A DNA stretch of 46,192 bases from Bacteroidota bacterium (GTDB lineage: Bacteria; Bacteroidota; Bacteroidia; 2-12-FULL-35-15), in NCBI GenBank assembly GCA_023251835.1, contig JAHEXZ010000042.1, positions 1-46,192 on the forward strand. The letters are read 5' to 3'. The notes beneath the pieces are model-generated. The model was not told where the DNA came from and did no database searches. It saw nothing but the letters and a program-made list of their open reading frames with translations. Each line of letters starts with the position of its first letter. Positions within the stretch are counted from its first letter, which is position 1. The position numbers and the translations under genes are program-made. Below, in pieces: positions 1 through 46,192 of the stretch.

Positions 1-524
1 TTTAAGTATTCATTGGTTTTTTCTTCAATGTACTTTAAATGTCTTTCTACCTTTTTAGGATTGTAATTATTTTTTTTGCTATTGTGTGCACGCATCTTTG
101 TTCCATCAACAGCCACTGTTCTACCTGAGATCAAATCCGCATCTTTTAAAAAACTAACAAACAACTTGAATGTATTTCTTAATGAAGGAGGGTTCTCTTT
201 TCTGAAATCGGCAATACTGTGATAGTTTGGAATAAGCTTGCAAACAAGCCATTGAAGCTCAATATTACGCATACACTCCTTTTCTAGTCTCCGGCTGCTT
301 CTGATACCATTCAGATACCCGTAGAAATAGATCTTTAAAAATACTTTGGGATCAAATGAAGGACGGCCCTCATTTTTAACTTCTTTGATCTTAAATCCAA
401 GTTTGGACAAATCGAGCTTCTCTACAAAAGCTTCAATCAAACGAACTGAATTATCCTTTTCTATTAAATCATCAAGACTTGTGAATTCAAGCTGATTTCG
501 GCTGGTACTAATAATGTGCTGCAT
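1..524 (-). CDS. IS1182-like transposase, N-terminal part (cut by window edge)
   Basis: This reads as the first 174 residues of an IS1182/IS5-superfamily transposase. The frame is open from an ATG at 524 to the window edge. Residues about 55-115 look like the DUF772 domain of these enzymes (FDPKVFLKIYFYGYLNG, then IADFRKEN). The segment VAVDGTKMRAHNS around D140 is the expected first catalytic Asp of the DDE triad. The remaining DDE residues and one IS end lie outside the window. The transposase runs out of the window, away from the cassette-like gene at 659, so the inner IS end should lie between about 525 and 598. I could not identify its terminal repeat there. Family assignment is from recognition of the motif pattern; whether the element is intact cannot be judged. 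Confidence 0.85.
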   Translation of the reverse strand, partial: MQHIISTSRNQLEFTSLDDLIEKDNSVRLIEAFVEKLDLSKLGFKIKEVKNEGRPSFDPKVFLKIYFYGYLNGIRSSRRLEKECMRNIELQWLVCKLIPNYHSIADFRKENPPSLRNTFKLFVSFLKDADLISGRTVAVDGTKMRAHNSKKNNYNPKKVERHLKYIEEKTNEYL

Positions 525-598
525 ACTGGAATTTTTAAATGCAAAAGAAATAATTTGTTCCTTACTTATTTTGTATATTTATTACTAGTTTTAAATAG

Positions 599-629
599 CA
601 GAATGTGAATTATGTTTTTTCACACTCTG
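599..629. repeat. Stem-loop next to cassette-like boundary
   Basis: CAGAATGTGAA (599-609) pairs with TTCACACTCTG (619-629) with one mismatch, giving a hairpin with a 9-base loop. It lies 2 bases before the GTTAGCGG boundary repeat at 632. The position recalls the folded arm of an attC site, but it is shorter than typical attC sites and part of it may have been lost when the neighbouring IS inserted. Confidence 0.5.
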
Positions 630-631
630 AC

Positions 632-646
632 GTTAGCGGTAATTAT
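632..646 (+). repeat. Left copy of 15-bp inverted repeat framing the small ORF
   Basis: GTTAGCGGTAATTAT matches the reverse complement of 1162-1176 (GTTAGCGGTAGTTAT) at 14 of 15 positions. The pair encloses just one gene, as the ends of an integron gene cassette do. The core does not fit the canonical GTTRRRY consensus exactly, so the resemblance to an integron boundary is inference. Confidence 0.7.
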
Positions 647-658
647 AAAAAGACATCA

Positions 659-1165
659 ATGCGACAATTATCATTTTTAATTTTGACTTTTTTTCTATAC
701 ACAGATTGTTTCGGACAGCGAAAGAGTAATAATGATAATATTCGTTCCTTGTTTATCCAAACTGAATATCAATTTTTAAAATATGACTACTTGACCTTTG
801 GGCTTGGCTTTCAACCAAAAAGAACTTTGCTTCAAGCGGAACGAAGACACTCAAAATATTCGTTTGTTGGTTGGACTATTAATTATAGTAAAAAACTTGA
901 AAATGCTGACTGGGGTGCTTCAATTCAGACAATTTTATATACATCGACCGCTGACGGACCATTTGGTATTGGACTTGAAGGGAACTATAAATCTGTAAAC
1001 AACACAGACCATTTTTGTTTCAAGCCACTCATTGGGCTTTCATTTCCTTTTGTAAGTATAATGTATGCATATAACTTCGACTTCTATAAAATTAAAGCAG
1101 ACAGAATTAATCAACATGAACTCATTTTAGGACTGCGACTCGCAATTCTAAGACAAAAGAAATAA
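659..1165 (+). CDS. Small secreted or outer-membrane protein of unknown function
   Basis: The product is 168 residues. An ATG at 605 would give 186 residues, but the ATG at 659 begins a clean signal peptide (MRQLSFLILTFFLY, cleavage likely after CFGQ), and the upstream ATG lies inside the hairpin and boundary repeat, so I chose 659. The mature part is rich in alternating aromatic and polar residues (FLKYDYLTFGLGFQ, WGASIQTILY, LIGLSFPF) and ends ELILGLRLAIL, a pattern compatible with a small beta-barrel or beta-rich envelope protein. No family was recognised. It is a single gene between inverted 15-bp repeats, as in a mobile cassette. The stop codon at 1163-1165 lies inside the right repeat. 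Confidence 0.7.
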   Translation: MRQLSFLILTFFLYTDCFGQRKSNNDNIRSLFIQTEYQFLKYDYLTFGLGFQPKRTLLQAERRHSKYSFVGWTINYSKKLENADWGASIQTILYTSTADGPFGIGLEGNYKSVNNTDHFCFKPLIGLSFPFVSIMYAYNFDFYKIKADRINQHELILGLRLAILRQKK

Positions 1166-1176
1166 CTACCGCTAAC
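1162..1176 (-). repeat. Right copy of 15-bp inverted repeat framing the small ORF
   Basis: ATAACTACCGCTAAC is the inverted partner of 632-646 with one mismatch. It overlaps the stop codon of the enclosed gene and is directly followed by the stem-loop at 1182-1225. The CCGCTAAC core recurs near 8078-8085, next to another small accessory gene pair. Confidence 0.7.
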
Positions 1177-1181
1177 ATATA

Positions 1182-1225
1182 AGGATTAAACGAAGAGTAG
1201 CGCAGCGGAACTTCGATTTAATCCT
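1182..1225. repeat. attC-like stem-loop with a bulged base
   Basis: AGGATTAAACGAAG (1182-1195) pairs with CTTCGATTTAATCCT (1211-1225) as a 14-bp stem with one unpaired T in the right arm and a 15-base loop. A long imperfect palindrome with an extrahelical base, set between CGCTAAC at 1170-1176 and GCGTTAATG at 1244-1252, is the general layout of an attC recombination site. No integron integrase is in the window, and the core triplets are not canonical. Confidence 0.5.
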
Positions 1226-1249
1226 GTGTTCAACACGGGCTTTGCGTTA

Positions 1250-1498
1250 ATGGGTGGACAGACAAACAAGAAAAATCAACCGACTACAGCTATTACAATA
1301 ACTACATTAAAGAAAAAACTTATTGGGAATTGGGTTGCTAATACAGATTTGTATTCGATTGAAACAGGCGATACTATTCACTTTGAAAAAACAAAATACA
1401 ATTATGATTTATACACTTGGGGGAAATATCCATCAGGAATAGAATTTAAATCAGATCAGCCCGCTAAAACAAACATTTGTGCTTCGTATGAACTTTAG
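1250..1498 (+). pseudogene. Truncated small gene, lipocalin-like fragment
   Basis: The frame is open for 82 codons from the ATG at 1250; an in-frame ATG at 1226 lies inside the repeat region. Residues about 24-55 (KKLIGNWVANTDLYS, GDTIHFEKTKYNYDLYTWG) look like the first strands of small lipocalin-like proteins, which open with a G-x-W motif, but the product stops well short of the roughly 120-150 residues usual for them. There is no signal peptide. It starts immediately after the attC-like structure and probably represents a cassette gene that has lost its 3' half. A genuine small protein cannot be excluded. Confidence 0.4.
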
Positions 1499-1546
1499 TG
1501 CTAAAAATCCCGTCCTTTGCCAAGCCGCTGGAAACATAAGCACCTC

Positions 1547-2857
1547 CTAAAACAATCCTTTATTAAGAGCCAAAAGCGTATCTTTTTTCAATTTTGTATC
1601 CACCAGAATTGAAATATTGTTCTCACTGCCCCCATAAGAAATCATACGAATCGGGATGCTCTTCAATGCTTCGAAAATACGTAATGCATAACCTTGTTTG
1701 TTGGCAGAAAAATCACCTACTATACAAACAATTGTTTGATCGGTATCCACCTCAACACTGCAAAATTCCTGTAATTCTTTTCTTACAGCATCCAGGTGCT
1801 TTGTATTATCAATTGTTAATGAAACAGCCACCTCTGAAGTGGTAATCATGTCGATAGGTGTTTTATAGCGCTCAAAAATTTCAAATACGGAACGTAAAAA
1901 ACCATAAGCGAGCAACATCCTGCCTGATTTTATCTTAATTGCTGTAATACCATCTTTTGCAGCAACAGCTTTAATACTATCTCCTGATACTTTTGATGTT
2001 ATAACAGTTCCTTTTGCATGCGGCTGCATTGTATTTAACAACCGAACCGGAATATTACGTGTTTGTGCAGGTAAAATACAGGTTGGATGTAATATTTTAG
2101 CGCCAAAATAGGCCAACTCAGCAGCTTCATCAAAAGAAAGTTCGGCAATAGGGTAGGTTTTATCTACTATCCTTGGATCATTATTGTGCATACCATCAAT
2201 ATCAGTCCATATTTGTATTTCGTCAGATTGGATAGTTGCCCCAATAATCGTAGCCGTATAATCGCTACCCCCGCGTTTTAAATTGTCAATTTCACCAAAA
2301 GCATTACGGCAAATATACCCCTGAGTAATAAATAATTTTTTACCCGGATATTTAGCAAGTTCTGGTTTTATGTAGGTTTCAATGTATTTCAGATCGGGTT
2401 CTTCATTTTCATTTATACGCATAAAATTAAGAGCCGGAAACAGAACAGAATCAACACCAATTTCAGTTAAATAGTAGTGAAACAAAGCCGTTGATAGTAA
2501 TTCTCCCTGAGCCAGTATTGCACGCTCTTCATTTATGGTAAACAAATCCATTGTAAATGAACGCAAATAGGTGAAGTGGGAATCAATCAGTTCTTGTCCT
2601 TTTTGTGTAGCGCTATCTGTTGTATACAGTTGTTTTACAACATCTTTGTATTTATTCTCTAATGCATCAATTAGCTTTTTTGCTTTATTATGTTCCCTGG
2701 CATATAAAGCGTCTGCAATCTCAACCAAATTGTTGGTTGTGCCACTCATAGCCGACAGTACAACAATTTTAGGTACACCATCGTTAATCAATTGTACCAA
2801 AGCTTTCATACGTTCTGCTGAACCTACTGATGTTCCACCGAATTTTAAAACTCTCAT
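1547..2857 (-). CDS. lysC: Aspartate kinase (aspartokinase III type)
   Basis: It phosphorylates L-aspartate with ATP, the first step toward lysine, threonine, methionine and diaminopimelate. The 436-residue length fits monofunctional LysC. The start at 2857 gives MRVLKFGGTSVGSAERM, the nucleotide-binding KFGGTSVG motif at its usual distance from the N terminus; a GTG start at 2884 would add nine unconserved residues. The kinase domain (to about residue 285) contains GGSDYTATIIGA and IWTDIDGMHNNDPRIV, the substrate-binding segment. Two ACT-type regulatory domains follow (about 300-436; ITTSEVAVSLTID is typical), so feedback control by lysine is likely. It is transcribed alone, divergently from the gldFG gene, with a likely -7 element at 2932-2939. 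Confidence 0.95.
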   Translation of the reverse strand: MRVLKFGGTSVGSAERMKALVQLINDGVPKIVVLSAMSGTTNNLVEIADALYAREHNKAKKLIDALENKYKDVVKQLYTTDSATQKGQELIDSHFTYLRSFTMDLFTINEERAILAQGELLSTALFHYYLTEIGVDSVLFPALNFMRINENEEPDLKYIETYIKPELAKYPGKKLFITQGYICRNAFGEIDNLKRGGSDYTATIIGATIQSDEIQIWTDIDGMHNNDPRIVDKTYPIAELSFDEAAELAYFGAKILHPTCILPAQTRNIPVRLLNTMQPHAKGTVITSKVSGDSIKAVAAKDGITAIKIKSGRMLLAYGFLRSVFEIFERYKTPIDMITTSEVAVSLTIDNTKHLDAVRKELQEFCSVEVDTDQTIVCIVGDFSANKQGYALRIFEALKSIPIRMISYGGSENNISILVDTKLKKDTLLALNKGLF

Positions 2858-2931
2858 CTCGTAATACTTAACACTTTTTAACACTGATGCCGGGTAAAAT
2901 TATATCCCATCACGTATTTTTATCCTGGCTT

Positions 2932-2939
2932 CAAAAGTA
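2932..2939 (-). promoter_or_regulatory. Probable -7 promoter element of lysC
   Basis: On the minus strand this reads TACTTTTG, an exact match to the Bacteroidota -7 consensus TAnnTTTG, 75 bases before the aspartate kinase start. No convincing TTTG -33 box was found at the expected distance, so confidence is limited. Confidence 0.4.
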
Positions 2940-2999
2940 GCCATAAAAAGGAAAACATCGTTGATATTGTTTATAAAATAGTATTTTCGTAGTCTGTTT

Positions 3000-5471
3000 A
3001 TGTTTACACTCTTAAAAAAGGAAATACGCAGTTTTTTAAGTTCCCTGGTTGGTTATATTGCCATCACTGTTTTTTTATTGGTAATCAGTCTTTTTTTATG
3101 GGTTTTACAAACGGACTCCAATATATTAGATAATGGTTATGCCAATATAGACCCACTTTTCATTATTGCTCCCTGGGTATTTCTGTTTTTAATTCCTGCT
3201 ATCACCATGCGTTCATTTGCTGATGAAAAAAAGGCCGGAACCATTGAGTTATTACTTACCAGGCCACTTACCGATCTTCAGATTATTTTATCAAAATATT
3301 TTGCAGGATTTCTATTGGTGTTGTTTTCATTGTTGCCAACCTTAATTTATTATTATTCAGTACATAAGTTGGGCAGCCCGGTTGGGAATATTGATACCGG
3401 AGGTATGTGGGGCTCATATATTGGTTTACTTTTTTTGGGTGCTGCTTTTGTAGCTATTGGCATTTTTGCTTCGGCAATCACTGACAACCAGGTAGTATCC
3501 TTTATCCTTGCCCTATTCCTTTGCTTTTTCACGTATACCGGATTTGATTATATGGCTTCTTTCGCTTTTTTTGGAAAGGTGGATACTATTATTCAGGCTT
3601 TGGGAATCAACCATCATTATATTTCCATGAGTCGTGGTGTTATTGATACGCGTGATATTATTTATTTTTTAAGTTTAATAGCATTGTTCATTCTGACAAC
3701 AAGAACAGTGTTGGAAAGTAGAAAATGGGAGTCCCTCTCGCCTCCGAAGAAGAAGAGCACAATAGCTTCAATCTTTATCTCCCCTTTGGGGAGGTCTGGC
3801 TGGGCTTCTATGCTATCATTGATTTTAGCAGTAATCATTCTGGTGCTGTCAAACTTTTTGGGATCTTTCGTCTTTCATCGTTTTGATCTTACTTCCGAAA
3901 AACGTTATACATTATCTGATGCAACAAAAAAATTATTAGGCCAATTAAATGATGTAGTATATGTAAAGGTTTATTTAGAAGGAGAATTTCCTGCGGGCTT
4001 CAAGCACTTGCGTGATGAAACCAGGGAAATGCTGGATGAATTCAGAATTTATTCTAACGATAATATTGAATATGAATTTATCAACCCAAACGAAAACCCG
4101 GATAAAAAACAGCAGGATGAAATTTACAGACAGCTTTATAAAAAGGGGTTACAACCTACCAATCTGGAAATAAAAGAAGAAAGCGGAATATCACAACAAA
4201 TCATATTTCCTGGTGCAATTGTATCGCACAAAGGCCGTGAGCTGCCCTGGCAGCTATTAAAAACCGGCATTGGTCAGTCACCGGAATCGCAATTAAACAA
4301 TTCTGTTCAGGCATTAGAATATGAATTTGCCAGTTGTATCCGCAATTTAACAACTGCTATAAAACCACAAATTGGAATTGTTGAAGGACATGGAGAACTT
4401 GATACACTTGCCCTTAAAGACATCAGGGAAGCATTAAGTGAATTTTACTTTCTGAAGCAGGTAAAAATCAATGAACAGCTAAAAGCGCTTGAAGGATTAA
4501 AAGCCATTATCATTGCCAAGCCAGATACGGCCTTTTCTGAAAAAGATAAATTTATTATTGATCAGTATGTGATGAAAGGCGGCAAAATACTATGGGCAGT
4601 GGACCCATTGTATACAAGTATGGACAGTCTCCGTAAATCATCAAGAACAGTAGCAATACCCTATGAGTTAAAACTTGATGATCTTTTTTTTAAATATGGT
4701 GTACGTCTTAATCCTAATATGGTACTGGATTTGCAATCGTCCGCAATACCTGTAAACAAAGCATTGGCTGGTCAGCCCCCACGGTTTGAGCTGATGCCTT
4801 GGATATTTTCACCATTGTTATTACCAAACTCCAATCATCCCATAGTAAATAATCTGGATGTAATAAAAGCAGAATTTGCATCCAGCATCGATACTATTGA
4901 TGTGAAAGGTGTAAAAAAAACAATTCTTCTTCAATCTTCCAAATACTCAAAAACGTTAAATGCTCCTGTCAGAGTGGATTTACGTATGGTAAATATGACA
5001 CCGGATGAAAACCGGTTCCGGGATTCTTACCGGCCAATAGCCGTATTGTTAGAAGGCGAATTTGAATCGGTATTTAAAAACAGGATACCTCCTAAAGTGG
5101 CTACAGATAGCACTATTAATTACAAAGAAAAAGGTATAGCTACCAAAATGATTGTTATATCAGATGGTGATATTATCAGGAATGAGGTTCAATATTCTAC
5201 AGGTAAAGCTTACCCTTTGGGATACGATATTTATTCCAGGCAAACCTATGGCAATAAAAACTTTATACTGAATTGTATGAACTATCTTTGTGATGATTCC
5301 GGATTAGTCAGTGTTCGTGCAAGGGAGTTAACACTACGTCTTTTGGATAAGAAAAAATTAAAAAATGAACGGTTGAAATGGCAAATCGTGAATACCGCTT
5401 TGCCTTTGTTTACCGTGCTTATTTTTGGGATAATATATTCGGTTGTACGAAGGCGGAAGTATGCCAGATAG
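3000..5471 (+). CDS. gldFG: GldF-GldG fusion: gliding-motility ABC transporter permease plus auxiliary subunit
   Basis: This 823-residue protein joins two proteins that are separate in Flavobacterium. Residues 1-240 match GldF, an ABC-2 type permease with about six membrane helices and the segment FADEKKAGTIELLLTRPLTD. From about residue 268 it matches GldG: one helix, then the soluble ABC-transporter auxiliary domain (RFDLTSEKRYTLSD, then GIVEGHGELD), closing with a C-terminal helix (residues about 793-812) and a basic end. GldG-type proteins act with the ATPase GldA, which is not in this window. The linker (about residues 241-267) contains Lys- and Gly-rich sequence encoded by DNA with a small palindrome (CTCCCC-TTT-GGGGAG, 3779-3793), which suggests the junction acquired a repeat. 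The DUF4340 gene follows on the same strand. The start ATG at 3000 gives MFTLLKKEIRSFL, the usual GldF N terminus. Confidence 0.88.
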   Translation: MFTLLKKEIRSFLSSLVGYIAITVFLLVISLFLWVLQTDSNILDNGYANIDPLFIIAPWVFLFLIPAITMRSFADEKKAGTIELLLTRPLTDLQIILSKYFAGFLLVLFSLLPTLIYYYSVHKLGSPVGNIDTGGMWGSYIGLLFLGAAFVAIGIFASAITDNQVVSFILALFLCFFTYTGFDYMASFAFFGKVDTIIQALGINHHYISMSRGVIDTRDIIYFLSLIALFILTTRTVLESRKWESLSPPKKKSTIASIFISPLGRSGWASMLSLILAVIILVLSNFLGSFVFHRFDLTSEKRYTLSDATKKLLGQLNDVVYVKVYLEGEFPAGFKHLRDETREMLDEFRIYSNDNIEYEFINPNENPDKKQQDEIYRQLYKKGLQPTNLEIKEESGISQQIIFPGAIVSHKGRELPWQLLKTGIGQSPESQLNNSVQALEYEFASCIRNLTTAIKPQIGIVEGHGELDTLALKDIREALSEFYFLKQVKINEQLKALEGLKAIIIAKPDTAFSEKDKFIIDQYVMKGGKILWAVDPLYTSMDSLRKSSRTVAIPYELKLDDLFFKYGVRLNPNMVLDLQSSAIPVNKALAGQPPRFELMPWIFSPLLLPNSNHPIVNNLDVIKAEFASSIDTIDVKGVKKTILLQSSKYSKTLNAPVRVDLRMVNMTPDENRFRDSYRPIAVLLEGEFESVFKNRIPPKVATDSTINYKEKGIATKMIVISDGDIIRNEVQYSTGKAYPLGYDIYSRQTYGNKNFILNCMNYLCDDSGLVSVRARELTLRLLDKKKLKNERLKWQIVNTALPLFTVLIFGIIYSVVRRRKYAR

Positions 5472-5473
5472 CT

Positions 5474-5580
5474 TTTTATACTGAATTTGCTAAAGCAAAA
5501 GCGGTTAGATTCAGTAATACTGATTGAATGAGTTTGCCCCAACAAGTGTCCAGACAAACTCATTCTGCCGAAGTATAATA
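5474..5580 (-). repeat. Two-hairpin dispersed repeat, copy A
   Basis: This intergenic block matches 32941-33046 in opposite orientation over about 105 bases. It contains two hairpins: TACTGAAT/ATTCAGTA (5479-5486 and 5509-5516) and a perfect 11-bp stem GAATGAGTTTG/CAAACTCATTC (5526-5536 and 5555-5565). It lies between gldFG and the DUF4340 gene, inside what would be one transcript. Confidence 0.8.
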
Positions 5581-5590
5581 CAAAGTAGAC

Positions 5591-6640
5591 ATGAAAAAAA
5601 ACAGAATTGCAATTATTTTAGTTATTGTTTTAGCTTCTGCCTCATTTTGGTTTGTCATTAATCGTAAAAGTGGAACTATTAAACCTACTCTGCGCGATTT
5701 TGCTGTTGCAGACACCGCATCCATTACCAAGATATTTTTAGCAGATAAAAATGGCAATACGATTACCCTGGAACGTCAACCTGGTACACAATGGATTGTT
5801 AACGGAAAATATACAGTCCGGCCGGATGCCATACAGATGCTGCTAACAACAATAAAAAAGATTGATGTAAAAGAACCTGTCGGAAAAAATGCACAGGACA
5901 ATGTAATAAAACGTTTGGCAGCAAAGGCCGTTAAATGTGAAATTTATCAAAACAACGAGCTTACAAAAGCCTATTACGTGGGCACCGAAACCCCGGATCA
6001 AACGGGAACCTATATGATTCTAATTGATCCGGAAACCATGAAACCTTCTGCAAAAGCCTTTATTACATATATTCCCGGTTTTGAAGGTTACCTTACTACC
6101 CGTTATTTTACGGAAGAAAATGGCTGGAGAGACCGTACCGTTTTTCATTACATTCCAACAGAAATCAAGTCTGTAAAGCTGGAAGCTCCTGCTAATCCGG
6201 AACAAAATTATGAACTTACTGTATCGGGCGAAAACAATTACAAGGTAAAGAGACTGACAGATAATAAACCCTTGGATGATTTGGATACCCTGGCTTTAAA
6301 GCAGTATTTATCTTACTTTCAGCAGCTCAACTTTGAAGGCTTTGAAGCAGAAATAACCCAACAACAAATAGATTCTGTATTAAAAACCAAACCGTTAAAT
6401 ATACTTACCGTCACAAACAATAAAGGACAAAGCAATAAAGTAACTTTTTATACACGTAACAATTTGAAAAAAGTGTTGGATGAAGATGGTAATCCATTGC
6501 CTTTTGATCCTGTTCGTTTGGATGCGCTTCTTAATAATGGGAAGGATTTTGTAATGTTGCAATATTTTGTATTTGGTAAAGTGCTGCCTCCGGTTGATTA
6601 CTTCCGAAAAAAAAGTGTTCCCGGTAACTCGCGTTCCTGA
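5591..6640 (+). CDS. DUF4340 domain-containing membrane-anchored protein
   Basis: The product is 349 residues, with an N-terminal membrane anchor (residues about 5-23, RIAIILVIVLASASFWFVI) followed by a soluble extracytoplasmic part. The pattern of an alpha/beta repeat with VADTASITKIFLADKNG, then LERQPGTQWIVNGKY and AYYVGTETPDQTGTYM, is what is seen in DUF4340 proteins. These are frequently encoded next to gldG-like auxiliary genes, as here. The biochemical role is unknown; I infer a part in the same envelope ABC system. The gene is 119 bases downstream of gldFG, separated by a two-hairpin repeat, and is followed by a terminator-like hairpin at 6682-6710. Confidence 0.8.
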   Translation: MKKNRIAIILVIVLASASFWFVINRKSGTIKPTLRDFAVADTASITKIFLADKNGNTITLERQPGTQWIVNGKYTVRPDAIQMLLTTIKKIDVKEPVGKNAQDNVIKRLAAKAVKCEIYQNNELTKAYYVGTETPDQTGTYMILIDPETMKPSAKAFITYIPGFEGYLTTRYFTEENGWRDRTVFHYIPTEIKSVKLEAPANPEQNYELTVSGENNYKVKRLTDNKPLDDLDTLALKQYLSYFQQLNFEGFEAEITQQQIDSVLKTKPLNILTVTNNKGQSNKVTFYTRNNLKKVLDEDGNPLPFDPVRLDALLNNGKDFVMLQYFVFGKVLPPVDYFRKKSVPGNSRS

Positions 6641-6681
6641 TAAAAGTTGGTTATCATTCTTTTTTATTCACTAAAAAACAC

Positions 6682-6710
6682 AAAAAAACCTGTAAACAGG
6701 ACTTTTTTTT
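6682..6710 (+). terminator. Rho-independent terminator after the DUF4340 gene
   Basis: CCTGT-AA-ACAGG (6689-6700) is flanked by a run of seven A upstream and eight T downstream. The short stem with long A and T tracts can act in either direction; here it ends the gldFG-DUF4340 transcript before dnaN. Confidence 0.75.
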
Positions 6711-6770
6711 GTTAAAAAGTCGGTTAATACTAAATTATAAAACACATTCTGTTTTTTTACTCAAATGAGC

Positions 6771-6778
6771 TATATTTG
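6771..6778 (+). promoter_or_regulatory. -7 promoter element of dnaN
   Basis: TATATTTG fits the Bacteroidota consensus TAnnTTTG. It lies 84 bases before the dnaN start, in a region that follows the upstream terminator. The -33 box is not clear. Confidence 0.55.
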
Positions 6779-6812
6779 CCCTGCTATTTATAAAATAGTA
6801 AAAAAACGTAAG

Positions 6813-6833
6813 ATGCTGAAACACGTTCAGCAT
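6813..6833. repeat. Short palindromic repeat ATGCTGAA...TTCAGCAT, copy 1
   Basis: An 8-bp inverted repeat ATGCTGAA/TTCAGCAT with a 5-base spacer lies in the dnaN leader. A nearly identical copy is at 17771-17791, also upstream of a gene. The unit resembles the core of a palindrome widespread in Bacteroidota intergenic regions. Confidence 0.65.
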
Positions 6834-6862
6834 AAACTTAGAACACTTAACTTTTTGAATAT

Positions 6863-7984
6863 ATGAAATTTATAGTTTCCAGCTCTTCTTTGTTAAAACA
6901 GCTTCAAGCCATCAGTGGAGTGCTTAGCTCTAACAATGCACTACCTATTTTAGATAATTTTTTATTCGAAATAGATAAAAATCAACTAAAAATTTCAGCA
7001 TCTGACCTGGAAACTACCATGACAACAATTATTGGTGTGGAGTCAAAAGATACAGGAACTATTGCTGTACCGGCAAAACTGTTGTCAGACACCCTTAAAA
7101 CTTTTGCTGACCAGCCTTTAACATTTAGTATTGATGATGCTAAATTTGGGATAGAAATTATTTCCGACTACGGTAAGTACAAACTTACAGGCCATAATGG
7201 AAATGAATTTCCAAAGCTGCCAAGTATTGAATCAGCTTCATCACTGAGCCTTGAAGCAGGTGTATTGGCCTCAGCCATTAATAAAACATTATTTGCTACC
7301 GGCAATGATGAATTACGGCCTGTAATGTCTGGTGTTTTGTGTCAGTTAGCTGCTGATAATATCACCTTTGTATCAACAGATGCACACAAGCTGGTACGTT
7401 ATCGCAGAACAGATGCAAAAGCAGAGAATGCCTCTTCCTTTATCATTCCTAAAAAACCATTGAATTTATTGAAAAATACATTGGCGGGTGTTGGTGGAAA
7501 TGTAAAAATTGAATACAACAAAACAAATGCACTATTTTCTTTTGAAAACACCACCCTGATTTGCCGGTTGATTGATGGAAAATACCCTAACTATGAAGCA
7601 GTTATACCTAAAGAAAATCCTAATAAACTCACTGTTGACCGTATTTCTTTTTTAAATTCTATCAGGCGTGTTTCTATTTTCTCCAACAAAACAACACACC
7701 AGGTGCGCCTGAGAATAGCCGGCAGCGAATTGAGTATTTCTGCCGAAGACCTTGATTTTGCAAATGAGGCGAGTGAACGTCTTACCTGCCAGTATTCCGG
7801 TGAAGATATGGAAATAGGGTTTAACTCCAGATTTTTAGCGGAGATGCTGAGCAACCTGAATGGTGAAAATGTAAATCTTGAAATGAGTGCCCCTAACCGT
7901 GCTGGCATTTTATTGCCTGCAGAAAAAGAAAATGCTGCTGAAGATGTGTTAATGCTGGTGATGCCGGTAATGCTGAATAATTAA
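6863..7984 (+). CDS. dnaN: DNA polymerase III beta sliding clamp
   Basis: At 373 residues it has the normal clamp length. It forms a homodimeric ring around DNA and holds the replicative polymerase and other repair and replication partners. Three repeated clamp folds are visible: residues about 1-120 (MKFIVSSSSLLKQLQAISGV), 128-245 (GTGNDELRPVMSGV type segment, then DAHKLVRYR) and 250-373. The signature LVMPVMLNN at the C terminus matches the conserved VMPMR-like end that lines the partner-binding pocket. It is not next to dnaA here; instead it follows the gldFG-DUF4340 pair. A -7 promoter box and a small palindrome lie in its leader. Confidence 0.97.
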   Translation: MKFIVSSSSLLKQLQAISGVLSSNNALPILDNFLFEIDKNQLKISASDLETTMTTIIGVESKDTGTIAVPAKLLSDTLKTFADQPLTFSIDDAKFGIEIISDYGKYKLTGHNGNEFPKLPSIESASSLSLEAGVLASAINKTLFATGNDELRPVMSGVLCQLAADNITFVSTDAHKLVRYRRTDAKAENASSFIIPKKPLNLLKNTLAGVGGNVKIEYNKTNALFSFENTTLICRLIDGKYPNYEAVIPKENPNKLTVDRISFLNSIRRVSIFSNKTTHQVRLRIAGSELSISAEDLDFANEASERLTCQYSGEDMEIGFNSRFLAEMLSNLNGENVNLEMSAPNRAGILLPAEKENAAEDVLMLVMPVMLNN

Positions 7985-8014
7985 AAATCTGTTTTTCCGA
8001 TAAATCGAGTAGGA

Positions 8015-8061
8015 AGATAGCCATTATTGGCTATCTGTCCTCTCACACCACCCTGCGGGTG
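8015..8061. repeat. Two consecutive hairpins after dnaN
   Basis: AGATAGCCA (8015-8023) pairs perfectly with TGGCTATCT (8028-8036). CACCC (8049-8053) pairs with GGGTG (8057-8061). They lie between the convergent dnaN and DUF2442 genes. There is no T tract, so they are not obvious intrinsic terminators; they adjoin the attC-like core at 8078. Confidence 0.55.
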
Positions 8062-8090
8062 CAACGAAACCTTAGCTGTTAGCGGTTGCA
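8060..8090 (-). repeat. GTTAGCGG core within a TGCAAC/GTTGCA inverted repeat
   Basis: TGCAAC at 8060-8065 and GTTGCA at 8085-8090 form a 6-bp inverted repeat that encloses GTTAGCGG (8078-8085). The same 8-mer bounds the cassette-like gene at 632 and 1169-1176. On the minus strand it follows the DUF4160-DUF2442 pair, as a cassette end would. Confidence 0.5.
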
Positions 8091-8179
8091 AGTTTATTTA
8101 CTTTTAATTTGCCATATGAACCTTTATTAGTAGTTGTTTTGATTAAAATAGTTGGTAAATGAATTAACAAATCTTTACA

Positions 8180-8410
8180 CTATATGGAAATCTTAAGTAA
8201 CGCGTCAACTGATAAGTCCTCGTCTATTAAAGGCCAATGAATTCCATATCCAGATGGAGAAATTCGATAAAATCCTCGTTTAAAATCGTCCGCTGCTTTT
8301 AATTTTGGTGAAATTTTGTCCAAAGGGGCTTTAACGTGTTTGCCGTCAATTTGCAAATGAATAAAATTTCGATCAAAAGTTATTCCTTGAATATTATGTG
8401 TTGCAATCAT
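8180..8410 (-). CDS. DUF2442 domain protein (partner of DUF4160)
   Basis: The product is 76 residues. The ATG at 8410 gives MIATHNIQGITFDRNFIHLQ, the usual DUF2442 opening; the longer frame from 8446 overlaps the upstream gene and was rejected. The conserved block GKHVKAPLDKISPKLKAA followed by RISPSGYGIHWPLIDEDL is typical of DUF2442. Members are often encoded immediately beside DUF4160 proteins, as here with only 4 bases between stop and start, and the pair has been suggested to act as a toxin-antitoxin-like module. That function is not demonstrated by anything in the sequence. Confidence 0.8.
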   Translation of the reverse strand: MIATHNIQGITFDRNFIHLQIDGKHVKAPLDKISPKLKAADDFKRGFYRISPSGYGIHWPLIDEDLSVDALLKISI

Positions 8411-8414
8411 GGTC

Positions 8415-8663
8415 TTATTTTTTAAAATATTTATGCCAAGCGTCAACTAAAATGTCGAAATGTTGATATATAATTTTCTTAATTTCTTTTTTCGCAGTTG
8501 GAGTTAAATTAAAGGAAAAAACTTCCTTTATTTCAACTTCCTCGGGCAATAACCAAAACTTACATTCCATATCACCTTTTTCTGCATGAATGTGGATTGG
8601 TTCTGAACCTTCATTTGAATAAAAGAAAAGTCTCCAACCAAATATAAATAAAACTGTCGGCAT
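8415..8663 (-). CDS. DUF4160 domain protein
   Basis: The product is 82 residues, the usual size of DUF4160 proteins. The motif MPTVLFIFGWRLFFYSNEG, then EPIHIHAEKGDMECKFWL, carries the family's conserved H-x-H-A segment. It is the first gene of a two-gene minus-strand unit with the DUF2442 gene. The start ATG sits only 4 bases after a good -7 promoter box, so the mRNA may be leaderless. The unit stands between housekeeping genes and near an attC-like core, which points to an accessory, possibly mobile, origin. Confidence 0.8.
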   Translation of the reverse strand: MPTVLFIFGWRLFFYSNEGSEPIHIHAEKGDMECKFWLLPEEVEIKEVFSFNLTPTAKKEIKKIIYQHFDILVDAWHKYFKK

Positions 8664-8667
8664 ATGG

Positions 8668-8699
8668 CAAAAGTAAGGATTTTGTTTAAAATTCTCAAT
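8668..8699 (-). promoter_or_regulatory. Promoter of the DUF4160-DUF2442 pair
   Basis: On the minus strand ATTG (8699-8696) is followed after 20 bases by TACTTTTG (8675-8668), an exact TAnnTTTG -7 match. The start codon begins at 8663. Transcription would start at or within a few bases of the ATG. Confidence 0.6.
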
Positions 8700-8758
8700 A
8701 ATCTTTAAATGTACAGAATTACTGAGGAAACGCTATTAAACGTGCCTGACGCACCAAT

Positions 8759-8797
8759 AAAAAATGCTGCCCGATATTATGGAGCAGCATTTTTTAT
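8759..8797 (-). terminator. Bidirectional terminator after the YceI gene
   Basis: AAAAATGCTGC and GCAGCATTTTTT form an imperfect hairpin around GATATTAT, with A-rich and T-rich flanks on both sides. It lies 15 bases after the YceI stop on the minus strand. Confidence 0.8.
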
Positions 8798-8811
8798 TAT
8801 AATCCTGATTA

Positions 8812-9423
8812 TTATTTCGCATTAGCTACCAGATTTATATCCAGCTCAAAATTATCATCAATTGCTTTATCGCCAATGCCTTCAAAAAAACTGGCAGAAC
8901 CATATTTAATACCATATTTTGTTCGGTTTACAGTTATTTTAGCAATTACCACCACTGTTTTCGCATCCATTTTAATCTTTGCAGGAAACGTAATTTCATT
9001 GGTAATGCCTTTTATAGTGAGTTTGCCCGCTACATCATAGTCATTATCTTTTTTGGCAGTTACTTTAGTTAGCTCAAATTTTGCAGTAGGAAATTTGTCG
9101 CTGCCAAAAAAGTCGTCTGCTTTCAGGTGTCCTATTAATTTATCATTCCATTCTTTGTCTGTTAAATCAGTACAGGTTATAGAATTCATGTCAAATTCAA
9201 CTGTTCCACCTGTGATTGAACCTTGCTCAGTGGTAATTGTTCCTTTTGAAATATTTATTTTTCCATTGTGCTGCCCGGTTACTTTTTTGCCTAACCAACT
9301 GGTACTTGTTGCTTTGGTATCAATTGTATAGGCTGATGCATTTTTCCCTTCTTTAGGATTTGTAAATGAAAATGCTGTTACTGCAACTGCTGCAATAAAG
9401 CCTGTAATAACTGTTTTTTTCAT
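8812..9423 (-). CDS. YceI family secreted protein
   Basis: The product is 203 residues with an N-terminal signal peptide (MKKTVITGFIAAVAVTAFSF). The mature part is a single YceI lipocalin-like domain: YTIDTKATSTSWLGKKVTG at about residues 32-50, then GTVEFDMNSITC, and the signature HLKADDFFGSDKFPTAKFEL. YceI proteins are periplasmic beta-barrels that bind isoprenoid-like lipids in characterised members; the ligand here is unknown. It is transcribed alone, from a promoter overlapped by a perfect 30-bp palindrome (9454-9483), which argues for repression by a dimeric regulator. That regulator gene is not in the immediate vicinity. Confidence 0.92.
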   Translation of the reverse strand: MKKTVITGFIAAVAVTAFSFTNPKEGKNASAYTIDTKATSTSWLGKKVTGQHNGKINISKGTITTEQGSITGGTVEFDMNSITCTDLTDKEWNDKLIGHLKADDFFGSDKFPTAKFELTKVTAKKDNDYDVAGKLTIKGITNEITFPAKIKMDAKTVVVIAKITVNRTKYGIKYGSASFFEGIGDKAIDDNFELDINLVANAK

Positions 9424-9453
9424 AAGTTTTTTGCTTGTTTAATTTTTTACGGA

Positions 9454-9487
9454 CACAAATATATGTATATACATATATTTGTGCAAA
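9454..9487 (-). promoter_or_regulatory. YceI promoter overlapped by a perfect 30-bp palindromic operator
   Basis: The half-site CACAAATATATGTAT is repeated exactly in inverted form (9454-9483). On the minus strand TTTG (9487-9484) and TATATTTG (9463-9456) are separated by exactly 20 bases, an ideal Bacteroidota promoter, so the palindrome fills the spacer and the -7 box. A bound dimer would block RNA polymerase. A MarR- or TetR-type repressor is a plausible ligand, but this is inference. Confidence 0.75.
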
Positions 9488-9599
9488 TTATTTTTCATGA
9501 AAAGATTTTAATAAAGGGATGGATTCTTTGTAAGTTGCTCATTTTCATTACCTTATGCTTTATAAGATTTTCCAACAAAAATTCAAATGGTCCTTAGTG

Positions 9600-9607
9600 T
9601 ATATTTG
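9600..9607 (+). promoter_or_regulatory. Possible -7 element of the glycoside hydrolase gene
   Basis: TATATTTG matches TAnnTTTG exactly and lies 4 bases before the preferred ATG at 9612. No good -33 box is present, so this could be chance inside a longer reading frame. Confidence 0.3.
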
Positions 9608-9611
9608 CCTG

Positions 9612-11606
9612 ATGAAATCGTTCTCTTTCTTTTTTGTTATAATAAGTAGTGTTTTATTGTTTGTGTTTACCGGCAGTAAACAAATTATTGATGAACCAAC
9701 GTTTTACTCCTCATCAAAACCCTGCGTGCGGTGGTGGTGGTTTGCAACGGAGATCAAAAAAACAGATATTAAGTACCAGTTAGACTGGGTAAAGAAAAAT
9801 AATTTTGGTGGTGTAGAGATTGCCTGGGTGTATCCTTTGTACCGGTATCAGAAGATGTATGCTCAAAGTTACAATCGCCACTACCCCAAAGACACTACTG
9901 CTCAAAAATGGCTTAGCCCGGAATGGTCGGAAGTAGTAGCCTATACCAAATTGTATGCTGATTCAATTGGGCTGAACTGCGATTTTACCTTTGGCAGTGC
10001 ATGGCCTGTGGCAGGGAACAATATTGATAAGAAACACGGTACTCAGATTTATGGTGACACCGCATTCCGGCAGCTGCTCACTTTTGCCTGGAGCTGGCCG
10101 GATACTCAGCGGGTAATCAATCATCTCGACAGTAATGCTTTTTATCTGTTTGCCGAACCTGTAGGAAAAGCCTTAAACAAAGCACTGAAAGGATCAAAAT
10201 CTGCCTTGTTTACGGATTCCTGGGAAATCAAACTCAATAGCACAAATAAAATTTGGACACCCGGTTTTGAAACCACCTTCCGAAAAAAATTTGGCTATGA
10301 CATTATTCCTTATATGGAAGCAGCTCTTGACTCATTTCCTGATGTTCGTTATGATTATATGCTGCATTTGGATGACTATGTTACAAACGGGTTTTATAAA
10401 CCCTATGTGAAGAAATGCAAGGAGTTGGGTGCATGGTCGCGGGTACAGCGTTTGGCTTCCCCAACAGATGTAATGACCACCTACTCCCTGGTGGATATCC
10501 CTGAGACTGAGGCCATGCTGAACAATCCAAACTATTCCCGGATTGTGAGTTCTTCGGCTTGTCTGGCTTCCAAAAAAATAGTTTCCAGCGAAACATTTAC
10601 GTGCATGTATGGTTTTCCTGCCACTTATCTGAGGCAGGAGCAAACCGCAGATTTAAAAATGGTGGCAGATGCTTTATTTGCTCAGGGGGTAAATCAGCAT
10701 TTTTATCATGGAATGCCTTACAATCCTAAAGGCTCAGATACCATTGATTTTTTTGCTACCACCTATTTTGGTCCGGGTGGGAGTTTAACGCCTGAGCTAC
10801 CTGCTTTCAACGCCTATATGGAAAAAGTTTCAGGGATACTGCAAAAAGGAAAAACTTACAGTGATGTGGCAGTATATGTTCCCTATGAGGATGCTGTAAT
10901 GAAAGGTGCCTATCCACACGAACTGCAGCGGGTATGGGTATGGGGAGAATATGAATTAAGATATGTATATCCTCCAAAAGAAACAGAGCAATACCATCCT
11001 TTGTGGATTAACAGGTATTTTTTGGAACAGGCTGAATTTAAAGGAGGCAAATTAAGTATTGGAGATGCACAATTCCCTGCTCTGTATATTGATGTAGAAT
11101 ATATGGATATACGAGCTCTTAAGCGAGTGTTTGAATTGGCAAAAAAAGGCTTGCCGGTATGTTTGAAACGCCTGCCCAAAGAACCTGGAAAAATAAAATC
11201 CGAAAAATATTCTGATATGTGTAATTCATTGGCTTCTCTGCCAAACGTTTCTAAAGATTTCCATCGGGTTATTGACCATCCTCCTTTAATTCAGGGAGAC
11301 AGCATACCAGAGTATTGGTGCAGGGTGGAAAAAGACGGCACTCATTATCTGTTCCTGGCACAATGGCCATCTAAGCATCTTAAATATCCGATTTACTCGG
11401 GTCAATCTTATATGGAGAAATCCATCTTCAGGGAACTAACGTTTAAGATAAATGGAAAAATCATCACGCAAAACATTGAATTCAAGCCTTATCAATCCAT
11501 TATGCTCAAGGTCACGGCTAACGGGAAAGTAGAATTTTTGGATATTTCATTTATTCCCAAAACCCCGGTTATCCGGCCCCGTGAGAAACAAAAAATGTAT
11601 TTTTAA
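9612..11606 (+). CDS. Secreted glycoside hydrolase (GH106/alpha-L-rhamnosidase-like)
   Basis: The product is 664 residues. The start at 9612 yields a typical signal peptide (MKSFSFFFVIISSVLLFVFTG); an in-frame ATG at 9555 would bury it behind 19 residues. After the signal, KPCVRWWWFATEIKKTDI and NFGGVEIAWVYP match the opening of GH106-type barrels (R-P-x-x-W-F-W, then G-G-V-E). DFTFGSAWPVAGNNI is the matching strand-loop, and the segment ALFTDSWEI with later ETFTCMYGFPATYLRQEQ could supply acidic active-site residues. The C-terminal part is shorter than in many GH106 enzymes, which carry a large beta-sandwich. It likely acts on rhamnose-containing or related plant or algal polysaccharide in the periplasm. 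No SusC/SusD genes are nearby, so it is not in an obvious polysaccharide-utilisation locus. Confidence 0.72.
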   Translation: MKSFSFFFVIISSVLLFVFTGSKQIIDEPTFYSSSKPCVRWWWFATEIKKTDIKYQLDWVKKNNFGGVEIAWVYPLYRYQKMYAQSYNRHYPKDTTAQKWLSPEWSEVVAYTKLYADSIGLNCDFTFGSAWPVAGNNIDKKHGTQIYGDTAFRQLLTFAWSWPDTQRVINHLDSNAFYLFAEPVGKALNKALKGSKSALFTDSWEIKLNSTNKIWTPGFETTFRKKFGYDIIPYMEAALDSFPDVRYDYMLHLDDYVTNGFYKPYVKKCKELGAWSRVQRLASPTDVMTTYSLVDIPETEAMLNNPNYSRIVSSSACLASKKIVSSETFTCMYGFPATYLRQEQTADLKMVADALFAQGVNQHFYHGMPYNPKGSDTIDFFATTYFGPGGSLTPELPAFNAYMEKVSGILQKGKTYSDVAVYVPYEDAVMKGAYPHELQRVWVWGEYELRYVYPPKETEQYHPLWINRYFLEQAEFKGGKLSIGDAQFPALYIDVEYMDIRALKRVFELAKKGLPVCLKRLPKEPGKIKSEKYSDMCNSLASLPNVSKDFHRVIDHPPLIQGDSIPEYWCRVEKDGTHYLFLAQWPSKHLKYPIYSGQSYMEKSIFRELTFKINGKIITQNIEFKPYQSIMLKVTANGKVEFLDISFIPKTPVIRPREKQKMYF

Positions 11607-11618
11607 CTATCGAAAGAC

Positions 11619-12056
11619 TTAATCATCTGTAGGCTCAGGTGCCTTCTCAAATCCAGCTTTTTTAGGTTTGATTTTTTTTATAAACAACACATTAATCAAT
11701 TCGTCTTCCATTGTCAATACGGTTTTAGAAATTCCATTAGTAATGGTTACAGGAAATTCATAACGCAGCTTCTTCTTTACCGGAGAATAAGTACCATCCT
11801 CCATTTTGGTATACATAGCTGTTATTTTGCCATCTTTAACTTCACACTTACCATTAAAACACTCTGCATCACTGCCATTTCTGAAAGTGATAATTACATC
11901 GGCATAAGTACCATCAGCAACATCCTCAGCACCACGTGCTTCAAACTTTTGCGCCCATTTTAAATAACAATTACTTTCGTCATTTTTTGCTGATTGAGCG
12001 GACGCTGCAATAGAAATACCGGTAAACAGGATAAGTGTAGTAATTATTTTCTTCAT
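11619..12056 (-). CDS. Small secreted protein of unknown function
   Basis: The product is 145 residues. The start at 12056 gives a standard signal peptide (MKKIITTLILFTGISIAASAQ); a GTG or ATG upstream would only extend it. The mature protein contains DGTYADVIITFRNGSDAECF and GKCEVKDGKITAMYTKMED, a beta-rich pattern with two Cys residues (about 57 and 62 in the mature region) that could form a disulfide. It ends with a Lys- and acid-rich tail. I recognise no family. It is convergent with the glycoside hydrolase gene, 12 bases apart. Confidence 0.75.
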   Translation of the reverse strand: MKKIITTLILFTGISIAASAQSAKNDESNCYLKWAQKFEARGAEDVADGTYADVIITFRNGSDAECFNGKCEVKDGKITAMYTKMEDGTYSPVKKKLRYEFPVTITNGISKTVLTMEDELINVLFIKKIKPKKAGFEKAPEPTDD

Positions 12057-12230
12057 TTCATTAATAAAAATAATAGTATCATACAATTAATAGGTTGCGT
12101 AAATGTAATAAAATTATCAGTAATAATTTCAAATGTTAACGCAAAAGAACTTAATTTTATGTATTCATAAAAAAGCTATTATAAACCGGGGAATAAAAAT
12201 TATTTAAGCCAAATAGAATTACTACAAAAC

Positions 12231-12797
12231 ATGAACATCATTGAAAATAATTTCAGAGAGGCACAACGTGTACTTGAACTGTTTCTGGCTGATGCTAATA
12301 ATATGTCCTTAATAGAACAGGCCGGCAGTATATTGGTTGAAGCCTTTAAAAAAGGAAATAAGGTGATGTCGTGCGGAAACGGGGGGTCAATGTGCGATGC
12401 CATGCATTTTGCAGAAGAGCTGAGCGGCAGGTTCCGGGAAAACAGAAAAGCATTACCGGCTCTGTCTATATCAGACTCATCTCACATTTCCTGCGTTGCT
12501 AATGACTATGGGTATGATAAAATTTTCTCAAGATATATAGAGGCCCTGGGCGCCAAGGGCGATGTATTGCTGGCCATCAGCACCAGCGGCAATTCAGTAA
12601 ATGTAATGAATGCCATACATAGCGCAAAAGAAAAAGGAATGTTAGTGATTGGGCTGACAGGAAAAAATGGAGGAAAAATGGCTACATTGTGCGATGTGGA
12701 AATACGCGCACCTCATAGCCAGTATGCCGACAGAGCCCAGGAAATACATATTAAAGTGATTCATTCATTGATACATTATGTAGAAATGACTTTATAA
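12231..12797 (+). CDS. gmhA: Phosphoheptose isomerase (sedoheptulose 7-phosphate isomerase), SIS domain
   Basis: It converts sedoheptulose 7-phosphate to D-glycero-D-manno-heptose 7-phosphate, the first step toward ADP-heptose for lipopolysaccharide core. The 188-residue length is that of GmhA. The SIS fold is covered by [20 protein letters not shown] (residues about 46-65; the S and D/H positions line the sugar-phosphate site), [14 protein letters not shown], and [14 protein letters not shown] at the C terminus. It begins with [19 protein letters not shown] and needs no start adjustment. Other heptose genes (hldE, gmhB) are not in the window. Confidence 0.95.
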
Positions 12798-12846
12798 ACA
12801 TATATGATTTAGAGGTTTAAAATTTATTTTAGAGAATAAAATTACC

Positions 12847-14385
12847 ATGCTCGTAAAAACTTATGGCAGTGCAGTGTACGGAATCAGTGCTACAACTGTA
12901 ACTGTTGAAACAAATATAAACCCCGGGGTTAATTTTTTTTTAGTGGGTTTGCCCGACAGTGCCGTAAAAGAGAGTCAGCAACGTATTGATGCGGCATTAA
13001 AAAATAATGGCTATAAAATTCCCGGTAAAAGTATTGTTATCAACATGGCTCCTGCAGATATTCGAAAAGAAGGCTCTGCTTATGATTTGACTATTGCTGT
13101 AGGGATATTAGCTGCATCCGAACAAATTCTTTCTCATAAAGTGGGAGATTATATAATAATGGGTGAACTCTCCTTAGATGGAGGGCTACAACCCATTAAA
13201 GGTGTTTTACCTATTGCAATTCAGGCACAGAAAGAAAATTTTAAAGGCATTATTCTTCCGAAACAAAACGCGAAAGAAGCTGCTATTGTGAGTAACCTTG
13301 ACGTGTATGGAGTAGAAAATATCAAAGAAGTTATTGATTTTTTTAATGATAAAATTCAACCAGAACCAACAGTTGTAAATACACGCGAAGAATTTTTTTC
13401 AAAATTAAACAGCAGTGAGTTTGATTTTGCTGATGTAAAAGGCCAGGAAAATATTAAACGTGCTTTGGAGATTGCTGCGGCAGGAGGGCACAATGTTATT
13501 TTAATAGGTGCTCCGGGGTCTGGCAAAACAATGCTTGCAAAACGATTGCCAACCATTTTACCTCCAATGCATTTGCAGGAAGCGCTTGAAACCACCAAAA
13601 TTCATAGTGTTGCAGGTAAAATGGGCAAAAGCCTGGGTTTAATTTCTATCCGCCCCTTCCGCTCTCCGCATCATACCATTTCGGACGTAGCATTGGTAGG
13701 CGGTGGAGGTGTTCCACAACCTGGTGAAATTTCACTGGCGCATAATGGTGTATTGTTCTTAGATGAGTTACCCGAATTTAAACGTACGGCTTTGGAAGTA
13801 ATGCGACAACCATTAGAGGACAGAGTGGTAACTATTTCCCGCGCAAAATTTTCAGTGGAATACCCTGCCAGCTTTATGTTGGTAGCCGCCATGAATCCTT
13901 GTCCATGCGGTTATTATAACCATCCGGAGAAAAACTGTGTTTGTCCGCCTGGAACAGTACAAAAATATTTAAATAAAATTTCAGGACCTCTGCTGGATAG
14001 AATTGACATACATATAGAAGTAACTCCCGTATCCTATAATGAACTTGCAGCAGAACGAACTTCCGAAAAAAGTGCCAATGTGAGAGAGCGGGTTATTAAG
14101 GCAAGAGAAATACAACAAAAAAGATATGTAACTAATGAAGGCGTACATTGTAATGCACAAATGAGCTCTAAACAGCTACGCACCATTTGTAAAATTAATG
14201 ACGCAGGAAACCAACTGTTAAAAACCGCAATGGAAAAGTTAGGACTTTCAGCACGCGCTTATGATCGTATTTTGAAGGTAGCACGTACCATTGCCGACCT
14301 GGATGAATCTGAATCTATTGAAACCACCCATCTGGCAGAAGCTATTCAATATCGAAGTCTGGACAGAGAAGGCTGGGCAGGGTAG
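12847..14385 (+). CDS. comM: YifB/ComM-like Mg-chelatase-related AAA+ ATPase
   Basis: The product is 512 residues, the usual size. The N-terminal ChlI-like domain is seen in [20 protein letters not shown] and [16 protein letters not shown] (residues about 25-105). The AAA+ core has a Walker [16 protein letters not shown] (about 221-235), Walker [14 protein letters not shown] (about 300-312) and [16 protein letters not shown], and the Mg-chelatase C-terminal domain ends the protein ([19 protein letters not shown]). In Vibrio the ComM homologue is a branch-migration helicase used in natural transformation; many bacteria without known competence carry it too. The gene follows gmhA by 49 bases on the same strand. 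Confidence 0.93.
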
Positions 14386-14479
14386 TTATTAACAATATAT
14401 CTGTATTACTATAGCTTATTTAATAACAACTTTAAATTCCTTATCTGTAATTTAGTCCAATAATCGGACAACACAAACA

Positions 14480-16978
14480 ATGTTTAAGCATTCTATAAAC
14501 ATATTACTTTTCTTAGCCCTTTTTTCTATAATCTATAGCCATACTCATGCTCAAACACTCAATAACGACAGCTTAATGGCTGCTAACTATTTTGATAATG
14601 AGGATTATAACCGTGCTCTTAATGCTTACCTGAAGTTATTTAGAAAAAACAAAGAAGATGTTACTGTTAATTACAGAATAGGCTATTGCTACCTGCATCT
14701 AAATGATGATAAATCAAGAGCAATTCCTTTTTTTGAATATGTATTTAATAAAGGGGACTATAAAGATGATTTGCTTTTATACATGGGAAAAGCGTATATG
14801 TATGCTTATAATTTTGAAGATGCATTGACTTTTTTTAATCAGTACCGGAAAATAATTTATTCAAAAAAGTTTGAACTTATAGAAAATTATTATGAGGATG
14901 CTATGGAAGGGAAAATTGATTATCAAAAAAAAATTACCATTGGAAATTTTGGTGTAGTAGACCACTGCATTGAAAATTCCGAGAATGCTATAGAAATGGT
15001 AAAAAGACCATTAAATGTAACTTTTGAAAATTTAGGAAAAGATATTAATTCACCCTATGCCGACTACTACCCCTTTGTGACTAAAGATCATGGAACACTT
15101 TACTTTACTTCACGCAGAGGAAAAGATACCGACAGTCTACAAAAATGGCAAGCAGAATTTTCTTCGGATATTTATTATTCAACAGTAAAAGACGGGCAAT
15201 GGAATAGAGCTACAACTATTGGTTCTGTGATTAATACTGCAGAAGACGAAGAGTGTGTTTATGTAACACCCGATGGAAAAAATATGATTGTGTATGAGGA
15301 AAATGAGAATGCTACAGGCGATCTTTCTATTGTTTCTATAGAAAATATGGCAACAAAACCGGTAAGTTTTAATGGCCCTATTAACACCCAATTCCATGAA
15401 TATGAAGGTTGTATTGCCGAAGATAGCAGCATTGTTATATTTTCCAGCGACAGAGAAGGAGGATTGGGAGAAACCGACTTATATATTGTCAGAAAGCTGG
15501 GGAATGGCAAATGGAGTGTTCCTTATAACCTGGGCGCAGGGATTAATACAAAGTATAAAGAGGCTTTTCCAATGTTTGATGAAAAAAATAATGTTTTATA
15601 TTTTGCTTCCGAAGGTCATTTGAACATGGGCGGTTACGATATTTTCTCATCCTCATACGACCTTGAAAACCAGAAATTTGGAGATGCAAGAAATGTAGGT
15701 TATCCTATTAACACACCGACAGATGATATGCAATTTTCTATGGCAGAGAACGGACGCGAAGGATATATTTCTGCTGTAAGAAAGGATGGGCTCGGAGATT
15801 TGGATATCTATAAAATAGTATTCAATGATATTGAAAAACCTTATTCTGTTATCAGAGGGGTTGTTTCAATAAAAGATGGGGATACATTGCGAAAAGATAT
15901 TATAGCTTCCGTTTCATTACAGAGTGTAACAACAAATACAGAATTAGATTCAAAAGATGTGAATCGCCAGACAGGCAGGTACATTTTTGCTGTAGATAAC
16001 CCGGGAAAATACATTCTGAAAGTAAAAAGCCCTGATTTAAAAGATGTGGAACAGGAAATAAATGTATATGATAAATCAGATTTTGTTTTTGAAATAGAAA
16101 AAGATTTCCTGCTTCAAAAGGATAACCCTGATTCATTATCTTCTAACAATACACCTTCAAAGGATAGCGTTGAAACAATCAGTATTCAGAAACTGCCGGT
16201 AAATATAATCTTGTGGGGCCATATAAAAACGAATGATACTTCTACATCAACCATAGATGCTGTGATTTCATTAACGGACGCTATAACAAATCAGGAAGTG
16301 GCAAGGAAAAATGCCAACCCTCAAAACGGCAAATACAGTTTTTCTGTAAAAACCGGAAAATATACTATGTATGTTAACAGCCCTGGTTATGAGAATTTCA
16401 AAGAAGAAATTAATACTGATAATTTGTCGGATTTTTTTGAAACAGGTAAAAATGTCACACTTAAAAAAAATACCAGTGTTACATCAATTGGTGCAGAAAG
16501 TCTAAAAACATCAGCAGATGTTAACATTCGGAAAACAACACATGATTCCTCTGCTATTACAAGAACTGAAAAACAATCAGTTGACACCACTGCAAAAGCG
16601 GGCACTGCTGTAAAAAAAATAACGGTTGTTGACCCAAAAACAACAAAAACGATTAAAACACAAACGAGTACTACTAAAAAGAAAACAAGCACCGCTGTTA
16701 AAAAACAAACAACCAGTACTAAAAAGCAAATCAATACTAAAAAGAAAACAAAAACTGCCGTTAAAAAGCAAACAACAGCCACTAAAAAACAAACCGGTAC
16801 TAAAAAGAAAACAAATACTGCTGTTAAAAAACAAACAAACTCCGGCAGTAAAAAGCAAACAACTCCTGTGAAGAAAAAAACATCAGCTAATGTTACTACA
16901 AAAGACAATGTAAAAAAATCAATCACCCCTTCTCAAAAGAATCCGGCAAAAACTAAAACCGGTACTAAATTCGAATAG
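14480..16978 (+). CDS. TPR/PD40 envelope protein with a long Lys/Thr-rich tail
   Basis: The product is 832 residues. It has a signal peptide (about 1-24), TPR-like helices (about 30-150; ENYYEDAMEGK ends them), then a WD40-like PD40 beta-propeller (about 190-445) with motifs such as YADYYPFVTKDHGTLYFTSR, IVIFSSDREGGLGETDLY and LYFASEGHLNMGGYDIFSS. Two carboxypeptidase-regulatory-like domains follow (about 455-545 and 570-665; GRYIFAVDNPGKYILKVKSP and NGKYSFSVKTGKYTMYVNSP). Members of this architecture normally end in an OmpA peptidoglycan-binding domain (as in PorE of the T9SS). Here it is replaced by about 150 residues of Lys/Thr repeats, strongly basic and disordered-looking. Its shorter paralogue is at 17870. 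I infer an envelope or peptidoglycan-associated role. Confidence 0.85.
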   Translation: MFKHSINILLFLALFSIIYSHTHAQTLNNDSLMAANYFDNEDYNRALNAYLKLFRKNKEDVTVNYRIGYCYLHLNDDKSRAIPFFEYVFNKGDYKDDLLLYMGKAYMYAYNFEDALTFFNQYRKIIYSKKFELIENYYEDAMEGKIDYQKKITIGNFGVVDHCIENSENAIEMVKRPLNVTFENLGKDINSPYADYYPFVTKDHGTLYFTSRRGKDTDSLQKWQAEFSSDIYYSTVKDGQWNRATTIGSVINTAEDEECVYVTPDGKNMIVYEENENATGDLSIVSIENMATKPVSFNGPINTQFHEYEGCIAEDSSIVIFSSDREGGLGETDLYIVRKLGNGKWSVPYNLGAGINTKYKEAFPMFDEKNNVLYFASEGHLNMGGYDIFSSSYDLENQKFGDARNVGYPINTPTDDMQFSMAENGREGYISAVRKDGLGDLDIYKIVFNDIEKPYSVIRGVVSIKDGDTLRKDIIASVSLQSVTTNTELDSKDVNRQTGRYIFAVDNPGKYILKVKSPDLKDVEQEINVYDKSDFVFEIEKDFLLQKDNPDSLSSNNTPSKDSVETISIQKLPVNIILWGHIKTNDTSTSTIDAVISLTDAITNQEVARKNANPQNGKYSFSVKTGKYTMYVNSPGYENFKEEINTDNLSDFFETGKNVTLKKNTSVTSIGAESLKTSADVNIRKTTHDSSAITRTEKQSVDTTAKAGTAVKKITVVDPKTTKTIKTQTSTTKKKTSTAVKKQTTSTKKQINTKKKTKTAVKKQTTATKKQTGTKKKTNTAVKKQTNSGSKKQTTPVKKKTSANVTTKDNVKKSITPSQKNPAKTKTGTKFE
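16650..16890 (+). repeat. Imperfect tandem repeat coding for the Lys/Thr-rich tail
   Basis: The DNA repeats variants of ACTAAAAAGAAAACA and GCTGTTAAAAAACAA, encoding units such as TAVKKQT, STKKQ and TKKKT. The repeats are in frame with the gene and differ by point changes, so they are not freshly duplicated. Confidence 0.7.
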
Positions 16979-17025
16979 CCCACAATTAAGTAACCTTTTG
17001 TCTACCAATACGTTTAACAGCAATT

Positions 17026-17742
17026 ATGAAAGCACTTGGCCCTAACTGGATTATCGAAAATTTTATCGATTTTGAATATAAAAAGTATGAGTTGCTTGCT
17101 TATCTGCAAGGTGTAAGGCAAGACTTTAAGGATGAAAAGTTATACCCCGCATTAAGTGACTTAATTGCACATTACAATAATCTGATTACCATAAAAAACA
17201 ATAAACAACAGTTGAGCGAGTCATTCAAAAAAATACTCTCTAAGATTGATGTGGAAAAACTAAAACTTATTTATGAGTCAGGTGAAAAAGACAGCACAAT
17301 GATTAATGAGATAGAGAATATTATTAATTTTTCAATTCCGCAATTAGAAAATTATTTAAAAGAAGGAAAAGATATATACAATAATATTGAAGGAGATATG
17401 CAAATAGAGCCGATAGGCTTAACACCTTTAAATACGGATGAAGGGTATATGTTTATTTGTGATGGAAAGCAAAAAGATACGCACGTACATCAATACAAAA
17501 TCACCTTCTTTGAACATGCAAATGAAAATTTTCGGGGTATACATACCTCTTATATTAGCTCATTTGCTTATTCTTATATTAATACATACGAAAACATAAA
17601 ATTGCAGCTCATTAAAGATATTCCTCAGCTTCCAACACCTGCTGTATTTGCTATAAGCAGTGATAAACAGTACCCCCTTGATGAAAGTTTTATACCTATA
17701 GCAAAACGTACCTTAGTAAGGTATATCACTACCTTAACCTAA
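17026..17742 (+). CDS. Conserved-looking protein of unknown function between two PD40 paralogues
   Basis: The product is 238 residues with no signal peptide and no membrane segment, so it is likely cytoplasmic. The N-terminal two thirds is helical and charged (NWIIENFIDFEYKKYELLAY, then repeated Lys/Glu-rich helices that could form coiled coil). The C-terminal third is more beta-like (EGYMFICDGKQKDTHVHQYK, AVFAISSDKQYPLDESFIPI). No enzyme motif was found. It is 47 bases after the first TPR/PD40 gene on the same strand. I do not recognise it; a cytoplasmic partner of the envelope system is only a guess from position. Confidence 0.75.
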   Translation: MKALGPNWIIENFIDFEYKKYELLAYLQGVRQDFKDEKLYPALSDLIAHYNNLITIKNNKQQLSESFKKILSKIDVEKLKLIYESGEKDSTMINEIENIINFSIPQLENYLKEGKDIYNNIEGDMQIEPIGLTPLNTDEGYMFICDGKQKDTHVHQYKITFFEHANENFRGIHTSYISSFAYSYINTYENIKLQLIKDIPQLPTPAVFAISSDKQYPLDESFIPIAKRTLVRYITTLT

Positions 17743-17770
17743 CACATTAATTTCCTTACGCTTCATACAG

Positions 17771-17791
17771 ATGCTGAAACAAGTTCAGCAT
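17771..17791. repeat. Short palindromic repeat ATGCTGAA...TTCAGCAT, copy 2
   Basis: It matches 6813-6833 at 20 of 21 positions (spacer acaag instead of acacg). It sits upstream of the second PD40 gene's promoter, after the unknown gene at 17026. Confidence 0.65.
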
Positions 17792-17809
17792 AAAAGTTGT
17801 TTTTTCTGA

Positions 17810-17839
17810 TTTGACTTTAACAGGGAACTTGTATATTTG
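17810..17839 (+). promoter_or_regulatory. Promoter of the second TPR/PD40 gene
   Basis: TTTG (17810-17813) and TATATTTG (17832-17839) are 18 bases apart, close to the Bacteroidota optimum. The downstream gene starts at 17870. It shows that the second paralogue can be transcribed on its own. Confidence 0.7.
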
Positions 17840-17869
17840 TTACACATCAGAACAGGTATATTTTTATAG

Positions 17870-19507
17870 ATGTATAAACAGCATTTCATATTAACAGTAT
17901 TTCTCATCACGCTGGTGATTAATTATTCTATAGCACAGCCTGAAGAAAAACTTAGTGCTAAAGAGTATCTTGCTCGGGAGGATTATAACCATGCCATCGA
18001 GGAATTTCTTAAACAATACAAAACACAAAAAGATGATCCTGAACTTAATTTCAATATCGGTTTGTGCTACCTGAATGTAAATGATGACAAATCAAAAGCA
18101 TTGCCCTATCTTGAATATGTTTATAAGAAGGGAGAAAATAAAGATGACGAACTGCTATTTTATATGGCAAGGGCGTATACCCACGCATATCAGTTTGATG
18201 AGGCGATTAAATTTTTCAATGAATACCGGAAAAAAATCAATTCGAAAAGGTATCCGGAGATAGATCGTTATATTGAAAATTGCGAAACGGCAAAAACATT
18301 AATGAAAAATCCGGTAAATGTAACTTTTGAAAATCTTGGCAAAGAGATTAATTCCAAATTCCCTGATTATTATCCTTTTGTTACCGAAGACCAATCCACA
18401 CTTTATTATACTACCCGCAGAGAAGGGAAATCGCAAAAACTAAGGAGTTGGCAGGGATATTTTACTTCTGATATTTATTTTTCAAAAGTTGTAGCCGGTC
18501 AATGGACAAAGCCTAAAAGTATTGGACCTATGATTAATACAGCTGAAGATGAACAATGTGTTTATGTTTCTCCTAATGGCAGAAAAATGATTATTTACAT
18601 GGATAATGAAACTGCTACCGGGGATCTTTTTATTACTGAAATGCCGTTAAAAAGCAAAACTTTTCCTAAACCGGTACCTTTTGATGCTCCGGTCAATTCA
18701 ACAGAACTTGAGCTGGAAGGTTGTATTACTGAAGATGGTAGCATGTTAATTATTTCAAGCGATAGGTTGGAAGGTTTGGGGGGAGCTGATTTATATATGT
18801 TTAAAAAACTTCCTACAGGCAAATGGGGTGATGCAATTAATTTAGGACCGAATATAAATACTATTTACAGCGAATCGTTTCCTGTGTATGATGAAAAAAC
18901 TGCTACTTTGTATTTTGCTTCCGAAGGGCACGCTAACATGGGAGGTTCTGACATTTTTAAATCAAAATTTAATGAAGCAACACAAACCTTCGGCCCTGCT
19001 GTTAATATGGGATACCCGATAAATACACCTGAGGAAAACCTTGAGTTTACTTTAGCCGGTAACAGGCGCGATGGATATATATCTGCTGTTAGAAAAGAAG
19101 GCTTTGGTGATCTTGATATTTACAGAGTAATATTTAACGATGTGGAAGCTCAGATATCGGTGATTAAAGGAATTGTATCAACAAATGATACTGTAAAAAA
19201 AGATATTGATGCTGTTATATCTCTGCTGAATGCAAAAACAAATGAACAAATAGATTCAAAAAGTGTTATTCCTCAAAGTGGTAAATATATTTTTTCGGCC
19301 AGCCCGGGAAAATACATACTTAAAGTAGAAAGCCCTGGTTATGATGAGTATCGGGAAAATGTAAATGTATACGACAAATCAGATTTTGTTTTTGAAATAG
19401 AGAAAAATATAAAACTTCCACAATCTGGTACAACACCGGCAACGAAAGAACCTGTAAAAGGGAACACTGTAAAACCAACTAACACTCCTGTAAAGAAAAC
19501 CCCATAG
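17870..19507 (+). CDS. TPR/PD40 envelope protein, shorter paralogue
   Basis: The product is 545 residues, parallel to residues 1-545 of the protein at 14480: signal peptide (about 1-22, ending IAQ), TPR region (about 25-140; ELNFNIGLCYLNVNDDKSKA), PD40 propeller (about 155-420; DYYPFVTEDQSTLYYTTR, LIISSDRLEGLGGADLY, LYFASEGHANMGGSDIFKS) and one carboxypeptidase-regulatory-like domain (about 430-515; GKYILKVESPGYDEYREN). It ends in a short Thr/Pro/Lys-rich tail instead of an OmpA domain. The second regulatory-like domain and long basic tail of its neighbour are absent. It has its own promoter at 17810-17839. Likely an outer-membrane or periplasmic scaffold; exact role unknown. Confidence 0.85.
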   Translation: MYKQHFILTVFLITLVINYSIAQPEEKLSAKEYLAREDYNHAIEEFLKQYKTQKDDPELNFNIGLCYLNVNDDKSKALPYLEYVYKKGENKDDELLFYMARAYTHAYQFDEAIKFFNEYRKKINSKRYPEIDRYIENCETAKTLMKNPVNVTFENLGKEINSKFPDYYPFVTEDQSTLYYTTRREGKSQKLRSWQGYFTSDIYFSKVVAGQWTKPKSIGPMINTAEDEQCVYVSPNGRKMIIYMDNETATGDLFITEMPLKSKTFPKPVPFDAPVNSTELELEGCITEDGSMLIISSDRLEGLGGADLYMFKKLPTGKWGDAINLGPNINTIYSESFPVYDEKTATLYFASEGHANMGGSDIFKSKFNEATQTFGPAVNMGYPINTPEENLEFTLAGNRRDGYISAVRKEGFGDLDIYRVIFNDVEAQISVIKGIVSTNDTVKKDIDAVISLLNAKTNEQIDSKSVIPQSGKYIFSASPGKYILKVESPGYDEYRENVNVYDKSDFVFEIEKNIKLPQSGTTPATKEPVKGNTVKPTNTPVKKTP

Positions 19508-19558
19508 AATTAAAGGAAAAGCCGTAAATTTATTTTTCTAAAATTAAAGAATTAATTC

Positions 19559-21061
19559 GTGAACATTTATTCAAAAAAACAACGTTGGAAGTTGTGGTTA
19601 CTTGTAACTGCTGTTGTTATTATTGGTGCTTCACTTTGGTATACTAACATTCTTGTAAATAAAATTGCTCAGGAAGAACGAAGAAAAGTGAAGCTGTGGG
19701 CAGATGCTGTTCAGAAAAAAGTAAACTTAGTAAAATACACCAATGGGTTATTTAATAAAATAAGAACCGAAGAAAGAAAAAAAGTAGAGTTGTGGGCAGA
19801 AGCCACCAAACAGTTATCAAAAGAGTTAACTGATTATGGCTTTGTTTTAAAAGTAGTATCTGATAACACTACTGTTCCTGTAATACTTGCCAACGAAAAA
19901 GGAGTTCCTATTACATCACGTAATCTGGATCCTGCCAGGGAAAAAGATCCGGTCTATCTTAATGAACAAATGAAACTTATGGCTTCCATGCAGGAGCCGA
20001 TTGAAATCACCATCTATAAAGGGCAAAAAAACTACCTGTATTATCAGGATTCAAGACTTTTTTCGGAACTAAAAACAGTATTAGACGATTTGGTACGGTC
20101 ATTTATTTCTGAAGTAGCAGTAAATTCGGCTTCTGTACCGGTTATTTATACAGACTCAACCAAATTAAATGTAATTGCTTCAGGCAATATTGATTCCTTA
20201 AAGATAAAAGACACAACTTTTTTAAAAGAAAGTATCGCTGCTATGGCTGCTCAAAACCACCCTATTGAAGTGGAGTTTGGAGACGGCAGCAAGAGTTATA
20301 TTTTTTACAAAGAGTCTACATTGCTTACCCAGTTAAAATATTACCCTTATGTAATGTTCGGAATTATTGGGTTGTTTTTGTTTATTGCATATTTATTGTT
20401 TAGCACCGCACGTAAAGTAGAACAAAACCAGGTATGGGTGGGTATGGCAAAAGAAACTGCACATCAGTTAGGAACACCGCTTTCTTCATTGATTGCCTGG
20501 CTGGAGTATTTAAAAACAGATGGTTTGCCTGCCGAAACGGCTGCCGAAATTGAAAAAGATATTAAACGCTTAGAAACCATTACCGAAAGATTTTCAAAAA
20601 TAGGTTCTGTGCCGGTATTGGATAAAGTAAATGTTGTAAAAGTATTGAACGATGCTGTAAGTTATATGAAACTGCGTACATCCAAAAATGTTACATTTAC
20701 TACTGAACAAACAAGCGGACAGGAAATAACGGCAAAACTCAATGTGCCACTCTTTGAATGGGTAATAGAAAATCTGATTCGTAATGCTGTAGACGCGATG
20801 AATGGAACAGGAGCTATTAAAATTACTGTTTCAGATCAAACACAGTACGTATATATTGATATTGCTGATACGGGAAAGGGAATTCCTAAATCAAAATACA
20901 AGACTATTTTTGAACCCGGGTACACTACTAAAAAGAGAGGATGGGGTCTTGGCTTGTCTTTAACAAAACGTATCATTGAGAATTATCACTCCGGAAAGAT
21001 ATTTGTTAAAAGTTCAGAAGTTGATAAAGGAACTACGTTTAGAATTGTTTTAAATAAATAG
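19559..21061 (+). CDS. Membrane sensor histidine kinase with duplicated sensor segment
   Basis: The product is 500 residues from a GTG start; no in-frame ATG precedes the first conserved part. It has a membrane helix (about 11-30), an extracytoplasmic region, and a second helix (about 261-283). The kinase core holds the H-box AKETAHQLGTPLSSLIAWLE (about 298-317), N-box ENLIRNAVDAMNG, and G-boxes DTGKGIPKSKY and GWGLGLSLTKRI. The sensor region contains two related units: VPVILANEKGVPI...NEQMKLMASMQEPIEI...KNYLYYQDS and VPVIYTDSTKLNV...KESIAAMAAQNHPIEV...SYIFYKES. The juxtamembrane EERRKVKLWADA is also repeated as EERKKVELWAEA, so internal duplication is clear. There is no adjacent response regulator. 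It follows the PD40 genes by 51 bases, so it may sense the envelope state they govern. Confidence 0.9.
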   Translation: MNIYSKKQRWKLWLLVTAVVIIGASLWYTNILVNKIAQEERRKVKLWADAVQKKVNLVKYTNGLFNKIRTEERKKVELWAEATKQLSKELTDYGFVLKVVSDNTTVPVILANEKGVPITSRNLDPAREKDPVYLNEQMKLMASMQEPIEITIYKGQKNYLYYQDSRLFSELKTVLDDLVRSFISEVAVNSASVPVIYTDSTKLNVIASGNIDSLKIKDTTFLKESIAAMAAQNHPIEVEFGDGSKSYIFYKESTLLTQLKYYPYVMFGIIGLFLFIAYLLFSTARKVEQNQVWVGMAKETAHQLGTPLSSLIAWLEYLKTDGLPAETAAEIEKDIKRLETITERFSKIGSVPVLDKVNVVKVLNDAVSYMKLRTSKNVTFTTEQTSGQEITAKLNVPLFEWVIENLIRNAVDAMNGTGAIKITVSDQTQYVYIDIADTGKGIPKSKYKTIFEPGYTTKKRGWGLGLSLTKRIIENYHSGKIFVKSSEVDKGTTFRIVLNK

Positions 21062-21141
21062 ATTTGAGAAGTGAGATATGAGATTTGAGACAAAAATATT
21101 TCATCTCACATCTCACATCCCACATCTCACATCTCACATCT
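21062..21141. repeat. Short tandem repeat of ATCTCAC-type units
   Basis: Units of CATCTCACA-type sequence are repeated five times (21101-21141), preceded by inverted versions (TGAGAAGTGAGATATGAGAT). The arms can pair into a long imperfect hairpin. It ends 5 bases before the hemW start. The units are too short and spacers absent, so this is not a CRISPR array. Confidence 0.75.
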
Positions 21142-21146
21142 AAAAA

Positions 21147-22289
21147 TTGGCTGGCATTTATATCCATATTCCTTTTTGTAAACAGGCTTGTCACTACTGT
21201 GATTTTCATTTTTCAACTTCTTTAAAAAATAAAGATGATTTTTTAAAAGCATTGAAGAGAGAGATTGAATTGCAAAAAAATTATTTTTTAAAGACAAATG
21301 CGGAACAGGAGATAAGCACCGTTTACTTTGGTGGTGGCACACCATCTTTGCTTTCTCAAACTGAGGTAATGCACATTTTTGACACACTAAACAAGTATTT
21401 TATAATCCGGCCTGATGCAGAAATAACGTTAGAAGCAAATCCTGATGATTTAACTGTGAAAAAAACAAAAGAGCTAAAACAGACTCCGATCAATCGTTTT
21501 AGTATTGGTATTCAAAGCTTTTACGATGAGGATTTGAAATTAATGAATCGCGCCCATAGTTCACAGGAAGCCCTCACAGCAGTAAAAGCTTCGCAGGATA
21601 GTGGCTTTGAAAATATTACCATTGATCTCATTTATGGGATACCATCTTTAACCAATCAAAAATGGAAACACAATTTACATACAGCTTTTGGTCTTGAAAT
21701 AAAGCATATTTCAGCATATTGCCTGACGATAGAATCCAAAACAGCTTTAGCACATTTTGTAAAAGAAGGCAAAATCAAAAACATTGACGAACAACAATGT
21801 ATTGATCAGTTTGAAATAATGCTGGAAGAAATGCAGAAAAATAATTTTATTCAATATGAAATTTCTAATTTCTGTAAAAACAATTTTTTTTCCCTTCATA
21901 ATAGCAATTACTGGTTAAAACAGCCTTATCTTGGCTTAGGTCCGTCTGCACATTCATTTGATGGAGAAAGCAGACAATGGAATATTTCCAATAATGCGTT
22001 ATATATACAATCACTTGAAAAAGGGGAACTTAACTTTGAGAAAGAGGTGTTAACACAAACCCAACATTATAACGAATATATTTTAACTACTTTGCGCACT
22101 ATGTGGGGCACAGATTTGGAATATATAAAAAACAAATTCGGAAGTGATTATGAGTCTTATTGTTTAAATGAAGCTAAAAATTATATTGCAAACAAAGATA
22201 TTCGCAGCGAAGAAAATAAATTATTTTTAACGGATAAGGGGAAGCTGTTTGCAGACAAGATTGCGAGTAGCCTATTTAAAATAGTATAA
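21147..22289 (+). CDS. hemW: HemW-like radical SAM protein (heme chaperone)
   Basis: The product is 380 residues, normal for HemW. It starts with TTG at 21147, giving MAGIYIHIPFCKQACHYCDF; the family's conserved start and the C-x3-C-x2-C cluster (C11, C15, C18) leave no room for a later start, and no ATG is in the right place. Further motifs are YFGGGTPSLLS, LEANPDDLT, SIGIQSF and the C-terminal HemN-C region (YNEYILTTLRTMWG). Though related to coproporphyrinogen III oxidase HemN, proteins with this cysteine pattern bind heme and deliver it to respiratory enzymes. The start region directly abuts the tandem repeat at 21062-21141, which could affect translation. Confidence 0.92.
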   Translation: MAGIYIHIPFCKQACHYCDFHFSTSLKNKDDFLKALKREIELQKNYFLKTNAEQEISTVYFGGGTPSLLSQTEVMHIFDTLNKYFIIRPDAEITLEANPDDLTVKKTKELKQTPINRFSIGIQSFYDEDLKLMNRAHSSQEALTAVKASQDSGFENITIDLIYGIPSLTNQKWKHNLHTAFGLEIKHISAYCLTIESKTALAHFVKEGKIKNIDEQQCIDQFEIMLEEMQKNNFIQYEISNFCKNNFFSLHNSNYWLKQPYLGLGPSAHSFDGESRQWNISNNALYIQSLEKGELNFEKEVLTQTQHYNEYILTTLRTMWGTDLEYIKNKFGSDYESYCLNEAKNYIANKDIRSEENKLFLTDKGKLFADKIASSLFKIV

Positions 22290-22319
22290 TTTGTATTTAC
22301 TTCTGATGTATATAAATAG

Positions 22320-23078
22320 ATGATTTCAAAAATTACACACAAGGGAAAAGGTTATAATGTGGATTTAAGCAAACCGATTGATATATCTATTCCTTTAAGG
22401 CAGGGAGAAGAAAATGTAAACGCCTGGTATGCCTCACCCGTAAAAATAGAGCCGGTACGTATGGGCGAATGGGTTGGAGAGGTAAAGCAGGGCGGTTCTG
22501 TTAATTTTAGAAATATATTTTTTAATCCACATGGCAATGGTACGCATACGGAATGTGTGGGACATATTAGTAAAGAAGATTGCAGCATCAACAAATGTTT
22601 AAAAACATTTTTTTTTGTTGCCGAGTTAATCACTGTTTTACCTGAAGAAACACCGGATGGAGACCAAATCATTACCAAACAACACATTGAAAATTGCCTT
22701 GGAGAAAAACAGCCGGAAGCAATTGTTATACGTACTTTAGATAATAACATTTCAAAAATAAACAGACACTATTCCAATACTAACCCTCCCTATCTTCACC
22801 AAGAGGCAGCTGAGTTAATTGATGCATTGAGTATTGACCACATTTTGATTGATTTACCTTCTGTTGATAAGGAAGCAGATGGTGGTAAACTGGCTGCACA
22901 TCATACTTTTTGGCAATATCCACATAATACGAAGTTTAACCGCACCATTACAGAAATGATATATGTTCCAAATACTGTATATGATGGAACTTATTTACTG
23001 AATATACAAATAGCGAGTTTTGAAAACGATGCATCGCCAAGTAAACCGGTATTGTATCAGATGAATATGGCAGTATAA
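22320..23078 (+). CDS. Cyclase/kynurenine-formamidase-like metal hydrolase
   Basis: The product is 252 residues of the cyclase family (PF04199), which contains kynurenine formamidases and related amidohydrolases. The metal-binding motif is present as HGNGTHTECVGHI (residues about 64-76; family form H-x-G-T-H-x-D with Glu here). IDISIPLRQGEENVNAW precedes it, and LIDLPSVDKEADGGKLAAHHTFW holds the second set of conserved His and Asp. No tryptophan-catabolism genes lie nearby, so the substrate is unclear. It follows hemW by 30 bases on the same strand and may be cotranscribed. Confidence 0.83.
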   Translation: MISKITHKGKGYNVDLSKPIDISIPLRQGEENVNAWYASPVKIEPVRMGEWVGEVKQGGSVNFRNIFFNPHGNGTHTECVGHISKEDCSINKCLKTFFFVAELITVLPEETPDGDQIITKQHIENCLGEKQPEAIVIRTLDNNISKINRHYSNTNPPYLHQEAAELIDALSIDHILIDLPSVDKEADGGKLAAHHTFWQYPHNTKFNRTITEMIYVPNTVYDGTYLLNIQIASFENDASPSKPVLYQMNMAV

Positions 23079-23161
23079 GCAGGTTTAAATTCTATGTCAG
23101 CAGGTCTGAAAAGACAGATTTTAAAGTTATATTTGAACTTAAATTACAATCAGTTTTCGGT

Positions 23162-24013
23162 ATGGACAAATCCTGCCTGGTATGCAGCGCCACTAAATTC
23201 AAGCCAATCTATAATTCAACCTTGCTCCGGTGTGAGTCCTGTGGTTTTACAACAGCTAATATGGAAATTGATGTTGCAATTCTTCAGCAAACGTATACCG
23301 AAAATTATTTTAAAGGTGAAGAATATGTTGATTATTTAAGGGATAAAGATATCTTACAAACCAATTTTAAAAAACGCCTAAACTATATATTCAGGCGCTT
23401 GAATAAATTATCTTTTACAAATGCTTTGGAAATTGGTTGTGCCTATGGTTTTTTTGCTGAAACACTCACCAATGCCTTAGGTAATATCAGCTATGTTGGT
23501 TATGATATTGTTCCGGAGGCAATAGATTATGGCAAAAATGAGCTAAAGCAGAACGTGATTTGCGGTGATTATCTGGAAGCAAAAATAGAAAAAAAAGTTT
23601 CCGATGTTTTTATGTGGGATGTAATAGAACATCTGCCTGCTCCTGAAAAGTTTATTGAAAAGGTTGCCGGAGAATTACAGCAGGGCGGACGTATATACAT
23701 TACAACAGGCGATATTGAGCGCCTTGTTCCACGATTGCAAAAGGCGAAATGGAGAATGATTCACCCTCCTTCACATTTGCATTATTTTTCAAGACGTACA
23801 CTTTCCAAATTGCTGGAAAATAAAGGATTCGAAATAGTGGATGTGTCCTACCCTCCGGTTTACCGGAGTATACGACTGATTTATTATTCACTGTTCATGC
23901 TACGTAAAAAATATCCGGGATTTATAGAAAAGATATACAACCTTATTCCGGCTAAAATGAATATTGCAATAAATACATATGACATTATGTTTTTGATTGC
24001 AGAAAAAAAATGA
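23162..24013 (+). CDS. Zinc-ribbon SAM-dependent methyltransferase
   Basis: The product is 283 residues. An N-terminal zinc ribbon is given by C5, C8, C24 and C27 (CLVC, CESC). The SAM-binding motif I is ALEIGCAYGFFAETL (about 88-102), with motif II-like SYVGYDIVPEAIDYG and motif DVFMWDVIEHLPAPEKF. Methyltransferases of this type commonly modify sugars or lipid-linked glycans in surface polysaccharide pathways; the gene heads a cluster with a GT2 and two GT-C-like proteins, which fits. The next gene starts 19 bases after its stop if the ATG at 24033 is used. Confidence 0.88.
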   Translation: MDKSCLVCSATKFKPIYNSTLLRCESCGFTTANMEIDVAILQQTYTENYFKGEEYVDYLRDKDILQTNFKKRLNYIFRRLNKLSFTNALEIGCAYGFFAETLTNALGNISYVGYDIVPEAIDYGKNELKQNVICGDYLEAKIEKKVSDVFMWDVIEHLPAPEKFIEKVAGELQQGGRIYITTGDIERLVPRLQKAKWRMIHPPSHLHYFSRRTLSKLLENKGFEIVDVSYPPVYRSIRLIYYSLFMLRKKYPGFIEKIYNLIPAKMNIAINTYDIMFLIAEKK

Positions 24014-24032
24014 TAGTATCTTTGGTGTTTGT

Positions 24033-24989
24033 ATGAAACAGAAACCTGTATACATTAGTGTTATTATTCCGCTTTTAAATGAAGAAGGAAATATTCGTGT
24101 TTTGTATGATGCCTTGTTGCCTGTTGTTGAGGAAGTATCAGGTAGTTATGAAATTATATTTGTTGATGATGGAAGCAAAGATGCTTCATTTGATATAATT
24201 AACCAGCTGTCGTTACAAAATAGCAACGTGCTGGGTATCTCGCTTTCACGCAATTTTGGCCACCAGGTTGCACTTACAGCCGGTATGGAGCATGCCTCAG
24301 GCGAAATAGTAATAACAATGGATGCAGATATGCAACATCCGCCTGATGTTATATTAGATTTGTATAAAAAATTTAAAGAAGGGTTTGATATTGTAAACAC
24401 AATCCGAACCGAAACAGCAGATTCCGGAACTTTCAAAAAAATGACTTCCGGCTGGTTTTATAAAATAATCAATCGCCTCTCCGATATACACATTGAGCCT
24501 GCTGCTGCAGACTTCAGATTAATGAACCGCAAAACAGTGAATGCTTTTTTGCAGTTGAAAGAAAAAGATCGTTTCACGCGCGGATTGATAAGCTGGATGG
24601 GTTTTAAACAGGCGATGATATCGTATACCGCTCCTTCAAGATTTTCCGGAAAATCAAAATATTCTTTATTTAAAATGCTGCGTTTTGCTGCTGATGGCAT
24701 AACTTCTTTCTCGGCAAAGCCGTTGCGTATTTCCTTTTTTTCGGGCCTCATTGTTTCACTAATCGGTTTGTTTTATGCTATCTATGCGGTGATCGAATAT
24801 TTCAGTGGTAAAACAATTCCGGGCTGGACATCTATTTTGGTTTCTATACTTATTATTGGTGGCATACAACTCATCAGCATCGGAATTATAGGTGAATACC
24901 TTGCGAGGGTTTTTAATGAAGCCAAGAATAGGCCGCTGTATATGGTGAAGCAGTATACAACCAGTGAAGTTCTCCAGGAGCATGTATAG
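24033..24989 (+). CDS. GT2 glycosyltransferase with C-terminal membrane helices (DPM1/GtrB-like)
   Basis: The product is 318 residues. Start chosen at ATG 24033, which gives MKQKPVYISVIIPLLNEEGN, the standard GT-A opening. DXD-type residues are seen in EIIFVDDGSKDASF and VITMDADMQHPPDVI. The helices near residues 229-250 and 265-290 (FFSGLIVSLIGLFYAIYAVI, ILVSILIIGGIQLISIGIIG) and the C-terminal GEYLARVFNEAKNRPLY place it with polyprenyl-phosphate glycosyltransferases. It would load a sugar on undecaprenyl phosphate at the cytoplasmic face, feeding the two GT-C enzymes that follow. Its stop overlaps the next gene's start by 8 bases. Confidence 0.92.
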   Translation: MKQKPVYISVIIPLLNEEGNIRVLYDALLPVVEEVSGSYEIIFVDDGSKDASFDIINQLSLQNSNVLGISLSRNFGHQVALTAGMEHASGEIVITMDADMQHPPDVILDLYKKFKEGFDIVNTIRTETADSGTFKKMTSGWFYKIINRLSDIHIEPAAADFRLMNRKTVNAFLQLKEKDRFTRGLISWMGFKQAMISYTAPSRFSGKSKYSLFKMLRFAADGITSFSAKPLRISFFSGLIVSLIGLFYAIYAVIEYFSGKTIPGWTSILVSILIIGGIQLISIGIIGEYLARVFNEAKNRPLYMVKQYTTSEVLQEHV

Positions 24990-27315
24990 CCGTATAAGAA
25001 ATCTATTAACTGACAAAGGTTTTTTGTTTGCCGTTACTTTGACAATGGCTGGCATGTTTTTCTTTTTTGGTAAACTGCTGCAGCATCCGAATAAAATTTA
25101 TTTTGGAGCAACAGACGATGGTATACAGGCGTATTACGGAGCCATCTATCATGTTAAACATGATACCTCATTCTGGCATATGAATGCTATGAATTATCCG
25201 TATGGTGAACAGGTATTTTTTACCGGATGTCAACCTTTTATTACAAATCCGATTAAGTTAGTATCTAAGGTAATTGATATTTCTGATTACACGTTGGGTA
25301 TACTTAATTGTGTTATGCTTTTCTCTGTTTTTCTTTGCTCGATATGCCTGTATTTTATCTTTAAACATCTGAAGCTGCCATATATTTATGCGAGCATTGC
25401 TGCTGCGGGTATCACGTTTCTTTCTCCTCAGATTCTCCGTTTAGCCTGCCACTATTCATTAACCTATCAATTTGCAATACCTCTTTTTTTATTATTATTA
25501 TTTAAATTTCACGACTCCCCAAGTATAAAAAAATCAATTGCTATAAGTGTATTAGTGTTTTTTATGGCAGGAACGCATTTTTACTTCTTCGGCTTTTTTG
25601 CATTGATTGCAGCATTCTATTGGGCATACTCTTTTTTATCAAATAAAATTTCTTGGCAGGCGGTTAGGTATACTGCACTACATTCTTTTATTCAAATAGT
25701 AATTCCTTTTTTTCTTTTTCAGATTATTTTATTGTTAATAGATCCAGCATCCGACCGCACAAATAATCCCTGGGGATATTTGACCTATATTTCTAACCTG
25801 GCTGGTATATTCTATCCTTATCAAAGACCATACGAAAAGCTATTTGCAGCTTTTATCAAACCCGAAGACCCATACACGGTGGAGGGATATGCATTTGTAG
25901 GTGTTGTTGCAACACTAATACTTATATTAATAATCCTTGTTTTTTTAAAGAGACTTTTCACCTTTAAATTTAAAGAGTTGGTCAGCATTACTGATAACAA
26001 TTTATTAAACTTGTTTTTCTGGGCTTCATTATTCGCATTGATACTTTCATTTGGTTATCCGTTTAAAATAAGAGGATATGAGCACTATTTGCAATACGTT
26101 GGTTTGTTAAAACAGATGCGTGGTATTGCCAGGTTTTCATGGGCATTTTACTACATCATTAATATTGTTGTTTTTTATAAATTATACTTATGGTTGGCTG
26201 AGAGGTCGGTTTTTCTGCGAAGAAGCATTTTAACCGTTGCTTTATTTTTATTGTGCTACGATGCCTATTATAAGGCAAATCCTATAAGCATCGCTTTGGA
26301 CAATCGAATTGTAAGACTGGAAGACAAGAACAACGAACTGCCCGAAAATAAATGGTTAAATGAGTTAGATATAAACAATTACCAGGCAATTATTACACTG
26401 CCGTATTTTCATGTAGGCTCCGAAAATGTATGGATGATCAAGGCATCTGAAATTATAGCCAGTGTGTATATCACCTCAATGAAAACAGGTTTACCAACCC
26501 TGTCTTCTGTAATGAGCAGAACATCACTTTCACAAACATATAAAAATCTCCCTGTTATATTGGAACCGTATCATAAACTGGCGATTATAAACGATTTTAA
26601 AACCCGCAAACCATTTTTAGTATTGGCTATAGAAAATGAATTGAACAATGATGAAAAGCATTTGCTCTCCATGTGTAAAAAGTTAAATGAAACTCCACAT
26701 TTTAATGTTTATGAGTTACCATTTGAAGCGCTTGAAAACAATAGCAAACATTTATATTCTAAATTTATGGCTTCATTAAATAAGGGTAAAACATACACGA
26801 TAGAAGGATTTAAATATACCGATTCCCTAAAAACATTTATATATAACCAATACAATGAAAAAGTAAATCTTAACAAAATTCCTGAAAAATATTATTTGGG
26901 AAGAATATTGGATTATAATCTTATTTTTCATGATACGCTTCCGAATTGGACCAGGGAACAGGAATATACGGTTTCTTTCTGGATGCATAATTTTACTGAA
27001 GATTTATATCCCAGAGCTTCTTGTGTGCTTGAGTGTATTGATTCTGTTGGAACTTCTTATAATAGAACAGAATTTGGTATGCATACCAAAATACGTACAT
27101 TGGATGGTGATAAAGCACTGGTAGAAGGCACAATCAGTGTTAGAAACAGAAAAGATCCTCTTGCTATAACCATTTGGCATTATGAAATTTTTAACAAGGA
27201 AAAAATGCTCAAAATAAGTGATTTGCTTATCAGGCCTTTAAAAGATACACTTTACAAAATTAATAACGCTCAAAGTATAATCTGCAATACCCGTGAATAC
27301 CTTCGGGAGGAATAA
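24982..27315 (+). CDS. Large multi-membrane GT-C-like glycosyltransferase family protein
   Basis: The product is 777 residues from ATG 24982, which overlaps the GT2 stop by 8 bases; a GTG 18 bases upstream is an alternative. About ten hydrophobic helices fill residues 1-430, followed by a soluble C-terminal region. The first loop contains FGATDDGIQAYYGAIYHV, with an acidic pair in the place where GT-C enzymes have their catalytic Asp, and MNYPYGEQVFFTG. The fold is like the YfhO/oligosaccharyl-transferase-like families, but I cannot assign a specific family. The likely role is transfer of a sugar from a polyprenyl-phosphate donor outside the cytoplasmic membrane. Confidence 0.78.
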   Translation: MYSRIRNLLTDKGFLFAVTLTMAGMFFFFGKLLQHPNKIYFGATDDGIQAYYGAIYHVKHDTSFWHMNAMNYPYGEQVFFTGCQPFITNPIKLVSKVIDISDYTLGILNCVMLFSVFLCSICLYFIFKHLKLPYIYASIAAAGITFLSPQILRLACHYSLTYQFAIPLFLLLLFKFHDSPSIKKSIAISVLVFFMAGTHFYFFGFFALIAAFYWAYSFLSNKISWQAVRYTALHSFIQIVIPFFLFQIILLLIDPASDRTNNPWGYLTYISNLAGIFYPYQRPYEKLFAAFIKPEDPYTVEGYAFVGVVATLILILIILVFLKRLFTFKFKELVSITDNNLLNLFFWASLFALILSFGYPFKIRGYEHYLQYVGLLKQMRGIARFSWAFYYIINIVVFYKLYLWLAERSVFLRRSILTVALFLLCYDAYYKANPISIALDNRIVRLEDKNNELPENKWLNELDINNYQAIITLPYFHVGSENVWMIKASEIIASVYITSMKTGLPTLSSVMSRTSLSQTYKNLPVILEPYHKLAIINDFKTRKPFLVLAIENELNNDEKHLLSMCKKLNETPHFNVYELPFEALENNSKHLYSKFMASLNKGKTYTIEGFKYTDSLKTFIYNQYNEKVNLNKIPEKYYLGRILDYNLIFHDTLPNWTREQEYTVSFWMHNFTEDLYPRASCVLECIDSVGTSYNRTEFGMHTKIRTLDGDKALVEGTISVRNRKDPLAITIWHYEIFNKEKMLKISDLLIRPLKDTLYKINNAQSIICNTREYLREE

Positions 27316-29318
27316 TGTTAATGAATAAGCCGGAGTTTAATATTTTAGGCAAATCCTTTGCCATTCCTATGAATTGGTTATTGATTTTGTTTATAATATT
27401 GAACGTACTTTTCAAATTCTATTATCTGCCATACGAAAGTATTTATGGTGATGAAGCGTATAGTATTTTCCATGCTCAAAAGCCCCTGACGGAATTGGCC
27501 GAAATATTTTTACACGATCAAAATCCCCCATTCCATATAATATTATTGCATTTTTGGATGCAATTATTTGGTGTTTCAGATATTTCGGCAAAAGGATTTT
27601 CTGTTATTCTAAATATTCTTTGTGCGGTTGTACTTTTTCTTTTTGCTAAGAAATTTTTGAATAAGCAAACAGCCCTGTTTGTTTCTGTTTTATTTCTTTT
27701 TTCCAATGTACAGCTTTTTTATTCGCACGAGGTACGTACATATGCATTGGTTCAATTGTTGTGTATTTCTTCGTTTTATTTCTATTTTAAGCTGTTAACC
27801 GAACCGGATAAGAAATTAATTGTGGCTCTATCCATCATTAATCTATTACTTTTATTTTCTCACTATCTCACCATTTTTATTTTCATTACTCAGTTTTTAT
27901 GTGTGTGGCTGTTTCTAAAAAAAGCACCGCGCGGAATTAAGTATTATATCATCAGTCAACTGCTAACAGCACTTTTTTTTACTCCCTGGTTAAAAGTTTT
28001 ATTTGCCAATCTTCCACAAAGCGGTAGTTTCTGGCTCACAGCCCCAGGTTACGGAGAATTAAAATGGTTCGTTTTTATGTTGAATGGAAGCGAATCCCTT
28101 TTCATTGTCTTCACTACTATTATTTTGTCATCGATTATAATGGTATTGTTAAATAAGCGTTTTCGTTTTTTTTATGAATCTTTTGATACTAAAGTCTATC
28201 TTGTTTTTTTGTGTTTATATATTCTGCCTATTGGTTTGGATTATTGGGTGGCTCAATATACGCCTGTGTTTTTAGGACGCTACTTTTTATACGCTACGCA
28301 GGGTCTGTTTCTATTAATTGCTTACATAATTAGTTGTTTGAATACATCTGCTATAATTCGAATAATGATAGTATTACCCGTTTTTTATTTTTTATTCACT
28401 GCATTTAATGCTAAACCGGAAAAAGAAGACGACTGGAAGTCAATTATGCCCCGGATAAAAAAAATACAAACAGGTAACACGGTGATTTTTATATCAGCAA
28501 GTTATAAATACAAGGACTTTGCTTTTTATTATGATCGTGAAGATTTTAAAGATTATAAAAATACAATTCAACGTCTTTATCAAAAAGGCGTTTATTGCTC
28601 AAAAGATGGACAGTGGGGTTGGGAGCACTTGAATTTGGATACTGTTGATCAGGTGATATTTGTGCAATCACACAGCCAGTTTGAAGATCCTGAAGGGAAG
28701 ACAAGACGAAGTCTGCTTCAGAAATATAAAATATGCAGTGAATATAACAGGATAAATATTACGTATACTGTTTTCATAAAAAACAGTTTGCCTTGTTTCA
28801 GGGTTAGGACAATAGGTGAACGGAAAAAAGAAAAATGTGACTTATGGACAGAAAGTATTGGTATTAATGAGACACTTCAAGATTCAGTAATTATGTATTC
28901 AACAAATATGGAGTGGGATTCTACGTGTGTTGTAAACACATTGTTAACAAAAGAAAAAGCTAACTCAGGCACTTATTCCTGTATTATTTACAGTCAGCAA
29001 CCATACAGTGTTGGAATAATTAAAAATATAAAAGATTTAAATGGTGTTCGGAATATAGATATATCTGGTTATGTTAGTTGTAAACCGGATAGCGATGTTC
29101 GCCTTGTTGTTTCAGTTGAAAAAACTGGCGAAACTTTTTATAGAAAGGAACTCTTGATAAAAGAAAAAATTAAGACGTTTGATATTTGGAATGAGGTAAT
29201 GCTATCCACAACCATTCCTGATCATGTACCAAAGGATTCTGAGCTTAAAATCTATTTTTGGAATCCTTCGGAAGGAACTGCATTTATTGATGATATTGTT
29301 ATTAGGGCTTCTTATTAA
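27315..29318 (+). CDS. GT39-like (PMT_2) membrane glycosyltransferase
   Basis: The product is 667 residues. Its ATG shares one base with the stop of the previous gene (TAATG), a sign of translational coupling. The N-terminal half has about ten membrane helices; the first extracytoplasmic loop holds YGDEAYSIFHAQKPLTEL and HDQNPPFHIILLHFW, the D-E and N-P-P-F-H pattern of PMT_2/GT39 enzymes (Asp-Glu being the catalytic site). HEVRTYALVQLL is another family-typical segment. The C-terminal 300 residues are soluble and beta-rich and may bind carbohydrate. It would glycosylate proteins or lipid from a polyprenyl donor. No oligosaccharyl ligase is adjacent. Confidence 0.88.
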   Translation: MLMNKPEFNILGKSFAIPMNWLLILFIILNVLFKFYYLPYESIYGDEAYSIFHAQKPLTELAEIFLHDQNPPFHIILLHFWMQLFGVSDISAKGFSVILNILCAVVLFLFAKKFLNKQTALFVSVLFLFSNVQLFYSHEVRTYALVQLLCISSFYFYFKLLTEPDKKLIVALSIINLLLLFSHYLTIFIFITQFLCVWLFLKKAPRGIKYYIISQLLTALFFTPWLKVLFANLPQSGSFWLTAPGYGELKWFVFMLNGSESLFIVFTTIILSSIIMVLLNKRFRFFYESFDTKVYLVFLCLYILPIGLDYWVAQYTPVFLGRYFLYATQGLFLLIAYIISCLNTSAIIRIMIVLPVFYFLFTAFNAKPEKEDDWKSIMPRIKKIQTGNTVIFISASYKYKDFAFYYDREDFKDYKNTIQRLYQKGVYCSKDGQWGWEHLNLDTVDQVIFVQSHSQFEDPEGKTRRSLLQKYKICSEYNRINITYTVFIKNSLPCFRVRTIGERKKEKCDLWTESIGINETLQDSVIMYSTNMEWDSTCVVNTLLTKEKANSGTYSCIIYSQQPYSVGIIKNIKDLNGVRNIDISGYVSCKPDSDVRLVVSVEKTGETFYRKELLIKEKIKTFDIWNEVMLSTTIPDHVPKDSELKIYFWNPSEGTAFIDDIVIRASY

Positions 29319-29333
29319 CTCATGTTACGCAAA
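29319..29333 (+). repeat. Solo terminal repeat resembling the MITE end at 43289
   Basis: CTCATGTTACGCAAA differs at one of 15 positions from the terminal repeat CTGATGTTACGCAAA of the MITE at 43289-43562. No partner copy is found in the 249-base gap, so it looks like a decayed end. Confidence 0.5.
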
Positions 29334-29399
29334 TTGATTTTTCGTGTTCATTAATCTTCTTTTACCCAGCCATTATTGCGTTTGTCATCTCAGTTTTAG

Positions 29400-29439
29400 G
29401 CGCCTACGCTAAAGCTTCAGCGACAGCGTGCGATGGCGC
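29400..29439. repeat. GC-rich inverted repeat before lepA
   Basis: GCGCC/GGCGC (29400-29404, 29435-29439) encloses ACGCT/AGCGT (29406-29410, 29425-29429). The block is far more GC-rich than its surroundings and resembles dispersed intergenic palindromes. No gene was seen in the 249-base gap 29319-29567. Confidence 0.5.
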
Positions 29440-29567
29440 AATGGCAGCGCACAATAATAAAATTAAATAAATTTTGAATAGCCTCTAATCAGTTTCTTTA
29501 TTTAAGCTATTATTAGTAAATTCGCACCTCTAATGCCTGAATAGTAGGTGTTTTATATATAATTTAG

Positions 29568-31358
29568 ATGGAGAATATCAGGAATTTTTGCATTATAGCA
29601 CATATCGATCATGGAAAAAGTACACTTGCTGATCGTCTGTTAGAATATACCAATACTATCAGCCAGCGCGATATGCAGGCCCAGGTACTGGATGACATGG
29701 ATCTGGAAAAGGAACGTGGTATTACTATTAAAAGCCATGCTATCCAGATGGACTATACCTATAAAGGCAAAAAATATGTTTTGAATTTGATTGACACTCC
29801 GGGTCATGTCGATTTCTCTTATGAAGTATCACGTTCTATTGCTGCCTGTGAAGGAGCTTTGCTGATTGTTGATGCTGCCCAGGGAATCCAGGCTCAAACT
29901 ATTTCTAATCTTTATCTCGCTCTGGGGAACGATTTAGAAATTATTCCTGTCTTAAATAAAATCGACTTGCCAAGCGCGGAACCAGAGGTAGTAAAAGACC
30001 AGATTGTAGACCTCTTGGGCTGTAAACGCGAAGAAATTATTCCTGCGTCCGGCAAAACCGGTTTGGGAGTGCATGATATTTTAGGAGCAATCATTGAGCG
30101 TATCCCTGCCCCAAAAGGGAATCCCTCAAAACCCCTACAGGCACTAATTTTTGACTCTGTTTTTAATTCATTCCGTGGAATCATCGCTTATTTTAAGATA
30201 GTGAATGGCTCTATCCATAAAGGTGAAAAAGTGAAATTTATTGCTACCGGTAAAGAATACAATGCAGATGAAATTGGCGTTTTGCGTTTAAAACAGGAAC
30301 CGCGCAATGAAATTAAAACAGGTGATGTAGGTTATATCATTTCTGGAATTAAGGATGCTCGCGAAGTAAAAGTAGGCGATACCATAACCAGTGTATTAAA
30401 CCCTTCCTTAGAACCGATTAAAGGCTTTGAAGATGTAAAACCAATGGTATTTGCCGGAATTTATCCTGTTGATACAGAAGACTTTGAAGAGTTGCGTTAT
30501 TCTATGGAAAAATTGCAACTAAATGATGCATCCTTAACCTGGGAGCCGGAATCATCTGCCGCTTTGGGCTTTGGTTTCCGATGCGGATTCTTAGGCATGC
30601 TACACATGGAAATTGTACAGGAACGATTGGAACGCGAATTTGGGATGACTGTTATCACAACTGTTCCCAACGTATCTTACCATGCCTATAGCACAAAAAA
30701 TGAAATGATTGTTGTAAACAATCCTTCTGATTTACCTGATCCTGCAAGGCTGGACAGGGTGGAAGAGCCCTATATTAAGGCGCAGATAATCACAAAAGCA
30801 GAGTTTGTAGGTAATATCATGACCTTATGTATTGGTAAACGTGGTATTTTAACCAATCAGGTATACCTTACTACTGATCGCGTAGAATTAATGTTTGACA
30901 TGCCTTTGGGAGAGATTGTATTCGATTTTTACGATCGTTTAAAAACCATTTCAAAAGGATATGCTTCTTTTGATTACCAGCCATTAGACTATCGTGCAAG
31001 TTACCTTGTTAAACTCGATATACTGCTCAATTCAGAGCCGGTAGATGCCTTATCTTCTCTTATTCATCGTGATAATGCCTATGAATTTGGCAAAAAGATG
31101 TGTGAAAAATTAAAAGAATTAATTCCCCGTCAGCAGTTTGAAATACCAATACAGGCAGCTATTGGAGCAAAGATTATTGCCCGTGAAACCATTAAAGCCA
31201 TGCGTAAAGATGTAACCGCCAAATGCTATGGTGGCGATATCTCGCGCAAACGCAAACTCCTCGAAAAGCAGAAAGAAGGGAAAAAACGCATGCGTGCTGT
31301 GGGTAATGTAGAAATTCCGCAAAGTGCCTTTATGGCGGTGTTGAAGCTGAATGATTAG
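29568..31358 (+). CDS. lepA: Elongation factor 4 (LepA), back-translocating ribosomal GTPase
   Basis: The 596-residue length is standard. The GTPase domain begins [19 protein letters not shown] (P-loop about 11-18), then [13 protein letters not shown] (switch I), DTPGHVDF (G3), and [11 protein letters not shown] (G4). The C-terminal LepA-specific domain contains [20 protein letters not shown], close to the highly conserved end of LepA proteins. It binds the ribosome, can reverse translocation in vitro, and affects translation initiation and ribosome assembly in vivo. It is monocistronic here, between the glycan cluster and a gene-free gap. Confidence 0.97.
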
Positions 31359-31945
31359 ATAGCGGATTTTTTGTGTAACTCTTCTCTAAAACTGTTTCTT
31401 TATAGTCCCCGAAAAAATTCTGAAATCCCATATTTTTTTCGGGGGAATTTATAAAATTCTGCTATTCTTTAATGAGTTTATAAATTTCTCTTCCTTTATT
31501 TTTTTCAATAGGATCGATTGTCCTTTAAAAAGTTTGGATATGCTCATTTTAATACCGGCATCTAATGCAATGTGTTCTATTTTATTTGATTGGGTAAAAT
31601 TTATTTTGGTGCTAAACAAAACAGAAAATATTAATCTGAATATGAGGGTAAAAATTGTGTGTTTTCATTACGTTACCATAGCTACAAATTTTATACAACA
31701 TGTTCGACAAAAAATTATTCAGGTCTTTTCATCTGAACAATATCACATCCTGAAAATTTAAAACAAGGATTTATTGGAAACTAAATTAACCCCACTATTG
31801 GGGAAAGGGGAAGGCTTGACTTTTTTGTAATAAACACCCCTGTTTTTCTTGCTAAAACATCATACTACAGCTAAAATTACCAAACAAATTAAAAATTTGC
31901 ACAGAGGAAATCCCTTTGCGACTTTTGGGTGCCCCTCAAACAATT
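31359..31945. other. 587-base gap with an inverted repeat and no convincing gene
   Basis: CCCCGAAAAAA (31407-31417) pairs with TTTTTTCGGGG (31434-31444). A further small GC block, CCCC-ACTATT-GGGG, is at about 31784-31797. A minus-strand frame that ends at 31449 (with KMSISKLFKGQSILLKK) is open for about 70 codons but lacks a start codon and was not matched to any family, so it may be a gene remnant. A plus-strand ORF at 31534-31761 looks accidental. The gap separates lepA from the convergent lipid-kinase gene. Confidence 0.5.
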
Positions 31946-32839
31946 TTATTCCATCAGAAAATTAATTTTTGCAGGAACAACTTTAAAAATCGCAGGCGCA
32001 TAACCGATAAATTCACCATCTAAATCAATAGGAACTTTACCTTCAAGAGGAGTAATTTTAATTTCATTTGTTTCCTTATAAAAAATTTCCGGGTGAATAA
32101 ATTTTTCCCCGCGCTTTAATTTGTTCAGATTTTTTAGATAATCAATAATTGTTACATCTCCTAAAACTACAATGCTGAACTTTCCATCGTCAAGCTTTGC
32201 ATCGGGAGCAATGCACAAACCGCTTCCAAAATATTTTGCATTCGCCATCACCATTGAAAGTGTTTTTCCTTCCCATTCAAATTCTTCACACCTGCATTTC
32301 ATTCTTGTTTTTTTATATGTGAAAAGAGTTTTCACCGTTTCCAGAAAAAAAGTTCCATTTGCACCTAAAATTTTACTGCTGTTGTTTATATTTTCTACAA
32401 TACAGCCACCAATGCCAATATCACCAATATTTATAAAATAGCGTTCTGCCGAATTACCATTTTTGTCAGTAAATGAAACTTTTCCCGCATCAATTTTTTT
32501 AACACTGTTTTTTTCGATAAGATTTTTTAATTGCCTTACCGTTCCGTTCAACCTTGCAGTTTTACAAAAATCATTGGCAGTGCCGTAAGACAGACAGCCA
32601 AGCACAGGTAAATTCTTTTTCCCGGAAAGGAGCATTCCATTAACTACCTCACTTAATGTGCCATCACCTCCAACAGCAATAATATGCGTATAATTTTTTT
32701 CTACTGCATCTTTTGCAAGTTCAATGGCATGAGCTGCCCTTTTTGTTTCAAAAATAGCGTACGCTGAAAAATTACTTTCCAGTTCCTTAAAAAGAGGTTT
32801 TGCTTTTAAAGTGCCTTTTATTATAAATGCGGTTTTCAT
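31946..32839 (-). CDS. Diacylglycerol/lipid kinase family protein (DagK/YegS-like)
   Basis: The product is 297 residues from ATG 32839 (MKTAFIIKGTLKAKPLFKEL); an upstream start would add nine unconserved residues. The diacylglycerol kinase catalytic domain is shown by IIAVGGDGTLSEVVNGML (residues about 60-77), the GGDGT nucleotide-binding loop, and GCLSYGTANDFCKTARL. The C-terminal part (MVMANAKYFGSGLCIAPDAKLDDGKFSIVVL) is the expected LCB5/YegS continuation. Such soluble kinases phosphorylate diacylglycerol, recycling it into phospholipid synthesis. The exact lipid cannot be told from sequence. It is divergent from dnaG, with the second copy of the two-hairpin repeat in between. Confidence 0.92.
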   Translation of the reverse strand: MKTAFIIKGTLKAKPLFKELESNFSAYAIFETKRAAHAIELAKDAVEKNYTHIIAVGGDGTLSEVVNGMLLSGKKNLPVLGCLSYGTANDFCKTARLNGTVRQLKNLIEKNSVKKIDAGKVSFTDKNGNSAERYFINIGDIGIGGCIVENINNSSKILGANGTFFLETVKTLFTYKKTRMKCRCEEFEWEGKTLSMVMANAKYFGSGLCIAPDAKLDDGKFSIVVLGDVTIIDYLKNLNKLKRGEKFIHPEIFYKETNEIKITPLEGKVPIDLDGEFIGYAPAIFKVVPAKINFLME

Positions 32840-32940
32840 TGAATTATGAAAGTATTTTAACTGCAAAGTAAGACAAAATTATACAAATTACCCGATGAAC
32901 AAATAGATCGCAGAAATACAGGAACGCCAAACTTTCTTAT

Positions 32941-33046
32941 GTATACTTCGACTGAATGAGTTTGCTGTTTTTGGCAAACCCATTCGCTCAGCATTACTGA
33001 CTCTAACCTGTTTTGCTATCGCAAACTCAGTAAGATTCTATAAAAA
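32941..33046 (+). repeat. Two-hairpin dispersed repeat, copy B
   Basis: It is similar along its length to the reverse complement of 5474-5580. Hairpin 1 is GAATGAGTTTGC/GCAAACCCATTC (one mismatch); hairpin 2 is TTACTGA/TCAGTAA. Stem bases differ from copy A in a way that keeps pairing (for example TACTGAAT/ATTCAGTA against TTACTGA/TCAGTAA). It lies between the divergent lipid-kinase and dnaG genes. Confidence 0.8.
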
Positions 33047-33094
33047 AACATTTTGGTACAAATCCTCTTTTTATTTCGTAAATTAGCTTTTCTG

Positions 33095-33102
33095 TATTTT
33101 TG
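33095..33102 (+). promoter_or_regulatory. -7 promoter element of dnaG
   Basis: TATTTTTG fits TAnnTTTG. It lies 55 bases before the TTG start at 33157. A longer frame starting at 33100 would begin inside this element, so the later start is preferred. Confidence 0.5.
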
Positions 33103-33156
33103 CAATCCGGTACAAGCGCAAGGCTTGTATTTATTTGCTATTATAAAACCAATATT

Positions 33157-35187
33157 TTGATTAGTAAGGAAGACATAGATAAAATTTTTGACGCAGCACG
33201 TGTTGAGGAAGTGGTAAGCGATTATGTAACACTAAAAAAAAGAGGTGTTAACCTGATAGGTCTTTGTCCGTTCCACGATGAAAAAACCCCTTCATTTTAT
33301 GTTTCTCCGGTGAAAGGTATTTACAAATGCTTCGGCTGTGGTAAAGGAGGCAATGCTGTGAACTTTATAATGGATAAAGAAAAAGTATCCTACCCGGATG
33401 CATTGCGCCAGCTTGCTAAAAAATACAATATTCATATTACAGAAAAAGAACTCAGCCCGGAACAACTTCAATCACAAAGCGAACGAGAAAGCCTGTTAGT
33501 TGTTTCATCATTTGCCCAAAAAAAATTTACTGATAATTTATTTCATACCGATGAAGGGAAATCTGTAGGATTAGGTTATTTCAGAGAACGGGGATTCAGG
33601 GAAGATATAATTCATAAATTCCAGCTTGGATACGGCATGAATAAACGGAGTTCATTTACTGATGCTGCTATTGCTAAAGGATATAAAACTGAATATCTTG
33701 TTAAAGCCGGACTTACTATTGAATATAAGAATGATGAGAATCGAGAGATATCAACACCAGATGATGTCAGTGCTCCAGGCACTTCTGAAAAAGACAGCTC
33801 TAAATATTTTGATCGTTTCTGGGGACGTGTCATGTTTCCAGTTCATTCGGAATCAGGCCGTGTAATTGCTTTTGGTGGCCGTACCTTACGTACAGATAAA
33901 AAAAATGCGAAATACATTAATTCCCCGGAGACAGATATTTACCATAAAAGCGATGTATTATATGGTTTATATTTTGCTAAAAATGCAATTGTCCAGCAGA
34001 AAAACTGTTTCCTGGTAGAAGGATATACCGATGTAATATCCCTGCATCAGGCCGGTATTGAGAATGTGGTGGCAAGCAGTGGCACATCGCTCACTCCCGG
34101 GCAAATTAAACTTATACGAAGGTATACAACTAACATTACTATTTTGTACGATGGCGACAGTGCCGGTATAAAAGCCAGCTTCAGAGGTATTGATATGATT
34201 CTGGAAGAAGGATTGAATGTAAAAGTGCTACTATTCCCCGATGGCGAGGATCCTGATTCATACTCTAAGCGTGTAGGCAGTGAAGAACTTAAAACTTTTA
34301 TAAGAGATAACTCAAAAGATTTTATTTCATTTAAAACCAACCTTATGATGAAAGAGGTTGGAAATGATCCTATAAAAAAAGCTGGTCTCATTAAAGAAAT
34401 TGTTGACAGCATTGCACTTATTCCCGATGCTATATATCGCTCTGTGTATGTAAAAGAATGCAGTCGTTTAATGGATATTGAAGAACAGGTGCTGTTAAAT
34501 GAGTTAAATAAAATCCGCAATAAACGCTTTCATGAAAAAAGCGATTCTCAGAGTACTAAATCTGAGGATATAAATTCGGAAGACATATTAACTGATGAAA
34601 AGCAGCAACAAGCTGTTGATGCGAGTGCCGAATACCAGGAAAGGGACATTATCCGATTATTATTAAACTATGGAAATAAAACTGTAACTGTTGATAATGA
34701 AGAAACGGATGAGTTTAATCAACCTGTATCCATACAGATTGAAACCACCGTTGCAGCTTTAATTATACATGAGTTACAAAATGATAATATTGTTATTGGG
34801 AATCCTTTATACAATGATATTTATAATGAATTTGTTCAACACCTTAATACTGATATAGTACCCGATTATAACTATTTCATTAATCACAATAATACTGAAA
34901 TTGCTTATTTAACTGTAGATTTAATAAGCAGCCCTTATTTACTCTCCAAATGGGAACAACACCAAATTTACCCTACACTGGAAGAAGACATTCTAAAAAA
35001 ATCATTGTATCACGCTATATATGCTTTAAAAAGCCGAAAATTAGAGATGATGATACATGAAATTCAGGAGAAATTAAAAATAGCACAATCCGAAGAAGAA
35101 GAAATAACATTGATTCAAACTCAACAACAATTTTTACAAGCAAAAAAAGCCTTTAATGCCTTATTAGGCAGGATTGTGTTAAAATAG
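33157..35187 (+). CDS. dnaG: DNA primase
   Basis: The product is 676 residues starting from TTG at 33157 (encoding LISKEDIDKIFDAARVEEVV, where the family begins). The zinc-ribbon CPFHDEKTPSF and CFGCGKGGNAV (residues about 37-68) fits the CHC2 domain. The catalytic TOPRIM domain contains CFLVEGYTDVISLHQAG (Glu near 287) and ILYDGDSAG (Asp pair near 331-333), and the C-terminal region should contact the replicative helicase. It makes the RNA primers for replication. The upstream residues of the longest frame (MQSGTSARLVFICYYK...) are unlike DnaG and overlap the predicted -7 promoter box. Confidence 0.95.
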   Translation: MISKEDIDKIFDAARVEEVVSDYVTLKKRGVNLIGLCPFHDEKTPSFYVSPVKGIYKCFGCGKGGNAVNFIMDKEKVSYPDALRQLAKKYNIHITEKELSPEQLQSQSERESLLVVSSFAQKKFTDNLFHTDEGKSVGLGYFRERGFREDIIHKFQLGYGMNKRSSFTDAAIAKGYKTEYLVKAGLTIEYKNDENREISTPDDVSAPGTSEKDSSKYFDRFWGRVMFPVHSESGRVIAFGGRTLRTDKKNAKYINSPETDIYHKSDVLYGLYFAKNAIVQQKNCFLVEGYTDVISLHQAGIENVVASSGTSLTPGQIKLIRRYTTNITILYDGDSAGIKASFRGIDMILEEGLNVKVLLFPDGEDPDSYSKRVGSEELKTFIRDNSKDFISFKTNLMMKEVGNDPIKKAGLIKEIVDSIALIPDAIYRSVYVKECSRLMDIEEQVLLNELNKIRNKRFHEKSDSQSTKSEDINSEDILTDEKQQQAVDASAEYQERDIIRLLLNYGNKTVTVDNEETDEFNQPVSIQIETTVAALIIHELQNDNIVIGNPLYNDIYNEFVQHLNTDIVPDYNYFINHNNTEIAYLTVDLISSPYLLSKWEQHQIYPTLEEDILKKSLYHAIYALKSRKLEMMIHEIQEKLKIAQSEEEEITLIQTQQQFLQAKKAFNALLGRIVLK

Positions 35188-35281
35188 AGTTTTCTTAAAA
35201 TCCAGGTAAATTTCATCTAAATATTTTGCTAATGCAGCCCCAAAATACAGACTCAGACCTACAGCGCGCGCAGTCATATTG

Positions 35282-35300
35282 TCCGAAGGACTCCTTCGGA
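35282..35300. repeat. Perfect palindrome TCCGAAGGA-C-TCCTTCGGA
   Basis: The 9-bp arms around one base form a perfect hairpin between dnaG and the TPR-kinase gene. No T tract follows. The 272-base gap 35188-35458 holds no other feature apart from a -7 promoter box at 35397. Confidence 0.65.
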
Positions 35301-35396
35301 GGGCACTATCCGAAACATGTGCAATGGCATCCACTGTATTTTTTTGAATAAAATTTGACAGACCCCACTTCTTCTTTCTTTTAATTCTAATTATGC

Positions 35397-35404
35397 TATA
35401 TTTG
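35397..35404 (+). promoter_or_regulatory. -7 promoter element of the TPR-histidine-kinase gene
   Basis: TATATTTG matches TAnnTTTG exactly, 55 bases before the ATG at 35459. The -33 box is weak (CTTTC at about 35374). Confidence 0.55.
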
Positions 35405-35458
35405 TTATATAAAACTTCTTAACGGCCAGTAACGGTTCCGTTTTCATTTTTTCATCCG

Positions 35459-37633
35459 ATGATTAAAAGAATGGTTAATTGCGTTAATACCAGAAATTTA
35501 AAAATCAGTACTTTTTTTATTTTTCTGCTTATTAATTATTTCTCTTTTTCGCAGAAAAATAATATAGATTCTCTTCGCCAACTTTTACAAAATAATCAGC
35601 AAGATACTAACAAGGTAATCCATTCATATAAATTATCCTGGGAATATATACGTAAGGGGTTTTATGATTCTGCCATGTATTATGGTAATTCCGCATTACA
35701 ACTGGCCGAAAAGCTAAACTTTAAAAAAGGAATTGTTGGTGCTTATGGAAATATGGGTAATGCTTTTTATGAACAGGGTAACTATCCACAAGCACTTGAT
35801 AATTATTTTAAAGCGCTTAAAGTTGCCGAAGAAACGGATGACCAAAAAAATATTGTACGATGGATGGGAAATATAAGCGTTGTATATACCCGCATGGGCG
35901 ATTATATCAAAGCCATTGATTACAATTTCCGTATATTATCAATTTCCGAAAAATTAAACGACAAAAAAATTATCGCTTCTACCTATAACAATATTGGTAT
36001 TATCTACAAGTTCAAAGGCAATTACAAAAGAGCGCTTGATTATTTTTCAAAAGCCCTGGAGGAATCAGAAGATATACAGGACAAATACCTTATCGCCAAC
36101 AACCTCGGAAACATTGGCATTATTCACGACAACCTCCATGAATATGACATCGCCCTCAATTATTTTTTTAAAGTATTAAAAATTGCAGAGCAGCTTGATG
36201 AAAAAAAAATTATTGCCAGTACGTTCGATAATATTGGTAATATATATAGTGCGCAGAAAAAATACGAGCAGGCACTCAGCTATTATCTTAAGGCCCTGAA
36301 ATTGGATGAAGAATTGAAAAATAAAAATGGTATTGCCATAAAGCTCGGAAATATTGGTTCTTTATATATTTCTACAAAACAATACGACAAGGCCGAAAAG
36401 TATTTGCTGCAATCTTTGAATATTGCCGAAGAAATACAAAACCTGAGCGATATAAAAGCCGCTAAAGAATACCTTGCCGAGTTATATACGCAAAAAGGAG
36501 ATTATGAAAAAGCACTTGAATATTATAAAGGTCACGTAGTTGCCAAAGACTCTATTTTTGATGAACAAAAAAATGAGGAAATCCTCCAAAAAGAAATGAG
36601 TTACGAGTTTAGCAAAAAAGAGCTGGCCGCAAGGGCAGAAAATGATAGGCTTATTTTGCAACAGGAAACAGAAAAGAAAAAGCAGCAGATTATTTTTTGG
36701 TTTGTAATTGGTGGGTTGCTATTATCGCTGATATTTGCTGCATTTATTTTCCGTTCGTTGCGGATTACCGAAAAGCAGAAAAAGGTTATTGAAAGCCAGA
36801 AGGAAAAAGTGGAATTGCAGAACGTTGAAATAAAAAAACAAAAGAAACTAGTAGATGAAAAAAACGAAATTATTGAAAATAAAAATAAAGAATTGAACCA
36901 GCAGAATAAAAAAATTACAAGCCAACGTGATAAGTTGGCTGAAAATTTGAAATATACTGAAAAACTGCAGGAAACATTAAAAAACGATCTTTCGCATTAT
37001 ATGTTAATCTCATTGCGAAAGCTAATGAATCCTCATTTTATTTTTAATTCTTTAAATTCTATTCAAAGTTTTATTCTACAAAATGATAAGCTGAAAGCAA
37101 GTCTTTATCTGTCAAAATTTGCCGGGCTGGTTCGTAAAGTATTGGAACAATCACAAATGGAATACATTTCACTCAGCGAAGAACTTGATACTCTTGCTAT
37201 ATATATTGAACTGGAATCGCAGCGTTTTGTGGGCAAGTTTACATCTTCCATAGATATTGATCCCGATATTAAAACAGAACGTTACCAGGTTCCGCCACTC
37301 ATCTTTCAACCCTTTGTTGAAAATGCCATCTGGCATGGTCTTATGCAAAAAGAAGGGGAAGGGAAAGTGTCTGTTTCTATTAAGCTATCTAATAACTCTA
37401 TGCGCTGTGCAGTTGAAGATAATGGCATTGGAAGAAAATCTTCCCTGGAAATTAATAAAAAGAAAGAAGAAAGAGAGTCGTTTGGAATAAAAGCAACAAA
37501 CCAACGATTAAAAATCATGAATTCATTAAATAATCTTGATTTGGTAGTCTCTTATTTCGATTTGCAGGATAACGATGGAAAAGTACTTGGAACAAGAGTT
37601 GAATTCTTTTTACCTTGCTTACACTCTTCATAA
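35459..37633 (+). CDS. TPR-containing LytS-type sensor histidine kinase
   Basis: The product is 724 residues: signal/anchor (about 12-31), then six or seven TPR motifs (about 40-370; repeated forms YGNMGNAFYEQGNYPQALDN, YNNIGIIYKFKGNYKRALDY, LGNIGSLYISTKQYDKAEKY), a membrane helix (about 416-438, IIFWFVIGGLLLSLIFAAFI), a long coiled coil (about 440-510), and a LytS/YehU-type kinase. The H-box is MNPHFIFNSLNSIQSFI, and the ATP site has FQPFVENAIWHGL and VEDNGIGRKSS. It should phosphorylate the LytTR regulator encoded 22 bases downstream. In this family the TPR domain lies outside the membrane and is thought to recognise an envelope or peptide signal; its ligand is unknown. Confidence 0.93.
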   Translation: MIKRMVNCVNTRNLKISTFFIFLLINYFSFSQKNNIDSLRQLLQNNQQDTNKVIHSYKLSWEYIRKGFYDSAMYYGNSALQLAEKLNFKKGIVGAYGNMGNAFYEQGNYPQALDNYFKALKVAEETDDQKNIVRWMGNISVVYTRMGDYIKAIDYNFRILSISEKLNDKKIIASTYNNIGIIYKFKGNYKRALDYFSKALEESEDIQDKYLIANNLGNIGIIHDNLHEYDIALNYFFKVLKIAEQLDEKKIIASTFDNIGNIYSAQKKYEQALSYYLKALKLDEELKNKNGIAIKLGNIGSLYISTKQYDKAEKYLLQSLNIAEEIQNLSDIKAAKEYLAELYTQKGDYEKALEYYKGHVVAKDSIFDEQKNEEILQKEMSYEFSKKELAARAENDRLILQQETEKKKQQIIFWFVIGGLLLSLIFAAFIFRSLRITEKQKKVIESQKEKVELQNVEIKKQKKLVDEKNEIIENKNKELNQQNKKITSQRDKLAENLKYTEKLQETLKNDLSHYMLISLRKLMNPHFIFNSLNSIQSFILQNDKLKASLYLSKFAGLVRKVLEQSQMEYISLSEELDTLAIYIELESQRFVGKFTSSIDIDPDIKTERYQVPPLIFQPFVENAIWHGLMQKEGEGKVSVSIKLSNNSMRCAVEDNGIGRKSSLEINKKKEERESFGIKATNQRLKIMNSLNNLDLVVSYFDLQDNDGKVLGTRVEFFLPCLHSS

Positions 37634-37655
37634 AACAAACTACATTATCTTAACC

Positions 37656-38402
37656 ATGCTAAAAGCCGTAATAATTGATGATGAAAAAAATGCTGTAACA
37701 GCTATGGAAATAGCTATAAAAGAGTATTGCCCTGAAGTTGAAATAATAGGTACCGCATTCTCCGCAAAAGATGGTATCAAAGAAATTCAAAATAAAAATC
37801 CCGATATTGTATTTGTAGATATAGAAATGCCTCAAATGACCGGCCTTGAAATGATAGAACAGTTTGGAAGCCGGAAATTTGAGGTAATATTTGTGACAGC
37901 CTATAACCAGTTTGCAATTAAAGCTTTTAAAGTTAATGCCCTGGACTACCTGTTAAAACCAATAAATATTGTGGAGCTGATAAATGCAATAAAAAAAATA
38001 GCAAACAGAATAGAAGAGAAACAAGCCACTTCACAAGCACAGGGTGAAAAATTAAAAATGGCACTTGCCGGAAAACTCACATTACCAACAGCTACAGGTT
38101 CGGAATACATAAATATTAGAGATATACTAAGAATTGAAGCTGATGGCAGCTATTCAAAAGTTTATTGTGTGGATAATAAAATGAAGCTTGTAACAAAAAA
38201 TTTAAAATCTCTTGAGCTATCTTTAGAAGGTGAAAGTTTTTTCAGATGCCACAATTCACACTTTATAAATTTACAATACATAAAAAAATATACCCCGACA
38301 AAAGATAAAGGCTTTATTGAAATGACTGATAACAGTATCATTCCTGTTGCCAGAAGTGTGAAAATTGAGCTGGCCGAATTAATTAAAAAGTATGCAAAGT
38401 AG
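37656..38402 (+). CDS. LytTR family response regulator
   Basis: The product is 248 residues from ATG 37656 (MLKAVIIDDEKNAV), 22 bases after the kinase stop. The receiver domain (about 1-120) has the acidic pair D8-D9, the phospho-accepting D55 (IVFVDIEMPQMTG), and conserved switch residues TAYNQFAIKAFKVNALDYLLKP. The LytTR DNA-binding domain (about 145-245) shows INIRDILRIEADGSYSKVY and FFRCHNSHFINLQYI. It is the clear partner of the TPR-kinase. The large T9SS-exported protein at 38573 lies downstream and is a candidate target, but I saw no pair of LytTR direct repeats in its upstream region that I can defend. Confidence 0.94.
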   Translation: MLKAVIIDDEKNAVTAMEIAIKEYCPEVEIIGTAFSAKDGIKEIQNKNPDIVFVDIEMPQMTGLEMIEQFGSRKFEVIFVTAYNQFAIKAFKVNALDYLLKPINIVELINAIKKIANRIEEKQATSQAQGEKLKMALAGKLTLPTATGSEYINIRDILRIEADGSYSKVYCVDNKMKLVTKNLKSLELSLEGESFFRCHNSHFINLQYIKKYTPTKDKGFIEMTDNSIIPVARSVKIELAELIKKYAK

Positions 38403-38572
38403 GCTTAGGCAAATACTAATTTGTAGCGAAATCCGCAGACTATAAAACCAAAAACGCATTGTGTGAAATAAAGTTCTAAATTACCTTTTTATTTTTTAAG
38501 TTTGTGTTAAATAGATATAAACTAAAATAGAATCCGTTATAAATTAAAACCAACAATAAATAAGAGAAAAAC

Positions 38573-40819
38573 ATGGAAACAAACAGCTACTATTTAAATA
38601 ATGGCAACAAAGCAACAAAAACATTATCAATCTTAAAGAAGATAATGATGGTTGCTATTATAGTGATATACTCAAATCACAAATTGTTTGCACAGGCTCC
38701 TCCCGCCCCGGGTGCAACTGCTGCTACCAACTATACGTGTACATCCTTTAATGCAAATTGGGATCCGGTTTCAGGTGCAGTAAATTATTTTATTGATGTT
38801 TCCACAGATGTTTCATTCAGCACCAACTTCATTTATAATAATTTAAATGTTGGTAATGTGCTAACCTATAATATTACGGGGTTAACTATTGGCATTGACT
38901 ATTATTACCGCGTACGTGTATACGATGGTAATAATACGAGTTCAAATTCCAATACTATTTCAGCAAACACCGGGATATTGAATGCGACAAATGCGTTGGC
39001 TGCTTCAAATATCCTCTGTACTTCTTTTGATGCCAACTGGGGAGTTGTAACCGGAGCTATCCAATATTTTCTGGATGTATCTTTGAGTGCATCATTCACT
39101 AATTTTGTAACTGGTTATAATAATTTAAATGTAGCCAATGTAACTACATTCAACGTAACAGGTTTAACGACCAACACTACTTATTATTACCGGCTTCGCA
39201 CTGATAATGGCTGTACTACAAGTTTAAATTCCAATACCATAACGGTGGGTACTTCAGATCCTACACTGAGCAGTAGCTTAACTCCTTCTGCAATATGCAG
39301 TGGAGCTCCTTTTAATTATACTCCAACAAGCGCAACATCCGGAGCCACATTTGCATGGTCAAGATCTGCTGTTGCCGGTATCAGCAATACCGCAGGATTG
39401 GGAACAGGCGACCCCAATGAAACGCTTATTAATACAACAGTAAGTCCTGTTAATGTAACGTATATATATACTGTTACGGCAAATGGATGTACAAATGCAA
39501 CAACCTATAGCGTTGTTGTTCCTGTAAATCCAATACCAACATTAACAAGTAGTTTAACACCATCAGCCATTTTCACCGATCATGTTTTTAATTATACACC
39601 AACAAGCGCAACTGCGGGAACAGCCTTTTCCTGGACAAGAGCTACTGTTACTGGCATCAGCAACGTGGCAGCAACCGGGGCGGGGGATCCCAGTGAAGCT
39701 CTTTTTAATATAACAAACAGCCCTGTTAATGTTACGTATGAGTACACATTAAGCGCTAATGGCTGCACTAATTCCACAAGCTATAGTGTTATTGTAACTG
39801 TAAATACACCTGCTGTATGGCCTGGTGATGCAAATAATGATTCGCTTGTAAACAATGTTGACTTGTTATCTATCGGTTTGCATTATTCAGAAACTGGTAC
39901 TCCGCGAGCTAACATAGACAATACATGGCAGGCAAACATAGCAACCAACTGGGGTACATTACAAACCAATGGTCAGGATGTAAAACATGCAGATTGTAAT
40001 GGAGATGGCACAGTTGATAGCAATGATACACTGGCTATCAACCTGAATTTTAATCTAACACATACCATTGCTCCTCCAGCTGTTTACAGTCAGGAAAGGG
40101 CAACGTCCGATATGTATTTTGTTATCAATAACAGTGCTTATAATGCCGGAGATTGGGTATATGTAGAATTATGGCTGGGTTCACAAACAACACCTATAAG
40201 TGATTTTTATGGAATCGCTTTTAATATTAACTATGAAGCATCGCTGGTACAAACTGGAACAGAGGCAATAACCTATGGAAACAGCTGGCTGGGAACACCA
40301 GGAACGGATGTATTAACAATTACTAAAGCAGATGCATTGGCAAATACTGCCTATGGGGCTGTTACCCGAATAGACCATACAGGGAAAAGTGGATATGGTA
40401 AAATCGCTGACTTCAAATTTCAGGTAAAAAATGCGCTTACAGCAGAAGACACTATGCATTTCAGTATCTCCAACTATATGGCTATTGATTCTGCCGGAAC
40501 TGCACAGACACTCAGCACCGGAACAGACTCTATTTCAGTAAGCCCATTAGGAACAGGTATCAGAACCTCAATGGATGCATTAACAATAAGTATTGCACCA
40601 AATCCATTTACGTCAACAACTACAATTACAATGAATTCCGAAATTAAAAATTCAACAGTAAAAATTGTCGATGTACTCGGTAAAGAAGTTAAAACTATTA
40701 GTTTTTCAGGAAAAAAGCTGGTATTAGAAAAAGGGGAATTGCATACCGGTATTTATTCTGTAAAGATTATTTCAGAACAAAAAACAATAATTGCTAATGA
40801 AAAAATAATCATTCAATAG
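38573..40819 (+). CDS. T9SS-exported protein with Fn3-like repeats, dockerin-like and cohesin-like parts
   Basis: The product is 748 residues. After an N-terminal signal region (about 22-42) there are two tandem Fn3-like domains (about 50-142 and 143-230; CTSFNANWDPVSGAVNYFID and CTSFDANWGVVTGAIQYFLD), two related PKD-like domains (about 230-320 and 322-412; SSLTPSAICSGAPFNYTPTS, SSLTPSAIFTDHVFNYTPTS), a dockerin-like calcium-binding region (GDANNDSLVNNVDLLSIG at about 417; CNGDGTVDSNDTLAINLNF at about 474), a cohesin-like beta-sandwich (about 504-660; GDWVYVELWLG, GYGKIADFKFQV), and the type IX sorting domain (from about 672; APNPFTSTTTI, LGKEVKTI, LHTGIYSVKI). It is secreted and probably attached to the cell surface, as an adhesin or matrix protein. 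The two-component pair just upstream could regulate it. Confidence 0.9.
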   Translation: METNSYYLNNGNKATKTLSILKKIMMVAIIVIYSNHKLFAQAPPAPGATAATNYTCTSFNANWDPVSGAVNYFIDVSTDVSFSTNFIYNNLNVGNVLTYNITGLTIGIDYYYRVRVYDGNNTSSNSNTISANTGILNATNALAASNILCTSFDANWGVVTGAIQYFLDVSLSASFTNFVTGYNNLNVANVTTFNVTGLTTNTTYYYRLRTDNGCTTSLNSNTITVGTSDPTLSSSLTPSAICSGAPFNYTPTSATSGATFAWSRSAVAGISNTAGLGTGDPNETLINTTVSPVNVTYIYTVTANGCTNATTYSVVVPVNPIPTLTSSLTPSAIFTDHVFNYTPTSATAGTAFSWTRATVTGISNVAATGAGDPSEALFNITNSPVNVTYEYTLSANGCTNSTSYSVIVTVNTPAVWPGDANNDSLVNNVDLLSIGLHYSETGTPRANIDNTWQANIATNWGTLQTNGQDVKHADCNGDGTVDSNDTLAINLNFNLTHTIAPPAVYSQERATSDMYFVINNSAYNAGDWVYVELWLGSQTTPISDFYGIAFNINYEASLVQTGTEAITYGNSWLGTPGTDVLTITKADALANTAYGAVTRIDHTGKSGYGKIADFKFQVKNALTAEDTMHFSISNYMAIDSAGTAQTLSTGTDSISVSPLGTGIRTSMDALTISIAPNPFTSTTTITMNSEIKNSTVKIVDVLGKEVKTISFSGKKLVLEKGELHTGIYSVKIISEQKTIIANEKIIIQ

Positions 40820-40856
40820 CAATATGCTGATTCTGGTGCCGTGTTGGTTTTGACTG

Positions 40857-40880
40857 TTCCGGCCGGCATCGGAATTTTTT
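40857..40880 (+). terminator. Rho-independent terminator after the T9SS protein gene
   Basis: TTCCG (40857-40861) pairs with CGGAA (40870-40874), followed by six T. The stem is short, so the second, stronger hairpin at 40896-40930 may do most of the work. Confidence 0.5.
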
Positions 40881-40895
40881 CGATTACTACAAATG

Positions 40896-40930
40896 CAAAA
40901 GCCCCGAATTTACTGATTTCAGGGCTTTTG
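40896..40930. terminator. Bidirectional terminator between convergent genes
   Basis: CAAAAGCCC (40896-40904) pairs with GGGCTTTTG (40922-40930). The A and T tracts lie inside the stem on both sides, so it can stop transcription from the T9SS gene (+) and from typA (-), which converge here. Confidence 0.75.
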
Positions 40931-40950
40931 TATTTACCACTCAATACTAT

Positions 40951-42759
40951 CTAAGACACCAATTTTTTCTCCTGACGTTTGCGTTCATTCTCATCTAACA
41001 ATACTTTACGCAAACGTATTGATTTTGGGGTTATTTCAACGTACTCATCCCACTGAATATACTCCATTGCTTCTTCTAAAGAAAATGTAATTTTTGGTGC
41101 TATACGCATCTTTTCATCACTGCCAGAAGCACGCATATTGGTCAATTTTTTTTCTTTGGTTATATTGACAACTATATCATCCTGACGGTTATTCTCACCA
41201 ATCACCTGGCCTGTATATACTGGGTCGCCTGCTTCAACAAAAAATTTACCCCTATCCTGCAATTTATCTATGGAATATGCAATAGCTGTTCCCTGTTCCC
41301 CAGAGATCAATACACCATTGATTCGGCTTGGAATTGGACCTTTCCAGGGTTCAAATGCTTTAAACCGATGTGCCATAACAGCTTCTCCCGCTGTGGCTGT
41401 TAGTATATTATTACGCAGGCCAATAATTCCACGTGACGGAATCTCAAATTCAATATGAATCAAATCACCTTTTGGTTCCATCACTTTTAAATCGCCTTTG
41501 CGTTGCGTTACGTATTCAATAACTTTTCCTGATACAGCCTCTGGTACATCTACAGTAAGGTATTCAACCGGTTCGCATTTCACACCATCAATCTCTTTGA
41601 TAATTACCTGTGGCTGCCCAACCTGCAATTCATATCCTTCACGTCTCATTGTTTCTATTAATACTGATAAATGCAATATACCACGTCCATAAACAAGGTA
41701 TGAGTCAGCAGAGTTAGTTTCTTCTACCCGTAATGCAAGATTTTTTTCCAGCTCTTTGAACAAGCGGTCGCGCAAATGGCGGGAAGTAACAAATTTGCCT
41801 TCTTTACCAAAAAATGGAGAGTTGTTAATGGTAAACAACATATTCATAGTTGGTTCATCAATGGCAATAGGAGTAAGGCCTTCAGGATTTTCAAAATCTG
41901 CAATGGTATCACCTATCTCAAAACCTTCAATACCGGTAACTGCAACAATATCACCCGCCTTTACTTCTGTAGCCTTTTGTTTGCCTAAGCCTTCAAACGT
42001 AAACAACTCTTTAATACGTGATTTTACAACAGAACCATCCCGTTTCGCTAATGAAACTGGCATATTTTCTCTGATAGTTCCTCTGAATAAACGACCTACG
42101 GCAATACGTCCAACAAATGAAGAGTAATCCAATGAGGTAATTTGCATTTGCAAGGTGCCTTCATTTTCTGGTGCATTAGGGAAATAATCAATTATTTGGT
42201 CTAACAGGTAAGTAATGTCAGATGTCGGGGTTTTCCAATCAGACCCCATCCAACCTTGCTTTGAAGAACCGTACACGGTTCTGAAATTCAGTTGCTCTTC
42301 AGTAGCATCCAGGTTAAAGAACAAATCAAATACCTGATCGTGCACTTCATCCGGGCGGCAGTTGGGTTTATCTACTTTATTGATAATTAAAATAACTGTT
42401 TTGCCCTGCGTCAAGGCCTTTTGAGTCACAAAACGAGTTTGAGGCATAGGCCCTTCAAATGCATCTACCAGCAAGACAACACCATCTGCCATGTTCAATA
42501 CACGTTCAACTTCACCTCCAAAGTCGGAGTGGCCGGGAGTATCAATAATATTGATTTTAGTTCCTTTATAACGTACAGAAACATTTTTTGCAAGAATGGT
42601 GATTCCACGTTCTCGTTCCAGGTCATTATTATCTAAGATTAATTCTCCTGAGTTTTCATTTTCACGAAACAGCTTTCCTGTATGTAAAATTTTATCAACT
42701 AAAGTTGTTTTACCATGGTCAACGTGAGCTATAATGGCTATATTTCTGATGTTTTGCAT
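40951..42759 (-). CDS. typA: TypA/BipA ribosome-associated translational GTPase
   Basis: The product is 602 residues, the normal size. It opens [20 protein letters not shown] (P-loop about 12-19), then [14 protein letters not shown] (switch I), [12 protein letters not shown] (G3) and [14 protein letters not shown] (G4). The C-terminal BipA-specific domain contains [19 protein letters not shown] and [20 protein letters not shown], typical of the family. BipA is a ribosome-binding GTPase linked to stress and low-temperature growth and to 50S assembly. It lies convergent to the T9SS protein gene, with a -7 box at 42801-42808. Confidence 0.97.
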
Positions 42760-42800
42760 TTAATTGTTTAAAATAAAGTGTTTGCCCTAAAAAGCGGGTG

Positions 42801-42808
42801 CAAAAGTA
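42801..42808 (-). promoter_or_regulatory. -7 promoter element of typA
   Basis: On the minus strand it reads TACTTTTG, an exact TAnnTTTG match, 41 bases before the ATG. A -33 box is not clear. Confidence 0.5.
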
Positions 42809-42850
42809 GTTAATTTATTGGAATTTGTAGCATTACATTATTTAAATAAC

Positions 42851-43246
42851 CACGGCTTTCTTATAAAAATTACCAACGATAAGATGTTGATTTAAAGAAT
42901 GTTATTAAAGTAATTGAGATGCTTTAGCATATTAGTTTTGTTTTGAACCCAAAAACTATACATAGCATGAGCACCTCAATTACAGCACAATGTACAACTT
43001 TTTACGAACAAATAAAGCAATGCAAAGAATTAGATTTGCGAGATGAACGAGGGGAAAAACATCCATTAGCTATTATATTAATAGGATTTATGATAGCATT
43101 ATTGCGCACCTGTAGAACTGTGCTCCTGAATTTATTGTACCAATTAAAACCTAAAAAAATGAAGGCTAAAATAGAAGAGTTTGCTGATAATTTTCAAATA
43201 TTATTACAATGGCTCACGCAAATCAATTTTTTATAAGAAAACCGTG
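42851..43246 (+). mobile_element. Decayed ISAs1-like insertion sequence
   Basis: Imperfect terminal repeats CACGGCTTTCTTATAAAAATT (left, 42851-42871) and the reverse complement of 43225-43246 (CACGGTTTTCTTATAAA, then AAATT) frame a 396-base remnant. It contains only an N-terminal transposase fragment, so the element is an internally deleted derivative. No certain target-site duplication was found. Confidence 0.6.
42967..43236 (+). pseudogene. Truncated ISAs1-family transposase (N-terminal fragment)
   Basis: The frame is open for 89 residues from ATG 42967. FYEQIKQCKELDLRDERGEK, then HPLAIILIGFMIALL, matches the DDE_Tnp_1-associated N-terminal domain of ISAs1 transposases (D-x-R, then H-P-L). 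The full protein has about 350-400 residues, but here the frame runs into the terminal repeat (ends LTQINFL) with no catalytic DDE domain, so no active transposase is possible. It presumably derives from deletion of the central part of an IS. Confidence 0.75.
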
Positions 43247-43288
43247 CTTTATATTCGATGGGAGAACTTAGGCCATTTATTTTATTTA

Positions 43289-43562
43289 CTGATGTTACGC
43301 AAAATTTATATCTAATTCAGAATATCTCGATATTTCCACCTGTCATTTCGAACGCAGTGAGAAATCTTGTCAATCAATTGCAAAGATTTCTCTTCCTGCT
43401 TTCAGCAGGATTCGAAATGACAATGGTAGTGATTATGAATTATTTAAAGCAGTCATTTTTATTGTCTTTTTGAGAAAATTACCCTTCTCTCTTTCAATTC
43501 TCTTGTCCATTACAAGTATAAAAGTCTATCATTTTTAAATCTTTTTCTTTGCGTAACATCAG
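43289..43562. mobile_element. 274-bp MITE with 15-bp terminal inverted repeats
   Basis: CTGATGTTACGCAAA (43289-43303) and its exact inverse TTTGCGTAACATCAG (43548-43562) are the ends. Both are flanked by the direct repeat TTATTTA (43282-43288 and 43563-43569), a 7-bp target-site duplication, although it is AT-rich. There is no coding sequence for a transposase. A separate palindromic repeat is nested inside (43341-43422). A 1-mismatch copy of the end occurs at 29319-29333. Confidence 0.75.
43341..43422. repeat. Dispersed palindromic repeat nested in the MITE
   Basis: TGTCATTTCGAA (43341-43352) pairs exactly with TTCGAAATGACA (43411-43422). Inside are GAGAAATCTT/AAGATTTCTC (43359-43368, 43383-43392) and the small hairpin CCTGC-TTTCA-GCAGG. 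The outer arm is a signature of a short palindromic repeat found between genes in many bacterial genomes. Confidence 0.8.
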
Positions 43563-43731
43563 TTATTTATATTGTGTAGTATTGTATCAAGGTAAATAGT
43601 AGGGGTCTATATCCATTTCATGTTCACCCCAGGTTAAGAGTCCTGCTTTTTTATAAACTTTTACCTTTTTGAATAGTTCAATATTTTGAAACTTTTTTAT
43701 CGTAATAGTTCGGTAGTTTTTTAATTTTTTT

Positions 43732-43820
43732 GGCTAAAGCCCCATTGTTATTGATGTTTTAGTAGCCCCGACCTTAGGGTCGGGGCAAATGTAAAACCCC
43801 TATTATCAAGGGCTTCAGCC
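43732..43820. repeat. REP-like palindrome with outer GGCTAAAGCCC arms
   Basis: GGCTAAAGCCC (43732-43742) pairs with GGGCTTCAGCC (43810-43820) with one mismatch. It encloses a perfect GCCCCGACC/GGTCGGGGC hairpin (43765-43773, 43778-43786). Such nested palindromes are common dispersed elements in Bacteroidota. Confidence 0.75.
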
Positions 43821-44215
43821 CAACCGAACAAAATATTACCGAAGTATTGTTATCGAAGGGTGTGAAGATGAAAATAAAATTTTTTTAAAGTCGTGTATTT
43901 TTTTTCTTCCACTTTCAAAAATAAGTTCCAATTTATAATCGCCCAAATAAGTAACCTTTGTAAGTGCCATTATTTAATTATTTTTGTAATTCTTCTTAAT
44001 TTTATTCTGGTTTTCCCCATGACTGCCATAATATGCGTGTATATATACTGGCAAATGTTCATTTGCATAAAAAAACACCTCAACCCCTTTGTATTCAAAT
44101 AATTTAGGACTCGTATTATATTGTAGGTTATTTTTCTCAGTTCAAATTTATGAAAAAATGTTTTGCTTCTATATCATGGAATGAGTGTAGGAAAAAAATC
44201 CGTTTTGATAGGTAT

Positions 44216-44290
44216 CCTTCGACTGGCTTCGGCTAGCTCAGCCACCATTGCTCAGGGTACGGATGCAGTTCGTTGAGCGGAGCCGAAACG
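44216..44290. repeat. REP-like palindrome TTCGGCT-GCTCA / TGAGC-AGCCGAA
   Basis: TTCGGCT-A-GCTCA (44228-44240) pairs with TGAGC-GG-AGCCGAA (44274-44287). It is GC-richer than its flanks and immediately precedes the HigA-like remnant. Confidence 0.65.
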
Positions 44291-44330
44291 AACGGTAAGG
44301 AAATTTGTCGTACACCTCATAGAACGAGTT

Positions 44331-44480
44331 ATGAAAGCAAAAGACCTTGAACCATTAATAGGCACAAAAGGTCACGTTTCATCAATACTTTCCGGAAGAC
44401 GTGAAATAACTTTAAAAATGACACAGAGGTTAAGGACTTTTTTTCATTTGCCGGCAGAACTATTTTTGCGAAGTGCGTAG
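44331..44480 (+). pseudogene. Remnant of a HigA-type antitoxin (helix-turn-helix)
   Basis: A 49-codon frame, too short for a normal gene search, encodes MKAKDLEPLIGTKGHVSSIL and then SGRREITLKM, followed by LRTFFHLPAELFL. This is the recognisable DNA-binding and C-terminal part of HigA-type antitoxins (K-x-K-D-L-x-P-x-I-G, then V-x-x-I-L-x-G-x-R). HigA proteins are about 90-110 residues or more, so the N-terminal half is missing; the open frame reaches back to 44277, where a palindromic repeat begins. No HigB toxin gene is next to it. It is most likely a decayed antitoxin. Confidence 0.65.
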
Positions 44481-44508
44481 TTTTTCAAATGAGGCCGGAG
44501 ACCTTGTT

Positions 44509-44538
44509 AAAAAAGGCGTAGCCGGGGACGCTACGCCT
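44509..44538 (-). terminator. Rho-independent terminator of the lipoprotein gene
   Basis: On the minus strand AGGCGTAGC pairs exactly with GCTACGCCT (44530-44538 and 44514-44522), then a run of T follows. It is 43 bases beyond the stop at 44581. Confidence 0.75.
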
Positions 44539-44580
44539 AACTGTTTTTCATTTTTCTGGCTCACTACGCTCAGAGGGATT

Positions 44581-45093
44581 TTAATTTGGAAGATTAAAAT
44601 CCTTTTTTATCGCATTGTAATCGGTATAATCAGTATTGGGATTAGCTATTAATCCTGCTGCACTGATACATACTACTTTAAATTTACAAACTGCACCATA
44701 AACAGTATTGGGGTCGCTTCCAAGTGTCGTTCCATCATATATCCAATCAACCTCTACTACACCCGTTTGAGTTATATAAGACCACATATAGTTAGATGGT
44801 GTATAATACTGAGTGTATGGCAATGCTACCCAATTTTGGCCACCATCGATGCTAAAAAACACCTGAACGCTGCCTGAACTTTGGACAGATGATGTTAATG
44901 CCGCAACATTAAAATCTGAATAATAACGGATTCCATTATTTGTCCAGGAAGTAACGATCCAAGTTGATGAGGATATGTTCGAATTTCCATAAGTCCCCTT
45001 TGGCTGATACTTGCTATCATAATCCTCTTTTTTACATGAACTAAATGTGAGCATTGTTAAAGCAAACATTCCTAAAATAATTGTTTTTTTCAT
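44581..45093 (-). CDS. Lipoprotein of unknown function
   Basis: The product is 170 residues from ATG 45093; the signal peptide MKKTIILGMFALTMLTFSSC has a lipobox with Cys at residue 20, so the mature protein is a lipoprotein. An upstream start would add ten residues before the signal. The mature part (STWIVTSWTNNGIRYYSDF, FFSIDGGQNWVALPYTQYY) is rich in Tyr, Ser, Thr and Trp, as in small beta-sandwich envelope proteins, but no family was recognised. It has its own terminator at 44509-44538 and no partner gene on the same strand. Confidence 0.8.
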   Translation of the reverse strand: MKKTIILGMFALTMLTFSSCKKEDYDSKYQPKGTYGNSNISSSTWIVTSWTNNGIRYYSDFNVAALTSSVQSSGSVQVFFSIDGGQNWVALPYTQYYTPSNYMWSYITQTGVVEVDWIYDGTTLGSDPNTVYGAVCKFKVVCISAAGLIANPNTDYTDYNAIKKDFNLPN

Positions 45094-45327
45094 TTTGTTT
45101 TTTGTTTTTTTATTCCCTGTCATATCCCGATACAGAGGTTTATATAGAAAATCAGCGTGGGATATTAGCTATCGTTCCTTAAACACCGCGAAATATCCAT
45201 AAAACAATAAATTAAACCTATGCCTTTGAGGTAAGCCATAAGTTTATCATTGTTGTCAGAAAAATTAGTGGTTTTCAGGAAAAAGATATACTAACACTGA
45301 CATAATAAAAAACTCGAATACACTTTT

Positions 45328-45996
45328 TCAATATTTATCGATCTCATTTTTAAGCCTTTCCACTTCATTTTCCCAAGATCTGATTACCTCAAGCGCTTTT
45401 TGTTCTTGTTGTTGTTTCTCACTGGCTGTTCTTAATAGTTGAAATTTTTCTATCTCCTGTAGTTTAAGGTTTGCGGCTCGTAATTTTGTGATCGCTTCAT
45501 CATGTTGGGCTTTCAGACTGCTCAATTCTGCTGCTCTTGCTTCTTCCCTCGCAATGCTTTCCTGCGTATTTTTCTCTGCTTGTCTTGCGGCTTCAATGGC
45601 TTCCTGCTCCTGAATTTTAGCATTTTGTTCTTGTAACAGCTTTGCTATTTCGGCTTGTTGGCTTATATAGATGAATACGCCAATTCCACATAGTAATATG
45701 ACGGAAGCTACTATACTTACAATTAGAACAATCTTTTTTTTCTTTGGTTTTGGTTTAGCTAACGTTTCTTTTTGTGCATCAACAAATGGCGGAGGTGTAA
45801 TCGGTGAATTTGCTTGCAATGGTGGAGGAGTGTTTTTTAAAATTTCTTTTAATTCTTCAATCTCATGGGCTTTTTTCCAATTCTCCGCTCCTTCAAACCA
45901 AACCATAACATCACGAGTAATTTTTAATTCTTTTAACTCATTTATTGAAAATGGGCCTTGTTGCGTGTTATCTTTATAAATATAGAATTTTTGCAT
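45328..45996 (-). CDS. GYF-domain (DUF4339) membrane protein with coiled coil
   Basis: The product is 222 residues from ATG 45996 (MQKFYIYKDNTQQGPFSINE); the longer frame from 46074 adds a basic stretch without a clear start. Residues 1-50 form a GYF_2 domain (QGPFSINELKELKITRDVM then VWFEGAENWKKA), a peptide- or Pro-binding module. A Pro-rich linker follows (PPPLQANSPITPPP at about 54-67), then a Lys-rich patch, one membrane helix (about 88-110, IVLIVSIVASVILLCGIGVF) and a long Glu/Lys/Gln coiled coil (about 115-222). The arrangement suggests a cytoplasmic sensor domain tethered to the inner membrane, with the coiled coil outside. Its partners are unknown. Confidence 0.85.
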   Translation of the reverse strand: MQKFYIYKDNTQQGPFSINELKELKITRDVMVWFEGAENWKKAHEIEELKEILKNTPPPLQANSPITPPPFVDAQKETLAKPKPKKKKIVLIVSIVASVILLCGIGVFIYISQQAEIAKLLQEQNAKIQEQEAIEAARQAEKNTQESIAREEARAAELSSLKAQHDEAITKLRAANLKLQEIEKFQLLRTASEKQQQEQKALEVIRSWENEVERLKNEIDKY

Positions 45997-46077
45997 TGGT
46001 TTATAAATTATTGATTTCGTTTTGGTAATCGTCTTATGCTTTCTAATTAAAACCCGATATATTCCGGAATTCAAACC

Positions 46078-46192
46078 CTACTTCAACCTATTCTGCAACT
46101 CAGGAACCAAATCATTATATTTCTTAAGAACCCTGTCCCAGGGTTTGAATTTTTCATCATCTTTAGCTGAAACATTTGGTTTGTCTGCCATT
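46078..46192 (-). CDS. Small protein or C-terminal end of a gene cut by the window edge
   Basis: A frame open from the edge ends at the stop 46078-46080 and reads MADKPNVSAKDDEKFKPWDR, then VLKKYNDLVPELQNRLK. The Met at 46191 may be the start of a 37-residue protein or an internal Met. It is charged and helical, with no signal peptide. It lies 81 bases before the GYF-domain gene on the same strand, so the two could be cotranscribed. I cannot name a family. Confidence 0.45.
   Translation of the reverse strand, partial: MADKPNVSAKDDEKFKPWDRVLKKYNDLVPELQNRLK

Follow-up and report, generated by a model that had tools for sequence, protein, structure and literature searches.

The closest described systems are the integrons built on the integrase IntI. 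Their cassettes have ends that are complementary over 9–11 nt (PMC2727003). The core of these systems reads GTTRRRY (R') and RYYYAAC (R''), and their attC sites carry one-sided extrahelical bases. An additional domain of IntI around patch III is described, in a passage of PMC9668308 that cites Messier and Roy 2001, as necessary for integron recombination; Smyshlyaev et al. found this insertion to be not fully conserved in their integron-like subgroup (PMC8138268). Complete integrons have been reported to be very rare in Bacteroidetes (PMC9024848). Among the other tyrosine recombinases, XerA resolves chromosome dimers (PMC8138268).

The stretch of DNA analyzed here (the window, 46,192 nucleotides) forms one contig in the 4.1-Mb draft genome of a Bacteroidota bacterium. 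Positions 632–1261 very probably represent a relict gene cassette of an integron-like Bacteroidota system. The system as a whole, in which a different recombinase takes the place of IntI and of which the window cassette would be a relict, is put forward with high confidence, the same judgment covering the entire explanation. No report of such a system was found in the literature covered, many subscription papers being outside its scope.

The window cassette and its disruption

A 15-bp inverted repeat, noted in the preliminary description with its single mismatch, is present at 632–646 (GTTAGCGGTAATTAT) and 1162–1176 (ATAACTACCGCTAAC), where 14 of 15 positions are complementary. The outer 10 bp pair perfectly, GTTAGCGGTA at 632–641 (forward strand) forming the R'-like cassette start, with a GTTA core and cassette-specific bases, and TACCGCTAAC at 1167–1176 (forward strand) the R''-like box at the cassette end. 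The repeat encloses a single gene (659–1165, forward strand; from the open reading frame list and a Pfam scan) that begins with ATG at 659 and whose TAA stop, at 1163–1165, lies inside the right arm, as had been described. The 168-aa product has a hydrophobic N-terminus, compatible with the signal peptide claimed earlier, and could, as also claimed, be assigned to no recognized family; its sole Pfam match, to PorP/SprF, is sub-threshold (E 0.014).

Of the 36 genomes of the genus, 2 have the gene, in different locations, so that the pattern set beforehand against a cassette (the gene always at this position in relatives) was not observed. The sole other carrier (G022) has a 71% homologue on another contig, after an attC-like site, and this homologue matches PorP/SprF at E 0.0011. 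The lysC gene that adjoins the window cassette is present in 28 of the 36 genomes, and in an empty-site comparison homology to relatives ends at the end of lysC. The window also encodes a GldF-GldG fusion, which, together with the named relatives of the recombinase found in this genome, assigns the genome to the Bacteroidota. Neither the phage records nor Rfam gave a match to the cassette region, and a search of the genome for the pattern ACCGCTAACA returned mostly unrelated background.

By itself, the repeat is only weakly above chance: window positions 1–6000 contain 6 inverted pairs of at least 14/15, whereas 12 first-order Markov shuffles gave 0–3. It is the comparison with other loci that gives the repeat its meaning. 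As described below, the arm of the site, the junctions at the core and numerous homologous arrays all agree with it, and a chance match, for which its modest excess over the shuffles could be cited, is the most improbable of the explanations considered.

The sequence that follows the right repeat recurs after TAAC elsewhere in the same genome and in relatives, while the bases preceding TAAC differ. At several such places, the bases before TAAC complement those after the GTT core upstream of the same gene. The two repeats had initially been taken for two recombination sites; they are instead the cassette's own ends, the core start (R') and the R'' box, and the attC-like site stands 3' of the right repeat. 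An intact site in a relative (G015:C80) reads TAAC-ACGGGCTTTGCGTTAGTGGGCG...GCCCACCAACGCAAAGCCCG-AAAAC-GTTA. Window positions 1235–1261 (forward strand, ACGGGCTTTGCGTTAATGGGTGGACAG) match its left arm, which identifies them as the corresponding arm of the site that belongs to the window cassette. No right arm remains; a search for CGCAAAGCCCG across the rest of the window gave no match.

Both sides of the cassette have been interrupted. The N-terminal part of an IS transposase (1–524, reverse strand; DUF772, Pfam PF05598, E 6.7e-18) is cut by the contig start, and the terminal sequence of this attC-targeting IS (GTTTTTTCACACTCTGAC, 614–631, forward strand) abuts the cassette core. The same IS end abuts three cassette starts in the genome: in the window (GTTAGCGGTAAT), at L011 (GTTAGCGGTCAT) and at L247 (GTTAGGTGCAAG). 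Base 632 is the cassette start, because the IS abuts a cassette core three or more times in the genome and its presumed other end abuts the attC side three times. Taking its copies together (window 1–631, L011, L056, L247 and L254), the DUF772 IS adjoins the attC core exactly, before GTTA, at three places, and the end presumed to be its other end adjoins the attC side at three more.

On the right, the attC-like site is split behind its TAAC by a 58-bp hairpin (1177–1234, forward strand) of the same kind as one that ends an IS91-like element; the hairpin is best read as an insertion. Copies of it also stand after the TAAC of many other cassettes. The hairpin had been considered as the attC itself, a candidate that was dropped after comparison with the intact G015:C80 site and with an IS91-like neighbour in G016. 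An IS91-like element of the latter genome (L051, G016:C72, 633–3031) comprises a Y2 transposase and a tyrosine recombinase, with that hairpin at one end. The IS at the left core, the hairpin in the right site and the loss of the right arm would have stranded the cassette, which for these reasons has probably lost the ability to move in this way.

Cassette arrays and attC-like sites in relatives

In relatives, cassettes occur in tandem with one gene each, and each has its own self-complementary ends of 9–10 bp followed by an attC-like stem, in the general layout TAAC-A-stem...stem'-AAAAC-GTTR. Repeat pairs around single genes, which the preliminary description proposed to seek in related genomes, thus occur elsewhere too, and the intact sites, tandem arrays and cassette-specific ends bear out its reading of the window gene as a cassette. 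In the arrays that were walked (44 cassettes at 9 loci), the ends match over 9–10 bp, in common with the complementary ends of integron cassettes, and the modal site length is 121 bp. The longest ORF is co-oriented in 42 of the 44, as in the tandem one-gene cassettes of IntI integrons. The core was correctly recognized as non-canonical, but it keeps GTTR; in place of the RRRY of IntI cores, the bases that follow vary freely (e.g., GTTAGCG, GTTACCA).

A single gene between inverted repeats, with IS ends nearby, could also be a transposon or MITE bounded by terminal inverted repeats, or a pdif-like module. The latter, moved by XerC/XerD, consist of single genes between inversely oriented recombination sites, and pdif sites all have the same sequence and lack a long stem on one side. 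Terminal repeats of transposons and MITEs are likewise shared by the copies. The ends described here, in contrast, vary between cassettes and match only within one cassette, and a one-sided stem follows each of them, which makes these explanations highly improbable.

The arrays begin at an attI-like motif, ATATAARCAA/GTTR, which follows a tyrosine recombinase gene at a distance of about 100 bp. In 17 of 32 other Bacteroidota loci, exact 10-bp cassette ends start a short way behind the recombinase (the shuffles gave a mean of 0.48 and at most 5), whereas the same test was not clearly above chance on the upstream side of the recombinase (2 of 42) or in relatives from outside the Bacteroidota (1 of 36). 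Among loci picked by the 10-bp ends alone, 18 of the 20 testable had a stem at p<0.05. Three loci (L102, with a short recombinase, L106 and L107) have arrays nearby but not directly behind the recombinase and were left out as array heads.

Movement of a cassette between arrays is represented by a single example, the one shared cassette examined in detail, which is common to G073 and G249, members of two families (L244, 3606–4598, and L246, minus strand; GTTATGCGGC). The two copies match at 91% over 1,019 bp, site included, while their upstream flanks are unrelated and the homology ends just upstream of the core. Both stem arms have been replaced together and much of the loop is conserved, a natural experiment that supports pairing of the arms. 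Their joint exchange may reflect adaptation of the sites to the local array.

Other elements were encountered in or beside the arrays. At about 3388 of L005 (G000:C29, minus strand), a cassette start (ATTAGCGGTAATT) directly adjoins what seems to be the 3' end of a group II intron, a junction that recalls introns targeting attC sites, and a Chryseobacterium array (L113) includes an IS110 transposase as well as a group II intron. Two cassettes of L057 (G000:C147, 272–3554) are apparently joined via a 57-bp palindromic hairpin (TAACATATAAGG...CCTTATATGTTA); recombination or misassembly could have produced this arrangement.

When 22 sites were aligned as the bottom strand, two-sided changes were seen at 17 of 17 L-stem pairs, a count that is partly circular in that the sites had been found by their stem. 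The bottom strand folds more stably in 31 of 34 sites. The central spacer is unpaired and asymmetric (in 25 of the 34, its left side has 1 nt and its right side 5 nt), and in all these respects the imperfect hairpins resemble attC sites of IntI integrons. In the 34 sites, 48 cases of an AxC mismatch on the top strand, each a TxG wobble on the bottom strand, recur near the same place, with which the better folding of the bottom strand accords. Conserved one-sided extrahelical bases, as found in IntI systems, were not seen in these sites (8 bulges in all); here the conserved feature is instead the bottom-strand G-T wobble.

The array-heading recombinase

The window encodes no recombinase of the array-heading kind, in agreement with the earlier statement that no integrase is present. 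One is encoded in the rest of the genome: contig C144 carries a tyrosine recombinase gene (703–1821), which an attI-like site, ATATAAGCAA/GTTAGGCAAC, follows at a distance of about 100 bp. Several relatives have arrays of the sites described above behind such a gene. Scanning named genomes and searching plasmids revealed the same layout in Algoriphagus ornithinivorans DSM 15282, Flavobacterium aciduliphilum DSM 25663, Aquiflexum, Winogradskyella and Seonamhaeicola, as well as on a Chryseobacterium plasmid. The attI-like motif thus lies next to the recombinase gene and is followed by the first cassette. A recombinase gene with an attI-like site is a feature shared with IntI integrons; unlike in the latter, the gene here is mostly co-oriented with the array and upstream of it.

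On sequence grounds, the recombinase is not IntI, because the IntI-specific insert is absent, its scores remain below the IntI cut-off and it falls outside the IntI clade. The region near patch III comprises 24 residues versus 66 in VchIntIA, and two conserved motifs are separated by 58–62 residues versus 100 in IntI1. No genome of the genus gave a TIGR02249 (IntI) match over the cut-off; matches below it occur in 14 of 14 control genomes as well and for this reason were not taken as evidence of IntI. In the phylogeny, IntI forms a separate clade (support 100/100), and it is against this clade that the assignment was made. The recombinase of one locus (L155) is placed close to IntI, but with low support, and was given no weight in the argument.

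The best-scoring NCBIfam model is that of XerA-like recombinases (NF040815), which was above cut-off for 2 of the 5 recombinases tested. The array-heading proteins differ from that family in an additional N-terminal domain (about 95 residues) and in the cassette arrays behind the gene. In variants of about 490–560 aa (L094, L096, L097, L099 and L100), there are seemingly extra copies of the N-terminal WSxxxKxW domain. The best PDB match of the predicted fold is VchIntIA (2A3V), followed by XerA.

This fold, together with the array and its attI-like and attC-like anatomy, is what an ordinary integron with an IntI integrase would also offer, the window cassette then being a CALIN of the known family. 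Given the missing patch III insert, the separate IntI clade and the lack of any TIGR02249 match over the cut-off in the genus, this alternative is very unlikely. The system is, as far as its predicted parts indicate, integron-like in anatomy but lacks a feature that defines the IntI-based family; the earlier suggestion of a variant or unknown recombination system fits a recombinase that lacks the IntI insert and lies outside the IntI clade.

Distribution in the Bacteroidota and significance

A covariance model of the sites gave matches in 33 of the 36 genomes of the genus. In a sample of 198 genomes from across the phylum, 109 have sites, 61 have the recombinase and 56 have both (Fisher p 3.9e-13). 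The model matched none of 47 control loci (399 kb, including IntI and Xer loci). Around Bacteroidota recombinases there were 52 matches, 7 of which are sites used to build the model, and 49 are downstream in the expected orientation. In 14 of the 19 contigs with both, the listed sites are mainly downstream of the recombinase and co-oriented with it. Outside the phylum, in a MAG labelled Spirochaetota (L132), a 10-bp pair of cassette-like ends and a stem (p 0.041) stand behind a recombinase, which could reflect transfer or mis-binning.

Sites were also matched in 53 of the 137 genomes (39%) that lack a strong recombinase match. These genomes may be incomplete, or may contain array remnants or a more distant recombinase. 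They could also be cited, along with the further tyrosine recombinases that exist in these genomes, for the view that the arrays are real but are moved by XerC/XerD or another such enzyme. That view is nevertheless unlikely: the first core and the attI-like motif keep a fixed position behind the array-heading gene across families, sites and recombinase co-occur strongly, and the model matches nothing around Xer genes.

Returning to the array-heading enzyme, the sequences show one-gene cassettes in tandem, most of them in the same orientation, that follow a XerA-like tyrosine recombinase gene and its attI-like site. In the proposed mechanism, the adjacent recombinase would act on the folded bottom strand of the attC-like site, and cassette circles would enter attI either at the GTTR core or next to it, as with IntI. 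We infer from the comparisons above that recombination proceeds in this manner.

The arrays probably represent a second integron lineage in the Bacteroidota, in which XerA-like recombinases lacking the IntI domain would take up and stockpile cassettes via folded bottom-strand, attC-like sites in about one third (by recombinase) to more than half (by sites) of the sampled genomes, and which would have been overlooked because detection relies on IntI. If the arrays are active, the statement that complete integrons are very rare in this phylum (PMC9024848) and that passage of PMC9668308 which holds the additional domain to be necessary would need revision. Active arrays would further constitute an unrecognised cassette reservoir in a dominant environmental phylum, and recombination of folded single-strand sites would become testable in a recombinase without the IntI domain. 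For Algoriphagus ornithinivorans DSM 15282 and Flavobacterium aciduliphilum DSM 25663, the analysis provides concrete predictions of the attI, core, strand and site structure.
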